64,000 bases of DNA from Thermoanaerobaculia bacterium (GTDB lineage Bacteria; Acidobacteriota; Thermoanaerobaculia; Gp7-AA8): NCBI GenBank assembly GCA_017883235.1, contig JADGNY010000012.1:18573-82572 (forward strand), in the 5' to 3' direction. Below are positions 1-64,000 of the stretch, piece by piece (position 1 is the first letter of the stretch; every line of letters begins with the position of its first letter). The notes below the pieces were generated by a model. That model made no database searches, was not told where the DNA came from, and saw nothing but the letters and a program-made list of their open reading frames with translations. Both the position numbers and the translations under genes were made by a program.

Positions 1-159
1 GCGGCGGAGCTTCTGGAGCGGTCGTCGCGACCCATGGATGAAATTGCGGTCCGCTCCGCGCTCGGAACCCGTGCAACGCTGTTTCGTCTCTTCGTCGAGC
101 AGTTCGGTATGACGCCGGAGGAGTACCGCCGTGAAGGTGCGCATGCAGGCAAAAAATGA
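1..159 (+). CDS. AraC-family helix-turn-helix transcriptional regulator, C-terminal fragment (5' truncated by window edge)
   Basis: Frame 1 reads AAELLERSSRPMDEIAVRSALGTRATLFRLFVEQFGMTPEEYRREGAHAGKK*; the FGMTPEEYRR tail is typical of AraC/GlxA-type HTH domains. Confidence 0.8.
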   Translation, partial: AAELLERSSRPMDEIAVRSALGTRATLFRLFVEQFGMTPEEYRREGAHAGKK

Positions 160-210
160 GACTTCCCTCTTTCCGCCATCAAACCTAACGTTATTCTCCG
201 AGCGAAACGA

Positions 211-447
211 ATGAACGCACTAAGCCAATCCAAGCGCATGGGAACTGCCGTGGGAAATCTGCCGGTTCCGGGCCGCATCGATCTCCGGCAGGAGATCGTC
301 GACAATCTGGTGTCGATGCTCCTCCAAGGCGAAGAGATTCTTACGCTGCTGGAGCCCGCTGAGGCGAACGCCTTCCGATGGATCGAACGACACGTAAAGA
401 GGGCGTATGACGAGGTGAACGAAGTTCTCCTACAGCTCGTGGATTGA
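211..447 (+). CDS. hypothetical protein (78 aa)
   Basis: ORF with ATG; flanked by a direct repeat aaaaaatgagacttcc (151-166, 456-471). Confidence 0.5.
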   Translation: MNALSQSKRMGTAVGNLPVPGRIDLRQEIVDNLVSMLLQGEEILTLLEPAEANAFRWIERHVKRAYDEVNEVLLQLVD

Positions 448-513
448 GATGCGGTAAAAAATGAGACTTCCTTCCGCCCTCATTCGCACGTACTGTGGCC
501 GTTACGTGAGCTT

Positions 514-807
514 ATGGAAGAAACGATCGGGATGCCCTTGGTTTGGACGCCCGTGATGCGGAAACGCGTGACGTATCGCAGTATCGCCACCACGCGGTTG
601 GAGAGATTCATCCGTGCCCGGAGCCTTAGACCGGCCCAGGTGGGCAGAGCTTCCGGCGTCCACCGCGCACGACTGCGAATCTGGCGTAGCGGGGCAGCTT
701 CGCCAACTCTTTCGAGTATTCGCAAACTCGTGCGAGGCATGCGCAAGCTGACCGATGACCTTCAGATCACGGCAAACGATCTCTTTCCGCTCGACGACGA
801 TGGATAG
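514..807 (+). CDS. small HTH-like protein, paralog 1 of 3
   Basis: RLERFIRARSLRPAQVGRASGVHRARLRIWRSGAASPTLSSIRKLVRGMRKLTDDLQITANDLFPLDDDG resembles a Cro/XRE-like fold and is similar to the next ORF. Confidence 0.65.
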   Translation: MEETIGMPLVWTPVMRKRVTYRSIATTRLERFIRARSLRPAQVGRASGVHRARLRIWRSGAASPTLSSIRKLVRGMRKLTDDLQITANDLFPLDDDG

Positions 808-1057
808 GCATCCACCGCGGCTCCGAGGAAAAACACGCCTCGATCGCTTCCTGGTTGCCAGGGGGATCGGGATTGCGGGGTTTGTCGAGGAGACCGGCCT
901 CAGCAGACAGTGGTTGCAGCGCGTTCGCTTCGGCGACGCGGAACCTACTGCCATGTCCATTCCGCGTTTCGTCAAAGCCGCCCGTCTCTTGGCAAAGGAC
1001 GACTCAATCAAGGCAAACGATTTGTTTCCACTCGACGACGATGACAGTCCGCAATAA
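800..1057 (+). CDS. small HTH-like protein, paralog 2 of 3
   Basis: ATG at 800 overlaps the stop of the preceding gene; RLDRFLVARGIGIAGFVEETGLSRQWLQRVRFGDAEPTAMSIPRFVKAARLLAKDDSIKANDLFPLDDDDSPQ is paralogous to the upstream ORF. Confidence 0.65.
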   Translation: MDRHPPRLRGKTRLDRFLVARGIGIAGFVEETGLSRQWLQRVRFGDAEPTAMSIPRFVKAARLLAKDDSIKANDLFPLDDDDSPQ

Positions 1058-1277
1058 AGCACCGCGCTCGCCTCTGGAAGCCACGTTCATCAAGTACCGC
1101 CTTGAGGTGACGACGGTTGCGCGCCTAGCCGGGACAAACAGGATGCGCATCAACCGGCTTTTACGCGGCATAGCTCCTGCCCGTGGCCCCTTTCGAGCCC
1201 GTCTCCTTAAGGTAATTCGATATTTGGCAGATAGCCAGTCCATCACCGAGGCCGATCTGTTTTCAGCTGATGGATAG
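1041..1277 (+). CDS. small HTH-like protein, paralog 3 of 3
   Basis: ATG at 1041 overlaps the previous gene; MTVRNKAPRSPLEATFIKYRLEVTTVARLAGTNRMRINRLLRGIAP...ITEADLFSADG shares the ITxxDLF tail. Confidence 0.6.
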   Translation: MTVRNKAPRSPLEATFIKYRLEVTTVARLAGTNRMRINRLLRGIAPARGPFRARLLKVIRYLADSQSITEADLFSADG

Positions 1278-1388
1278 TGGCTCCCGAACGCACACAGAAT
1301 ATGCCGGTAGACGCGAGAGGCAAACGCGCCCTTTAGCAGGGAGCTCATCGCACTCTGAGCGTCTCGCGCGAAGAAAAAGGGGGCACAT

Positions 1389-1607
1389 ATGGCAGCTGGA
1401 GTCATCTCGCGTCTCTTCTGGTCTGTACTTTTCCTTGGTTGTATGAGTTCTCGCCCCACCGTCTCATCGGGTTCGCAAACCTGCCCCGACAAGAACGGAG
1501 GGGTTGAGCAAAGTGCCTCCGTTACATGTCGAGCGGGGTTCCTGCCGGAGTGCTCCGGCTGCGGATCACAGGCTCCGACGTGCCGTTGCGTTCCCGTTCC
1601 TAAGTAA
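1389..1607 (+). CDS. small Cys-rich putative lipoprotein
   Basis: 72 aa with hydrophobic N-terminus and lipobox-like LFLGC, then a Cys-rich C-terminus. Confidence 0.5.
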   Translation: MAAGVISRLFWSVLFLGCMSSRPTVSSGSQTCPDKNGGVEQSASVTCRAGFLPECSGCGSQAPTCRCVPVPK

Positions 1608-1672
1608 GGTCTCCTTCGTGCAGCAGCGAATCCCGCGTTTGCCATTCTAGGTGGACAAGCATGCAGTACTTA

Positions 1673-1701
1673 TTGACAAATGGTCAGCCGACGCCTAAAT
1701 T
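1673..1701 (+). promoter_or_regulatory. sigma70-type promoter (TTGACA-N17-TAAATT)
   Basis: Consensus -35 TTGACA 1673-1678, 17-bp spacer, TAAATT 1696-1701; strong aaaggagg RBS before ATG 1738. Confidence 0.65.
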
Positions 1702-1737
1702 AGACCTTGATATGTCGAAGTAGAAAGGAGGTACAAG

Positions 1738-3450
1738 ATGCTCCGAAAGGCCGTATTTCTCACCAGTCTGGTTCTTATCGCAGCAGTGGCGATGGGACAG
1801 CAAAGCGACGCGGCATTCTGGCAGACGCCCGGCAACACGGTGCGTGATGCAAAGGGCAACATTACCTACACACAGGTCAAGGATCCGAAGAACTTTACGG
1901 TGAAGATTTTCGATCGAGGACAGTGGGTCACCTATCACTACGAGCCGAACAGTACGAAGGTGGCGAAGGTTGAGGGGCCCGACACGTCGGAAGACTACCT
2001 GTACGACGGCGACTATTGGAACGGTTTGACCGTTCACGCGCACGGCCGTGCGCACACCATTCATGCTACGGATACGACCGCTGTGGCCGACGGCATGCCG
2101 GCCATCACGATCGAACGTGACGCAAGGAACCGTGACATTGCGGTGAAGCGCGGAAACGATGTCGTTGCAACCATCAGTTACGATGCAGCGGGGCAGGTGC
2201 GGCGTCTGACGATCGGGACAATGACGCTTGATTTTTCAATCCAACCCGACGGCATTCATGAGGTATTGACGGCGAACGGAGCAGTGCTCATCACGACCGT
2301 GGCAAAAGGGAAGGGCAAGAGGCAATTTCCAATATCGCTCGATCCCGTCACGGACCGATTGGGCCTAGTATCCGACTGGCGCAATACAGTACGCGTAAAA
2401 AGCAGCGCGACCGGATCGCTGCTTTCGGTGAGTGATGCCTTGAGCCGGCCAATCGCAGAAATGGTGCAACTAGGATCGGTGTTTGCTGCTTTTGACACCA
2501 AGGGTGCGCCACTGTTCTACGACCTACGGCTGAGCTACACCGCCCTTCTGGAACGCGGTGACAGCGACACCGGTCCCGACCCGACGACGGAGTTGAATGG
2601 CGTGTTGCCCAATCGCCTGATCGTCCCAGTCACGGGCGACGCGTCAGCGTACGTATCGTCTCCTGCAGACGGCTCAATCTCCAGTCTTTGGACATCTATT
2701 GGGAACGCGACGTCAACAGTTCGTTTTGTCGTGTATCACGAATCAGCGAAGGCAAACGGCGCCAATCTGCGAAATCCGCCGGTGACATCATCATCGGCAG
2801 TGGTTGGGGACGTCCAGCCCACCGGCGATCATGGACCATCGCGCCGCTCATGATGTGGCAATGCGGCTCCCAGGAACAGTGGTCATGCGACTCCTCAGGC
2901 GGGTCGGGCTATTGCTACAATTACTATACGCCGGTTTACTGTGACAGCGGCGGTGGAGGTGGCTATGACCCGCCGCCCGATGATAGCGGTGGTAGCAATG
3001 CAGGTACGGCTACGGGCACCAGGTAAACAGCGACCCTGCGCTTAAGGTCGCAGTAAACAATGCGCTGAACAGTGCTGTCGGCAAGTTTGCGAACACACGC
3101 TGTAGCCAGGATTTGTTTAAAGATACCAAACTCACAGGCGGCACAACGAGTCTCGCCGATGTGCTTGCTCAGGCTGGCAACGACGCGGCGAGTTGGCTGA
3201 CGAGTTCGTTGACGTACATCAATGGGTTTACGAACGGCTCATGTGCGGACCACCCGCCGTTACGACTGTAAACAACAAGACTGTTAGCGTGTGCACGTCA
3301 TTCAAGAACCTGGGACCCTCCCAAGGCGCCGTGATTCTCATCCATGAGGAATTACACACCCTCGGCCTGACGGAGAAACCTGGCTATCCGGATGCTGCGA
3401 TGGACTCGTCGCAGATCACGCAGTTGGTCATGGACTATTGCGGCGGATAA
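1738..3450 (+). pseudogene. secreted RHS-like protein with C-terminal HExxH (metallopeptidase-like) segment, apparently split by frameshifts
   Basis: Signal peptide MLRKAVFLTSLVLIAAVAMG and RHS-like YDAAGQVRRLTIG in frame 1 to about 2850; Gly-rich WQCGSQEQWSC...PPPDDSGG in another frame (2688-3026); NSDPALKVAVNNALNSAVGKFANTRCSQDLF in a third (about 3002-3260); then AVTTVNNKTVSVC...ILIHEELHTLGL back in frame 1 to 3450. Confidence 0.55.
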
Positions 3451-3548
3451 TGGTTACGGCAGCGTTGTAATCAGGTCACCCACCCCCTTACATCAAGAAC
3501 CTCGCATTAGGTCGCTTTTTGCGGTTCTCGGTTCTGGGTCTGTCTCGT

Positions 3549-3578
3549 GTGACGGCTTCGGTTTGGCGGAGCCGTCAC
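3549..3578. other. hairpin (gtgacggct / agccgtcac)
   Basis: 9-bp perfect inverted repeat, 12-nt loop, no clear T-tract. Confidence 0.4.
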
Positions 3579-3868
3579 GGTCGTCGTCGAACAAGTCGCG
3601 CCAGACACTGCTCTCCTGGAGAGAACGACCGTCGAACCGAACCTTCTCATGAAAGCGATTTCCGACTGATGCGAGAGAGAGCAGAAAGACATGACTGTTA
3701 TGGCGGCTGGCGGCCGAACCTCACCTCGAAAGGCACGCCTGCTTCAACCTCGTGCCACTTGCCCCGCGTAATGATGGACCGGGACCGGACGATCAGACGT
3801 ATCATCACCGATGGCACATAGTTCGCAACTTTGACCACCGATTCCTAAGCCAGCCGTCCGCGAAGACC

Positions 3869-4249
3869 ATGACCCACACTATTCAGGACATCGCCGAAGC
3901 ACTGCTGCGACATCTCGCGGCGACAGAGAACGACAAAGAAGCAAATTATTGGGCATGGGAGTGCGTCGAAGCCATGATCGACGACGGCAGTGCGTTGGAA
4001 GCCTGGTCGGTAATTTTGCGTGCAATCCGGCTTGCACCCACTGATCGGGAATTGAGATTCCTTGGTGCTGGTGTTCTGGAGTCATTGCTGCACCGTCGCG
4101 GCTCAGAGGTTATCGACGCTGTTTCGCAACAGGCTGAGCATGAACCTAGAATTATGACAGCTTTGAGAGCCGCATACCTATCCGATGCCGACGAAATGGT
4201 GCGGCGGCGAGTTGAGCAGCTTGCCCGTAAGGTGAGCGTTGATGGCTGA
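3869..4249 (+). CDS. DUF6869-like hypothetical protein
   Basis: MTHTIQDIAEALLRHLAATENDKEANYWAWECVEAMIDDG...LGAGVLESLLHRRGSEVIDAV...EPRIMTALRAAYL resembles DUF6869 from memory. Confidence 0.5.
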   Translation: MTHTIQDIAEALLRHLAATENDKEANYWAWECVEAMIDDGSALEAWSVILRAIRLAPTDRELRFLGAGVLESLLHRRGSEVIDAVSQQAEHEPRIMTALRAAYLSDADEMVRRRVEQLARKVSVDG

Positions 4250-4326
4250 GATCGCGATCGGTGGAAGAATGGTGTCGCCCGGAGCCGCGGAGGTACGAGG
4301 CATAAAAGACGGTCGCGGCGGTCGCG

Positions 4327-7300
4327 ATGAGCGGAGACGCATTCATGGGTAACGAAAGCCATAGGGCCCGATTGGCCGTACTTCTGCTTGTGTTTGCGTC
4401 GTGCGCCCAGTCACCTGTGCCTGAGCGGTTGGCTGTAGAAGAGCCGACGATCATTGATCGAAGCCGGCCGCATCAGCAGATTGCGGAGCTTCCCGCGCTT
4501 GACGCGATGGCGGCCGTCGATGCTGTCTATCGCCTGCTGCCCGATCGGCGGGTGCTTCTCGCCGTGCGCGACATCTACGAGCTGCATACTGGACAGACGG
4601 CGAGCGTGGAGATCGATTTTCGCGGTGGCGGTTGGGAGCTTCATTGCGCCAACCGTCTGGTCGGACGCCTGACGGAATTGCCCCAGTTTGGAGAGGATCT
4701 GGCCTTGTTGTCGTCCTGGTCGCGCTCGCTCGCGCCGTCGCCGGCAACGCCCCCGCTTGCACCGGAAGTCAGCGCCGAGGCCGATCGACTGCAGGAGTCG
4801 TTTTCTCCGCCAGCCCTCATTGCTGCGATGCGGTCGCTCTCACGGGCGGCGGGCAGCGGGCCGCTCGGAGCGGACGTTCTGCGTCGCGCGGCTCGCGTTG
4901 CCGTCGATCTGAATATTCAGATGACGGACACCTACGGCGTTGGCGACGCCGTCTCGGCACGCGCACTCGCGCTCCTTGCGATGGCTCGCGAGGCTGATCC
5001 GCAATTTGGTGCTGAGGAAGCCTCGCTGTTCGCGGATGAAATGGGCTATGCAACCGAGGCGCGGGAGATGGCGCTGCGACTGCCGGCCGATGCCGTGACG
5101 CGCATCGCTACCGGTATCACGCCCGCTCGGGCAGACCTGTCGCCGGCGAGCGCGCGCCGCTCGTATCTTTCCGCGCGGCAACTCCTCATTCACGCCGGTG
5201 GTAACGAGCGCATTGAATCCGTCGCGCCATACCTGGGCCGATTGCACGCCCGGGCGTTGCCATTGCTGTTGCGGAAGAGCGATTTCGAGAATGCCGTCGC
5301 CGCCGCGCACTGCGTTGAGGCGCTTGTCGTCGATGACGTGACGGGCGCCGGGTTCACGGATCGCATCGTGACGTTCGGCGGGACCGCGGAGTGGTTGGCA
5401 GAGGCCCAGGCAACGATTCCGGCGGCGAGGAGTGCGCCCGGAGCGCTGGCCGCGCAATATGAGTCGGCCCGCGCCAGGTACGCACGCGGCGCGGCGTCAC
5501 GTCTTCTGGGAAGCGACGCCATTCTGAGTTTCTACGACGCTGTTTTCTATTCGGCCCTCGGCGCAGAGCTTGGCTTCTACAGTTCCAGTCTTGCCGACAG
5601 CAAAGCGACTAAAGATTTCGTCGGGTCGATCGGAACGACTACGTCTGAGCCGGGCAACGAGGTGCGATCGGCGATGCGCGCGGCTGCTGCCAATCATTTC
5701 GAAGGTGGCCGCGGTGTCGAGCCGCAGGCGATCATCGGCTGGAATCATCTCGGTGGTGCGATACGAGCGAATACGCTGCTGGATTTGACCTCGGCCCGTG
5801 GAATTGATCAAGGCGTTCGTAGTGCCGCGTTGACCTCGTTCGCGGCACTCGATGGGCGGCCGCAGCAGATGCTGAGCGCAGGCCGTGTCGCACTGGCGAT
5901 CACCTCGGATCCCTTACGGCGGGACCGCTACATGCGGACCGCCTTTCAACGTTCGCCGAGCGTCGCCGATGAGGGCGTTCGTGCGTGGTACTACTACCTG
6001 AGTGGCGACGTCGCGGCGTTGCGCCTGCTCGCCACACAGGAAAACGCACGCCGGGCCGATCGCGCCGTGGCCACGGACTATCTCGGGAAGCTCGGCGACG
6101 ATGCCTTCGCCGGCCGCAATTTCGAATCGTTGCTCGCCGAATCGTACGAATACGTCTATCCGATTTATGCGGGATGGCTGAATCGCCGTCAGGCGTGGGC
6201 AGCGAAAGAACGAGCGGTGCGCCGGTGGCTGGCCAGCCATGCCGGGCAAAACGCCATCGAAGACGCGTATTACACATCCAGCCTTGCCGACGCGCTGGAG
6301 CACCAGGGACGCTACGACGAAGCGTGGAAGATCGTGGAGCCGCTCATCGACGTCGGGAGCGCGAACATCATCGGAACGGCGGTTTCGCTGCTCCAACGCC
6401 GTGGCCAGATCGAGCGGGCCAATGCACTTGGACGGGCCATGATCGAGCGATACCCAAGTGCCTGGAGCCGTTCAGAATTTGCCGTAATCCTCTGGCGGGA
6501 GAAGCGCTGGCAGGAAGCAGCAGCGCTGTTCGATCCGAAAGTGGCGCGCTACTCGCGCTCGGAATGGACAGAACACGTGCCTGAGGACTTCGCAGACACG
6601 TTCGAAAAAAGCGATGCAGCTGCGGTCTCTTCCGCGATGGATGCATTCCTCGATGCCGGCATCGACCCTTCGGATCTGCTGGTGTCCATCCCCGAGGCTC
6701 TACGCAAACATGGCCGCGCCGATCTTGCCTTCGTTGCGGCGGAGCGTGCTTGTCTACGCCACCCTTTGACGCAGAAAGGTCCCGGCGCCGCCACCGAACA
6801 CGTGCTCGCCTACAAGATGCTCGCCGCGGCGAAAGGACCCGACGCGGCGATCGAATGGTTGCGGTCACGGACACCGGATGCCGCCGTTCTGCAACTGGTG
6901 GTGCAGATGTATCAGATGCGGCAGTACGCCGCTCTCTTTTCAGTAGCCAGTCCCAGGCCGGTGGCGGGGAAGAACATCGAACTACAGGTTTATCTCGCTG
7001 CGGCGCTGACGCAGTTGCGGGCTGCGCCGGATGATCCTCGGGTTGTGGCGTTGCGCCGCGAGGTCGCTGCCCAGCCGATTGATCCCAATTCGCTGCAGGG
7101 CATCACGCGCTACCTTCTGGGCATTAGCGACGAGAAGGCATTCATCGCCTGGGGACGATTGCCCAGCGGCCGCTATTCCGTCGAGTATTTCATCGGTCTC
7201 AAATCCGCGGCCGCAGGCGACTACGATCGGGCCCTGCGGGCGATCCTCGCTGCAACGTACGCCACGTACGGCTCGCCGCCGCAGGTTTGGGCGGACGGAA

Positions 7301-7374
7301 TGTTGAGGACATGGGGCTGGGGCGATCAACACGGCACGTGGCCTGAAGTGGCGCGGCGCACAGCAAACGAGTGA
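4327..7374 (+). CDS. TPR-like repeat lipoprotein, 1015 aa
   Basis: Lipoprotein signal LAVLLLVFASC; long alpha-helical repeat protein. Confidence 0.65.
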   Translation: MSGDAFMGNESHRARLAVLLLVFASCAQSPVPERLAVEEPTIIDRSRPHQQIAELPALDAMAAVDAVYRLLPDRRVLLAVRDIYELHTGQTASVEIDFRGGGWELHCANRLVGRLTELPQFGEDLALLSSWSRSLAPSPATPPLAPEVSAEADRLQESFSPPALIAAMRSLSRAAGSGPLGADVLRRAARVAVDLNIQMTDTYGVGDAVSARALALLAMAREADPQFGAEEASLFADEMGYATEAREMALRLPADAVTRIATGITPARADLSPASARRSYLSARQLLIHAGGNERIESVAPYLGRLHARALPLLLRKSDFENAVAAAHCVEALVVDDVTGAGFTDRIVTFGGTAEWLAEAQATIPAARSAPGALAAQYESARARYARGAASRLLGSDAILSFYDAVFYSALGAELGFYSSSLADSKATKDFVGSIGTTTSEPGNEVRSAMRAAAANHFEGGRGVEPQAIIGWNHLGGAIRANTLLDLTSARGIDQGVRSAALTSFAALDGRPQQMLSAGRVALAITSDPLRRDRYMRTAFQRSPSVADEGVRAWYYYLSGDVAALRLLATQENARRADRAVATDYLGKLGDDAFAGRNFESLLAESYEYVYPIYAGWLNRRQAWAAKERAVRRWLASHAGQNAIEDAYYTSSLADALEHQGRYDEAWKIVEPLIDVGSANIIGTAVSLLQRRGQIERANALGRAMIERYPSAWSRSEFAVILWREKRWQEAAALFDPKVARYSRSEWTEHVPEDFADTFEKSDAAAVSSAMDAFLDAGIDPSDLLVSIPEALRKHGRADLAFVAAERACLRHPLTQKGPGAATEHVLAYKMLAAAKGPDAAIEWLRSRTPDAAVLQLVVQMYQMRQYAALFSVASPRPVAGKNIELQVYLAAALTQLRAAPDDPRVVALRREVAAQPIDPNSLQGITRYLLGISDEKAFIAWGRLPSGRYSVEYFIGLKSAAAGDYDRALRAILAATYATYGSPPQVWADGMLRTWGWGDQHGTWPEVARRTANE

Positions 7375-7406
7375 TCCGGTCGTATCGCGTGTGCCGTGGT
7401 TCCTGG

Positions 7407-7617
7407 GCTCCGCATAGCAGAAAGTTAGCTCCGCATAGCAGAAAGTTAGCTCCGCAGAGCAGAAAGTTTGCTCCGCATAGCAGAAAGTTAGCTTCGCATA
7501 GCAGAAAGTTAGCTTCGCATAGCAGGAAGTTTGCTCCGCATAGCAGGAAGTCAGCTCCGTAGAGCAAAGGGTTTGATCCGCAGAATCAACGAGTTAGCTT
7601 TGCAGAGCAGAAGAACT
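7407..7617. repeat. tandem array A, 21-bp period (gctccgcatagcagaaagtta), 8 strong plus 2 degenerate units
   Basis: Units start at 7407, 7428, 7449, 7470, 7491, 7512, 7533, 7554, with decayed units at 7575 (22 bp) and 7597; no spacers. Confidence 0.95.
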
Positions 7618-7712
7618 GCTCTCGAGAAACGTGCAGGTTGTTTTCCGATGAGTCAAAGAACTGCTCTCGCGGGAATAAACGGCTGTCGATCCGAGAAGCG
7701 CCTGAGCTGCCC

Positions 7713-9101
7713 ATGCTGTCGCCAGGAAGCGTCGACGCCGACGGCGATTCCGGCTTAATCTTTCCCGAGGTGACTCTGAGACAACTACGCTGGCTGGCGA
7801 TCGCCGCACCGATGGTTGTCGTGGCGCTGCTCGAGCTCGCGCGCGTGACGACGATCGGGGTGACGTCGATCGGCAGCCGAATCGTGCTCGACGGGTTGGT
7901 CGCCGCCGCGCTGGTGATCGTGAGCACCTACATGGTGCGCGCCGTCGGACGGATGCAGCATCGCCTGGAGCGGCACAACGAAGAGCTGCTGGCGCTGCAC
8001 GGCGCGGGGCTCGACGTCACCGCCGAGCTTTCCCTCGACGTCGTCCTGAATAAGGTGGTCCAGCGGGCGCGGGCGCTGGTCGGGTCGCGGTATGGCGCGC
8101 TGTCGGTCGTCAACGCTGACGGCTCGATCCAGACCTTCATCACTGCAGGCGTCACACCCGAGGAACGCGCGCGCATCGGTCCGCCGCCGGTCGGTCATGG
8201 ACTGCTCGGCGTCGTTCTCAATGAAGGCGAACGCCTGCGGTTGCCCGACATCGGTAAGGACCCGCGGTCGCACGGTTTCCCGCCGAACCATCCGGTGATG
8301 CATTCGCTGCTCGCCGTTCCAATCACCTGCAAGGGACCGTTCGTGGGGAACCTTTACCTCACCGAAAAGGAAGGGGGCGGAGAGTTCACGCCGGGCGACG
8401 AAGAGACGCTGGGACGCTTCGCCGTGCAGGCCGCCATCGCCATCGACAACGCCCACCTCCATCGCCAGGTCGCCGATCTCGCGGTGGCGCAAGAGCGATT
8501 GCGCATCGCCCACGAGATGCACGACGGCATCGCCCAGGTTCTCGGATATGTGAACACGAAGGTCCAGGCGGCGATCGAGTATTTGCGCCGGGAGAAGACG
8601 GAGGAAGGGCTGGAGCAACTGCGCGAGCTTGCCGCCGCCGCGCGTGAGGCCTACGGCGACGTCCGGGAGGCCATCGTCGATCTGCGCACGCTTCCGGGAC
8701 CGGCGCGTGCCTTCGACGACGTGTTGCGCGAGTACGTCGACCGCTGGAAAGAGCAGGCCGGGGTCGACGCACGGCTGGTCATCGACGGAGACCTGGTCAT
8801 GCCCAACGGAATCGAGCTGCAGCTCGTCCGGATCATTCAGGAATCGCTTACCAACGTCCGCAAACATGCGAAAGCGACGATGGCGGCGATCGAAGTCCGC
8901 CGTCAAAACGGCAAGCTGCTCATCACCGTGAGCGATAACGGCGCCGGCTTTACCCAGGCCGGTCTCAGCCGGAGCGTGTTCCCCCGATTCGGCCTCTCGA
9001 CGATGCGCGAGCGCGCCGAATCGATCGGCGGCACCTTCTCCATCGAGAGCGCACCGGGCGGAGGGACTGTGGTGAATGTCGAGGTGCCGTTGCCGGGGTG
9101 A
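7713..9101 (+). CDS. GAF-domain sensor histidine kinase (NarL-class, HisKA_3/HATPase)
   Basis: GAF segment; RLRIAHEMHDGIAQVLGYVNTKVQA H-box; ESLTNVRKHAKAT and SDNGAGF ATPase motifs. An upstream start at 7638 lies within decayed repeat-like sequence. Confidence 0.88.
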   Translation: MLSPGSVDADGDSGLIFPEVTLRQLRWLAIAAPMVVVALLELARVTTIGVTSIGSRIVLDGLVAAALVIVSTYMVRAVGRMQHRLERHNEELLALHGAGLDVTAELSLDVVLNKVVQRARALVGSRYGALSVVNADGSIQTFITAGVTPEERARIGPPPVGHGLLGVVLNEGERLRLPDIGKDPRSHGFPPNHPVMHSLLAVPITCKGPFVGNLYLTEKEGGGEFTPGDEETLGRFAVQAAIAIDNAHLHRQVADLAVAQERLRIAHEMHDGIAQVLGYVNTKVQAAIEYLRREKTEEGLEQLRELAAAAREAYGDVREAIVDLRTLPGPARAFDDVLREYVDRWKEQAGVDARLVIDGDLVMPNGIELQLVRIIQESLTNVRKHAKATMAAIEVRRQNGKLLITVSDNGAGFTQAGLSRSVFPRFGLSTMRERAESIGGTFSIESAPGGGTVVNVEVPLPG

Positions 9102-9119
9102 GGAGCGGCGGCCTTCGGC

Positions 9120-9202
9120 GTTGTCGGTTATCGGTTTTCGGTTGTCCAGTACCGCCTTCTGCGTTTTAGCCTCCCGACAACCGACAACCGACAACCGACA
9201 AC
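9120..9202. repeat. intergenic hairpin with (GTTGTCGG)n arms
   Basis: gttgtcggttatcggttttcggttgtc (9120-9146) versus gacaaccgacaaccgacaaccgacaac (9176-9202): about 25/27 complementary. Confidence 0.85.
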
Positions 9203-9241
9203 CCGCGCAACGCGCCCAGCCGTCTGCCCTACACTACCCCC

Positions 9242-9898
9242 GTGCGCATTCTCATCGCCGATGATCACGCCCTCTTTCGGGATGGCCTTCGCAGTCTGCT
9301 GCAGTCGCAGGGGCATGAAGTCGTCGGTGAGGCGCCGAACGGGAAAGCGGCGGTCGAGCTGGCGACGAGGCTTCGTCCCGATCTCGTCCTGATGGACATC
9401 TCCATGCCCGAGCTCGACGGCGTTGCCGCGACGAAGGAGTTGACGGCGCACTTGCCCGACGTCAAGGTCGTCATCCTGACGGCATCGGAGCACAGCGAGA
9501 CGCTCTTCGACGCCATCAAAGCGGGAGCGCAGGGCTATCTGCTCAAGAACCTCGAGGCCGAGGAGTTCTTTGCGCTGCTCGAGCGCGCCGGCCACGGCGA
9601 GCCGGCGCTGACACCGGCACTCGCGCGCAAGCTCCTGCAGGAGTTTGCGAAACCTGTTGCACACGAGAGCGCGTCCAACGTCCCGGACTCACTCACCGAT
9701 CGCGAACGCGAAGTCCTCGAGCTGATGGTCGAAGGCGTCACCGCGAACCGCAAGATGGCCAAGCGCCTCGGCGTCAGCGAGAACACGGTGAAGTTCCACG
9801 TCCGCAACATCCTCGACAAGCTGAGGCTCAACAACCGCGCCCAGGCCGTCGGCTACGCCATGCGGCACAACATCGTCGACCGGGAAGGCGGAACGTAG
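9242..9898 (+). CDS. NarL/FixJ (LuxR-type) response regulator
   Basis: MRILIADDHALFRDGL receiver and LTDREREVLELMVEGVTANRKMAKRLGVSENTVKFHVRNILDKL HTH; GTG start. Confidence 0.93.
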   Translation: MRILIADDHALFRDGLRSLLQSQGHEVVGEAPNGKAAVELATRLRPDLVLMDISMPELDGVAATKELTAHLPDVKVVILTASEHSETLFDAIKAGAQGYLLKNLEAEEFFALLERAGHGEPALTPALARKLLQEFAKPVAHESASNVPDSLTDREREVLELMVEGVTANRKMAKRLGVSENTVKFHVRNILDKLRLNNRAQAVGYAMRHNIVDREGGT

Positions 9899-9970
9899 GG
9901 TCTCGAAGGTTGCGCGGTCACCGGCAAGCTGGATTCACCGCGAGACCGCACAACTTCGAGACCGCGACTG

Positions 9971-10285
9971 TCAGCGCGTCTGCGGCGACGCCATCGTTAC
10001 GCTTGCGGCGGTCTTGCCTTCCCTATTCATCTTCACCACAACGCGCGAACCGACGGCAAACTCGTTCTTCTTCGCCGCGTGGCCTTTGGCATCCAGCCAG
10101 CTCGTCTTCTCCGTTGTATCGATCGTGAGGTCCTTGCCATCCGAGGTCTCCATCATGAACTGCGTACCGGTGTGCAGCATCGTGACGGTGCCCATGTAGG
10201 TGTGGATGTGACCAGCGTGCGCGAAGACGTTTGCAACGGTAAACGTTACGGTAAGGAAGAGGAACAGCGAGATCATTTTCTTCAT
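9971..10285 (-). CDS. periplasmic small protein with signal peptide
   Basis: MKKMISLFLFLTVTFTVANVFAHAGHIHTYMGTVTMLHTGTQFMMETSDGKDL. Confidence 0.6.
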   Translation of the reverse strand: MKKMISLFLFLTVTFTVANVFAHAGHIHTYMGTVTMLHTGTQFMMETSDGKDLTIDTTEKTSWLDAKGHAAKKNEFAVGSRVVVKMNREGKTAASVTMASPQTR

Positions 10286-10299
10286 GGCATTAGTCCTTT

Positions 10300-10935
10300 C
10301 TAGGGGTGATGGTGTGAATGAGTGGCCGGCGGTGGAGCCTCGTTGCCGCCGGCGAGGAACGCGGCTTCGGACTGCATCTGCTGCCATTCGTCGGGTGTCT
10401 TCGGGTTGAGCTTCTCCATTTCCGCCAGCTCCTCGGGGGTGAGCTTTGGCAAGTGCCGGACCAAGTGGACGAGCTTCCAGTTGTCGGCGTCGTCATGGCC
10501 CGCGGGATCGCCCCACGCCGGCATACCGGTGAGCCGCACGCCGTTCTTGATGATCGAGAACAGCTCGCCATCGGTGAGCTCCTGGGTACGCGGCTGCCGC
10601 ATGTCGGGTGTCTTCGGATAGAGGCCTCGTCCGATTTCGGTATTGCCGCTGCCGTCGTTGGCGTGGCATGTGGCGCAGTGGTCGGCCCAATGCGCGCGCG
10701 CCTCGGCAAGAACGCCGCTGCTGAGCGGAACCGGATTGCGAGCGTCGTGCATGAATGAAGGCGTGGCCAGGTGCCGCACCCCGCGAGCGATCGCGGTCTC
10801 GAGGAGCGTCGGCTCCGCGCGTGCGCTCAGCCCACGGCGAAGGATCAATGCGAGAGCGATGCCGATGACGAGGACCCCCGCGGCGATCATCGCCGCGAGC
10901 ACTTTTCCGGTGGTGTGCCAGTGTTGCTGCGCCAC
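10300..10935 (-). CDS. c-type cytochrome (single haem)
   Basis: N-terminal TM helix; ADHCATCHANDGSGNTEIGRGLYPKTPDMR with CxxCH. Confidence 0.85.
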   Translation of the reverse strand: MAQQHWHTTGKVLAAMIAAGVLVIGIALALILRRGLSARAEPTLLETAIARGVRHLATPSFMHDARNPVPLSSGVLAEARAHWADHCATCHANDGSGNTEIGRGLYPKTPDMRQPRTQELTDGELFSIIKNGVRLTGMPAWGDPAGHDDADNWKLVHLVRHLPKLTPEELAEMEKLNPKTPDEWQQMQSEAAFLAGGNEAPPPATHSHHHP

Positions 10936-11107
10936 GATCTCACCTCACATGTGCATCGAATGCATGTCCGCACCGATACCACGCAAACGGATGAATAGAT
11001 AAAACGTGATTCCTCACAGAGTCGGACGATCGCGAACCCTTGCATGACGGCCGCCATTCCAAATTGAAGGCCGCGATTGACATCCGCACGCGAAGACATA
11101 CACTCTC

Positions 11108-11265
11108 AGGTGCCGCCTACGCGTGGCGGCTTGCCGGCCTAATCCTCGGCGCCGAGGAACGGGGGAACCAATTGAGCGACGGCTTGCCACCGTCCGGGGT
11201 GAATCCAGCCAGAAGCTGGTAGGGCTTCCAGTCCGAATCCGACAGCTAACCTCGTAGGCAGCCGG
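11108..11265 (+). ncRNA. c-di-AMP (ydaO/yuaA-type) riboswitch
   Basis: Recognisable consensus blocks gccgaggaacgggggaaccaa, ggggtgaatcc, gtagggctt, ccgaatccgacagctaacctcgtaggc; tgccgcctacg can pair with cgtaggca as P1. Confidence 0.85.
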
Positions 11266-11277
11266 AAGGCAGGCCTC

Positions 11278-11316
11278 AAACGCCGCGAAGCAATTCGCGG
11301 CGTTTGTCATTTTCTG
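11278..11316 (+). terminator. hairpin immediately 3' of the riboswitch, candidate expression platform
   Basis: Perfect 12-bp stem aaacgccgcgaa-gcaa-ttcgcggcgttt followed by the T-rich gtcattttct. Confidence 0.7.
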
Positions 11317-11578
11317 ACGCCTAAAAACTTCTGTTTTGAATTCACAGAAAGTTTGCTAAGCTACCGCAACATTCAGCACCGATGGATTCACGCGGATTCG
11401 AAAAACAGTACGCCTTTGAACGTCTGGTTGAATCCAGCAGCGTCCAGCGGTGTGCTCCGCTGGGCACAACTCATTGAATGCAAAAGGTTTGTCTGATTGC
11501 TGGCATTCGGCCAACGATCTGCACAAGGGTAGAAGCTGACAGGGTCTCAACGGACAGGATTCAACGAAAGGAGCCGAA

Positions 11579-14500
11579 ATGCAACGATACTCATCCCTCG
11601 GGTTTCGAGCGGCCACGATCGCCGCGATGGTGCTTATCGCCTTACTTGCCGTAAGCGCATATGCACAGATTCAATCGGGAAACATCTACGGCAAGGCACA
11701 GGCCAAGGACGGATCAGCGCTTCCGGGCGTGACCGTAACTTTGACCGGCGTCGGCGCACCGCAGACGGTGGTTACCGACGCAGCGGGCAACTTCCGATTC
11801 CTCAATCTCTCGCCTGGGTCGTACGGACTCAAGGCGGAGCTGGCGGGATTCGGAACGTCGACCCGTACGGGCATCACCGTCAACCTCGGACGTAACGCCG
11901 ACGTGACGATGACGCTCAATCCGTCGGCGGCGGAATCGATCGTCGTCACGGCTGAAGCGCCGCTGCTCGACGTTCGCAAGACCGGCACGGGCGCCGACAT
12001 CTCCAAGGTCGAGCTCGAGAATGTGCCGTCGGCGCGCGACCCGTGGGTCATCCTCCAGCAGACCCCCGGCGTCACGATCGACCGCAACAACGTCGGCGGA
12101 AACGAGTCCGGCCAGCAGTCGGTCTACGCATCGAAGGGTACCCAGGGCACGCAGTCGACCTGGAACGTCGATGGTGTGAACATCACCGACTTCGCCGCGA
12201 CCGGCTCCTCGCCGTCGTATTACGACTTCGACGCCTTCGAAGAAATGCAGATCACGACCGGCGGCACCGACCCGCGCATCATGACCCCGGGTGTGCAGCT
12301 CAACATGGTCACCAAGCGCGGAACGAATGACTTCAAGGGCTCGGCTCACGGATTCCATACCAGCCAGAGCTATCAGGCCACTCCGCAGATCCCGGCGGAA
12401 GCGACGAGCTACCTGGCCGCCATCAATCAGATCGACAAAATCAATGACGACGGCGGCGAAATCGGCGGCCCGATCATCAAGGACCGTCTCTGGTTCTGGG
12501 GCGCGTACGGGAAACAGGACATCAACATCCTGACGGCTACGCTCCTCAATCCCAAAGACCCGACTTCGCGGTTCCACGACACGACCCAGCTCAAGAACGA
12601 AAACCTGAAGGTCAACGCGCAGCCCACTGCCTCGAACAGCCTGACGCTGGTCGATCAGTACGGCGCGAAGATCAAATTCGGACGGAACGTCAGCACCACG
12701 CGTTTCCCGGAGACCAGCTGGAACCAGAACGACACGTACGCCAAGGGCACCGGCAGCCTCACCGATCCGACCCTCTGGAAGATCGAAGATACGCAGATCA
12801 TCAATCAGAACCTCTACCTCACCGGTCTCTACTCGAAGGTGCAGGGCGGCTTTCAGCTCATCGCCGACAACGGCAAGGGCTGCGCGACTTTCGCGTGCGG
12901 CATCGACTCCCTTCCGGCCTTTCGCGACAAAACTGTCGGCGGCGACGGTGCATGGCACCGCTCCTTCTATTCGGTCACGAGCCTGCGCCCGCAGAAGCAG
13001 ACCCGCCTGGACGGTTCCGCGTTCGTCAACACCGGGAAGTTCAGCCATGAGCTGAAGTTCGGTTACGGTTATCGCGTTGCGGACGTGACCTCGCGCACCG
13101 CGTGGCCGGGTGGTGAATATACCTATAACTACGGCACCGGCTTTGGCGATGGTCATGACACAGGCCTGGTGGCTTTCCCGCGCTTCCCGAGCCTTACCTA
13201 CTCTTCCAAATCGACCGATATGTATGTCGGCGACACGATCATGCTCGGCAACCTTACGCTGCAAGGAGCTCTTCGCTACGACCAGCAGAAGGGCGTCGTC
13301 TCCGCCGGAACCGCCGCAGCCAATCCCGTCGTTCCTGAGCTTCTCCCGGCCGAGACGTTCTCAGGCGAGTCGGGTCTGAAGTTCAACAACATCTCTCCGC
13401 GTCTCGGTCTGACCTATGCGTTGGGTGCCGATCGCAAGACTCTGCTGCGAGCGTCGTACAGCCGGTACGTCAGTCAGTTGACCAGCAATGCCGTGAACCC
13501 GGTATCCCCCGGCGCGACGTCGTACATTTACTACTACTACAATGATCTGAACCACAACAACGCCGCGGAACGGAACGAGATCGACTTCGCCTACGGCAAC
13601 ATCGGCCACTCAGGATTTGACCCCACCCATCCGACCCTTTCGACGCAGTTCACGCGTTGGGCGAGCAATCTCAAGGCCCCGTACACCGACGAGATCATCC
13701 TCGGCGGCGAGCGCGAGCTGATGAGCGACTTCAGCGTCGGCATCAACGGCACGTATCGCAAACTCGATAACTTCATCAGCACCGTCGGCGAGCACACGCA
13801 GGGCGCGGGCGACTTCTACAGCCCGTCCGACTATGTTCTTCACGCACCCGTCACCGCCACGCTGCCGAACGGCTCGACGGTGTCACTCCCGTACTACCAG
13901 TTGAAGCCCGGCGTTTCGGTTCCCGTCTTCAGCGTCATTCGCAACACGCCGGACTACTACCAGACTTACAAGGGACTCGAGTTCACCGCGACCAAGCGGC
14001 TGTCGCATCGCTGGATGATGCGCGGGAACCTCACCCTGCAGGACTGGAAGCAGCACGTCGGTCCCGGCGCGATCGTCGATCCGACAGTTACGCGCACATG
14101 CGGCGTCTGCAACAATTCCGAGGTCATCTTCCAGAGCACCGGCAGCGGAGCGAAGGGCAACGTCTACATCAACTCGAAGTGGACTGCTGACCTGACTGGC
14201 ACGTATCAGATCCCCGTCATCGAGACGTCGTTCGGATTCAACGTCAACTCCCGTCAGGGCTACTCACTGCCGTATGTGTTTCTCGTGAAAGGCGCTCCGG
14301 GCTCTGGTGAGGGCAACAAGTCCCTTCTGGCGCCGAGCGCCGTCGACACCTTCAGGGACCCCACGGTCACTGAAGTTGACCTGCGCATTGCCAAAGAGAT
14401 TCGCTTCCAGAGGGTCGGCCTGACGCTCTCGCTCGATGGATTCAACATGTTGAACTCCAACACCATCCTGCAGCGCAACGTGGCACAGCTCAACTCGTCT

Positions 14501-14593
14501 GCCAGCAACGCGAATCCGTCTTCGACCAGCAACCGCATCGCAGAAGTTCTCTCGCCGCGTGTGTTCCGCCTCGGCGCGCGTCTGTCGTTCTAG
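11579..14593 (+). CDS. TonB-dependent receptor with carboxypeptidase regulatory-like domain (Oar-like)
   Basis: GSALPGVTVTLTGVGAPQTVVTDAAGNFRFLNLSPGSYGLKAELAGF, plug-like TWNVDGVNITD, C-terminal FRLGARLSF. Confidence 0.92.
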   Translation: MQRYSSLGFRAATIAAMVLIALLAVSAYAQIQSGNIYGKAQAKDGSALPGVTVTLTGVGAPQTVVTDAAGNFRFLNLSPGSYGLKAELAGFGTSTRTGITVNLGRNADVTMTLNPSAAESIVVTAEAPLLDVRKTGTGADISKVELENVPSARDPWVILQQTPGVTIDRNNVGGNESGQQSVYASKGTQGTQSTWNVDGVNITDFAATGSSPSYYDFDAFEEMQITTGGTDPRIMTPGVQLNMVTKRGTNDFKGSAHGFHTSQSYQATPQIPAEATSYLAAINQIDKINDDGGEIGGPIIKDRLWFWGAYGKQDINILTATLLNPKDPTSRFHDTTQLKNENLKVNAQPTASNSLTLVDQYGAKIKFGRNVSTTRFPETSWNQNDTYAKGTGSLTDPTLWKIEDTQIINQNLYLTGLYSKVQGGFQLIADNGKGCATFACGIDSLPAFRDKTVGGDGAWHRSFYSVTSLRPQKQTRLDGSAFVNTGKFSHELKFGYGYRVADVTSRTAWPGGEYTYNYGTGFGDGHDTGLVAFPRFPSLTYSSKSTDMYVGDTIMLGNLTLQGALRYDQQKGVVSAGTAAANPVVPELLPAETFSGESGLKFNNISPRLGLTYALGADRKTLLRASYSRYVSQLTSNAVNPVSPGATSYIYYYYNDLNHNNAAERNEIDFAYGNIGHSGFDPTHPTLSTQFTRWASNLKAPYTDEIILGGERELMSDFSVGINGTYRKLDNFISTVGEHTQGAGDFYSPSDYVLHAPVTATLPNGSTVSLPYYQLKPGVSVPVFSVIRNTPDYYQTYKGLEFTATKRLSHRWMMRGNLTLQDWKQHVGPGAIVDPTVTRTCGVCNNSEVIFQSTGSGAKGNVYINSKWTADLTGTYQIPVIETSFGFNVNSRQGYSLPYVFLVKGAPGSGEGNKSLLAPSAVDTFRDPTVTEVDLRIAKEIRFQRVGLTLSLDGFNMLNSNTILQRNVAQLNSSASNANPSSTSNRIAEVLSPRVFRLGARLSF

Positions 14594-14620
14594 TTCGATC
14601 TACAACGTCGTTTGCATCAC

Positions 14621-14653
14621 AACCCGCTGGGGGCACCCCCAGCGGGTTTTTTT
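14621..14653 (+). terminator. rho-independent terminator
   Basis: aacccgctgggggcacccccagcgggttttttt. Confidence 0.92.
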
Positions 14654-14760
14654 GTGGAGCGCTGACGTTCGGTTCTATATATTCTGGAACAGGGGTGCGA
14701 TACGCTGCGTTTCGCACCCCGGGCTCACGGGCTCAACCCACTTGAAATCAGGAGAATCGA

Positions 14761-15824
14761 TGCGCAAGCTCAGCGTCTTTACCTCGATCATGCTGTCGCT
14801 CTTTCTGGTCGTCACCGCCACGGCTCAGGTTCGCGGGAAGGGCCGGCTGCAGGGAACCGTCACCGACAAGACCACCGGCAAGCCGATTCAGGGCGCCACG
14901 GTGACCGTGGCAATCGCGTCAGGCAACACCCAGCCGATCGTCGTCAAGACCGATGCCCATGGTCATTGGTCGGCTCTCGGAATGGTCGGCGGCCAGTGGA
15001 ACGTCGACATCGCCGCGGCCGGCTACCAGACCAGCCGCGGCACCGCGAACATCAGCGAAATGCAGCAGCAACCGATGATCCAGACGCAGCTCGCGCCGGA
15101 AGACAAAGAGGAAGCGGCGGCGGCGACGGTCGTCACCGCGGCGCCCGCCGTTCCGAAGGAAGCAATCGACGCGATCACCGAAGGCCAGAACCTGATGAGG
15201 ATCAAGGCCGGCGACGTCGTCCCCACGCCGCAATCGGCCGGCGGAGCGGCCACCCACACGGTGACGGCCGATGAGGTGCACGAAAATGTCAAGCGTGCCG
15301 TCGCTGATTTCGAGAAGGCGCTTTCGATGGTCCCGGCAGATAAGCCGGAGACGAAACAGATGCACGACCAGCTCCTGCAGGTCATGGCCCAGGCGTACTA
15401 CCGGGCCGGCGATCTGAAGAACGCCATCACATCGCTCGAGGCCGTGACGGCCGCCGATCCCTCCAACAACACGGCGGCGTTGCTCCTGGCAAACCTCTAC
15501 CTCGAGAATGGACAGCTCGACGCCGGAAAGGCTCAGATCGAGAAGCTGCCGGCATCGGCGATCACCGATCCGACGACCTATCTCAACCTCGGCATCCTCT
15601 TCCTCAACAAGAAGAATCCCGCGGATGCGGTCACGTACTTCAGCAAGGCCATCGCCATGGACCCGAAGGGGGTCGACGCCTTCTACTATCGTGGTCTGGC
15701 AAACGCGCAATTGAACAAAACGGCCGACGCGCGTGCCGATTTCGAGCAGGTCGTCGCCATGGCGCCGGACGCGCCGGAGGCGAAAGACTCCCGGGCCATG
15801 CTCGCGGCGTTGCCGAAGAAGTAA
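14761..15824 (+). CDS. carboxypeptidase regulatory-like domain plus TPR secreted protein
   Basis: MRKLSVFTSIMLSLFLVVTATAQVRGKGRLQGTVTDKTTGKPIQGATVTV; TPR repeats in the C-terminal half. Confidence 0.8.
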
Positions 15825-15842
15825 CCATCGACCCGACCCTGC

Positions 15843-18065
15843 ATGAACGCAACCTGGTTACGGCGTTGTGCCTTTCTTTGCGCGGCCGGCCTGCTGGCCC
15901 TCGCGCTCGTCACGTCTTGCCGCCGGTCCATCGGCTCGCCGTCGAACACGACGCCGGTGATCCTGATCTCGATCGATACACTTCGGTCGGATCACCTGCC
16001 GGCGTACGGCTACAAGGGGATTACCACGCCGAACATCGACGCCTTGCGCGCCGACTCGATTCTCTACGAGCGCGCGTACAGCCACGTGCCGCTCACGCTC
16101 CCCTCGCACACATCGATTCTCACCGGCATGTTGCCGGCGGACCATGGCGTTCGGGATAACGTCGGCTACCATGTGGGCGATTCGATCCCGATGGTGCAGG
16201 AGCTGCTCAAGAAGAACGGCTATGCCACGGGAGCAGCGGTCTCGGCGTTCGTTCTGCGGCGCGAAACGCACCTTGCCCGCGGATTCGATTTCTACGATGA
16301 CGCGGTGAAGGCGATGGCCGGTGAGAACCTGATCGGCCGCGTGCAGCGGGACGGCCGCGAAACGGAGAAGGCAGGGCAGAAGTGGATCGATGCGCAAGGA
16401 ACCCGGCCGTTCTTCTTTTTCCTGCACCTCTACGATCCGCATACGCCGTATACGCCGCCGGAGCCGTACTTCAGCATGTATTCGAATCATTACGACGGCG
16501 AGATCGCCTACGTGGACTCGATCATCGGAACCCTGATCGCTGACCTCAAGAAGCGAGGCCTCTACGACAAGTCGCTCATCATCTTCCTCTCCGATCACGG
16601 CGAGGGACTCAGCGAGCACGGGGAGGAGGAACATGGGCTCCTTCTCTATCGTGAGGAGCTTCAGGTGCCGCTGATCGTGAAGCTTCCGGGGCAACGTAAA
16701 GCGGGGGCGACGGTGAAGACGCCGGTGCAGCTCGTCGACGTCTTTCCGACGATCCTGGAGCGGACGGCCACACCGGCTCCGGCGACAGGGCATCGCATCG
16801 GCCAGTCGCTGCTCTCGTTCCTGGACGGCGGTCCGGTGCGGTCGATCTACTCGGAGACCCTCTATCCGCGCTTCCATTTCGGCTGGAGCGATCTGCATTC
16901 GCTCATCGACGGCGACAACCACTACATCAGAAGTCCCCAACCGGAGCTGTTCGATCTGGCGTCCGATCCCGGTGAGAAGAAGAACGTGCTGCAGGACAAC
17001 CGGCGGGCATACATCAAGCTGCGGGATGAGATCGAGCCGTTCGTAAAGAGCGCCGCGGCACCGGCGAATATCGATCCCGAGGAAGCGGCCAAGCTCGCTG
17101 CACTCGGATATGTCGGCTCGACGGTGGATACCTCCAAGAGCGGGCCGCTCCCCGATCCGAAAAGCATGATGGGAGCGTTCCACGATATCCGGGTCGCATA
17201 CACGCTCTATCGGGACGGCAAGGAGCCTGAGGCACTTCAGCTCACCAATCAACTGCTGGCGAGCAATGGCCAGATCACCGATCTCTGGGATCTCAAGTCC
17301 AAGATCCTCTACAAGATGGGGCGCGAGCAGGACTCGATCGAGGCCGCCAAGGACGGACTGCGGCACGTCCCCACCGCCATCGCCCTGTTGTACGATGTCG
17401 CCAATCTCGCTCTGAAGATGGGCGATCTCGACACGGCCCAGAAGCATGCCGAGATCGCCGTGACGGTCGAGCCCGGTGAGGCGCACGAGATCCTTTCGAA
17501 GATCTGGATGCGCCGGAACGATCCGAAGCGTGCCGAGGCCGAAGCCAAGCTTGCGGTCGATACGGCCCACGATCCGACCGATTCTCTGATCATGCTTGGC
17601 GGTATCGAGAGAGCTCGCGGCAATATGCCGGCCGCTCTCGGTTATTACCAGCGTGCCTTGACCGCGAGCGAGAAGTCGTCCAAGCCCGCGCCGGGCCTGC
17701 ACGCCGCGCTCGGAGACGTCCTGGCCCGGCTCGGTAGAAACGAGGAAGCAGAGCGCGAGTTCCGTCTGGAGATTGCCAAGAACCCGTCGTCCTCCGACGC
17801 CTACGCTTCGCTGGTCATGCTTCTCGCGGTCGAACATCGTCTCGATGAAGCCACAAAGCTGATCTTCGACGTCGTCAAGGCCGTCCCCCAGCCGCATACG
17901 TATACCGTCGTCGCCGAGACGTTGACGGCGATCGGTGACGATCGTGGCGCATTGTTCTGGGCCTTCCAGGGGCAGCAGAAATATCCGGGCGACCCCGAGT
18001 TGAAGCGCCTGCCGCAGCACGTCCGGGAGTCGGGGCCGCTGCTGCGCAAGCGGATGATGAATTGA
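15843..18065 (+). CDS. sulfatase-like hydrolase with TPR C-terminus
   Basis: PVILISIDTLRSDHLPAYGY, LTLPSHTSILTG, FLSDHGEGLSEHGE; TPR region after about residue 440. Confidence 0.88.
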   Translation: MNATWLRRCAFLCAAGLLALALVTSCRRSIGSPSNTTPVILISIDTLRSDHLPAYGYKGITTPNIDALRADSILYERAYSHVPLTLPSHTSILTGMLPADHGVRDNVGYHVGDSIPMVQELLKKNGYATGAAVSAFVLRRETHLARGFDFYDDAVKAMAGENLIGRVQRDGRETEKAGQKWIDAQGTRPFFFFLHLYDPHTPYTPPEPYFSMYSNHYDGEIAYVDSIIGTLIADLKKRGLYDKSLIIFLSDHGEGLSEHGEEEHGLLLYREELQVPLIVKLPGQRKAGATVKTPVQLVDVFPTILERTATPAPATGHRIGQSLLSFLDGGPVRSIYSETLYPRFHFGWSDLHSLIDGDNHYIRSPQPELFDLASDPGEKKNVLQDNRRAYIKLRDEIEPFVKSAAAPANIDPEEAAKLAALGYVGSTVDTSKSGPLPDPKSMMGAFHDIRVAYTLYRDGKEPEALQLTNQLLASNGQITDLWDLKSKILYKMGREQDSIEAAKDGLRHVPTAIALLYDVANLALKMGDLDTAQKHAEIAVTVEPGEAHEILSKIWMRRNDPKRAEAEAKLAVDTAHDPTDSLIMLGGIERARGNMPAALGYYQRALTASEKSSKPAPGLHAALGDVLARLGRNEEAEREFRLEIAKNPSSSDAYASLVMLLAVEHRLDEATKLIFDVVKAVPQPHTYTVVAETLTAIGDDRGALFWAFQGQQKYPGDPELKRLPQHVRESGPLLRKRMMN

Positions 18066-20167
18066 CGTCCGTGGGATCCGAGGAACAGCAGAAACCTTCC
18101 CGGCGGCGGATGCTCATCATCGCCGTCTTTGGGGCGATCGTCATCGCCGGCGTTTCCTGGTTGGTTTTTCGGCGGTTCCGCGGCGAGGGTCGCGCGCCGG
18201 CTCGCGACATCATCCTCGTCACGATCGACACCCTCCGCGCCGATTGCGTCGGATACGCCGGGAACACTCGCGTGCGGACGCCATTCCTCGACTCACTGGC
18301 CGGCCGCGGGCTGGAGTTCACGAACGCCCATGCGCACAACGTCATCACGCTGGCGTCGCACACCAACATCCTGACGGGCCTCTACCCGTTCCAGCACGGG
18401 GTTCGCGAGAACGCGGGATTCAAGCTCGATCCGAAGTACGAGACCGTCGCGGCCATGCTGCATCGCGGCGGCTATGTTTCCGGTGCATTCGTCGGCGCCT
18501 TTCCGCTCGATGCCCGCTTCGGTCTGAACCGCGGCTTCGACATGTACGACGACAACTACGGCAAAGGACAGTCGGGAGTCGATTTCGTCGAACCGGAGCG
18601 TCGCGCCGAGGCGGTCCTCGCCGCGGCCACGAAGTGGTGGAACGCCCACGAGGGAGAGAAGCGATTCATGTGGGTCCATCTCTACGACCCGCATGCCCCA
18701 TACGCGCCGCCGGAACCGTTCCTTTCCTCCTTCCGCGACCATGAGTACCTCGGCGAGATTTCGTACGTCGACGATGCACTCTCCAAAGCCATCGGTCCGA
18801 TCGTGGCCGCCGAACCGGACGCGCTGATCGTCGTCACTGCCGATCATGGTGAGGCGCTGGGCGATCACGGCGAAGCGACGCACGGTCTCTTCGCCTACGA
18901 GTCAACGCTGAAGGTTCCCTTACTCGTCGCCGGTCACGGAACCGGGCATCGGAAGGTGACCGAGTTCGTCCGCCATATCGACATCGTTCCGACGATCCTC
19001 GAGGCCGCTGGCCTGCCGAAACCGGCGGCTCTGCCGGGAGCGTCGCTTCTCCACGATGTGGGTGCGCGCGACAGCTACTTCGAGTCTCTCTCCGCGTCGC
19101 TCAATCGAGGCTGGGCCCCGCTGACAGGAATCATCCACGGCGGACTCAAATACATCGACCTGCCGCTGGCCGAGCTCTACGACCTTCCCCGCGATCCGCG
19201 TGAGTTGGAGAACCTGCGAGAGGAACGGCGCCGCGACGTCGAAACAGCACGCCGGCTGCTCGCGCCGATGCAGGTGCTCCCCTCCGCGCGCGCCGCGGTC
19301 TCATCCGAGGAGATCGCGCGGTTGCGCAGCCTGGGATATGTGTCCGGCAACGCCTCGCCGCGCGAGCACTACACGGAAGCGGACGATCCGAAGAACCTGA
19401 TCGGACTCGATTCGAAGATGCACGCCGCGGTCGACGCATTCGAGCGCGGCAATCCGGTCCGGGCGCTTGCTCTTGCGCGCGAGGTCGTCGCCGCGAGAAG
19501 TGACATGGATGCGGGGCGTGAACTGCTCGCCTTCATGCTGCAGCAAAACGATCAGATTGCCGAGGCGATGGAACAGTTGAAGATCCTGGTCTCGAAGCCG
19601 AATGCCGCCGACTCCGACGTCGTGCATCTGGCTCTCTTGTTGAGCGAGACCGGGAATCCGAAGGGGGCGGTCGATCTCCTCGATCCGCGCGCCGGCAGCA
19701 ACGATCCCGATCTGCTCAACGCCCTCGGGGTGGCTCTCTCCGACTCTGGACGCGAGGCGGAGGCACGAAGCCAGTTTGAGCGCGTGCTGGCGATCGACGC
19801 GAACGACGCCCCAGCCCTGCAGAACCTCGGCATCCTCGCTCTCAAGGGAGGCAATGTGAGCGCTGCCGAGAGCAGGCTCACTCGTGCGCTGGAGCTCAAT
19901 CCGAAATTGCCGCTGGCGTGGAACACGCTCGGGGTGATCTACGCGCAGAAGGGCGACTTCGAGCATGCCGTCGACTCGTGGAAACGCGCCGTTGCATGCG
20001 ATCCGCGTCAGTACGACGCGCTGCTCAACATCGGGATCGTGGCCTCGAAAGCGGGGAACGCGGCCGAAGCGCGCGCCGCCCTGGAGCGCTTCGTCAGAAC
20101 GGCGCCGAAGTCGCATTACGCCGCCGACATCGCCGAGGCGCAGCGAACCCTTGCCCAACTGCACTGA
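18062..20167 (+). CDS. sulfatase-like hydrolase with TPR C-terminus (tandem paralog)
   Basis: DIILVTIDTLRADCVGYAG, ITLASHTNILTG, VVTADHGEALGDHGE; TTG start overlapping the previous stop. Confidence 0.87.
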   Translation: MTSVGSEEQQKPSRRRMLIIAVFGAIVIAGVSWLVFRRFRGEGRAPARDIILVTIDTLRADCVGYAGNTRVRTPFLDSLAGRGLEFTNAHAHNVITLASHTNILTGLYPFQHGVRENAGFKLDPKYETVAAMLHRGGYVSGAFVGAFPLDARFGLNRGFDMYDDNYGKGQSGVDFVEPERRAEAVLAAATKWWNAHEGEKRFMWVHLYDPHAPYAPPEPFLSSFRDHEYLGEISYVDDALSKAIGPIVAAEPDALIVVTADHGEALGDHGEATHGLFAYESTLKVPLLVAGHGTGHRKVTEFVRHIDIVPTILEAAGLPKPAALPGASLLHDVGARDSYFESLSASLNRGWAPLTGIIHGGLKYIDLPLAELYDLPRDPRELENLREERRRDVETARRLLAPMQVLPSARAAVSSEEIARLRSLGYVSGNASPREHYTEADDPKNLIGLDSKMHAAVDAFERGNPVRALALAREVVAARSDMDAGRELLAFMLQQNDQIAEAMEQLKILVSKPNAADSDVVHLALLLSETGNPKGAVDLLDPRAGSNDPDLLNALGVALSDSGREAEARSQFERVLAIDANDAPALQNLGILALKGGNVSAAESRLTRALELNPKLPLAWNTLGVIYAQKGDFEHAVDSWKRAVACDPRQYDALLNIGIVASKAGNAAEARAALERFVRTAPKSHYAADIAEAQRTLAQLH

Positions 20168-20174
20168 CGAGGAT

Positions 20175-20906
20175 ATGTCCGCTCTCCTCTATACTTTTGA
20201 CCGATTGTCCACCGACGACTTGGCCGCGTTCGAATCCCGCATCGGATATCCCTTCCTGCAGCGGGAGATCCTGACACGCGCGCTCACGCACAAGTCGTAT
20301 TCGCACGAGGCGAAGAACGACGCCCTGCGGGACAACGAGACCTTCGAATTCCTCGGCGACTCCGTTCTCGGCTTCGTTATCGGCGACCTCCTTTTTCGGC
20401 GTTTTCCGGAGCTCGACGAAGGAGCGCTCTCGAAGATGAAGGCGTATCTCGTCAGCGCCACCAGCCTTGCCGAGAAAGCGCGCGCCTACGGCATGGGAGA
20501 CGTCCTTTTCCTCGGCGTCGGCGAAGAGAAGTCAGGCGGCCGGAAGAAAGACTCGCTGCTGGCCAATCTCTTCGAGGCCATGCTGGCGGCGGTCTACCTC
20601 GACGGCGGCATCGAGCCGGTGCGAGGCCTCATCGAGCGGATGTTCACGCCCGATCTCGAGGCCATCGACGAGCAGAACCTCCTCTTCCAGGACTACAAGA
20701 CCGCGTTGCAGGAAATGGCGCAGGGGAGCGGTATGCCGCTGCCTGAGTACAGCGTCGTCGGCGAAGTGGGGCCCGATCACGACAAGCGGTTCATCGTCGA
20801 AGTGAAAGTCGGCAACCTGGCCACGCGCGGCGAGGGATCGTCGAAAAAAGAGGCGCAGCAGCAGGCGGCCAAGCATGCATTGCGCGAATCGTCGCCGGGC
20901 GCATAG
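20175..20906 (+). CDS. rnc: ribonuclease III
   Basis: ALTHKSYSHEAKNDALRDNETFEFLGDSVLGFVIGDLL catalytic signature; C-terminal dsRBD GEGSSKKEAQQQAAKHAL. Confidence 0.96.
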   Translation: MSALLYTFDRLSTDDLAAFESRIGYPFLQREILTRALTHKSYSHEAKNDALRDNETFEFLGDSVLGFVIGDLLFRRFPELDEGALSKMKAYLVSATSLAEKARAYGMGDVLFLGVGEEKSGGRKKDSLLANLFEAMLAAVYLDGGIEPVRGLIERMFTPDLEAIDEQNLLFQDYKTALQEMAQGSGMPLPEYSVVGEVGPDHDKRFIVEVKVGNLATRGEGSSKKEAQQQAAKHALRESSPGA

Positions 20907-22029
20907 GGCCGTCGTTGCGGTGCTGATCCTCGCGGTCAGCCTGACCACGGCGCACTCGCAGACGGCGCGTGATGCCGACCTTACCCGCATCCGTGCCGAG
21001 ATCGGCCGTCTTCGGAAACGTCTCGACGACGTCCGGACTCAGACGCGCGGTGCCGAGCATGATCTGGAGGAAGCGGACCTCGAGCTCGGCATCCGTACGA
21101 ATGAGCTGCAGCTTGCCATCGACATGCAGTCGCAACTCGAGCAGCAGCGTCACGACCTCGAGTCGCAGATCGCGGCCATCGCCTCGAACGTCGCCAGGGA
21201 GAAGGCGTTCCTGCGCAAACGGCTGGCTGTCCTTTATCGCCTGGGCGGGCTGAGCTACCTTCGTCTGCTGCTGTCGATCGACGATCAGCGGGATCCCGTG
21301 CAGGCGGTGTCGATGCTCGGGTTTCTCGTCTCCCGCGATGCGCGCGCGGTCGCGCGTTTCCAGTCCGCCGGCGAGCAACTGCGAGCCCGCCATGCCGACC
21401 TCGCCGATCGCCAGCAGCGGCTGGCCGGCGTGCGGCGCATCGTAGACCAGCGCCAGAAGGAGATGGCCTCGGCGCGTGCGAAGAAGGAGAGGATGCTGGC
21501 CTCGCTGCGCAGCGAGGGGAGCCAGTCGGAGCAGAAACTGGCCGAGCTCGAGGAGAAGGCGAAGCGGCTCGAGCACCTTCTCGACGTGCTGTCGCGTCAG
21601 AATGGCACGGCCGCGGTGGCGGCAATCGACATCCGCACGGTGCAGGGCGCGCTGGCGTGGCCGGTCCAGGGGAAAATCATCGAGCACTTCGGAAAGCAAA
21701 CGAACGCAAAATTTTCGACCGTGACCTTTAATAACGGCCTGAAGATCGCCGCGGCGCCCGGTGCTGAAGTACGCTCTGTCTTTGCGGGAACAGTTCTATT
21801 TTCGCAGTGGTTCAAGGGATACGGCAATCTGGTGATACTCGATCACGGCAACCGCGTTTTCTCACTCTACGGCAACCTGAAGTCGCCGGCCGTCGCGGTC
21901 GGAGACCGCGTCAACGCTGGACAGACGATTGCAGGGGTCGGCGAGTCGGAGGCAGCGCATTCCGGCTACCTCTACTTCGAGATCCGGCAGGACAACAAGC
22001 CTGAAGATCCGCAGAAATGGCTGCGGTAG
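20875..22029 (+). CDS. murein hydrolase activator EnvC-like / M23 peptidase domain protein
   Basis: N-terminal coiled coil; C-terminal GAEVRSVFAGTVLFSQWFKGYGNLVILDHGNRVFSLYGNL. Confidence 0.9.
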   Translation: MHCANRRRAHRAVVAVLILAVSLTTAHSQTARDADLTRIRAEIGRLRKRLDDVRTQTRGAEHDLEEADLELGIRTNELQLAIDMQSQLEQQRHDLESQIAAIASNVAREKAFLRKRLAVLYRLGGLSYLRLLLSIDDQRDPVQAVSMLGFLVSRDARAVARFQSAGEQLRARHADLADRQQRLAGVRRIVDQRQKEMASARAKKERMLASLRSEGSQSEQKLAELEEKAKRLEHLLDVLSRQNGTAAVAAIDIRTVQGALAWPVQGKIIEHFGKQTNAKFSTVTFNNGLKIAAAPGAEVRSVFAGTVLFSQWFKGYGNLVILDHGNRVFSLYGNLKSPAVAVGDRVNAGQTIAGVGESEAAHSGYLYFEIRQDNKPEDPQKWLR

Positions 22030-22060
22030 CGAGCACAACGAGCATAGCGAGCACAGCGAA

Positions 22061-23260
22061 ATGACCAAAAAGAAAATCGTCTTCCTCTCCGTTTCGGTAG
22101 CGCTTCTCCTCTCGCTTCTCGGTGGCGCGCTGTTCGGACAGGCCACGCAGAAGAACAACGTCTACCGCTACCTCAGCATCTTCACCGAGGTCTTCGACCT
22201 GGTGAGGAACAACTACGTGGAACAGGTGCCGGCCGACCAGTTGATGGACGGCGCCTTCTCCGGTGTCACCGACGCCATCGACGAGTTCAGCTACTACGTG
22301 CCGCCGGCGCAGATGGCGGCGTACAAGAGTTTCAGCGACGTCGAAGACAACGGCGTCGGCCTCATCGTCACCAAGCGCTTCGGATACGCCTACGTCATCG
22401 CCTCCGTGCCGGGATCGCCCGCCGCGAAGTCGGGCATCGAGCGCGGCGACTTCATCGAGAAGATCGACGGACAGCCGACGCAGAAAATGGCCGTCTGGCA
22501 GGTCCGCAATCTCCTCCGCGGCGCCAAGCCGGTGCATCTGCAGGTTCTCCGCGGCGGCCAGACCAAGCGCGACGAGTTCACCCTGCAGCAGGCTGCCTTT
22601 CACCCGCTGCCCATCACCACGGAACAGTACGGCGGCGTTTCCTACGTGAAGATCCCCTACTTCGAGAAGGGGACCGCCGCGCAACTGGCGACGACTCTGG
22701 AGACCATCCGCAAGGCCGGCAGCCGGAAGCTGATCATCGACCTCCGGGGCAATGCCGGCGGAGACGTGGAAGAAGCGATCACCTCGGCCGACGAGCTCCT
22801 GACGAGCGGTCTCATCACCTCGCTCGCGGGACGCAACATCGATCCGAAGAAGTGGCAGGCCGACCGCAACACCGCCTACGACGGCGACCTCGAAGTCCTC
22901 ACCGACGGCTCGACCGCTTCCGGCGCCGAGATTTTCGCCGCCGCCATTCACGGCAACCAGCGCGGCAAAGTGGTCGGCGTGACGACGTACGGCAAGTCGA
23001 TCGTGCAGCGTTTCGTGACCCTTCCCAGCGGCGGCGGCGTCTACATGACCGTCGCCCACTACACCACGCCGGACATGAAAGCGATCAAAGCCGGCGGCAT
23101 CCGCCCGGACGTGATCGTGGACCTCACCGCCCTCGCGTTACGCGATGAGTCGAGCACGCCCGCGACGAAAGGCGCGGTGGCCAAACCGAAGGACGACTTG
23201 ATCCTCCAGAAGGCGCTGCAGCTCTTCACCGAGCCCGCGGCAGCGAAGAAGGCGGCGTAG
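22061..23260 (+). CDS. S41 family C-terminal processing peptidase
   Basis: PDZ region GVGLIVTKRFGYAYVIASVPGSPAAKSGIERGD; catalytic DGSTASGAEIFAAAIHGNQRGKVVG. Confidence 0.93.
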   Translation: MTKKKIVFLSVSVALLLSLLGGALFGQATQKNNVYRYLSIFTEVFDLVRNNYVEQVPADQLMDGAFSGVTDAIDEFSYYVPPAQMAAYKSFSDVEDNGVGLIVTKRFGYAYVIASVPGSPAAKSGIERGDFIEKIDGQPTQKMAVWQVRNLLRGAKPVHLQVLRGGQTKRDEFTLQQAAFHPLPITTEQYGGVSYVKIPYFEKGTAAQLATTLETIRKAGSRKLIIDLRGNAGGDVEEAITSADELLTSGLITSLAGRNIDPKKWQADRNTAYDGDLEVLTDGSTASGAEIFAAAIHGNQRGKVVGVTTYGKSIVQRFVTLPSGGGVYMTVAHYTTPDMKAIKAGGIRPDVIVDLTALALRDESSTPATKGAVAKPKDDLILQKALQLFTEPAAAKKAA

Positions 23261-23326
23261 GGGCCAAGCCCGACAAGCGTAGCGCTGGCCGGCCGGACCG
23301 CCGCCGGCTCGGCGGCGATCCGCGCT

Positions 23327-23548
23327 TCAACGCCGGTCCTCGTGACGGAGCGTTGTTTCCCACTCAGCCAGACCTGCTTCTGTCAGAGTGTCTTCATCGG
23401 AAATGACCTTCGATAAACGTGCGAGATCCCAACGCAAAGGATCCGGTCGGCGCACGACAACGATTCCTACCCGTTCGCCCGGGCGCAATGGCAGACGGCG
23501 CATCGGACGGAGTACACCATCATTGAACTCCGCTTCGATCACTTCCAT
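23327..23548 (-). CDS. AF2212-like antitoxin (DUF104)
   Basis: MEVIEAEFNDGVLRPMRRLPLRPGERVGIVVVRR matches the DUF104 pattern. Confidence 0.72.
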   Translation of the reverse strand: MEVIEAEFNDGVLRPMRRLPLRPGERVGIVVVRRPDPLRWDLARLSKVISDEDTLTEAGLAEWETTLRHEDRR

Positions 23549-23727
23549 GCGGTCAACGGTAACACGACGCCCTGAGGTTGGTGCGGAACAAGGAACAACA
23601 AATCAGCGTCACGTAGCGGTGGACAGCCGGCGCCTCGAGTTGGAGCACAAGGATACACGCATCGCACACATGCGGCAACCATACGTCAACTTGCTGCTTG
23701 TAAGGGACTGGCGGCCACTTCTGTCCG

Positions 23728-25338
23728 TCAAGGCGCCCTGACCGCGCGGCGCCGCGGAGAAGCGCCGCACCAGCCTTCGAGCATTGATCGAGCGTTATCG
23801 TATTCGGACACGTCGTTCCGCAGACGATAACTCCACAAAAGCAGACCTTGATAGCCGCCGGCGGCTGCGCCCAGCAAATAATCGAGGGTCGAGTAGCGGC
23901 TGTTCGCCGTCGGAACCTCGCCTGCGATTGCAGGTTTATCGAGCGCGAGCTGTGAATACGGCAGCCAGGGAAAAGGTTCCTCGGAAGAGAAGTGTTCGTA
24001 CCAGTGAAATTGATATAGATCCAGCCCCAACCCGCGCCAATTTTGCACCCACATTCTGCGCGCGCTGCCGACGGTAACCTTTTGTCTCGCGCACGAATGG
24101 ATCGTTTGGGCACAGAGCCGGACGAACTCCTGCATCTCCGCCAACGCGACCGGGTCCGTAGTCTGAAAACCCGTTGGAACTTCCTTCGTCGCCCACTCAG
24201 GCTCGTTGATCACCTCCCAAGCCATGATCTGTGAGTTGTCACAGTACTTCTCTACAAACGGCTTGAGCGCGTTGTCCAAGAACGCCTGCCTCCGATCCGA
24301 GCTTCGAACGATGCTCGATCGTCCACCAAGTTGAACGCCATTCTCAAACGTCGCCAGATTGAACCAGCTAAAGTCGAGCAAGACGGGAATCACCATGAGA
24401 TTGCTCTGTTTGGCGGCACCCAACAAAGCATCGAAATCCGGAAAGAAGTACTCATCGAGGCCCGTTACCTGGTCATCGAAAGCAAACTCGGGTGCGGCTC
24501 GTCCGTCCGCAAACACAAAGACTCTGACTGCATTCGCCGGGCACTTCCCCAGCGCCTGCCGCAAAGCTATGAAGTCGTTTTCGACTTCCAGCCTTTCGAA
24601 ATCGAATCCGATGGCCGGAGCTGTGTTCAGCACGTAATCATCAAGAAAGATCTCTCCAGCAAACGTCGCGTTCGACCGATCGTTTATGGATATCTTGAGA
24701 CCGACAGCGACGACTTTGGTTTGATCATACTGAGGATCGACATAACCTGTCGGACCCGACGCATCGGCGGTGAACTGCACCCACCTTCCCTCTTGATCGG
24801 GCCGGATGTTCTGATACGGAGTGTACAGCGAGTAGAAGCCCTCGCTTTTGAAGAAGAATTGCACGCCATTGGGCGCGCTCGGGTTGCCGGAACTTCCGCT
24901 GGGGAGGAACAGCCAGCAACTCACCCTGGCGTTCGTGAGATTGACCGGGACTGAGACTCCAGGCGGGGTGTGGCTCCTGAGATCGATATACACCTCTCCC
25001 TTGGCTTTGTTGGGATGCTGACCGATCAGATCCGCCGTAAGGCTTAGCGATCCCGTTCCCGAGTGGGCTTTTGACTTGGAGAATCGCGTGTCGGTGATTC
25101 CCTGACTGTCAACGTAAGTCTGGTAGCTCCAACCCCCTGTGATGAGACCATCGTGTCCCCACAGGTTTTTACCGAAGTCATGACCATACGTGATCCAGGG
25201 ATAGTTAACTCCTACGATGAAGGGTCCCGTCGACTCCGCCCTCAAGGATGGGCCGCAAGGTAGTGCGAGTAGCAGGCTCGCGATGAGGCTCGCGATGAGC
25301 CGAGCCGGCCTGAAGGTCTTTCCTGCGATCCGTGACAT
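23728..25338 (-). CDS. secreted glycoside hydrolase, GH5/cellulase-superfamily-like
   Basis: Signal peptide; QIMAWEVINEPEWATKEV and DKPAIAGEVP consistent with GH clan-A catalytic Glu motifs. Confidence 0.7.
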   Translation of the reverse strand: MSRIAGKTFRPARLIASLIASLLLALPCGPSLRAESTGPFIVGVNYPWITYGHDFGKNLWGHDGLITGGWSYQTYVDSQGITDTRFSKSKAHSGTGSLSLTADLIGQHPNKAKGEVYIDLRSHTPPGVSVPVNLTNARVSCWLFLPSGSSGNPSAPNGVQFFFKSEGFYSLYTPYQNIRPDQEGRWVQFTADASGPTGYVDPQYDQTKVVAVGLKISINDRSNATFAGEIFLDDYVLNTAPAIGFDFERLEVENDFIALRQALGKCPANAVRVFVFADGRAAPEFAFDDQVTGLDEYFFPDFDALLGAAKQSNLMVIPVLLDFSWFNLATFENGVQLGGRSSIVRSSDRRQAFLDNALKPFVEKYCDNSQIMAWEVINEPEWATKEVPTGFQTTDPVALAEMQEFVRLCAQTIHSCARQKVTVGSARRMWVQNWRGLGLDLYQFHWYEHFSSEEPFPWLPYSQLALDKPAIAGEVPTANSRYSTLDYLLGAAAGGYQGLLLWSYRLRNDVSEYDNARSMLEGWCGASPRRRAVRAP

Positions 25339-25450
25339 CGCTGCTCCTTTAGGGACGGAAAGACATTATAACACAAACGTAGGGGCGGCGCGCGTCGAGC
25401 CGCCGCCACGCGAGGAACGGAGCGGGTACTGGAAACACCGGAAGCTCCGG

Positions 25451-26566
25451 TCAGGGACGAGCTTGTGCCGACCGGGTCCGGCCATGTGCCCATTCTGAAA
25501 ACGCGCGGAGGAGAGCGCTCGCAATGAGGGTGCCGGTTGGCGGGTCAGGGAGTCTTCGCATCATCACGTTTCCTCCGTCTTCCGTCCAGAAGACGGTGAT
25601 GTCGCGAGAGTCTTCGTCGGGAGCGTGACCGAGAGAGATCGCCGGACCATAACCAGCGACATGGTTTGCGACCGTCACGGCCGGCAGGACAAGGCGGCTA
25701 TCGAATTCGGCAATCTGAACCTCCCCGTCCCTGGAATGGATCCAGCTGGCGACGAATCGATCTCCGTTGGCGATCAACCTGAGGCCAGGGGATGGGACAG
25801 CCACGGGCTCGGTCGTGAGGGGCCGGGTGGTTGGGTGGTCGGGTTGCGCTGGATCCACCATGATCGCCAGGACGGCACTCTGATTGAACGGAGTAGCCAC
25901 GATGGCGAGCTGCTTATTCGTACCGATCGCCGCGGCAACGGACGCCCAGCCACTGGCATGGAAGGCCAGGCGCGGTGTTGTAATCTCGCCATTTCGTATG
26001 ACGCGCAGGACGATCGAAGAGTGGACCGTATCCGAGGAACCAGTCTCGATGGTGATCAGGGCGACGGCGTCTGGTCCCAGGCGAACAGCCTGACCGCGCT
26101 CCGCGCCCCCGAGAGTGGACCCTCGATCGAACCGGCCGAGCGTTTCCTGAATCCCGGACGGCGTCACCACCCTGGCGACCATGGTGCGCTCATCTTTCTC
26201 CATCGACAGCAGTACACCGCCCGGGTCGTCCTGCTCGAACGGCAACCATTCGGTCGGATAGAGCGCGGGATCGTTTGTGACCACGAATGAAGGTGAGCCG
26301 GGAGCATCAGAGCTGACGAATTGAACGCCGTTGCCGCTGCAGCGGCTGTACCGCCATCGAGCGCCCCGCACGATCAGCGCTTCTCCTACGCAGGCGGTAT
26401 CTTGCGTCGGAAGGACCAGCGGATGCTCGTTCCCATCTGCATCGATGCGAACGAGCACCCGCGGTTGCCAACTGTCAGGCTTCCCGCTGACGAGGATGAG
26501 CTCATTCTCCCCGACCATGCCGGCGTGACGGACCTGATCATGTCTCGCCACACGCACCGCATTCAT
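25451..26566 (-). CDS. hypothetical putative lipoprotein
   Basis: The frame stays open upstream of the ATG to about 26644 and would encode (CTG)KNRVWLFVLGLLAELASC, a lipoprotein-like signal; the start is therefore uncertain. Confidence 0.5.
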   Translation of the reverse strand: MNAVRVARHDQVRHAGMVGENELILVSGKPDSWQPRVLVRIDADGNEHPLVLPTQDTACVGEALIVRGARWRYSRCSGNGVQFVSSDAPGSPSFVVTNDPALYPTEWLPFEQDDPGGVLLSMEKDERTMVARVVTPSGIQETLGRFDRGSTLGGAERGQAVRLGPDAVALITIETGSSDTVHSSIVLRVIRNGEITTPRLAFHASGWASVAAAIGTNKQLAIVATPFNQSAVLAIMVDPAQPDHPTTRPLTTEPVAVPSPGLRLIANGDRFVASWIHSRDGEVQIAEFDSRLVLPAVTVANHVAGYGPAISLGHAPDEDSRDITVFWTEDGGNVMMRRLPDPPTGTLIASALLRAFSEWAHGRTRSAQARP

Positions 26567-26855
26567 CTTCTGAGGATGCCAGTCCGCGCAACTCGCGAGC
26601 TCCGCCAGCAGGCCGAGTACGAAGAGCCAGACTCTATTTTTCAGCCAACGCCTCCGATGGGGTGACGTAGGCTGCCGCCGGACCTTTCATTTGACGCCTC
26701 GACGACGATCTTTGAGTGAACTACGTCGGTACCCAACGGAAGCGAGAGCTGCCGCGATGAACAGGAACTTTGGCGAGGACATATAGACGACAGTAGGTGG
26801 GGAAGACGGTCCTGTCAACTTCGACCTAACTCCATAAAAGCTGACGCCGCCGCCG

Positions 26856-28913
26856 CTACGCAAGCGGCTGCGCGGTCACCGGAAACATCTGCTGCACCGC
26901 GTCGCTCTGCGCGGCGTCGAGTGGCAGCTCCACCGTGAATCGGGCGCCGTGGCCGGGGCCGTCGCTTTCAACGGTGGCGTTGCCGCCATGCAGTTCGGCC
27001 AGGTGGCGGACGATGGCCAGACCGAGGCCCAGGCCGCCGTGGGCTCGGGCACTGCTGCCGTCCGCCTGCCGGAAGCGCTCGAAGACGTGCGGCAGGAACG
27101 CAGGATCGATCCCGGGACCGTCATCGCTGACCACGATCCGCGCGGCGTTTTCGCCGCGCCTGAGCTGTGCCGAGATGTGTCCGCCGCGCGGGACGAACTT
27201 GATGGCGTTCGAGAGGAGATTCCAGACCACTTGCTGCAGGCGGTTGGCGTCGCCCTGGACGGGTGGGGTGAAATCGAGAGCCACGTCGATGGCAATCTGC
27301 TTCGCCGTCGCCGCCGGGCGCAGGGTCTCGATGGCGTTCCTGATCACGGCCCCGAGATCGACCGGTCCGATCTCCAGCCGGAACTTGCCGCTGATGATGC
27401 TGGAAACGTCGAGGATGTCTTCGATCAGCCGCGCCTGCGCCTTGGTCGACCGATCGATCGAATCCAATGCCAGTTGCATCGTCTCCTCGTCCAGCGAGCC
27501 GATGGTGAGCATGCGCACCCATCCGAGCGTTGCCGTCATCGGCGTCCGCAGCTCGTGGGATACCGTGGCCAGGAACTCGTCCTTGGCCCGATTGGCCTCG
27601 ATGGCCGCCGTGTGAAGCTGCGCGTTCTCGAGGGCCAGCGCCACGCGGCGCGCGAAGAGCTGCGCGAGCTCGAGATCGGCGGTGTCGTAGCGGTTCTTCC
27701 GGCGTGAGCTGACCGTGATCGCGCCGATCGTTCCACCGCGCGCGATCAGCGGTACGGTCATGTACGACTGCGTCCCGAGGCGGCGAAGGACGTCGCGGTA
27801 GGACTCATCGCTTCCCCGCTTCGCAATCTCCTCCGGCGGAAGCTCATGCACTACCTCCGGCTTGCTGGTCCGGATCGAGGCAGGAGGCCCGTAGGGAAGG
27901 TCCGCGCGCGGATCGTAGGTCTTCAGCAGACGGACGGCATCCTGCATCGAGGGATCGACATGTTTGACCGCCGCCCGCCGGATCGTGGAACCTTCGATGA
28001 CGTCGATGACGCACAGCTCGCCCAGGACCGGCAGCGCCGCCTCGGCCGCGGTTTCCAGCGTCGTGCGCGCATCGAGCGACGATGTCACCAGTTCACTGAC
28101 GCGCGCCAGGAACCGCAGCGACTCCTCGGCACGCCGGCGCGCGGTCATGTCCAGCGTCACCCCGCGCATTCCGACCGGTTTGCCGCCGGCATCCTTGACC
28201 ACCATGGCATGCGATTCCACCCAGACGGCGCGGCTGTCTTTCGTGAGCCAGCGGAAGGAGTTGGTTCGGAAGCCGCCGGCGGCGAAGTGCTCCTGGGCAT
28301 GTCTGGCCGCCTCCTCACGATCGTCCGGATGGACGATCGTGAGCCAGAAGTTCGGCGTGGCCAGCCACTCCTCCACCGAGTAGCCGAGCATCCGCGTCAC
28401 GTGCTCGCTCACATAGTCGATCCGTTGCGAGTCCTTGTCAGGATTGCCGTGCGCTTCCCAGACCACGCCCGGGACGCTGGAGACGATGCCGACCAGGCGG
28501 CGGCGCTCCGCCTCGATGCGATCGGCCATCTCGTGGAGATCCCGGCCTCGTGCGTCGCGCAACCGTGCGGTCTCGGCACGATGGGCGGCGATGATCCAGG
28601 ACAGAAGGATCATGAAGGCATCGATGACCGTGAGCTGAACCGTGTTGGTCGACGCGAATCGCCGGGCGTAGGAGGGAAGGTCGAAGAGATACTCCACTGC
28701 CGCCGAGGAGAGCGCGACCGAGAGAAGTGCGGGACCGAAACCGCCGTAGGTGGCGCTGACGACGATCGCACCGATCAGCAGGAAATAGCGCCCGCCGCCG
28801 AGGAACGGCGCCAGCCAGATCTGCAGGAAGGTGGCGATCGCGGTCACGGCGAGCGCGATGGCGTAGCGGCGCGCCAGCGAGGCATAAACGGATGGGGGGA
28901 CGATGCGTTTCAC
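26856..28913 (-). CDS. membrane sensor histidine kinase (DUF4118-like TM, PAS, GAF, HisKA, HATPase)
   Basis: FLATVSHELRTPMTATLGWVRML H-box; VVWNLLSNAIKF, SDDGPGI, GLGLGLAIVRHLAELHGG. Confidence 0.93.
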   Translation of the reverse strand: MKRIVPPSVYASLARRYAIALAVTAIATFLQIWLAPFLGGGRYFLLIGAIVVSATYGGFGPALLSVALSSAAVEYLFDLPSYARRFASTNTVQLTVIDAFMILLSWIIAAHRAETARLRDARGRDLHEMADRIEAERRRLVGIVSSVPGVVWEAHGNPDKDSQRIDYVSEHVTRMLGYSVEEWLATPNFWLTIVHPDDREEAARHAQEHFAAGGFRTNSFRWLTKDSRAVWVESHAMVVKDAGGKPVGMRGVTLDMTARRRAEESLRFLARVSELVTSSLDARTTLETAAEAALPVLGELCVIDVIEGSTIRRAAVKHVDPSMQDAVRLLKTYDPRADLPYGPPASIRTSKPEVVHELPPEEIAKRGSDESYRDVLRRLGTQSYMTVPLIARGGTIGAITVSSRRKNRYDTADLELAQLFARRVALALENAQLHTAAIEANRAKDEFLATVSHELRTPMTATLGWVRMLTIGSLDEETMQLALDSIDRSTKAQARLIEDILDVSSIISGKFRLEIGPVDLGAVIRNAIETLRPAATAKQIAIDVALDFTPPVQGDANRLQQVVWNLLSNAIKFVPRGGHISAQLRRGENAARIVVSDDGPGIDPAFLPHVFERFRQADGSSARAHGGLGLGLAIVRHLAELHGGNATVESDGPGHGARFTVELPLDAAQSDAVQQMFPVTAQPLA

Positions 28914-29061
28914 GGGTGTGCTGTCGTCCGCCGCGTGCGGGTCTCGTGCCGAGTCCGGGTCAGGGGCTTTCTTGCGTCCGTTGATAGCACTCGCGACGTG
29001 GCGTGTTGCTGAGAACGCAAAGGACTACGGAAGACGCCAGCGCTCCGCCCGCAATCTGCTT

Positions 29062-29456
29062 GAAGCGATCGTCAAAACGAAGCAAGTGATCGACGAAATG
29101 AAGCAAGCGATCGTCGAAGTGAAGCAAGCGATCGACGAAATGAAGCGCGCCAGGGTCAAAACGAAGCGCGCGAGGGTCAAAACGAAGCACGCGAGGGTCA
29201 AAACGAAGCGCGCGAGGGTGAAAACGAAGCACGCGAGGGTGAAAACGAAGCACGCGAGGGTGAAAACGAAGCACGCGAGGGTGAAAATGAAGCGCGCGAG
29301 GGTGAAAACGAAGCACGCGAGGGTGAAAACGAAGCGCGCGAGGGTGAAAACGAAGCGCGCGAGGGTGAAAACGAAGCGCGCGAGGGTGAAAACGAAGCAC
29401 GCGAGGGTGAAAACGAAGCGCGCGAGGGTCGAAATGAAGCTCGCGAGGGCCGAATG
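29062..29456. repeat. tandem array B, 21-bp period (gaagc[g/a]cgcgagggtgaaaac), 18 full units plus one 17-bp unit
   Basis: 17-bp partial unit at 29062, then full units every 21 bp from 29079 to 29436; units at 29079-29141 belong to a divergent sub-family (gaagcaagcgatcgacgaaat). Confidence 0.95.
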
Positions 29457-29502
29457 CGTCGTGGGGGGGCAGGCGGACGCGCGACTTCAGCCCCGAAAAG
29501 AC

Positions 29503-30675
29503 TCAGAACCGCGGAAGCAGTTCCACCAGTGCCCTGGCCAGCGATTCGTAGTCTCCGATCGTGTTGTAGAGCTGCGCAGAAACGCGGAGGACGCGCTTCG
29601 GCTGGTGCGGCCACGGCACGATCGGCACTTCGATCTGGCGCTCGAACAGCAACGCGTCCTGCAGGGGATCGCCGAACAGCGTTGGTACATATGGCGGGCC
29701 GTCGGGGAGCGGTATCGCCGCCATCGACCCGAGCATCTCGTCCGGCGCAGGTTTGCCGATCCCGAGCTGTTCGCACAGCAGGTCGCGCGCACGCAAGGCC
29801 AGCTCGTGATTGCGCCGCATCACCTCCGGCCATCCACCATCGGCCAGTGAGGCCATGAATCGAAGGGCGGTGGGGACGCAGAGACATGCCGTCGGATCGA
29901 ACGTGCCCGGCCAGTCGAACTCGAGATGGAACCGGCTGCGGTCGGTGCGCGTGGCATTGGCGCCGTGGCTGATCACGACGGGATGGATCCCGCGACGCCG
30001 GTTTGCGCGAACATAGAGGAAGGCGGCTCCTTTCGGAGCGCAGACCCACTTGTGAAGATTGCCGGTGTAGTACGCGGCCCCGAGCTGGTCGAGATGCAGC
30101 GGAAACATGCCGGGGGCATGGGCCCCGTCGACCAGTGTGTCGATGCCTCGCTTGTTCAGCGCATCGATCAGCCCCGCGATCGGGAAAATCAATCCTGTCT
30201 GACTGGTGACGTGATCGATGAGAAGGAGGCGGGTGCGTTCGGTGACGCGCTCCATGACCCGGTCGATGACCTCATCGGGCGATTGGATCGGAAACGGCAC
30301 CTCGACCGGCACGACCTTCGCGCCCTCGAGGCCGGCGACGTATTCGAGCGCATTGCGTGAGGCGTTGTACTCGTGCGAGGTGACGAGAAGCTCGTCATGT
30401 TTGTCGAGATCCAGCGAACGGAGCACCGCGTTCACGCCTGTCGTGGCATTCGGAACGAAGGCGATCGACTCCGTGTCCGCTCCCACGAACTCCGCCAGCC
30501 CGGTGCGGGCGTCGTCGAGGAGCGGCTCGAGCTCGCGGACCATGAACCGCACCGGCTCGCGCTCCATTTGCGTGCGAAGCTCGTCCTGTTTCGCCAGCAC
30601 CACCTTCGGGGCCGCGCCGAAGGAGCCGTGATTGAGGTAGGTGATGGCGGGGTCGAGGAGCCAGTGCTCTTTCAT
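29503..30675 (-). CDS. class V aminotransferase (isopenicillin N epimerase-like)
   Basis: LNHGSFGAAPKVVLAKQDELRTQMEREPVRFM; DGAHAPGMFPLHLDQLGAAYYTGNLHKWVCAPKG PLP-Lys region. Confidence 0.9.
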   Translation of the reverse strand: MKEHWLLDPAITYLNHGSFGAAPKVVLAKQDELRTQMEREPVRFMVRELEPLLDDARTGLAEFVGADTESIAFVPNATTGVNAVLRSLDLDKHDELLVTSHEYNASRNALEYVAGLEGAKVVPVEVPFPIQSPDEVIDRVMERVTERTRLLLIDHVTSQTGLIFPIAGLIDALNKRGIDTLVDGAHAPGMFPLHLDQLGAAYYTGNLHKWVCAPKGAAFLYVRANRRRGIHPVVISHGANATRTDRSRFHLEFDWPGTFDPTACLCVPTALRFMASLADGGWPEVMRRNHELALRARDLLCEQLGIGKPAPDEMLGSMAAIPLPDGPPYVPTLFGDPLQDALLFERQIEVPIVPWPHQPKRVLRVSAQLYNTIGDYESLARALVELLPRF

Positions 30676-31787
30676 TGCGGCAGCGAGCTTATCAGCCGCG
30701 TGATTCCTTCCTCGAATATGCGCGGCTCCGTGAGCAGCGACACGACCATATGTCCCTCGCTCTCGAAATCGAAAAAGTAGCCCGGATGGATGACGACGCC
30801 GTGTTCCTCGATCAGGCGTAACGCCAGTGCCTCATCCGAATCGATGCGCGGCACGCGGATGACGGCCGACCAGCCTCCCTCGACCGGGAGCACGCGTGCG
30901 GCGGGACATTTCTCCACCATCGCGCGAAGAGTTGCCAGATTCTGCGAGGTCCGGTCCTGAATGGCTCCGCGGATACGCGGCGCGATGGCGAGCAGCTCCG
31001 GCAGCGCCGCCTGTACCGGCGCGCTCACGGAGAGGAAGTTGTCGGCGATCATCTCCAGTGCCTGGATGGCCTCGTGTTTTCCGGGACCGCTCACCTGCAT
31101 CCATCCCAGCTTGTAGTGCGGGAGGCCGGCGGACTTCGATAACCCTCCCAGCGCGAAGCTGAGCACGTCATTGCGAACGAAAGAAGGGGATCGATCGGCG
31201 AAGGTGAAGGGATGGAAAACCTCGTCGGAGATGACCGGTAAGCCGAAGCGTGCGATCTCCTCCTGTTCCGCCTGAGAGACGTACGAACCTGTGGGGTTGT
31301 TGGGGTTGATGACCACCACGGCTCGCGTCCGCCCGGTGATCGCTGTCTCGATGCGTGATGGATTGATCTCCCATCGACGATGAAACTCCAACGGGAAGTA
31401 GTGCAAGTCGATCAGCTCCAGGGCGGCCAGATGTTCCAGCAATGGATACGATGGCCGCGCCGTGAGCACCGCGTCGCCCGGATCGCAGAGTAGCTTGAAG
31501 AGGAACGAATACGCTTCACTCGTCGATGCCGTAATGACGACGTCCGCCGCATCGCAAGCCAGCGCGTGCGCCACAGCCTCCCGCGCGGACGCGAGCCCGA
31601 GTGGCTGCGGGTCATACGGCGCGCGTGCCGCGCGGGCCATGACCTCCGAAATCTCATCGAGCGGATAGGCGATTCCAGCCGTTGTCGGATTCGAGCTCGT
31701 CAGATCGAGCAACGTTCCGCGATACGCCAGCCGCGCTACCGTGAGGCGATTGGTGGTGGCGTTCCAGTGTGCGCGGTTGGAGAACAT
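30672..31787 (-). CDS. class I/II PLP-dependent aminotransferase
   Basis: VVINPNNPTGSYVS, FALGGLSKSAGLPHYKLGWM; start set to MFSNRAHW because the upstream extension reads through a dispersed repeat. Confidence 0.88.
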   Translation of the reverse strand: MFSNRAHWNATTNRLTVARLAYRGTLLDLTSSNPTTAGIAYPLDEISEVMARAARAPYDPQPLGLASAREAVAHALACDAADVVITASTSEAYSFLFKLLCDPGDAVLTARPSYPLLEHLAALELIDLHYFPLEFHRRWEINPSRIETAITGRTRAVVVINPNNPTGSYVSQAEQEEIARFGLPVISDEVFHPFTFADRSPSFVRNDVLSFALGGLSKSAGLPHYKLGWMQVSGPGKHEAIQALEMIADNFLSVSAPVQAALPELLAIAPRIRGAIQDRTSQNLATLRAMVEKCPAARVLPVEGGWSAVIRVPRIDSDEALALRLIEEHGVVIHPGYFFDFESEGHMVVSLLTEPRIFEEGITRLISSLPQ

Positions 31788-31851
31788 GCGGATGGGGTCT
31801 CGCGGTGTCAGGCTATCAGCAAGGAATGAGATCGGAAGCCTGCCAAGCTCC

Positions 31852-31950
31852 GGCACAGACAAGAGTGTCTGAGCCACATTCGACCCCGCAAGACTCCACC
31901 CTTCTGCCAATACCGACAGCCAATGTGGCACAGACACTCTTGTCTGTACC
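31852..31950. repeat. REP-like long inverted repeat (VAQTLLSVP-coding type)
   Basis: ggcacagacaagagtgtctgagccacatt (31852-31880) versus aatgtggcacagacactcttgtctgtacc (31922-31950), near-complementary; conceptual peptide NVAQTLLSVP in both orientations. Confidence 0.8.
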
Positions 31951-32030
31951 CCGGCCGGAGCCGCCTCCGCTACGGGCTTGCGATCTCGAATCGCTCGAGA
32001 GGCCAGCGCAGACAGAGTGACTGTGCGCGG

Positions 32031-33158
32031 CTACGACCGGCAGCTCGTTCGCGCCTCGGCCATGGCCTTCTCCAGATCGCCGCGCGCGGCGCTGTGCGAC
32101 TGCGGTACCGCGTCGATTGCCGCGCGGAAGGTCGTCAGTGCTTCGTTGCACGAGCCTTTCGCCGCGAGCACGCGAGCAAGCGTGTCGAGCACGATGTAGG
32201 GATCGGGACCGTTCTGCGCGACGGCCTTTCGCGCAAACGACTCCGCTTCGTCGTAACGTTTCGATTCGTAAAGAAGCCAGGCCAGGTTGTTGAGGGCATC
32301 GCGCGATGTCGCATCGACCGTGAGTGCTTTGCGAAACGCCTCCTCAGCCTCGGTGCGGTTACCGAGCTGCATCTCGGCGTTGCCGAGGTTTGTCCAGGCC
32401 AGGAGAGAATCAGGATGCTGGACGAGGATCGCGCGATAGGCGCGCGCGGCATCCGCGTACTTTCCCTCATCTTCGAGCGCCACGGCCGCGCGGAGGGCGG
32501 CGGAATCATTGCCGGGATGGATCAGGATCGCCGCATGGCCGCCGCCTGCCCACGCTTTTTCGAGACGGTCGAACGACGTCCAACGCCCTTTGCCGTCGCC
32601 GAACTGCGTGCGAATCAGTCCGGAGGCCGTGTCGATGCCGTCGGCCACGATGTAGTGGAAAAAGTCGTAGTGATGTCCGGGCGAATCGACGACTTGCAGC
32701 ATCAGGATCACCGGCCGTCCCTGCTGCAACTCCTGTTCGATGATGGCCGGCGTTCCGGTGACGAGTTGCGCGTCGAAGCCTGCCTTGCGCGCCGCCAGCA
32801 GCATGTCGATCGTCAGCACGCCGCCGCGCGTCTTCGGCAATATCGCATCCCACGATTGCATCGTCGTGGCGTCACCGTAGTGCTGCAGCACGGTGGACAG
32901 CGAGCCGGCGCCGCACGATTCGATGCCCCAGTGTTGTGCCGGGACGTTCGGGATGACGGTCGCGGTGGGGGAGGCGTGCTGGGTTTTGGGGGTGATGGCG
33001 ATGCAGGAGGTGAGGAGAACAACGAAAAAAAGCAATGTTGAATGTTGAATGACCACGGGAGTCGGGAGTCGGGTGTCGGGTGTCGGAGAGAATACGACAT
33101 CTCCGACTCCCGACCCCCGACTCCCGACCCCCGTCGGCAGACATTCAACATTCAACAT
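32031..33158 (-). CDS. PA2778-like C39-family cysteine peptidase with TPR, putative lipoprotein (5' end uncertain)
   Basis: VPAQHWGIESCGAGSLSTVLQHYGD, GHHYDFFHYIVADGID; TPR C-terminus; LLFFVVLLTSC lipobox. The N-terminal part of the ORF is repeat sequence. Confidence 0.72.
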   Translation of the reverse strand: MLNVECLPTGVGSRGSGVGDVVFSPTPDTRLPTPVVIQHSTLLFFVVLLTSCIAITPKTQHASPTATVIPNVPAQHWGIESCGAGSLSTVLQHYGDATTMQSWDAILPKTRGGVLTIDMLLAARKAGFDAQLVTGTPAIIEQELQQGRPVILMLQVVDSPGHHYDFFHYIVADGIDTASGLIRTQFGDGKGRWTSFDRLEKAWAGGGHAAILIHPGNDSAALRAAVALEDEGKYADAARAYRAILVQHPDSLLAWTNLGNAEMQLGNRTEAEEAFRKALTVDATSRDALNNLAWLLYESKRYDEAESFARKAVAQNGPDPYIVLDTLARVLAAKGSCNEALTTFRAAIDAVPQSHSAARGDLEKAMAEARTSCRS

Positions 33159-33159
33159 T
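33034..33159. repeat. nested intergenic hairpin: outer (AATGTTG)n arms, inner (GGGAGTC)n arms
   Basis: aatgttgaatgttgaatg (33034-33051) versus cattcaacattcaacatt (33142-33159) perfect; gggagtcgggagtcgggtgtcgggtgtcggaga (33058-33090) versus tctccgactcccgacccccgactcccgaccccc (33100-33132) near-perfect. Confidence 0.88.
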
Positions 33160-33231
33160 CGCTTCTCCTTAGGAAAAACGCGGGCGAGCCAGACAGCGGC
33201 TCGCCCGGTTCGTACGGCGGTCTTCGAGTGA

Positions 33232-33609
33232 CTACCCGAGGGCGATGACGAGGATCAGAGCGGCCAGGGCGCCGATACCGATGTAGATCCATTCCTGGCG
33301 CGTCAGGCCGGCGGCCTGCACCTGGTCGATGTTCTGCGCGAGCTGATGGAGGTCCTGCGGCGAGAGCTGGGCCAGGCGCTGATCGACCTGCTCCTTGGTA
33401 AAGCCGCGGTCCGTCAGAACTTTGGCGACCTGCTCGTTTGCGGCAACGTCGCGCACGAGAGCCAGATCGGCGGCGCGCTGGTCGATGCTCTGATCGGCCG
33501 CTGTCTTCGACGGAACCGGACCGGCGAACGACGGAAGGGCCGCAAAGGCGAGGACAAGGAAGAAAACAACGAATTGGGACGAACGCTTGGACACGACAAA
33601 TACCTCCAT
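33232..33609 (-). CDS. PA2779-like family protein
   Basis: Signal peptide; VRDVAANEQVAKVLTDRGFTKEQVDQRLAQLSPQDLHQLAQNIDQVQAAG plus C-terminal TM; adjacent to the PA2778-like gene. Confidence 0.75.
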   Translation of the reverse strand: MEVFVVSKRSSQFVVFFLVLAFAALPSFAGPVPSKTAADQSIDQRAADLALVRDVAANEQVAKVLTDRGFTKEQVDQRLAQLSPQDLHQLAQNIDQVQAAGLTRQEWIYIGIGALAALILVIALG

Positions 33610-33730
33610 GTTGTGTGAAGTGGTGCTCACCACCTCACCGTTTCAGTTAACTCCGGCGATCATGGCCCCACGGCCAGGCAACCGGCATCCGGGGAGCGGA
33701 CGGAGCAAGACGGGTGCCGGGTTTGGACAG

Positions 33731-33852
33731 CGGCTACGTCGCGTTGTCGGTTGTCGGTTATCCGTTGTCAATGTGTTGCTCGTCATTGTCGTCGCTCTCG
33801 ACTGCCCTCCGCGGACAACCGAGAACCGACAACCGACAACGCGGCGTAGCCG
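33731..33852. repeat. intergenic hairpin with (GTTGTCGG)n arms upstream of rsh
   Basis: cggctacgtcgcgttgtcggttgtcggttatccgttgtc versus ggacaaccgagaaccgacaaccgacaacgcggcgtagccg. Confidence 0.87.
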
Positions 33853-33877
33853 CAGTAAATCGGCTACGATCCCTCCG

Positions 33878-36043
33878 ATGATCCGCTTCGAAGACATCCT
33901 CGACAAGGTCGAAAGCTACAAGCCCGACTTCGATGAGGAGCTCCTCGACCGCGCTTTTGTCTTCTCGGCGCGCGAGCATCGCGGACAGGTGCGCAGCTCG
34001 GGCGAGCCGTATCTCGTGCATCCCCTCAACGTCGCCTACATCCTGGCCGAGATGCGGCTCGATGAAACCTCCATCGCCGTCGGGCTGCTTCACGACGTGC
34101 TCGAGGACACGCTGACGACGAAAGAGACGCTGCAGGAGATCTTCGGCGACGACGTGGCCGAACTGGTCGACGGTGTCACGAAGATCTCCCGCTACGCCTA
34201 CGTCTCGCGGGAAGAGCAGCAGGCCGAGACCTTCCGCAAGATGTTGCTGGCGATGGTGAGCGACCTGCGCGTCGTCCTGGTCAAGCTCGCCGACCGTCTC
34301 CACAACATGCGCACGCTCCAGTTTCTCCCCGAGGAGCGGAGGCTGGCCATCGCCAAAGAGACGATGGAGATCTATGCGCCGATCGCCAACCGCCTCGGCA
34401 TGGGCCGCATCAAGAGCGAGCTCGAAGACCTCGCCTTCCGCCACATGCACCCGCGCGAATTCGAGGACCTGCAGCGCGCCGTCAACGAGAAGCTGGCCAT
34501 ATCCGGCGAGATCGTCGATCGCATCAAGGGAACGCTGACGGCCAAGCTTCAGGAGAACGACCTCAACGGCGACGTCTTCGGCCGCGTGAAGTCGATGTAC
34601 TCCATCTGGTCCAAGCTCCGGCGGCAGGAGATCGACGTCGGGCAGGTCTACGACTACCTCGCCTTCCGCATCGTCACCGCGAACATCAAAGACACCTACG
34701 CCTGCCTCGGCATCATTCATCAGATGTGGCGCCCGGTCCCCGGCCGGATCAAGGACTACATCGCCATGCCCAAGCCCAACTTCTACCAGTCGCTCCACAC
34801 GACGGTAGTGGCGGAGAAGGGGCAGCCTTTCGAGGTGCAGATCCGGACGCGGGAGATGGACCTGATCGCCGAGCAGGGGATCGCAGCGCACTGGAAGTAC
34901 AAGGAAGGCCGCGTCGGCGCGCAACCGGACGACACCAACTTCCTCTGGCTCCGGCAGCTCGTGGAGTGGCAGCACGAGATCACCGATCCGCGCGACTTCA
35001 TGCACTCGTTGAAGATCGACCTCTATCCCGATGAGGTCTATACGTTTACGCCCAAAGGAGACGTCTTCGCTTTTCCGCGCGGCGCCACGCCGCTCGACTT
35101 CGCCTACCGCATCCACACCGACGTCGGGGGCCACTGCGTCGGCGCGCGGGTGAACGGGAAATTGATGCCTCTGCGGACGACGCTCAAGAACGGCGACATC
35201 ATCGAAGTGCTCACGGCCCCGACGCAGTCGCCCTCGCGCGAGTGGATCAACATGGTGGTGACCTCGCGGGCGCGCCACAAGATCCGGCACTGGCTCAACA
35301 CCGAGCAGAAACACCGCTCCATCGATCTCGGGCGCAAACTGATCGAGAAAGAGGCCCGGCGCTACCGCGTGCAGTGGCGCAAACTCGTCGCCGAGAACGC
35401 GCTCGATGCCGTCCTGGCCGAGTATGGGCTGCCGAAGCTCGACGATCTTTATGCCGACGTCGGCTACGGCAAGATCTCCTCGCGCTCGATCGTCGAGCGT
35501 TTCGCCAAAGAGGATCAGCCGGCCGTCGATGAAGGGGTCATCACGCGCGCCGTGCGCAAGATCTTTCCCTTCACCGGCACCTCCCCGGCCATCAAGGTGC
35601 GCGGCTATGACGACCTGATGACCTACCTTGCCGGCTGCTGCAAACCGCTGCCGGGAGAGCCGATCGTCGGCTATATCTCGCGCGGCAAAGGGGTGGGCGT
35701 GCACAGTCTGAACTGCCCTAACGTCCGCAATCTGATGTTCAACGCCGACCGCCAGATTACCGTCGAATGGGCCAACCAGCGTCACGCGCAGTTCCAGGTC
35801 GAGCTGGAGGTGGTGATGGAGGACCGTCAGGGCATCCTGGCGCGCGTCGTCTCGACCGTGGCCAACATGAAAACCAACATTCGCCAGATGGACAGCCGCA
35901 CCGCGGATGGAAAGGCTACCGCCGAGCTGACTCTCGAAATCGCCGATCTCAAACACCTCGAGCGCGTCATCCGCTCCATCGCCGACATCGAAGGCGTGGT
36001 ACAGGTGGAACGGAAGTTCAACGTCAAGCATGCCACTGGGTGA
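33878..36043 (+). CDS. bifunctional (p)ppGpp synthetase/hydrolase, RelA/SpoT family
   Basis: HD domain HPLNVAYILAEMRLDETSIAVGLLHDVLEDT; synthetase YQSLHTTVVAEKGQPFEVQIRTREMDLIAEQGIAAHWKYKEG; TGS and ACT domains. Confidence 0.96.
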   Translation: MIRFEDILDKVESYKPDFDEELLDRAFVFSAREHRGQVRSSGEPYLVHPLNVAYILAEMRLDETSIAVGLLHDVLEDTLTTKETLQEIFGDDVAELVDGVTKISRYAYVSREEQQAETFRKMLLAMVSDLRVVLVKLADRLHNMRTLQFLPEERRLAIAKETMEIYAPIANRLGMGRIKSELEDLAFRHMHPREFEDLQRAVNEKLAISGEIVDRIKGTLTAKLQENDLNGDVFGRVKSMYSIWSKLRRQEIDVGQVYDYLAFRIVTANIKDTYACLGIIHQMWRPVPGRIKDYIAMPKPNFYQSLHTTVVAEKGQPFEVQIRTREMDLIAEQGIAAHWKYKEGRVGAQPDDTNFLWLRQLVEWQHEITDPRDFMHSLKIDLYPDEVYTFTPKGDVFAFPRGATPLDFAYRIHTDVGGHCVGARVNGKLMPLRTTLKNGDIIEVLTAPTQSPSREWINMVVTSRARHKIRHWLNTEQKHRSIDLGRKLIEKEARRYRVQWRKLVAENALDAVLAEYGLPKLDDLYADVGYGKISSRSIVERFAKEDQPAVDEGVITRAVRKIFPFTGTSPAIKVRGYDDLMTYLAGCCKPLPGEPIVGYISRGKGVGVHSLNCPNVRNLMFNADRQITVEWANQRHAQFQVELEVVMEDRQGILARVVSTVANMKTNIRQMDSRTADGKATAELTLEIADLKHLERVIRSIADIEGVVQVERKFNVKHATG

Positions 36044-36054
36044 GGCTTCCTCCA

Positions 36055-36107
36055 CTTCGCGGTTTCGCGTCTTCGCGTGAACATCGATCTCACGCGAAGG
36101 CGCGAAG
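36055..36107. repeat. intergenic hairpin with (TTCGCG)n arms
   Basis: cttcgcggtttcgcgtcttcgcgtga versus tcacgcgaaggcgcgaag. Confidence 0.75.
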
Positions 36108-36128
36108 GGATTGGGCTAACATCCTTCA

Positions 36129-36899
36129 ATGTCCCCATTCCAGCGTTACGTTGCCATCGGAGACAGCACAGTCGAAGGACTCGACGATCCCGATGGGCGG
36201 GGCGGCTATCGGGGATGGGCCGACCTTCTGGCGCAGAAGCTCGCCACGGAGCAGGGGAGCGTGCTCTACGCCAACCTTGCCATTCGCGGACGGACGACGC
36301 GGCAGATCCGCCGCGAGCAGCTCGACACGGCGGTGGCCATGCAGCCGGACCTGGTGGCCGTCGTCTCCGGAACGAACGATCTGCTGCGGCCGCGATTCGA
36401 TCCTGATGCGCTTCGCGACGACGTCGAGACGATGCAGGACGCTCTGTCCGGTATCGGCGCGACGGTGATCACCTTCACCCTCCCTGACCTCGGCGACATC
36501 ATGCCGCTCGCGCGCATGGTGCGCGGCCGGTTGTTGCGGATGAATGACATCATCCGCGAGGCTGCCGCGCGGAGCGGTACGATCGTCTGCGACTTCGCCG
36601 CGCATCCGGTGGCCTCCGATCCGCGCCTCTGGTCTGATGACCGCCTCCACGCCAACACCGCCGGACATGCGCGGATCGCCGATGCCCTTGCAGATCACCT
36701 CGGGTTGCCGGGTGCGAACGGATCGTGGTCTGAGCCGCTGCCGCTTGCGCCACCCGCTCGATGGACAGAAACGCTAGGAGCCGAGGCCGCCTGGATGCGC
36801 CGCCACATGCTGCCGTGGCTCTGGCGGCATCTGCAAGGACGCTCGTCCGGCGACGGCATCACACCGAAGGTGCCACGGCTTACCGTGATCGAAGGGTAG
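36129..36899 (+). CDS. SGNH/GDSL hydrolase
   Basis: YVAIGDSTVEGLDD, VVSGTNDLL, SDDRLHANTAGHARIADAL. Confidence 0.9.
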   Translation: MSPFQRYVAIGDSTVEGLDDPDGRGGYRGWADLLAQKLATEQGSVLYANLAIRGRTTRQIRREQLDTAVAMQPDLVAVVSGTNDLLRPRFDPDALRDDVETMQDALSGIGATVITFTLPDLGDIMPLARMVRGRLLRMNDIIREAAARSGTIVCDFAAHPVASDPRLWSDDRLHANTAGHARIADALADHLGLPGANGSWSEPLPLAPPARWTETLGAEAAWMRRHMLPWLWRHLQGRSSGDGITPKVPRLTVIEG

Positions 36900-36911
36900 G
36901 GATTCTCGCGT

Positions 36912-37070
36912 TTATCGCTGCTTCGGCGTCTCGTGTTTTGGCTGGACTGTCGAGGTGCGTTGAGTGGGATTTGTCGCACCGGAATTCTCGAGTTGCCGAG
37001 ACAATCTCGACTCATCCAGTCTCTGGCTTGCTCGCTCGATGACTTCCTTGATTCGCTGCCCGTTGTTCAT
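36912..37070 (-). CDS. small ORF (52 aa) directly downstream of the dCTP deaminase gene
   Basis: Own translation: MNNGQRIKEVIERASQRLDESRLSRQLENSGATNPTQRTSTVQPKHETPKQR*; starts 21 nt after the upstream stop, same strand; below the ORF-track length cutoff. Confidence 0.5.
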   Translation of the reverse strand: MNNGQRIKEVIERASQRLDESRLSRQLENSGATNPTQRTSTVQPKHETPKQR

Positions 37071-37091
37071 CAGGTTCCGCTCACTTTCTGT

Positions 37092-38645
37092 TCAGCTCTC
37101 TCGAAACCGAACTCCTGCACTTGCCAGAATCTTACCCAGTTGTTCAACTGAACCGCGTTCACGACGGATATACGACTGCGGATCATTCTGGATTCGAGGT
37201 TGGGCGGACTGCTTGGACTCGTCCCAAGAGATGATACGGCCATTGGGATCCTTCCGATCGCCCATGACAAAGAATTCGCGGAAGCGCGAAGGCGCGATTC
37301 CGACGAAAGGTTGGAGGTGCACTTTTCCCGGCGTGGTGCCCTCGAGATCGATCGAGTCCCTGAACAATCTCGCGACTTGGCTCTTCGGATACGGTTCGAT
37401 GTACACAAGCCGTCGGATGCCTGATGCCACTACATGCTTCGCACAGTTGTGGCACGGGAACGTCGTCCCATACATGGCCGCATCCTGGAGTGCGACGCCG
37501 CGTCTCGCGGCATCGGTGATGACACCCATCTCGGCGTGAACGGCTCTACCGTATTCAGTGATGCTCCAGAAGCGGCTACTCTTGAGTTTCTGAGCAGTAA
37601 CGCTCACCATTTCATCGTCGACGTCACCTTCGTTAGTGAGGAGGCCTTCGTTTCTCAGATTCTCGAGCAACTCTTTGAGGATCGACAACTTCATCTCCGC
37701 GTTGGGCTCATCGCTCTCCACGACGCGGAAGTCGCGGGCATCGTTGTCGAAGCCAGACCAGTAGAAGCCCCCGCCTGCTTTCGCAACTTCATTCGTGCCG
37801 ACCGCGAGGACCTGACCATCGGCGGTGCAAGCAGCGTATCCTACCTGACGCGAAAGATCCGATGATCGCAACGCGGCGCCGTACGCGTACTGCATTCCCA
37901 TCTCGTCGATCGTCGGAGTTTCGAACGGGTGTCCGAAGAGAATGGCGACGGTTCGACGTACCGAGTTATCGATGGAACCTTTGTCGTCCGCATTCAGAAA
38001 GACATCGGCAAGCGGGAACGTGTCGCGGACATCCTGGCCGGTGTTCACCAGACTCTCGATCTCGTCACGCGCCATCAACTTTTCCGCCCGCCAGACGCAC
38101 TCTCGCATCTCCACGTTCTTCGACCTTGCAATACGAAGAGCGAGAGATTCCCGTCTCCGCTCCCGAGATGCATAAGCGCTGACAAGAAGAAAGGCGTTCC
38201 CGTAAACCTCGCGGAGTGCCGTTACTTCCTCCGGCCGCTTGAGTGAGTTCAGGATGTAGGCGGTACGTGGCCGGGGCCTGTCCTCCGTCTCCTCTTCATC
38301 ATCGCGTTGACGCAAGATACGGATCTGAGCCATGCCAAGCCGGGCCATCACATCCTGACCTGCTTTCTCACGGAGTGCGTTGCCGGCATCCATGTGTCCG
38401 CTGATGTACTCCTCCTGATCGTGAATCGCTGACAGGTGACTCCACGGCTCGAGGTCATGAAGACGATGGCTCAGCCGGATAGCGTGGGCGTCGTAGCCAA
38501 CCTCGCGAAGACTAGTCTCCAAAGAGTCCGAGATGCCCGGTAGGTCGCATCCGACGGCACCGACGACACCGATCACGAGTTCGGGACCAATACCCACACC
38601 AATGATGATACCGGTTTGCCATCGTCGTTCTGACGAGCGAGGCAC
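37092..38645 (-). CDS. anti-phage dCTP deaminase (DcdV/AvcD-type)
   Basis: N-terminal P-loop-like ELVIGVVGAVGCDLPGISDSLETSLREVGYDAHAIRLS; deaminase zinc motifs VHAEMGVITDAARRGV and TTFPCHNCAKHVVASGI; ~517 aa two-domain layout. Confidence 0.88.
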   Translation of the reverse strand: MPRSSERRWQTGIIIGVGIGPELVIGVVGAVGCDLPGISDSLETSLREVGYDAHAIRLSHRLHDLEPWSHLSAIHDQEEYISGHMDAGNALREKAGQDVMARLGMAQIRILRQRDDEEETEDRPRPRTAYILNSLKRPEEVTALREVYGNAFLLVSAYASRERRRESLALRIARSKNVEMRECVWRAEKLMARDEIESLVNTGQDVRDTFPLADVFLNADDKGSIDNSVRRTVAILFGHPFETPTIDEMGMQYAYGAALRSSDLSRQVGYAACTADGQVLAVGTNEVAKAGGGFYWSGFDNDARDFRVVESDEPNAEMKLSILKELLENLRNEGLLTNEGDVDDEMVSVTAQKLKSSRFWSITEYGRAVHAEMGVITDAARRGVALQDAAMYGTTFPCHNCAKHVVASGIRRLVYIEPYPKSQVARLFRDSIDLEGTTPGKVHLQPFVGIAPSRFREFFVMGDRKDPNGRIISWDESKQSAQPRIQNDPQSYIRRERGSVEQLGKILASAGVRFRES

Positions 38646-38757
38646 GTTGACGAGAGAGCGCGGTCGCGGTGTCTACACGATGTGGAATTGGTAAGATAGT
38701 GACGGGTAGGGATTCCTCCTCCTGCAAACCCTCCTTCCCGAAGAGAGAGGTGATTGC

Positions 38758-39729
38758 ATGACTCGAGCGCGGCGGTTGAACGACAATCCACACTTCGTCA
38801 TCTACTCGGATGCTTTCCTCGACGTTCTCGGACCCGATCCGGGATACGAGACTGTGGCGAACGTCAACGCCCACGAGGGGCCGGTCTACGTTCGCGGCGA
38901 GAACGCTCTCTACTTCACTACCGTGCCGGTGACGACGAACATCCCCGCGTTCGGCGACAAGAACGTGGCTATCGGGCGGCTGGACGTCGCTTCGGGCGAG
39001 GTCAGCACGTTCGTCAACGAAACGAACATGGCCAATGGGATGACCGTCGATCGGGAAGGAGGACTCCTGATCTGCGAACAGGGGACGCTGGAGACCGATG
39101 CCCGCATCTCGCGCATGAACCTGAAGACGAAGAAGGCCGAGACGGTCGTCGATCACTGGTTCGGGCTTCCGTTCAATTCACCGAACGACATCGTCGAAAA
39201 GAGCGACGGCACGATCTGGTTCACCGATCCGGCCTACGGTTCGCTCCAGGGCTTTCGTCCCAAGCCGCTCATCGGCGACTTCGTCTACCGCTACGACCCC
39301 GCCGACGATTCGCTGACCGTGGTGGTCGATACGTTCAGGAAGCCGAACGGCCTCTGCTTCTCGCCCGATGAATCGATCCTGTACGTGAACGACTCCGGCG
39401 CCATCGAAGGTCCGAACACGTACTACGTCGATCTGCCGCACCACATCCGCGCCTTCGACGTCGCCGACAACTCTCATCTCGTCAACGAGCGGCTCTTCGC
39501 AGTCGTCACGCCGATCATTCCGGATGGCCTGAAGGTCGACAGCCAGGGGCGCGTCTACAGCTCCTCCGGCACTGGCGTGCAGGTCTTCGACGCCACCGGC
39601 AGGATCCTCGGCGAGATTCTCGCCGGCGGCGTCGCAAACTTCTGCTTCGGAGGCATCGGCAACAACATGCTCTTCATGATGTGCGACACCGCCATCAACA
39701 TCGCCACGCTGGCGGCGACAGGGGTGTGA
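38758..39729 (+). CDS. SMP-30/gluconolactonase/LRE family protein
   Basis: GPVYVRGENALYFTTVP, NGMTVDREGGLLICEQ, FNSPNDIVEKSDGTIWFTDPAYG, NGLCFSPDESILYVNDSG. Confidence 0.9.
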   Translation: MTRARRLNDNPHFVIYSDAFLDVLGPDPGYETVANVNAHEGPVYVRGENALYFTTVPVTTNIPAFGDKNVAIGRLDVASGEVSTFVNETNMANGMTVDREGGLLICEQGTLETDARISRMNLKTKKAETVVDHWFGLPFNSPNDIVEKSDGTIWFTDPAYGSLQGFRPKPLIGDFVYRYDPADDSLTVVVDTFRKPNGLCFSPDESILYVNDSGAIEGPNTYYVDLPHHIRAFDVADNSHLVNERLFAVVTPIIPDGLKVDSQGRVYSSSGTGVQVFDATGRILGEILAGGVANFCFGGIGNNMLFMMCDTAINIATLAATGV

Positions 39730-39839
39730 ATCGCGTCGTTGGTGTCGCTCAAGTCGATGCCGTGCCGTCAAAGTGGATGGCGACGTCAGCGTGCTCGACG
39801 ACCACGAGGCGGGGTCGAGACGCCCGCGGTCCCAGGGCG

Positions 39840-40256
39840 CTACTTCGTGATCCGCTGCAATGCTGCCAGCAGCTCCTTGATCTCATACGGCTTACGCAGC
39901 AGTTCCACCCGTTCTCTCTTCAGCTCGGCCGTCAGATCCACGCTGCTGCCGTTACCGGTGGAGAACACGACCGGCAGATCCGGCCAGCGTTTACGCAGCC
40001 GGCGAAACACCTCGATTCCGTCGACGTCGGGCAGGGTCAGATCGAGGATCACCACGTGCGGATTGAAACTCTTGATGGCTTCGACGACGGCAAGTCCTCG
40101 ATCGATCGTGAGTACGGTGAAGCCTTCGAGCTCGAGAAGCGTGGTCAGTCCGGCGGCCACGAGATCATCGTCCTCGACCAGGAGAAGGCGGAAGCTCTCC
40201 TCGGAGCTCTTTCGCCTGGCACGTGCACCGGAGATCGTGCGTTTTGTCGTGGTCAT
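39840..40256 (-). CDS. single-domain response regulator (receiver)
   Basis: RLLLVEDDDLVAAGL, HVVILDLTLPDVDGIEVFRRLR, LLRKPYEIKELLAAL. Confidence 0.9.
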   Translation of the reverse strand: MTTTKRTISGARARRKSSEESFRLLLVEDDDLVAAGLTTLLELEGFTVLTIDRGLAVVEAIKSFNPHVVILDLTLPDVDGIEVFRRLRKRWPDLPVVFSTGNGSSVDLTAELKRERVELLRKPYEIKELLAALQRITK

Positions 40257-40414
40257 GGTGGATCTACGGCGAAAGCGGACCTCGGTTCCGCCATCGGACG
40301 TTAGGTAGATTATTATGGCAGTTAAGGATCGTTGTCCAGAGGCTCCGCCATCTCGGACGGGTACCGGCGATCGGTGGGAGCCGTTCTGAAGGGGAGAGGG
40401 GTGCCGCGCGGAAG

Positions 40415-40609
40415 TTACCGCGCGGCTTTTGCGATCTTGCCTGTCCGGATGCAGCGGGTGCAGACGTTCATCCGCTTCACCGCCGAGCCGACCATGACGC
40501 GGACGCGCTGCAGGTTCGGCAGCCAGCGCCGGCTTGAAACGTTGTGGGCGTGGCTGACCCGGTTACCGAACACGGGGGCCTTGCCGCAGACTTCGCACAT
40601 CTTTGCCAT
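40415..40609 (-). CDS. rpmB: 50S ribosomal protein L28 (Cys-containing form)
   Basis: MAKMCEVCGKAPVFGNRVSHAHNVSSRRWLPNLQRVRV...NVCTRCIRTGKI. Confidence 0.95.
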   Translation of the reverse strand: MAKMCEVCGKAPVFGNRVSHAHNVSSRRWLPNLQRVRVMVGSAVKRMNVCTRCIRTGKIAKAAR

Positions 40610-40824
40610 CGATTGACTCCTCAAATAACGCGAAAGGGAAGGGATTGTAGCCGGTGAGCGGGTCCGGCGCAAACCGGACCACCCAAAACGGCCCAACTTG
40701 GCGTAATCGTCTGATAAATCTAAATGCTGTAGAGTTGACACTCACCTTTAAACGTTGTAATTTCGACCGACTTTCCACATCTGGAGCCAGCGAGAAGTGA
40801 GTGGTGTGATGGACGGGGTGAGCG

Positions 40825-41883
40825 GTGTTCTTCTCAAAGAGCAAAAATGTAGTCGGCCTCGATATCGGCTCCTCAGCCGTAAAGTTAGTTGAGCTGAAGG
40901 AGAAGAAGGGCGGCGCGTTCCAGCTTGTGAAGCTCGGAATCGAGCACCTTTCTCCTGAGGCGATCGTCGACGGGTCGATCATGGACTCGTCGCTGGTCGT
41001 GGAGACGATCTCGCGGCTCAACAGCAGCAAAAACATCAAGAATTCCAACTACGCCACCTCTCTCTCCGGCCACTCGGTCATCATCAAGAAGATCACTCTC
41101 CCGGCCATGTCGCCGGAGGAGCTGGCCGAATCGATTCAGTGGGAGGCCGAGCAGTACATCCCCTTTGATATCAACGATGTAAACCTCGACTACGTCCCGT
41201 TGAACACACCCGGCTCCGGCGACAACATCGACGTCATTCTCGTCGCCGTGAAGAAGGAAAAGATCAACGACTACACCTCGGTGATCAGCCAGACCGGCAA
41301 GGTTCCGGTCCTCGTCGACGTCGACGCCTTCGCTCTCCAGAACGCGTACGAGATGAACTACGCGATCGATGAGGGCAAAGTGCTGGCGCTGGTGAACGTC
41401 GGGGCTTCGGTGACCAACGTCAATGTCCTCTCCGGCCCTACCTCACTCTTCTGGCGCGACATCACCTTCGGCGGCAACCAGTACACGGACGCCATCCAGC
41501 GCGAGCTGAGCCTTTCGTTCGAGCAGGCCGAGGAGCTGAAGAAGGGCCACCAGACAGGTGATTACAGCATCCAGCAGGTCATTCCCATCCTCAACTCCGT
41601 GAGCGAGGACTTCGCCGGAGAGTTGCGGAAGACGCTCGATTTCTTCACCGCCACCTCCGGAGCCGACCGCGTCGACGAGATCGTCCTGGCTGGCGGTGGC
41701 TCGGGTGTTCTGAACCTTGACGCCATCCTTCGCGACAAGTTCGGGATCCCGGTCGCGATCATGGATCCCTTCCAGAAGATCACGGTAGACGAAAAGGAAT
41801 TCAACCCCGAGGAACTGGCCGAGATCGGGCCAAGCATGGCCATCGCCGTCGGTCTGGCTATCCGGAAGTTGGGGGATGCTTGA
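40825..41883 (+). CDS. pilM: type IV pilus assembly protein PilM
   Basis: VVGLDIGSSAVKLVELKEKKG; VILAV/GGGSG actin-like features; head of the pilMNOPQ order. Confidence 0.94.
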   Translation: MFFSKSKNVVGLDIGSSAVKLVELKEKKGGAFQLVKLGIEHLSPEAIVDGSIMDSSLVVETISRLNSSKNIKNSNYATSLSGHSVIIKKITLPAMSPEELAESIQWEAEQYIPFDINDVNLDYVPLNTPGSGDNIDVILVAVKKEKINDYTSVISQTGKVPVLVDVDAFALQNAYEMNYAIDEGKVLALVNVGASVTNVNVLSGPTSLFWRDITFGGNQYTDAIQRELSLSFEQAEELKKGHQTGDYSIQQVIPILNSVSEDFAGELRKTLDFFTATSGADRVDEIVLAGGGSGVLNLDAILRDKFGIPVAIMDPFQKITVDEKEFNPEELAEIGPSMAIAVGLAIRKLGDA

Positions 41884-42569
41884 TTAAGATCAATTTAGTG
41901 CGGGAGGGGCGTGCGGTCCGGGGAACCGGAGCGGTTACCGGCATGGCTGCCGCCGCCGCTGGCCCTACCAATCTCAACAACGTCTTTCTCGCGGGCGGTC
42001 TGATCCTCGGCATCGTGGTCGCCGGCGGCTGGTGGTTCCTCGAGAACCGGACACTGGCCGATCGCCAGGAAAAGGTGGCCCGGAATCAGGACGAGGCCAA
42101 GCGGCTGGAGCAGATCATCAAAGAGGTCGCGGATTACCAGACGCAGAAAGAAAGCCTCCAGAAACGGATCGACCTGATCAACCAGCTCAAGCAGAACCAG
42201 AAGGGGCCGGTCCGGCTGATGGATCGCATCAGTCAGGATCTGCCGGACCTGGTCTGGCTCGACAAGATGACCGTCAGCGGCGGCCTGGTGACGATCGACG
42301 GCCGGGGACTGAACCCGAATGCGATCGCCAATTTCGTCGAGAGCATCAAGAACGATCCGATGTTCGAAGAGCCGGATCTCGGCAACGTCACGCAGCTTTC
42401 GGCGGTGCCGCTGGTCTACGGATACACGATGAACTTCCACTTCAGCTACGTGCCGAAGGGTGAGGCGGGAGCGGGCGGTACGGCAGCCACGGGGACTGCC
42501 ACCGGCACCGCGCCGGCGTCGGGTACGGCAGCAGTGCCGCCGGCGACGTCGACGGTAACGAAGCGGTAG
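41880..42569 (+). CDS. pilN: type IV pilus assembly protein PilN
   Basis: IKINLVREG N-terminus, TM, coiled coil, PilN-like C-terminal domain; position in operon. Confidence 0.9.
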   Translation: MIKINLVREGRAVRGTGAVTGMAAAAAGPTNLNNVFLAGGLILGIVVAGGWWFLENRTLADRQEKVARNQDEAKRLEQIIKEVADYQTQKESLQKRIDLINQLKQNQKGPVRLMDRISQDLPDLVWLDKMTVSGGLVTIDGRGLNPNAIANFVESIKNDPMFEEPDLGNVTQLSAVPLVYGYTMNFHFSYVPKGEAGAGGTAATGTATGTAPASGTAAVPPATSTVTKR

Positions 42570-42577
42570 GAGGGGTA

Positions 42578-43186
42578 ATGGCGGGGCTTTCGCTAGAAGG
42601 AAAACCTTGGTACGTCGGCCTGATCATCGGGCTGGTGCTGGCCATTGCCATCGTCGGGGTGGTTCTCTACATGTTCATCAACCCGATGGACGATCAGATC
42701 CGCGCCGCCGATGCCCAGCTCAAGGATCTCGATACGAAGATCGAACAGGGCCGCTCCGCGCAGCGGAAGCTGCCCCAGTTCCGTGAAGAAGTAAACCGCC
42801 TCAAGGTCGAGCTGAAGAAGCTGCGCAGCATCCTGCCGTCGACGCGTAACACCGAGGAGATCATCAAGAAGATCAAAGCCCTCGTCGACGCCGGGAACTT
42901 CACCCTGCGCAAGCTGACCTTCCCGAAGCTCGCCGCGGCGCAGGGGAGCGATCCGTACGCGGAGTGGCCGATCTCGGTCTCCGTCGATGGGCGGTATCAC
43001 AACCTGGCCACGCTCTTCAATCACCTGAGCAACTTCACGCGCATCATCAATGTCGAGCAAATCTCGATCGCCGCTCTCCCGATGCAGACTGACCGGACCA
43101 TCACGGCGGATTTCGTGGCCAAGACGTTCGTCTATGTCGAGCCGAAGGAGCCGGAAGCCACGCCGGCGAAAGGCGCCAAGAAATGA
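42578..43186 (+). CDS. pilO: type IV pilus assembly protein PilO
   Basis: Single TM, coiled coil, FPISVSVDGRYHNLATLFNHLSNFTRIINVEQISI-type segment. Confidence 0.9.
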   Translation: MAGLSLEGKPWYVGLIIGLVLAIAIVGVVLYMFINPMDDQIRAADAQLKDLDTKIEQGRSAQRKLPQFREEVNRLKVELKKLRSILPSTRNTEEIIKKIKALVDAGNFTLRKLTFPKLAAAQGSDPYAEWPISVSVDGRYHNLATLFNHLSNFTRIINVEQISIAALPMQTDRTITADFVAKTFVYVEPKEPEATPAKGAKK

Positions 43187-43734
43187 GAGTGAGCCGATTC
43201 GCGCTGTCGCTACTGATCGTCGTCGCGGCGATGGCTACGCTTTTCGCGCAGGCACCGGGCAAGCGCACCGCCACCGCGGCACCGGCCACGCCGGCCGCTT
43301 CCACGGCAACGACGGCGACGCAAAATCCTGAACAGTCGATGCAGCAGAGTCTTCAGGAGATCCTCGAGGAGCCGAGCGCTCCCGACGCCTATCACTACGA
43401 TCCGCAGGGGCGGCGCGATCCTTTCCAGTCGCTCATCGGTCCCGCGCCGAGGCTGCTGCCGGGCCAGCGTCCGCCCGGCCCGCCGGGGTTCCTGATCGAC
43501 GAGATCAAGATTCAGGGAGTGGTGAAGACACGGCAGCAGGGGCTGATCGCCATGATCAATGGCCCCGACAACAAAGGGTATCTCATGAAGATCGGGGACA
43601 AGGTCCTCGACGGTGAAGTCATTCGGATCACCGGAAATTCGATCGTGTTCCGGCAGGAGGTGAATGACCCCACCCGGATCGAGCGATTCCGTGAAGTGGT
43701 GAAGGAACTCTCCTCCGAAGTTCCGAGGAAGTAG
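43183..43734 (+). CDS. pilP: type IV pilus assembly protein PilP
   Basis: YDPQGRRDPFQSLI...IKIQGVVKTRQQGLIAMINGPDNKGYLMKIGDKVLDG. Confidence 0.9.
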   Translation: MRVSRFALSLLIVVAAMATLFAQAPGKRTATAAPATPAASTATTATQNPEQSMQQSLQEILEEPSAPDAYHYDPQGRRDPFQSLIGPAPRLLPGQRPPGPPGFLIDEIKIQGVVKTRQQGLIAMINGPDNKGYLMKIGDKVLDGEVIRITGNSIVFRQEVNDPTRIERFREVVKELSSEVPRK

Positions 43735-43751
43735 CTTTCGCGTGCTGGGTT

Positions 43752-46418
43752 GTGCAGGCCATGTGTGTGGAGGGCTGTGAGATGGTGAATGTGAGAAGTA
43801 AGACAAGAGCCAAGCTGATCCTGCTGATCACAGGCATGCTGGTGGCGGGCGTCACCAGCGCGCACGCGTCGTTCTGGAAGCGCAATACAGCGGCCAAAGC
43901 TCCGTCGGAGGCTGCTGTTTCCGGTGCCGCCGCCGGAATGTCGCTTACAGCGGTCGAATTCGAGACCTCTCCGGCGCCGCGTCTCGTCCTGCGCACGACA
44001 TCCAGCCCGGTTTACACCTCCTACAGCCCGATGCCCGACCTTTTCGTGATCGACCTGACCGGCGCATCGAAGGCTGCGTCGCTGGCGATCCCAACCACCC
44101 TTCCCGCGTCCGTTGGTTCGGTCTCCGTCGATGACGTGACCGAGATGGGCTCGCGCCTTACGCGCGTCTCCGTGCACCTGACCCAGCCAGCCTCCCTCGA
44201 AGCGTCTGCCGAGGGCAACAACGTCGTCATCACTCTGCCGGCATCAGCCGTGGCCGTGGCCGCGGATGCTGCTCCGGCCCCGGTCGTGCCGCAGGTCGTA
44301 CCGCAGCACGTTGAGCCGGTTACGGCCGCCGAGGTGAAAACGGAGCCGTTGCCGGAACCTGTTAAGAGTGAGCCGATTGCCGAGGCCAGCAAACCCGCCC
44401 TCGAACCAGCCGTGGTCACAGAGTCGCTGCCGCCGGCAAACAAGGCCAAAACGCTGAGGAGGATTGAGACCAGTGGAGCCGGCGCGGCCATGGAAGTCCG
44501 TCTGGCCACGGACGGCGACGTTGCTTACAACGCGTTCAAGCTCGAGAAGCCGTCCCGCGTGGTCATCGATCTCAACGGCGTGAACGACAAGCTGCTCAAG
44601 AACGTCATCAATGTCTCCGACCCGGTAGTGAAACGGATCCGCGTGTCGCAGTTCAAGGGCGCGCCCGACGCGGTGACGCGTGTCGTACTCGACATCGATG
44701 AGAAGACCGGATATCACGTGACGAAGTCCGGCGATGCGCTTCGCATTACGTTCGGAGAGGCCCCGGCGATGGCGGCAACACCCATGCCGACGCCGACACC
44801 CACTCCGATGCCGAAACAGGAAGAGCCGCGAGTAGCGGCCACCCCGGCCGTGTCTCCGGCGGCAAACGGAGTTGCTCCGACGAAGACCGCGGTTGCCGCG
44901 GATATCCCGGCGCAGGTGCCGACGATCGCCGAGAACTCTGCCTGGAAGATGCCCGAGGACCGGAAACCGGTTACGGCGGTCATCAACGCGCCGCAGACCC
45001 AGACTCCGCCGACCTCGAAGAAGCGCGGCAAGACCACGAGCACTTCCAACTCTTCATCGCCTCCCGCGCTCGAACCTGTTCCCGAGAACGTCTTCTCCGA
45101 CCAGACCGTGCCACCGACACCGCTGCCGGCGAGCAGTGCGTCGGGCGGTACGCTGTTGTCCGGCACCGGTACCGGCCCCGGAGGGCGGACGCTCGCCAGC
45201 GGGGAGAAGGTTTACACCGGTGAACCGCTTTCGCTCAATCTCAAAGATGCAGACATCAAGGATGTCCTTCGGACGTTCCACGAGCTCACTGGACTGAACA
45301 TCGCCATCGACCCGTCGGTCACCGGCTCGGTCACGGTCGATTTCGTCGACGTGCCGTGGGACCAGGCCCTCGAGGTCATCCTGCGCCAGAACTCGCTGGC
45401 ATACGTGCTCGAAGGAAACGTCATGCGCGTCGGGACGTCCGCCCGCTTGGCGGACGAGGCCGAAGCGAACCGCCATCTGAGCGACCAGGAGAGGCTGAAC
45501 GTGCCTCTGAGCACGGTCGGTTTCAAACTCTCGTACGCCCGGGCCACGGATGTCTCTAATCTGCTGAAGGAGATGGCCTCGCCGCGCGCCCGGATCATCG
45601 TCGACCAGCGGACGAACCAGCTCATCATCAGCGAGATCCCCGGCTATCTGCAGACGATGAGAAACCTCATCGACTCGGTCGATGTGCCGACGCGCCAGGT
45701 TGTCATCGAGGCGCGCATCGTCGAAACGACGAAGCTGTTCATTCAGCAGTACGGCTTCAACTGGGGCTTCAAGGGGACGATGGATCCCTCCCTCGGCACC
45801 GGCACCGGTCTGGTCTTCCCGAACCGCGTCGATACAGTCGGCGGTCCGTTCGAGTTCGGAGCGGGCAATCCGGTCGTTTCTTTCTCCCTCCAGAATGTCC
45901 TGGGAACCTTCACGCTGGACCTGGCGTTGCTGGCTGCTGAGACCGAGGGCCTGGTCCGCGTCATCTCCGCGCCGCGCGTGACGACGCAGGACAACACGTC
46001 GGCGGAGATTCAGAGCGGTTTCCAGATCCCGTACCAGACGCGCATCAACTTGACGACGACCGTTGCGTACGTCGATGCCACACTGCGATTGACCGTGACA
46101 CCGCAGATCACCGAGGCCGGCACCGTCATCATGGACATTCAGGTGCAGAAGAACGAGCCGGCCACCGGTCTCAACATCGTGGGCGGCGCGGGTACACCGC
46201 TGTCAACGCGGCGCGCGCAAACGAAGTTGATGGTGCGCGACGGCGGCACGTCCGTCATCGCCGGCATCTATCAGGTCAAGGAAAACAACTCCCAGACACG
46301 GCTTCCGTTCGTCTATCAGATTCCGATCCTGGGGGCATTGTTCAAGCAGCGGAACTACAACACGGAACACGACGAGTTGTTGATCTTCATCACGCCTCGA
46401 ATCGTCAGGGCGTCGTAA
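43752..46418 (+). CDS. pilQ: type IV pilus secretin PilQ (AMIN domain)
   Basis: AMIN-like repeats; LSLNLKDADIKDVLRTFHELTGLNIAIDPSVTGSVTVDFVDVPWDQALEVIL; secretin VIAGIYQVKE...PILGALFKQRNYNTEHDELLIFITPRIV. Confidence 0.95.
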   Translation: MQAMCVEGCEMVNVRSKTRAKLILLITGMLVAGVTSAHASFWKRNTAAKAPSEAAVSGAAAGMSLTAVEFETSPAPRLVLRTTSSPVYTSYSPMPDLFVIDLTGASKAASLAIPTTLPASVGSVSVDDVTEMGSRLTRVSVHLTQPASLEASAEGNNVVITLPASAVAVAADAAPAPVVPQVVPQHVEPVTAAEVKTEPLPEPVKSEPIAEASKPALEPAVVTESLPPANKAKTLRRIETSGAGAAMEVRLATDGDVAYNAFKLEKPSRVVIDLNGVNDKLLKNVINVSDPVVKRIRVSQFKGAPDAVTRVVLDIDEKTGYHVTKSGDALRITFGEAPAMAATPMPTPTPTPMPKQEEPRVAATPAVSPAANGVAPTKTAVAADIPAQVPTIAENSAWKMPEDRKPVTAVINAPQTQTPPTSKKRGKTTSTSNSSSPPALEPVPENVFSDQTVPPTPLPASSASGGTLLSGTGTGPGGRTLASGEKVYTGEPLSLNLKDADIKDVLRTFHELTGLNIAIDPSVTGSVTVDFVDVPWDQALEVILRQNSLAYVLEGNVMRVGTSARLADEAEANRHLSDQERLNVPLSTVGFKLSYARATDVSNLLKEMASPRARIIVDQRTNQLIISEIPGYLQTMRNLIDSVDVPTRQVVIEARIVETTKLFIQQYGFNWGFKGTMDPSLGTGTGLVFPNRVDTVGGPFEFGAGNPVVSFSLQNVLGTFTLDLALLAAETEGLVRVISAPRVTTQDNTSAEIQSGFQIPYQTRINLTTTVAYVDATLRLTVTPQITEAGTVIMDIQVQKNEPATGLNIVGGAGTPLSTRRAQTKLMVRDGGTSVIAGIYQVKENNSQTRLPFVYQIPILGALFKQRNYNTEHDELLIFITPRIVRAS

Positions 46419-46472
46419 TAACTTGTAAAACGTCTTTTCGCAGCGGATGATCCGGAGAGTTGGAGGGGTGGT

Positions 46473-47063
46473 ATGAGGATAAAGAAACTCGCATTGATCG
46501 TTGCGATTGCGCTGCCGAGCGTGGCGATCCTTTCGTGCAACTCGATTGCGCGCGAGTCGGGCTCGGTGGAACTGGTCGTCGCCGGAACGCAGATCATCAA
46601 TCAGATCGACCTGCAGGGTGGTGCCTCCGGATGCGCGACGTCGCTCGGTACCGTGAACATACGGGTCCTGCTCCTGCAGCCACAGACCGCCGATCCGTTG
46701 CATCCGGTGTCAAACCAGTTCCTCGACGTCAAGCTCGACCGTTACCAGGTCAGCTATCAGCGAACCGACGGCGGCAAGCTCGTTCCGCCGGCCTTTGTCC
46801 GCTCCACCGCACAGCTGATTACGGCGACCGGCGGGAATCAGGCTCTCAGCGATTTCGTCGGCTTCGAGACGAATGCCTTGAATCAGGCGCCGTTCGCGGC
46901 ACTGCTACCGCAGAACGGCGGCAAGGATCCGGAGACAGGTCTCAGCTTCGTGAAGCTGAACATCATTCTGACGGTCTTTGGGCAGACGCTGGCCGGCGAT
47001 CGTGTTCAGGGCTCGGCCACATTTCCAATTAACTTCTGCTTTAACTGCGGTGGCTGTTTCTAG
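46473..47063 (+). CDS. hypothetical putative lipoprotein
   Basis: MRIKKLALIVAIALPSVAILSCNS lipobox. Confidence 0.55.
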   Translation: MRIKKLALIVAIALPSVAILSCNSIARESGSVELVVAGTQIINQIDLQGGASGCATSLGTVNIRVLLLQPQTADPLHPVSNQFLDVKLDRYQVSYQRTDGGKLVPPAFVRSTAQLITATGGNQALSDFVGFETNALNQAPFAALLPQNGGKDPETGLSFVKLNIILTVFGQTLAGDRVQGSATFPINFCFNCGGCF

Positions 47064-47129
47064 CCTCCCGCACCGGCTGCCGCGCCGGATGATCCGTGTG
47101 GGTGTGATGAGGAGTTGACGGGGGTAGAC

Positions 47130-49160
47130 ATGAAGCAGACAAAACAGCGATTCATCTTACTGGCGCTTACAGCGTTATTGGTGTTTTTCGCGGGTTGCAA
47201 AGGCGAATCGCCGACGGCGCCTCCTCCGGTCACTGGGACGAGTGGCGGCACGGGCAGCGGTTCAGGAACGCCGCCGCCGGTTGGTGCGAGCCTCACGCTC
47301 ACCGCATCGACCACCGCGCCGTTCACCAGCTCCACATCGACGCTCACAGCCACGGTTACGCAGAACAACGCGCCGGTGCCAAACGGTACGGCCGTCGAGT
47401 TCGTGACGGCGACACCCAGTGCGAACTTCACGGATACGCCCGACAACCCGACCACGATCATCAGAACCACGACGGCAGGCGTCGCCAAGGTTACCGTGAC
47501 CTCATCGGTGGCCGGGGCGGTCGTCGTTACCGCCACTGTCAACAACGTGACGAAGAGCATCACCCTGAATTTCCAGGATCCCGTCTTTCCGCCACCGCCC
47601 CCATCGACGGCGCCGACCATCTCCAGCGTAAATCCGGCCACGGGTCTCCCGACCGGGAACCAGTCCGTCGTCATCACCGGCACGAACTTCCGCGCCCCGG
47701 TGCGCGTCCTGTTCGATCCGGGCAGCGGCCAGGCGGCCAAAGAGGCATTCTCCACAAGCGTCACACCGACGTCGATCACCGTGATCACTCCGGCCTTCGA
47801 CCTCGGCGTCAGCCAGCAACTCGTGGTCAGCATCACTGTGATCGTCGAAGCGGGTGCTCCTACCGAGCAGCGGGTCACGAAAGCGGCTGCATTCACCTAC
47901 ACCGCACCGGTGCTGACGCCGGTCTTCCGCGCGCTCAGTCCGACCTCGGGTCCGATCGACGGCGGCACGCGCGTCACCATCACGGGCGATGCGTTCGAGG
48001 CCCCGCTCCAGGTCTTCTTTGGCTCGGCGCAGGCGCAGGTGCTCAGCGTGACCTTCCACTCGATCGACGTGATGTCGCCCACCGCCCGCGATACGAACCC
48101 GAACGGCTCCGGCGTGGTCACGGGACCGGTGGACATCAAGATCGTCAACGTCAACTCCGGCAAATCGGTTGTCGCGCCGGGCGCTTTCCGCTACGTGAAC
48201 AAGGCACAGATCACGGCCATCACACCGGATCAGGGTCCATTTACCGGCGGCACGCGCTTCACGATCGACGGCACGGGCTTCGTTGCGCCGACAACGGTCT
48301 ATCTCGACGGCATCGCCGCTTCGGTCATCAAGGTGACGGCGACGGAGATCACCGGTATCTCCAACGGCATTGCCGTTACATCGTGTGCTGATGCCACTGG
48401 TCCGATCGTGGTAACGAACGTTGACAACGGCGATTCAGCGACTGCACCGACTCCGTGGATCTTCCGCGTCTTCAAGCCGGTCATCGTGAGCGTCTCACCC
48501 AGTCAGGTTCTCGCGGGCGGTAACGCATCGATCAGGGTGGCCAATGCCGTCGGGTTCCCCCGGATCACGGTAGGAACCTTCGGTGTGAGCATCACCTCGC
48601 AGACGGACAACGGCGACGGCACGACCACGTTTGTCATCCAGGTGCCGTCCAATCTGCCGCTTACGACGCAAACATGCTCCGTTGCCGGAACGACTGCGCA
48701 ACAGCCGACCCCATTCGATGTGACCTACACCAGTCTTGCGACGACCTGTACCGACACGCTGAAGAATGGACTTACGGTCGCTCCCGCGGCCGTGCCGATT
48801 CTGACGCTCAGTCCGGGTGCGTTCTCGCCGTTCAGCGCCGTGATCACGCCGGCTTCCGTGGGTCCTCCGCCCGTTCCAGTCAGCGTCAAGCCGTCGGCGA
48901 CTCAGACGGTAAATATCGTCAATACCGGCTCCGCGCCGCTGAACGTCACCAGCATCAGCGCCAGCGGCGCGGGTTGCGCGCGGTTCTCGATCGTGCCGCT
49001 CATTCCGCCGTCACCGACCATTACGTTGAATCAGTGCGATTCCCAGCCGGTGGTCGTTCAATACAACGGCACGACGGTGGCTGGAACCGATCAATGTGCG
49101 ATCACAATCAACACCAGCGCGGGTAGCCGAACACTCAGTCTCGTCGGTACCTCGCAGTAG
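47130..49160 (+). CDS. IPT/TIG-domain lipoprotein
   Basis: MKQTKQRFILLALTALLVFFAGCKG; repeated SPTSGPIDGGTRVTITGDAF and TPDQGPFTGGTRFTIDGTGF IPT/TIG motifs. Confidence 0.85.
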   Translation: MKQTKQRFILLALTALLVFFAGCKGESPTAPPPVTGTSGGTGSGSGTPPPVGASLTLTASTTAPFTSSTSTLTATVTQNNAPVPNGTAVEFVTATPSANFTDTPDNPTTIIRTTTAGVAKVTVTSSVAGAVVVTATVNNVTKSITLNFQDPVFPPPPPSTAPTISSVNPATGLPTGNQSVVITGTNFRAPVRVLFDPGSGQAAKEAFSTSVTPTSITVITPAFDLGVSQQLVVSITVIVEAGAPTEQRVTKAAAFTYTAPVLTPVFRALSPTSGPIDGGTRVTITGDAFEAPLQVFFGSAQAQVLSVTFHSIDVMSPTARDTNPNGSGVVTGPVDIKIVNVNSGKSVVAPGAFRYVNKAQITAITPDQGPFTGGTRFTIDGTGFVAPTTVYLDGIAASVIKVTATEITGISNGIAVTSCADATGPIVVTNVDNGDSATAPTPWIFRVFKPVIVSVSPSQVLAGGNASIRVANAVGFPRITVGTFGVSITSQTDNGDGTTTFVIQVPSNLPLTTQTCSVAGTTAQQPTPFDVTYTSLATTCTDTLKNGLTVAPAAVPILTLSPGAFSPFSAVITPASVGPPPVPVSVKPSATQTVNIVNTGSAPLNVTSISASGAGCARFSIVPLIPPSPTITLNQCDSQPVVVQYNGTTVAGTDQCAITINTSAGSRTLSLVGTSQ

Positions 49161-49266
49161 CAAATCACGTATCCCGTTCGACGAACCGCCCCTCCGTGGG
49201 GCGGTTCGTTTCTGCGGCCGAGGTTGCGCCGCCGCGGTTTGTTAAGCAGAATTCGAAGTTCAGCAG

Positions 49267-50475
49267 ATGGTTCAACCCGGTATCAGCGCCAAAATCGAAG
49301 AGCTTTAATTCCGGATCAAGACTGATCCCAGGAGCAGACTGTTCTTTCCGCTCGCCGAGGAACTGCGCAGGAACGGCAAGCTCCCGGAAGCGGAGCAGGT
49401 CCTTCGTACCGGTCTCGGCATTCACGCCACGTACCTCTCGGCATGGGTCAGCCTCGGGCGCGTGCTTCGCGAGCAGCACAAGAATGCCGAGGCCGTCGAC
49501 GCTCTGAACACGGCGCTGCAGGTCGATCCGGGCAACGTCGTCGCTGCCCGTTTGCTGGCCGACGCCTATTTCGACCTCGGCGAGAAAGTCGAGGCGATCA
49601 AGAAGTACAAGCTCGTCCACGCGCTGATGCCGTCGGATGAGGAACTCAAGGCGAAGATCGAACAGATTGACCGCGACCTTCAGGCCGCCGCCCCGGCGCC
49701 AGTCGCGCCGGTCGAGGAAGTGCCGGAAATGCCGGAGCCGCCGTTCGCGGAACCGGAGTTGCAGGCCGTGCCGGAGCCCGAGCCAACCTCCGCTGCCACG
49801 GCCGATGTGCCGTTTGCAACATCCGAAACGCCATTCGACGAAACGATGCCGATCACGCGGACGGTCGAGTCGCCGTTCGGTACCGGTGACGAAATTCCGA
49901 TGCCGGCGCAGCACGCGGAGAGCCCTTTCGAGGAACCGTCCGGCTATACCGCGGCGGCGCTCGAAGCCGACCAGCCGGCAGGGATGCACATCGAGGAAGC
50001 CCCGCTCGTCGCCGAGGTTCCCTCGGTGTGGCTGGAGGAGCCGCAGGCAAGCGAGCCTGCCGCTGACGTCTTTGCTCCAGCGGAGCCGGAAGCGGCCCCG
50101 CAGGATGACGACGTCGCCGCCACGACGACGATGGCCGACCTCTACGTGCGTCAGGGTCTGATCGACGAGGCGCGCAAAATCTACGAGCATCTGTTGCAAC
50201 GCGATCCGTACGACGAGGATGTACGCGCGAAGCTCGATGCGCTGGACCGGAAAGTTGCCGAGTTACCGAGTGACGAGGTTCCCGAAGCAACCCAGCAGCC
50301 CGACAACCAGGCAACCGAGTCCGAAGAGGCCGCCTGGCAACCCGGCAGCCCGGCAACTGATTCCGAGCCGCCCCCCCAGCCTGGCGATCCGGCAACGCTG
50401 CATCGCCATGCCCAGGTGGTCGTGCTCCGGCAGTGGCTGACGAAGGTCTCGCGTCGGGAGACGACCGGTGCGTAA
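49267..50475 (+). CDS. TPR protein with an in-frame TAA near the N-terminus (ORF track starts at GTG 49462)
   Basis: MVQPGISAKIEEL-*-FRIKTDPRSRLFFPLAEELRRNGKLPEAEQVLRTGLGIHATYLSAWVSLGRVLREQHKNAEAVDALNTALQVDPGNVVAARLLADAYFDLGEK is one continuous frame interrupted only by TAA at 49306-49308. Confidence 0.65.
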
Positions 50476-50833
50476 GAGCATCTTTCGCGATGTTCTCGAG
50501 TCGTTGCGCGACCGTATCGAGGGGACGCTCGCCGTCACTCTCATCGCTCTCGACGGCATCGCCATCGAGACGATCAGCGACGGCTCGGTGCCGCTGGACG
50601 TCATGGGCGCCGAGTTCGGAGGCTTCATCAAGTCGGTGCGGCTATCCAACACCGACCTCAATACGGGCGACGTTTTGCAGCTCTCGCTCGTCACCGAGAA
50701 GTACATTATCTTGCTCTCGGCGGTCACGCCGGAGTACTTTCTCCTGCTCGTGATGCGGCCGGACGGCAATTACGGTCGTGCACGGCACGAACTGGCGAAA
50801 GCGAAGTACGCGCTTCGCGAAGAGCTGGTCTGA
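50468..50833 (+). CDS. roadblock/LC7-like domain protein
   Basis: ESLRDRIEGTLAVTLIALDGIAIETI...EFGGFIKSVRLSNTDLNTGDVLQLSLVTEKYIILLSAVTPEYFLLLVM. Confidence 0.75.
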   Translation: MRKSIFRDVLESLRDRIEGTLAVTLIALDGIAIETISDGSVPLDVMGAEFGGFIKSVRLSNTDLNTGDVLQLSLVTEKYIILLSAVTPEYFLLLVMRPDGNYGRARHELAKAKYALREELV

Positions 50834-50842
50834 GGTAGCGAA

Positions 50843-51340
50843 TTGAATTTCAAAGAGATACTCGAACTGATCGACAAAGTTGCGGACCGCGGCATCGCCG
50901 GCGTTGAGATCGAACAGGCCGGCCTGAAAGTCCGAATCGACGGCAAGTCGACGGAGCCGCAGGTCATCCACTCCTACGCCGGAGACCGGCCCGCCGCCCC
51001 TCCCGTCTATATGCCGCCGGCGGCTCCGCCTCCACCACCCACGGCAGCGGAGAAGGCCGCCACGGCGAAGGCGGAAGAAGACGCGGCCGAGGTGGGGCTT
51101 CACGTCATCACCTCACCGATCGTAGGCACGTTCTATCGCTCGGCGAATCCTGAGTCTGAGCCGTTCGTCAACATCGGCGACCGCATCGTCAAAGGGCAGG
51201 TTCTCTGCATCATCGAAGCGATGAAGCTGATGAACGAGATCGAGTCGGACGTCGACGGCGTCGTGACCAGGATCTACCCCCAGAACGGACAGCCCATCGA
51301 GTATGGGGAGAAGCTTTTCGCGGTGAAACTCTCTTCGTAG
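50843..51340 (+). CDS. accB: acetyl-CoA carboxylase biotin carboxyl carrier protein
   Basis: Biotinyl motif [20 protein letters not shown] start; followed by accC. Confidence 0.95.
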
Positions 51341-51343
51341 CCT

Positions 51344-52699
51344 ATGCCAGCAATCACGAAAGTCCTGATCGCCAACCGCGGCGAGATCGCGCTGCGCGTC
51401 ATTCTGGCCTGCAAGGAGATGGGTTTGAAGACGGTGGCCGTCCACTCGGAGCCTGACCGAGATGCGCTTCACGTCCGCTACGCCGACGACGACGTCTGCA
51501 TCGGTCCGGCGGCGTCGCGGCAGAGTTACCTGAACATCTCCTCGATCATCGCCGCCGCGGAGATCACCGGCGCCGATGCCATCCATCCCGGCTATGGTTT
51601 CCTCGCCGAGAACGCGCACTTCGCTGAGATCGCCGGCGAGTGCGGGCTGACGTTCATCGGGCCGACACCGGAGTCGATCCGCCTCATGGGCAACAAGGCC
51701 GTGGCGCGCGACACGGCAAAGAAGGCGGGTGTCCCGATCCTTCCCGGCAGCGACGGGCCGGTACGGACGTCCGACGAGGCGCGCGAGATCGCCCAGGCCA
51801 TCGGGTTCCCCGTGATCCTCAAAGCGTCTGCCGGCGGCGGCGGACGCGGTATGCGCATCTGCGCTGACGAAACCCAGTTGCAGGGCGCGTTCGAAACGGC
51901 CCGGAATGAGGCCGAGCGCGCTTTCGGATCGGCCGATGTCTACATCGAGAAGTACCTCCAGCATCCTCGCCATATTGAGATCCAGGTCTTCGGCGACACG
52001 TTTGGCCGCGTCGTGCACCTCGGCGAGCGCGAATGCTCGATCCAGCGCCGGCATCAGAAGCTGATCGAAGAGTCGCCGTCACCGGTGCTGACGAAAGAGC
52101 TCCGTGAGGCCATGGGTGACGCGGCGATCAAGTTGTGCAAGTCGGTCGACTACGTGAACGCCGGCACGATCGAGTTCCTCTTTCAGGATGGCGAGTTTTA
52201 CTTCATGGAGATGAACACGCGCATCCAGGTCGAGCACCCGGTTACCGAGGAAGTGACGGGCATCGATCTGGTGAAGGAGCAGATTCGCGTCGCCGCCGGG
52301 CTGCCGCTGTCCGTGCCCCTCGGCGACTTCCATCTGCGCGGGCACGCCATGGAGTTCCGCATCAACGCCGAGGACCCGGTCACCTTCGCGCCGAACCCGG
52401 GAAAGATTCGCGAGTTCCACCTTCCGGGCGGGCCGGGCGTGCGCGTCGATACCGCTGCATATCGCGACTATGTGATCCCGCCGCACTACGACTCGCTCAT
52501 CGCCAAGCTGGTCATCCGCGGGAAGGATCGCGCCGAGGTCCTGGCGCGCGCCCGCCGCGCGCTCGAGCAGTTCATCATTGAGGGCGTGAAGACGTCCATT
52601 CCGCTCGATCGCGCCATCGTCAACAACGAGCGCTTCATCCGCGGCGACTTCTCCACGAGGTTTATGGAGGAGTTCGAGTGGGGAAGGACAGTGGATTAG
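51344..52699 (+). CDS. accC: acetyl-CoA carboxylase biotin carboxylase subunit
   Basis: [84 protein letters not shown]. Confidence 0.97.
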
Positions 52700-52774
52700 T
52701 AGATTAGTGGATCAGTAGATTAGAAAGACGACATCGTGTTCTGATCTACTGATCACTAATCTACTAATCCACTG
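52689..52774. repeat. hairpin with (GATTAGTA)n-like arms overlapping the accC stop codon
   Basis: cagtggattagtagattagtggatcagtagattag versus ctgatctactgatcactaatctactaatccactg, near-perfect ~34-bp stem. Confidence 0.88.
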
Positions 52775-52780
52775 CCTCTC

Positions 52781-53326
52781 ATGAAAATCTTCCTGGTCGG
52801 CTTCATGGGCGCCGGCAAGACGACAGCCGGCCGCGAGCTGGCTTCGCGGATCGGTGCCCCCTTTTTTGACCTCGATGAATTGATCGAGTCGGCGGAGAAG
52901 GGCTCGATCAAGGACATTTTCGCCCAGCATGGCGAGCCGTACTTTCGCAAACGCGAGCGCGATGTACTCCGTTCGACGCGCCACCTCGAAAGCGCCGTTG
53001 TGGCCACCGGCGGGGGAACGTTCACGTTCGACGAGAACATTCAGTTCATCCAATCCGAGGGGCTTTCCGTATATCTTTCAGCACCGTACTCGCTGTTGCG
53101 CAGCCGCATCGGAGACAAAGCCGCCGAGCGGCCGCTCTTCCGCGACGACGTTGCCGCCCACGAGCTCTACAACGGCCGCATCCGATACTACCGAATGGCC
53201 GACATCACCATCGAGGTCCGCGAAGAGGAGACGACGAATGAGATCGTCGAGCGTCTCCTGCTGGAACTGCCGAAGGGTTTCCTCGACCCGGTGAATCGCG
53301 CACCGTGGAGAGGAGCGCGCACGTGA
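52781..53326 (+). CDS. aroK: shikimate kinase
   Basis: MKIFLVGFMGAGKTTAGRELASRIGAPFFDLDELIE; VVATGGGTF. Confidence 0.93.
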   Translation: MKIFLVGFMGAGKTTAGRELASRIGAPFFDLDELIESAEKGSIKDIFAQHGEPYFRKRERDVLRSTRHLESAVVATGGGTFTFDENIQFIQSEGLSVYLSAPYSLLRSRIGDKAAERPLFRDDVAAHELYNGRIRYYRMADITIEVREEETTNEIVERLLLELPKGFLDPVNRAPWRGART

Positions 53327-54063
53327 GAGCACTCGTCGTCAGCGACCTGCATTCGAACGCCGAGGCGCTGCGTGTGGTCATGAACCGCGTCCGCCGCAAG
53401 AAGTTCGATCAGGTGATCTGCCTGGGCGATTTCGTCGGCTACGGCGCGCAGCCGAATCAGGTTCTCGACACGATGCGCACGATGAAGGCGCCGAAGCTCT
53501 ACATCCGCGGCAACCACGACCGCGTCGCGGCGGGCCTCGATCACGCGGACGGCTTCAACAACGCCGCCAAGGCCGCGGCGCTCTGGACCCGCGATCACCT
53601 CTCCGCCCGCAACCGGCACTTCCTGGAGAAGCTCCCCCTCGGTCCACTCGAACGGGAAGGAGTGCTGATCTGTCATGGCGCTCCGCACAACGAAGACGAG
53701 TACGTGTTTCACGAGGGTCACGCCCGCGAGGTCTTCGATTCCACCACCGCACCGATCATCCTCTACGGGCACACACATCTGCCGGTGATTTTCTCCATCG
53801 ATCGCCAGCACCGCGTCCATGGTGTCGCCGTGCGCGGCGATGTGGTCGTCCGCCTCGACAGCGAGCACCGCTACCTGATCAACCCGGGCTCGGTCGGCCA
53901 GCCGCGCGACCGCAATCCGGCGTCGTCGTTCATCATCTTCGATTCAAAGCGGCTGACCGTGCAGTTCTTCCGCGTCGCCTATGACGTGGGAAAGACGCAG
54001 GCCTCGATTCTGAAAGCCGGTCTGCCGGAGATCCTCGCGCAGCGTTTGCAGTACGGGACGTGA
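53323..54063 (+). CDS. metallophosphoesterase (YfcE/MJ0936-like)
   Basis: ALVVSDLHSNAEAL, CLGDFVGYGAQPN, RGNHD, YGHTHLP, NPGSVGQPRD; GTG start overlapping the aroK stop. Confidence 0.9.
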   Translation: MRALVVSDLHSNAEALRVVMNRVRRKKFDQVICLGDFVGYGAQPNQVLDTMRTMKAPKLYIRGNHDRVAAGLDHADGFNNAAKAAALWTRDHLSARNRHFLEKLPLGPLEREGVLICHGAPHNEDEYVFHEGHAREVFDSTTAPIILYGHTHLPVIFSIDRQHRVHGVAVRGDVVVRLDSEHRYLINPGSVGQPRDRNPASSFIIFDSKRLTVQFFRVAYDVGKTQASILKAGLPEILAQRLQYGT

Positions 54064-54090
54064 GGGTCGTCGAGGCCTATAGTGTGTTGA

Positions 54091-55620
54091 ATGAATGGGC
54101 CGATTCCGGATCCTCCTGATCGTTCGTTCTGGGATGCCTCTCCCACCCTTCGCGAACTTCTTCAACGGACGCTGTCCGCGGGCGAGTTTGCCTGGTCCGA
54201 GCCGCGGTTGCGCGAGATGGGAGAGCTTGCCTCGCGCGTGGTCGCGCCGCTGGCGGCGGTTGCGGACCGCGAGTGGCCCCGGCTGGTAACGCGGACGCCC
54301 GCCGGCGAGCCGGTCAACCGCGTCGATTACCATCCGTCGTACCGCGAGATGGAGCGGATCGCTTACGGTTCCGGCATGGTGGCGATGAAGTACGAGCCGG
54401 CTGTTCTTGCCGGCCACGCTCCGTCGATCCACGTCGTGACCTTCGCCCTCGGCTACCTCTTCGCGATGGCTGAGATCGGTCTGTATTGTCCGCTCTGCAT
54501 GACCGACGGCGTCGCGCGCATCATCACCCGTCACGGCACGGCCGGACAGGTGGAACGCGTCGTTCCGCGGATGGGAGCGCGGAACGCGGCGGACCGCTGG
54601 ACCGGCGCGATGTTCGTGACCGAGCGCGCCGGCGGCTCGGACGTCGGCGCGAATGAGATGATCGCCCGGCGCGGGCACGACGGCAGATGGCGGCTCACCG
54701 GACGGAAGTGGTTCTGCTCCAACGTCGATGCGCAGGCAGTCCTCGTCACTGCACGCCCCGAGGGAGCACCGGCCGGAACGAAGGGTCTGCGGACGTTTCT
54801 GCTGCTCCCGCACCAGAGCACGGGCGTGGAGATCGAGAGGCTGAAGGACAAACTCGGCGTGCGCTCGATGCCCACGGGTGAGGTGCGGCTGAGCGAGACG
54901 GAGGTCGAAGAGGTCGGCGGATTCGGCCCGATGCTCGAGATGATGAACCTCTCGCGTCTGTACAACTCGGTGGCGGCCGTGGCGGTGATCGGTCGGGCGC
55001 TGCACGAGGCGCGTCACTACGCCGGACTTCGGCGCGCCTTCGGCCGGTCCGTCATCGAGCACCCGCTGGCCGCCGAGACGCTACGCGACCTGGAGGCGGA
55101 GCATCTCGCGGCGCAGCTACTGACGTTCGCCTGCGTTGAGATGCTCGATCGCGCCGATGGTGGCGATGCCGAGGCGGCGCGCGCGCATCGCACGCTCGTC
55201 CCGATCGTCAAGGCCGTAACCGGTAAGCTCGCCGTTCCTTGTGTCTCCGAGGCGATGGAGCTCATCGGTGGAAACGGCTACATCGAGGAATCGCCGCTTC
55301 CCCGCCTTCTGCGCGATGCCCAGGTGCTCCCGATCTGGGAAGGGACGACGAATATCCTCGTGCTGGATGCGTTGCGCGTCGCGCGCAAGGAGCGCGGACA
55401 TGAGCTTCTGCTCGCGCGGATCGGCAAGCAGTTCCCCGGCGAGGCCGAGGCGATCGGCGCCGCGTTCGCGGGGCTCGATGAGCGGGCAGCCCGCGGATGG
55501 GTCGACCGGTTGGCGCGCGCGTTCGAGCTGACACTGCTGGCGGAGGCCGGCCTTACCGGCGCCCTCGATCGCCTGCAGCGCCGGCCGCTCGGGCTCATCC
55601 CCGGCGCGAGAATGGCCTGA
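54091..55620 (+). CDS. acyl-CoA dehydrogenase
   Basis: [66 protein letters not shown]. Confidence 0.92.
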
Positions 55621-55622
55621 AG

Positions 55623-56321
55623 CTACTGCCGGTGGCCGACGACGATGATCCGCTCGGAGTGGTCATGAAACGGGGCTTCGTTGAAATCGCCCCAGACGCT
55701 TTCGACGTGAAGACCGGCGTCAGCCAGATGATCGACCTCCTGCCGCGACCACGACCGCATGAGCGAGGTCGCGCCGGCGGTCTGGTAGCGATAGCTGACG
55801 CGCCAGATGGAGGGAACGCCGGCCGGGATCCACGACTCCTCGACGATTCCGCGGCGAATATCCCTCTTCCCACCGTGACGATACAATCCCTCGAGAACGA
55901 CCCGGCCGTCGGGTGTCAGATGATCGGCGATGAGACGGACGACTCTCGCGCGATCCTCAATCGAGGTCAGATGCGCCATTGGATCGTCGGCGAGCACGAT
56001 CAGGTCGAACTTCGCTGCGAAGGCGAATCGGCGGAGATCTGCGGCCACGAGGCGCGCTCGTGGTGCTCTTCCTGCTGCGTGCCGGAGCATTTCGATGAGG
56101 AGATCGACACCGATTACAGTGGCGTGCCTGCTCAGCACCTCGGTGACTCGGCCCGTTCCGCAACCGAGCTCCAGAATCCGGGTCGCGCCCCAGCGGGCGG
56201 CCATCGCTTCCCAGAACGGAAGATCGCCGCGATCGGCGAGGGAGTCGTCGTAGAAAGGAAGGATCGCGTCGTAGTACCGCCGGATCTCTTCGATGTCCGT
56301 CATCGGGATCGTTTGATGCAA
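55623..56321 (-). CDS. class I SAM-dependent methyltransferase
   Basis: ILELGCGTGRVTEVLSRHATVIGVDLLIEMLRHA. Confidence 0.9.
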   Translation of the reverse strand: MHQTIPMTDIEEIRRYYDAILPFYDDSLADRGDLPFWEAMAARWGATRILELGCGTGRVTEVLSRHATVIGVDLLIEMLRHAAGRAPRARLVAADLRRFAFAAKFDLIVLADDPMAHLTSIEDRARVVRLIADHLTPDGRVVLEGLYRHGGKRDIRRGIVEESWIPAGVPSIWRVSYRYQTAGATSLMRSWSRQEVDHLADAGLHVESVWGDFNEAPFHDHSERIIVVGHRQ

Positions 56322-56326
56322 ACCTC

Positions 56327-57385
56327 ATGGCGCGATTGATCTTCGTCACCGGTACACCCGCAACCGTGGCCGGAGGGAGCGGCACATGGGTGGGGATCTC
56401 GGTTCTTCGCGACGCCATCGTGGCACTCGGGCACGAGGTCACGATCCTCGCTCCTCCCCCGCGGGCCGGCCGGGAGACGACGCTTTCCCGCATTCTGTTC
56501 AACGTTCGGATCCGCAAAGAGCTGCGGTCGCCGCGCGCCGACGCCGTGATCGGCTTCGATCTCGACGGCGTCTTCGCCCCGCGGAGCGGATGCCGACACA
56601 TTGCCGCGATCAAGGGGGTCCTTGCGGACGAAGCGCGATACGAACATGGCGCCAGCCGGATCGCGCTTGCGGTCCAGGCACAGCTCGAACGGTGGCACGT
56701 TCATCGGGCCGGCCGCGTGATCACGACAAGCGTCTATTCATCCGGCCGTATCGCGAAGTTCTACGGCTCGACGGCCAGCAAGATCGTCGTCGTTCCGGAG
56801 TTGATCGATCTCGATGCCTGGCAGGCAGCGCTGTCCGTGGCCCCGCGCAAAGAGGGGCCGCCGCGGATTCTTTGTGTCGCGCATCTCTATCCGCGCAAGG
56901 GTGTGGACACGCTCCTGCGCGCCTTCGCACGCGTGACGGCGGGCGCCGTCCTGAGAGTCGTCGGAATCGGTCCCGAGAGTGGACGGCTGGCACTTCTCGC
57001 GCGCGATCTGGGAATCACCGGCCGCGTGCATTTCCTCGGACATCTACCCTTTGCCGATCTCGCCGCCGAGTATCGAAACGCCGGCATCTTTGCTCTGCCG
57101 ACGGAACAGGAAGGCTTCGGTATCGTCTTTCTCGAGGCGATGGCATCTTCGCTCCCCATCATCGCCACCCGGGTGGCCGCGGTGCCGGAGGTCGTAGCGG
57201 ATGGCGTAACGGCGTTGCTCATCGATCCGGGCGACGAGACGGCGCTCACGCAGGCAGTCGAGGACCTCCTGGATGACTCCAATCTTCGAACGAGACTCGG
57301 AAACGCCGGACGAAAGCATGTGGCTCGGTTCGATGCACCGGTTGTAGCGCGGCAGTTCCTTTCAGCTATTGGAATCGCGGACTGA
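56327..57385 (+). CDS. glycosyltransferase family 4 (GT-B)
   Basis: ILCVAHLYPRKGVDTLLRAF, LPTEQEGFGIVFLEAMASSLPIIATRVAAVPEVV. Confidence 0.93.
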   Translation: MARLIFVTGTPATVAGGSGTWVGISVLRDAIVALGHEVTILAPPPRAGRETTLSRILFNVRIRKELRSPRADAVIGFDLDGVFAPRSGCRHIAAIKGVLADEARYEHGASRIALAVQAQLERWHVHRAGRVITTSVYSSGRIAKFYGSTASKIVVVPELIDLDAWQAALSVAPRKEGPPRILCVAHLYPRKGVDTLLRAFARVTAGAVLRVVGIGPESGRLALLARDLGITGRVHFLGHLPFADLAAEYRNAGIFALPTEQEGFGIVFLEAMASSLPIIATRVAAVPEVVADGVTALLIDPGDETALTQAVEDLLDDSNLRTRLGNAGRKHVARFDAPVVARQFLSAIGIAD

Positions 57386-57386
57386 C

Positions 57387-57468
57387 GGAGCGCCCTGACG
57401 TCTCGCCCCCGGGCTGCAAGACTCCAGACCTTCGCCTGGTAACCTCAGCGGCGAGACGCCAGCGCTCC
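57387..57468. repeat. intergenic inverted repeat
   Basis: ggagcgccctgacgtctcgcc (57387-57407) versus ggcgagacgccagcgctcc (57450-57468). Confidence 0.65.
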
Positions 57469-57648
57469 TTGGCGATTCATCGACTGACCTGCCCACGGGA
57501 CGTGGTGTCCTCGCGGGAGGAGAGACCGGGCCCTCGCACAGCATGCAGTCGAAGCTAAGTCACTGAAAACAAGCATGAGAAGCTCTGCCGTTCCGTGGCA
57601 TGCCGGACGCACTCCAACCGCTTGGAGAAACATCGAGAGGAACCCGCC

Positions 57649-59760
57649 ATGCGCAAGTCCACTATCTTTCTTCTTGCAGCAATCGCAGCCGTGGCACTGC
57701 CGTCGTATGCGCGCGACCGTAGCCACTCCTACATCACGTATGACGACGGCGATTCGTCCATTCGCCAGTCCGAGGATGGGCGCGACGTCGATACGCGCCT
57801 CAATATGCCGGTTTTTCCGGGCGATCAGGTGACCACCGGACGCCGCGGCCGGATCGAGATCCGCATGGCTGACGGCAACGTCATCGCCCTCGATCGCTCC
57901 ACCTCTGTCGAGTTCAAGTCGATCCTCGATTCGTATGACGGAGACTCGGAGCAGACCGTCGTCGAGCTTCACTACGGTCATGTCGCCATTCAGCGCGATG
58001 ACGACATGCGCCAGCTCCTCCGGCTCGATACCGGGAACGCCAGCTATGCCGCCAGCGACATCGCCATCTACGCCGTGGAAACCGATACGAAGGGCCACGA
58101 CCGCGTAACCGTGTTCGACGGGACGATGGAAGTCCGCACGCCTGCGCGTACGACGCGCCTGCGCGAAGGCGAAGAAGCGCATGTCGACGACGCCGGGATC
58201 TACGACCTACTCGCGTCCCACAACACCGCCGACGAGTTCGAGCGCTGGTTCAACCTGCGTGCAACGAAGTACAGCACTGCCAGCGGCCGCTATCTCGATC
58301 GTTCCCTTGCGTACTCCGAGGCCGACCTCGGATCGAACGGCGCATGGTTCTTCGCCGCCAACTACGGCGGCTGGTGCTGGCGCCCGCACGTCGCTGCCGG
58401 CTGGCGTCCCTACAACAACGGCTACTGGCGTCACAGCCCCGGCGGCGTCCTCGTGTGGGTCTCGTACGACCCGTGGGGATGGGTGCCCTACCACTACGGC
58501 CGCTGGGCGTATGACCCGTCCTACGGATGGGTGTGGTTGCCGGGTGCGGCCTATGCGCCGGCCTGGGTCTATTGGATGTACGGACCAAGCTACATCGGCT
58601 GGGCGCCGATGGGCTGGTACGACTGCTATCTCCCCTATTACGACTGGGCCTACAGGCCATATCAGCGGGCCGGCTTCAATTATGGGGGCGGCTGGTCGGG
58701 ATGGGTCAACCCCGGCGTGGTCGACCTCCGTCCGTGGACGTTCGTTACCCCGAATCAGCTCCTGAACCGTCATGTCGATCAGGCGTCGCTCGCGGCGGAT
58801 GCAATCCGCGAACGGCTGCGCCGCGACGGCAGCAGGGGCCTGGTCAGCAGCGCGCCTGCCCGCTTCACCCGAAACGAAATCAAAGATCCGAACGCGGCGG
58901 TCGGCAATGTCTTCCGCCGTGGTATCGGTAGTGGTACCGGCAGAGAAGGTTCCGGGTCCGCGACGGATATGACACCGTTCTTCCGTCGCGACCCGGAGCT
59001 TTCCAATGCGATCCGCGAGCGCGTGGTCCGCGCCCAGCCCGTGCAGGGCGGTGGGATCATCCTCGCCAATCCTCCGCGCACCGGCGCGCCCTCGGGCGTT
59101 CCGACACCAGGCACGAGCGGGACGCTTGAAGGACGGGTGAATCGTGGCGCCGACGGCACTTTGCCGCACACCGAGTCCCCGGTCATCGGCCGCGACGGCC
59201 GTTCCGCGCAGCCGGGCGACACTACAGGTGTTCTCCGCCGCGGCGATGCCGCGAGCGGTACGAACAACACGAACGGCACGAGCGGCACCGCCAATGACTG
59301 GCGCCGCGGGCGGCCGGTCGGCCCGTCCCAGACTCCAGGGGCCGACGCGGCGCATCGCGATGCTGGCGTCCCCTCGGGTGACGTCACCCCCAAGCCGGCA
59401 GGCGGCGACAACTGGCGCGGCCGCGCCGTTGGACGTCATGGGGATAATGGTTCGTCGTCCTCGCCGGCTCCGTCCTCAGGATCGAGCCGCGACGTGCCGC
59501 GCCGAATCATCGACGGCACGGGCGGTGCGCACATTTCCCGCGGCGACGCGCCGTCGGGCGGATCATCGTCCGGTGGCTCGGTGCCGCGCGATCATTCCTC
59601 GTCCGGCGGCAGTGTGAGCAGAGATCACTCGTCATCGCCACCGCCGCAGCATTCCTCACCACCTCCGCCGGCGACGCAGTCATCGCCTCCCCCGTCGTCA
59701 TCGCACGACAGCGGATCGCATGAATCGCACAACGATGGGGGACACTCGAAGAAAGACTGA
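57649..59760 (+). CDS. FecR-like / DUF6600 domain secreted protein with low-complexity Ser/Pro C-terminus
   Basis: MRKSTIFLLAAIAAVALPSYA; RRGRIEIRMADGNVIALDRSTSVEF; Trp/Tyr-rich WVSYDPWGWVPYHYGRWAYDPSYGWVWLPGAAYAPAWVYWMYGPSYIGWAPMGWYD. Confidence 0.85.
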   Translation: MRKSTIFLLAAIAAVALPSYARDRSHSYITYDDGDSSIRQSEDGRDVDTRLNMPVFPGDQVTTGRRGRIEIRMADGNVIALDRSTSVEFKSILDSYDGDSEQTVVELHYGHVAIQRDDDMRQLLRLDTGNASYAASDIAIYAVETDTKGHDRVTVFDGTMEVRTPARTTRLREGEEAHVDDAGIYDLLASHNTADEFERWFNLRATKYSTASGRYLDRSLAYSEADLGSNGAWFFAANYGGWCWRPHVAAGWRPYNNGYWRHSPGGVLVWVSYDPWGWVPYHYGRWAYDPSYGWVWLPGAAYAPAWVYWMYGPSYIGWAPMGWYDCYLPYYDWAYRPYQRAGFNYGGGWSGWVNPGVVDLRPWTFVTPNQLLNRHVDQASLAADAIRERLRRDGSRGLVSSAPARFTRNEIKDPNAAVGNVFRRGIGSGTGREGSGSATDMTPFFRRDPELSNAIRERVVRAQPVQGGGIILANPPRTGAPSGVPTPGTSGTLEGRVNRGADGTLPHTESPVIGRDGRSAQPGDTTGVLRRGDAASGTNNTNGTSGTANDWRRGRPVGPSQTPGADAAHRDAGVPSGDVTPKPAGGDNWRGRAVGRHGDNGSSSSPAPSSGSSRDVPRRIIDGTGGAHISRGDAPSGGSSSGGSVPRDHSSSGGSVSRDHSSSPPPQHSSPPPPATQSSPPPSSSHDSGSHESHNDGGHSKKD

Positions 59761-59845
59761 TCCGGGCAACACGTCGATGCGCGAGGAGCTCTTCAGCGAT
59801 GGAGGGCTCTTCGTGTTTCTGCCCTTCCGCTACAATCCGCCCCGA

Positions 59846-60085
59846 ATGTCCGTTTCCCTCTTCTTTGCCCTCTATTGTCTCGAGGCAGGACTCTTTTTCA
59901 TCGTCGTCCCCTGGACGCGCGTCTGGGGCATGAATCCGATTCTGCACGCCACGCCGGCGCTGCTGCTGTTGTCCGTCAATCCGTTCGTGCGCGGCTTCAT
60001 ATCGGGATTCGGTGTGGCGCACCTTCTCATCGGCATCAAAGACGTGATGCGCATCGCCGCGGCGCGAAACGGTCAGGCGGAGTGA
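59846..60085 (+). CDS. small membrane protein
   Basis: MSVSLFFALYCLEAGLFFIVVPWTRVWGMNPILHATPALLLLSVNPFVRGFISGFGVAHLLIGIKDVMRIAAARNGQAE. Confidence 0.65.
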   Translation: MSVSLFFALYCLEAGLFFIVVPWTRVWGMNPILHATPALLLLSVNPFVRGFISGFGVAHLLIGIKDVMRIAAARNGQAE

Positions 60086-60086
60086 C

Positions 60087-61511
60087 GTGAGCGCCGGCCG
60101 CAGGAGCGTCTTCTCGTACTTTGTTCCGCTGATCCTCAGCGCCGTTTTCTTCGCGCTCATGGTTCTTCTGAACTACTACGACAAGGCGCTGCACCGGTAT
60201 GCAACCGCCCGGCTGATTCTCCTCGGAAGGGATGATGATTATCTACATCTCCTGGTCTGGCTTGCGCTGATCATCTTCGTGGTGCGCGTCGTCGACGCCT
60301 TCATCTTCGATATGGTCATGTCGAGGCGGCGCAACGTAATCGCGCCGCAGTTGTTCCGCCAGATCGTTTCGATCCTTCTCTACCTGTTCCTGTTTGCCTT
60401 CGCGCTGAAGCGTGTACTCGACTACGACGTCAAGACCGCGCTCACCGGCGGCGCCGTTCTTGCCGCCGTCATCGGTCTGGCTCTTCAGGACACCCTCGGG
60501 AACCTGTTCAGCGGCATCGCCCTGCACATGGAAGGCGCTTTCGACGTCGGCGACGTCGTCCATTCGGGCGACTACATCGGCGTTGTGGAGAGCGTGAGCT
60601 GGCGAGCCACGCGCATGCGCGGCTTCAATAACCAGATGATCATCCTGCCGAACTCGGTCATCGCCCGCGAACGGCTGGAGGTCTTCCCCCACGCAAACCT
60701 CAATGCCCGCATTCTGCAGCTTGGTGTCGACTACAACATCCCGCCGGCGACCGTGATCGGGATCGTCAGCCAGGCGGCCGCGCATGTCGATGGGGTGGCC
60801 CGCGATCTGCCGTGTTTCGCGCGCGTGGCGACGTTCGCCGAATCCTCGGTCATCTACGAGATCAAGTACCACACGCGCAACTACGCGCAACGCGACCGCA
60901 TCGATGCCGATATCCGCAAGGCTGTCTGGTACGCGCTGCATCGCAACAAGATCGCCTTCGCCACGCCGGTGCGCGCGTTTCTGACATACACGCCGCCGGA
61001 CGTTCGTCATGACGTCTCCGCCGAGGAGGTGCTGGCGCGCCTCGGCCAGGTCGACATCCTCTCCCCGCTGACCGACGCGGCGCGCCAGACCATCGCCGCG
61101 GTCACAGGCGTTCATTTCTACTCGAAAGGGGAAACCATCCTTCGTCACGGCGCGGCCGGCGACTCGATGTTCGTCGTCCACGCCGGGACCGCCTCGGTAC
61201 GCCTGCCGGATGACTCGGATCAGGGCTGGCACGAGGTGGCCCAGCTCGGCCCCGGTACGCTCTTCGGCGAGATGGCCCTTCTCACCGGCGAGACCCGCAC
61301 CGCCGACGTCGTCGCCCTCACCGACGTTACGGCGCTGGAGATCGGCAAAGACTCCCTCCAACCCATCCTCTCCAACCACCCCGATCTGGTCGAAGCAATC
61401 ACCGCGAAAGTCGTCCAGCGAAAAGGCCACCTCGACGCCATCCGCCTCGGCGAGCCCCAGGAGGAGGAGACATCGATCGTGTCGCGCGTGAGGGCGTGGT
61501 TCGGGTTGTGA
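60087..61511 (+). CDS. MscS-type mechanosensitive channel with C-terminal cyclic-nucleotide-binding domain
   Basis: GLALQDTLGNLFSGIALHMEGAFDVGDVV, NNQMIILPNSVIA; C-terminal GETILRHGAAGDSMFVVHAGTASVRLP...LGPGTLFGEMALLTGETRTADVVAL. Confidence 0.93.
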   Translation: MSAGRRSVFSYFVPLILSAVFFALMVLLNYYDKALHRYATARLILLGRDDDYLHLLVWLALIIFVVRVVDAFIFDMVMSRRRNVIAPQLFRQIVSILLYLFLFAFALKRVLDYDVKTALTGGAVLAAVIGLALQDTLGNLFSGIALHMEGAFDVGDVVHSGDYIGVVESVSWRATRMRGFNNQMIILPNSVIARERLEVFPHANLNARILQLGVDYNIPPATVIGIVSQAAAHVDGVARDLPCFARVATFAESSVIYEIKYHTRNYAQRDRIDADIRKAVWYALHRNKIAFATPVRAFLTYTPPDVRHDVSAEEVLARLGQVDILSPLTDAARQTIAAVTGVHFYSKGETILRHGAAGDSMFVVHAGTASVRLPDDSDQGWHEVAQLGPGTLFGEMALLTGETRTADVVALTDVTALEIGKDSLQPILSNHPDLVEAITAKVVQRKGHLDAIRLGEPQEEETSIVSRVRAWFGL

Positions 61512-61570
61512 GGACCGTGTAGCGTGACGTCGTGTTCGACGGAATCGACAATTGCCGATAAGGTGGCGAT

Positions 61571-62095
61571 ATGCCGCTTTCGTCCTCCGATATCAGAACA
61601 GCCTTCGATGCCCTATCGTCCGTGTTTGAACAACACGGCGAGCACGCGGAGATCGTCGTCGTTGGCGGAGCGGCGGTGGTGCTCCTTTTCCAGGCGCGTG
61701 AAACCACGAAGGATGTCGACGCATTTTTTCTCTTGCCGGATGCCTCACGTGTTCGCGCGGCCGCGGCTCGCGTCGCGGAACAACTCGACTTGCCTGAGGA
61801 TTGGCTCAACGACGGTGCGAAGGGTTTTCTTGTCGGCGTGACACGAGGAGAGGTTCTTTACGAGTCACGATTCCTGGTCGTGCACGCCGCCTCAATTGCG
61901 CAACTTCTGGCGATGAAGCTCGCGGCTTGGCGCGATGCGGTCGACCGCGATGACGCAAGGCTCTTACTTGCCAGAATGCCGGGGTCGGCCGCTGACGTTT
62001 GGGAGATCGTGAAACCGCTGGTGCCTCCGCATCAAATGAACAAGGCGTCGTACGCGTTCCAGGATTTGTGGGAGAAACTTCATGGAGCTCCGTGA
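61571..62095 (+). CDS. nucleotidyltransferase-like protein (DUF6036/AbiEii-like)
   Basis: IVVVGGAAVVLLFQARETTKDVDAFFL (GG-x-DVD NTase-like), later LLAMKLAAWRDAVDRDDARLLL. Confidence 0.75.
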   Translation: MPLSSSDIRTAFDALSSVFEQHGEHAEIVVVGGAAVVLLFQARETTKDVDAFFLLPDASRVRAAAARVAEQLDLPEDWLNDGAKGFLVGVTRGEVLYESRFLVVHAASIAQLLAMKLAAWRDAVDRDDARLLLARMPGSAADVWEIVKPLVPPHQMNKASYAFQDLWEKLHGAP

Positions 62096-62435
62096 TCTCG
62101 TCCGGGCGATCCTCGCCGGTGACCTCTTGTCTGCCCGGCAATGGGTGGCCGATGCGCATCGCCAAAGGATTTCGTGGGAGGGGGTTGGCAGACCAACCGG
62201 CCTCGACGACCGCGAGATGACGGTGGCAGCGGGCCTCGCCGAACTGCTGGCGGCACGGGCTGGGGCGCCGCCGCCACAGTGGACTCTTTCGGTCGGTGCG
62301 CAGCGAGAGCCCCTCTTCCTCGATCCGGGGCTTCAGGAGATGCCGCGGACACTTGCGCATGCGATGACAGATGGTCCGGAGCCGCTGCGCAGACGCAACG
62401 TGTTCGCGTCGCCTGATTTCCTCGATGTGAGGTAG
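62082..62435 (+). CDS. small hypothetical protein overlapping the NTase gene
   Basis: 117 aa ORF starting inside the 3' end of the NTase ORF (14-bp overlap), same strand. Confidence 0.6.
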   Translation: MELRDLVRAILAGDLLSARQWVADAHRQRISWEGVGRPTGLDDREMTVAAGLAELLAARAGAPPPQWTLSVGAQREPLFLDPGLQEMPRTLAHAMTDGPEPLRRRNVFASPDFLDVR

Positions 62436-62447
62436 AAGCAGGTCCCA

Positions 62448-63815
<1,368 letters not shown>

Positions 63816-63902
63816 CGGGACGGTCACGACTTCTATCGCTTCCGGAGAGATCGTTAACGTGCCGGAATCGACCCTGACTTACGCAAGTCCAGGATTGCCG
63901 AT

Positions 63903-64000
63903 GTGGGGCCTCGGCCTGACGCCGTCGAGCCTCGGCCTGAATTTGTGGGGCCTCGGCCTGACGCCGTCGAGCCTCGGCCTGAATTTGTGGGGCCTCGGCC
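63903..64000. repeat. tandem array C, 21-bp period with two alternating unit types (42-bp higher order), running off the window
   Basis: gtggggcctcggcctgacgcc / gtcgagcctcggcctgaattt alternating at 63903, 63924, 63945, 63966, 63987. Confidence 0.93.

What the first reader, a model, noticed from the sequence alone, without database searches (positions are those of the whole stretch)
7407..7617. Array A: 21-bp tandem repeat between a TPR lipoprotein and a histidine kinase
Eight nearly identical, contiguous 21-bp units (gctccgcatagcagaaagtta) followed by two decayed units fill the gap between the stop at 7374 and the GAF histidine kinase start. Units decay toward the kinase. Because 21 is a multiple of 3, several frames stay open (heptads such as LLCGANF or APHSRKL), but no frame looks like a genuine protein. 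21 bp is close to two B-DNA helical turns, so each unit would present the same helix face, which fits an ordered protein-binding or bending array.
Basis: partly seen in the sequence, partly recalled or inferred. Interest (0 to 1): 0.7.

Follow-up and report, generated by a model that had tools for sequence, protein, structure and literature searches.

The report
Mobile-like element carrying 21-bp repeats
The 21-bp repeat array is real, but it is one worn copy of a species-specific, non-coding DNA element that lies between genes at about seven places in this soil acidobacterium and grows or shrinks in 21-bp steps, rather than a control site built for the neighbouring kinase.

Summary
The array is real: eight head-to-tail 21-bp units at 7407-7574 plus degenerate units, non-coding, between a TPR gene and a histidine kinase. 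But it is not local. The same unit forms arrays at seven loci of this genome and in none of 150 other genomes of its class (Thermoanaerobaculia, Acidobacteriota).

The array is the core of a dispersed element. Copies share a tail (window about 7575-7690), a short left end at some loci, and GNGGGAATAAANG, which occurs six times in 6.9 Mb, always at these loci. One copy (contig C228) is a 460-bp insertion bracketed by a perfect 43-bp direct repeat; a sister species has the empty site, with the two genes overlapping tail to tail. A second 21/22-bp module is single-copy in the window and at C228 but repeated about 21 times at C130, so modules are amplified inside the element.

More widely, 21 bp dominates non-coding tandem repeats in this genome and recurs, with other units, in related genomes; positions are not conserved. 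Best reading: a minisatellite-bearing non-autonomous element, like BrickBuilt of Porphyromonas but without terminal inverted repeats and with long target duplications. A kinase-specific protein-binding array is not supported.

The parts
7398..7406 (+). Possible truncated left end of the element (GGTTCCTGG), compared with GGTTCTTGAAGAG...CCGG at C5 and GTTCTTGAAGAG...CCGG at C228
   Evidence: Comparison by eye of the left junctions; weak. The full left end occurs only at C5 and C228
7407..7574 (+). Eight 21-bp family-A units, consensus GCTCCGCATAGCAGAAAGTTA; six of eight carry the T that breaks the GCTC/GAGC dyad seen at other loci
7575..7596 (+). Single module GATCCGCAGAATCAACGAGTTA, the counterpart of the module that is repeated about 21 times at C130a
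7597..7690 (+). Element tail made of degenerate 21-23-bp modules, shared with C130a, C55 and C228
   Evidence: (window 7572-7740 matches C130a at 76%)
7669..7681 (+). Motif GCGGGAATAAACG; the pattern GNGGGAATAAANG occurs six times in the genome, only at family-A loci
4417..7374 (+). TPR-type lipoprotein gene upstream; not next to the kinase in relatives
7713..9101 (+). GAF histidine kinase gene downstream (homology begins near 7770); its response regulator at 9242-9898 is conserved with it in relatives

Best explanation
Array A is a decayed copy of a species-specific, non-coding, non-autonomous dispersed element whose body is a minisatellite. The element has a short left end, a run of 21-bp units, sometimes a second run of 21/22-bp modules, and a conserved tail with a GGGAATAAA motif. 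Shown: copies share arrays, junctions and tails, and one copy is an insertion with a 43-bp target duplication into a site that is still empty in a sister species. Shown: a module that is single in some copies is a long array in others, so arrays grow inside the element. Inferred: growth and shrinkage occur by replication slippage or unequal recombination, helped in many arrays by small dyads that can fold in single-stranded DNA. Inferred: insertion happens at a widely staggered break, by an enzyme or repair route not identified here. Inferred: the window copy arrived the same way, and any effect on the kinase is incidental.
For: Same unit at seven loci, species-restricted. Shared tail (C130a-C55 96% over 180 bp, C130a-C228 84% over 134 bp, C130a-window 76%), shared left end, shared left flank of a second subtype. 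GNGGGAATAAANG six times in 6.9 Mb, all at family-A loci. 43-bp perfect direct repeat round the 460-bp C228 insert and 25-bp 92% repeat at C101, against 0 of 144 control intergenic sites. Empty site in sister G001, where both genes end in a single copy of the duplicated sequence. Module amplification from 1 copy (window, C228) to about 21 (C130a). Not coding. Array absent from orthologous places.
Against: No target duplication or empty site was found for the window copy itself. No terminal inverted repeats and no autonomous partner were found. Only one copy has a perfect target duplication. The two subtypes share different flanks, so the full element is not defined. Draft assembly: array lengths may be wrong and C5/C55 break inside an array.
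Confidence: 0.78

Rival explanations
1. Purely local slippage: independent minisatellites that arose in place, with no mobile element.
For: The genome has many unrelated 21-bp arrays, so in-place birth probably occurs; the second array at C130a grew from one module.
Against: Does not explain shared tails, shared junctions, a genome-unique motif at all family-A loci, or an insertion with target duplication.
Confidence: 0.06
2. A DNA-level protein-binding or bending array (nucleoid, partition or operator type) in which 21-bp spacing presents each unit on the same helix face.
For: Period 21 dominates across unrelated units; dyads are enriched on both strands alike, as for dimer-binding DNA sites; arrays are intergenic.
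Against: Units share no sequence between families or species; positions are not conserved; in array A the dyad-breaking change spread to 6 of 8 units; some 21-bp families have no dyad.
Confidence: 0.1
3. A transcribed structured RNA: a chain of small hairpins that acts as an RNA element of neighbouring genes.
For: Minus strand of array A folds better than shuffles (z -4.3), and the C130a array much better (z -16); though any array of palindromic units does so.
Against: Plus strand of array A does not (DNA parameters, z 0.55); no Rfam family (the sub-threshold miRNA matches reflect palindromic repeats); no gene-orientation preference of arrays; no promoter or terminator match.
Confidence: 0.05
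4. A heptad-repeat protein is encoded through the array.
For: 21 is a multiple of 3 and a 122-aa reverse ORF runs through the array.
Against: Coding score negative in all frames; every frame of the three element copies tested has at least one stop; 10-bp and 22-bp units and 43-bp periods elsewhere shift the frame.
Confidence: 0.01

Closest known systems
BrickBuilt and 464/PgRS elements of Porphyromonas gingivalis (PMC4596501)
   Same: Intergenic, species-specific, dispersed non-autonomous element made of a leader, a minisatellite (23 nt in BrickBuilt, 41 nt in PgRS) without spacers, and a tail; many copies lack one end.
   Different: No terminal inverted repeats found here; target duplications are 43 and about 25 bp instead of a few bases; a second array can grow inside the element; many other arrays of the same genome have the same 21-bp period with unrelated units. 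No sequence relation was tested.
REP elements (GTAG and CGTC families, RAYT-associated; PMC3733652)
   Same: Short palindromic intergenic units, dispersed, sometimes clustered; Y1 transposases (PF01797) are present in this genome.
   Different: Units lie head to tail without spacers, the GTAG or CGTC tag is not a feature of the unit, and the Y1 transposase loci do not carry family-A units.
Intergenic heptamer repeats (PMC6344855) and variable intergenic tandem repeats of Planctomycetota (PMC9426551)
   Same: Non-coding tandem repeats widespread in intergenic DNA of bacterial genomes.
   Different: Period 21 with no 7-bp substructure in the units, and element-like ends in this family.

Membership tests
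[quoted passage not shown]
   No inverted repeat between the ends of the C228 (460 bp) or C101 (620 bp) inserts beyond 9 of 15 matches
[quoted passage not shown]
   43-bp perfect repeat at C228 with an empty site in G001; 25 bp at 92% at C101. Much longer than usual for MITEs, and not visible at the window
[quoted passage not shown]
   Seven loci, roughly 300-1000 bp, non-coding
[quoted passage not shown]
   No transposon survey with the element ends was made
REP element (GTAG or CGTC) | Palindrome with a GTAG or CGTC tag at one end | tested here: not met
   Unit consensus GCTCCGCAGAGCAGAAAGTTA carries neither tag (definition from PMC3733652)
REP element (GTAG or CGTC) | Copies flanking a RAYT gene | tested here: not met
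   No family-A unit within about 1.5 kb of the nine Y1_Tnp matches
Known structured RNA (Rfam 15) | Match above a family's gathering score | tested here: not met
Protein-coding heptad repeat | Open frame with coding statistics kept across copies | tested here: not met

The most novel reading that the evidence does not exclude
This acidobacterial family has a sequence-independent process (an enzyme, or a replication or repair quirk) that multiplies intergenic DNA in steps of two helical turns, creating many unrelated 21-bp arrays; family A is such an array that also moves, by insertion with long staggered target duplications.
Probability: 0.17. Interest if true: 0.78.

Novelty: new variant of a known kind. 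Interest (0 to 1): 0.52.

Why it matters
A minisatellite inside a mobile-like element is known from Porphyromonas, so the architecture is not unheard of. What appears new is an insertion with a 43-bp duplication and an empty site in a sister species, the direct view of one 21/22-bp module being single in one element copy and a long array in another, and a genus-level preference for 21 bp across unrelated sequences. It makes the question why bacterial intergenic repeats favour certain lengths testable, and it warns against reading a lone tandem array between two genes as a regulatory site.

Tried and rejected
Regulatory element of the kinase: relatives keep the kinase-regulator pair without the array. 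Coding heptad protein: rejected. Known RNA family: none. REP/RAYT: tag and neighbourhood not met. Expanded heptamers (3 x 7): no lag-7 signal inside units. Viral or plasmid origin: no exact match of a two-unit pattern in the viral contigs and no similar stretch in 72,556 plasmid records. A general array-associated motif GGNAATAA in the sister species: suggestive only; the own-genome form GNGGGAATAAANG is absent there. Literature searches found no description of 21-bp arrays in Acidobacteria in the open library, which is not proof of absence.

Full report
WHAT IS THERE. The array is as described: eight 21-bp units from 7407 to 7574, then degenerate units. The genome is an acidobacterial draft (246 contigs, 6.92 Mb). 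By similarity of the kinase, its relatives are Thermoanaerobaculia / group 7 Acidobacteria.

IT IS A DISPERSED FAMILY. The unit recurs as arrays on C5, C130 (twice, one being the window), C228, C243, C101 and C118. A two-unit pattern has 53 matches in this genome and none in 150 other genomes of the class, sister species included. At other loci the unit usually keeps a dyad (GCTC-CGCA-GAGC, or the perfect palindrome GCTCCGCGGAGC). In array A six of the eight units (1, 2, 4-7) carry a T that breaks it, so the change spread by homogenisation and the dyad was evidently not needed for that.

THE ELEMENT AROUND THE ARRAY. Four copies share a tail: C130a and C228 are 84% identical over 134 bp; C130a and C55 96% over 180 bp, and C130a and the window 76% over window 7572-7740. 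C5 and C55 both end inside the second array and are probably the two sides of one locus. C5 and C228 share the left end GTTCTTGAAGAGNCCCNCGCCG, found nowhere else in the genome. A second subtype (C101, C243, C118) instead shares about 80-100 bp on the left. GNGGGAATAAANG occurs six times in the genome, always in one of these shared flanks, and GGGAATAA is absent from 100 kb of other non-coding DNA.

INSERTION. At C228 the 460 bp at L011 5270-5729 lie between two perfect copies of a 43-bp sequence. That sequence holds the 3' ends of two convergent genes. In sister genome G001 the same two genes end in one copy of it, overlapping tail to tail, with matching C-termini. So the element inserted, the target was duplicated, and both genes kept their ends. 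C101 has a 25-bp repeat (92%) in the corresponding place; 0 of 144 random intergenic sites had such repeats. No terminal inverted repeats were found. For the window copy no target duplication is visible, so its insertion is inferred from its siblings.

ARRAYS GROW INSIDE THE ELEMENT. The TTTGATCCGCAGA-type module next to the family-A run is present once in the window and at C228 but forms a 10.6 x 43-bp array (about 21 modules) at C130a and at least 9.3 x 43 bp at C5. C5 and C130a share the same truncated 10-bp unit just before the junction of the two arrays, so they descend from one composite copy; their family-A runs now differ (5.5 and 14.5 units).

THE WIDER 21-BP PHENOMENON. In 680 kb of this genome, 20 of 37 non-coding arrays (TRF score at least 80) have period exactly 21 and six others 22, 42 or 43. 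Six of the sampled regions were picked because they hold family A, so this proportion is inflated. In the unselected sample of sister G001, 5 of 19 have 21, 3 have 22 and 2 have 42 or 43, with different units; G009 of the same family also has 21-bp arrays. Lag 21 is the top autocorrelation peak of raw non-coding DNA in all three. G010, G012 and the sampled genomes of other families gave few or none, in small samples. About 82% of the genome is coding, yet almost all such arrays are intergenic, without clear preference for gene orientation. Across 31 unit families folding beyond shuffled units is enriched (Stouffer z -7.9 and -8.5 for the two strands; the shuffles keep only base composition), but several families show none, so the dyad is common and not universal. 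None of the orthologous neighbourhoods examined in G001 and G002 carries a 21-bp array of three or more copies. Why 21 is favoured is not explained here; two helical turns is the obvious suggestion and remains inference.

MECHANISM. Shown: dispersal of a composite element, one clean insertion, array growth inside the element, rapid turnover between species. Inferred: slippage or unequal recombination as the growth process, a staggered-break insertion route, and no specific role for the kinase. A role as RNA or as a protein-binding array is not excluded, but nothing specific supports it.

PLACE AMONG KNOWN THINGS. The nearest described case is BrickBuilt of Porphyromonas gingivalis, a MITE built round a 23-nt minisatellite with leader and tail (PMC4596501). 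The present element works like it, but fails the terminal-inverted-repeat test and has far longer target duplications. I therefore file it as a new variant of minisatellite-bearing non-autonomous elements and not as a MITE.

Noticed in passing
window 29063-29449: A second 21-bp array family (AAACGAAGCGCGCGAGGGTGA, about 15 copies, no dyad) between two minus-strand genes; a near-identical unit forms another array on contig C26 (L075 5474-5548), so it too is dispersed. The orthologous gene pair in G002 has no array.
   Followed up: partly
window 63902-64000: A 42/21-bp array runs to the very end of the contig; several contigs of this draft end inside such arrays (C5, C55, C6, C9), so arrays probably break the assembly.
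   Followed up: partly
window 11126-11273: A c-di-AMP riboswitch (RF00379, 74 bits) about 300 bp upstream of a TonB-dependent receptor-like gene with a carboxypeptidase regulatory domain (11579-14593).
   Followed up: no
own genome and G001 samples: Period-7 repeats are the commonest TRF class at the low score threshold in both genomes (30 and 27 arrays).
   Followed up: no
L094 233-252 and 783-802; L093 left of 9123 (G001): In the sister species a 20-bp sequence GGGCGGTAATAAGTCGGAAT stands next to three arrays of one unit family; it resembles GGGAATAAA of family A and may be an analogous element end.
   Followed up: partly
L193 1-162 and L194 354-539: Two of nine Y1-type transposase matches lie within 1.5 kb of a 20-21-bp array; about what chance would give at this array density.
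   Followed up: partly
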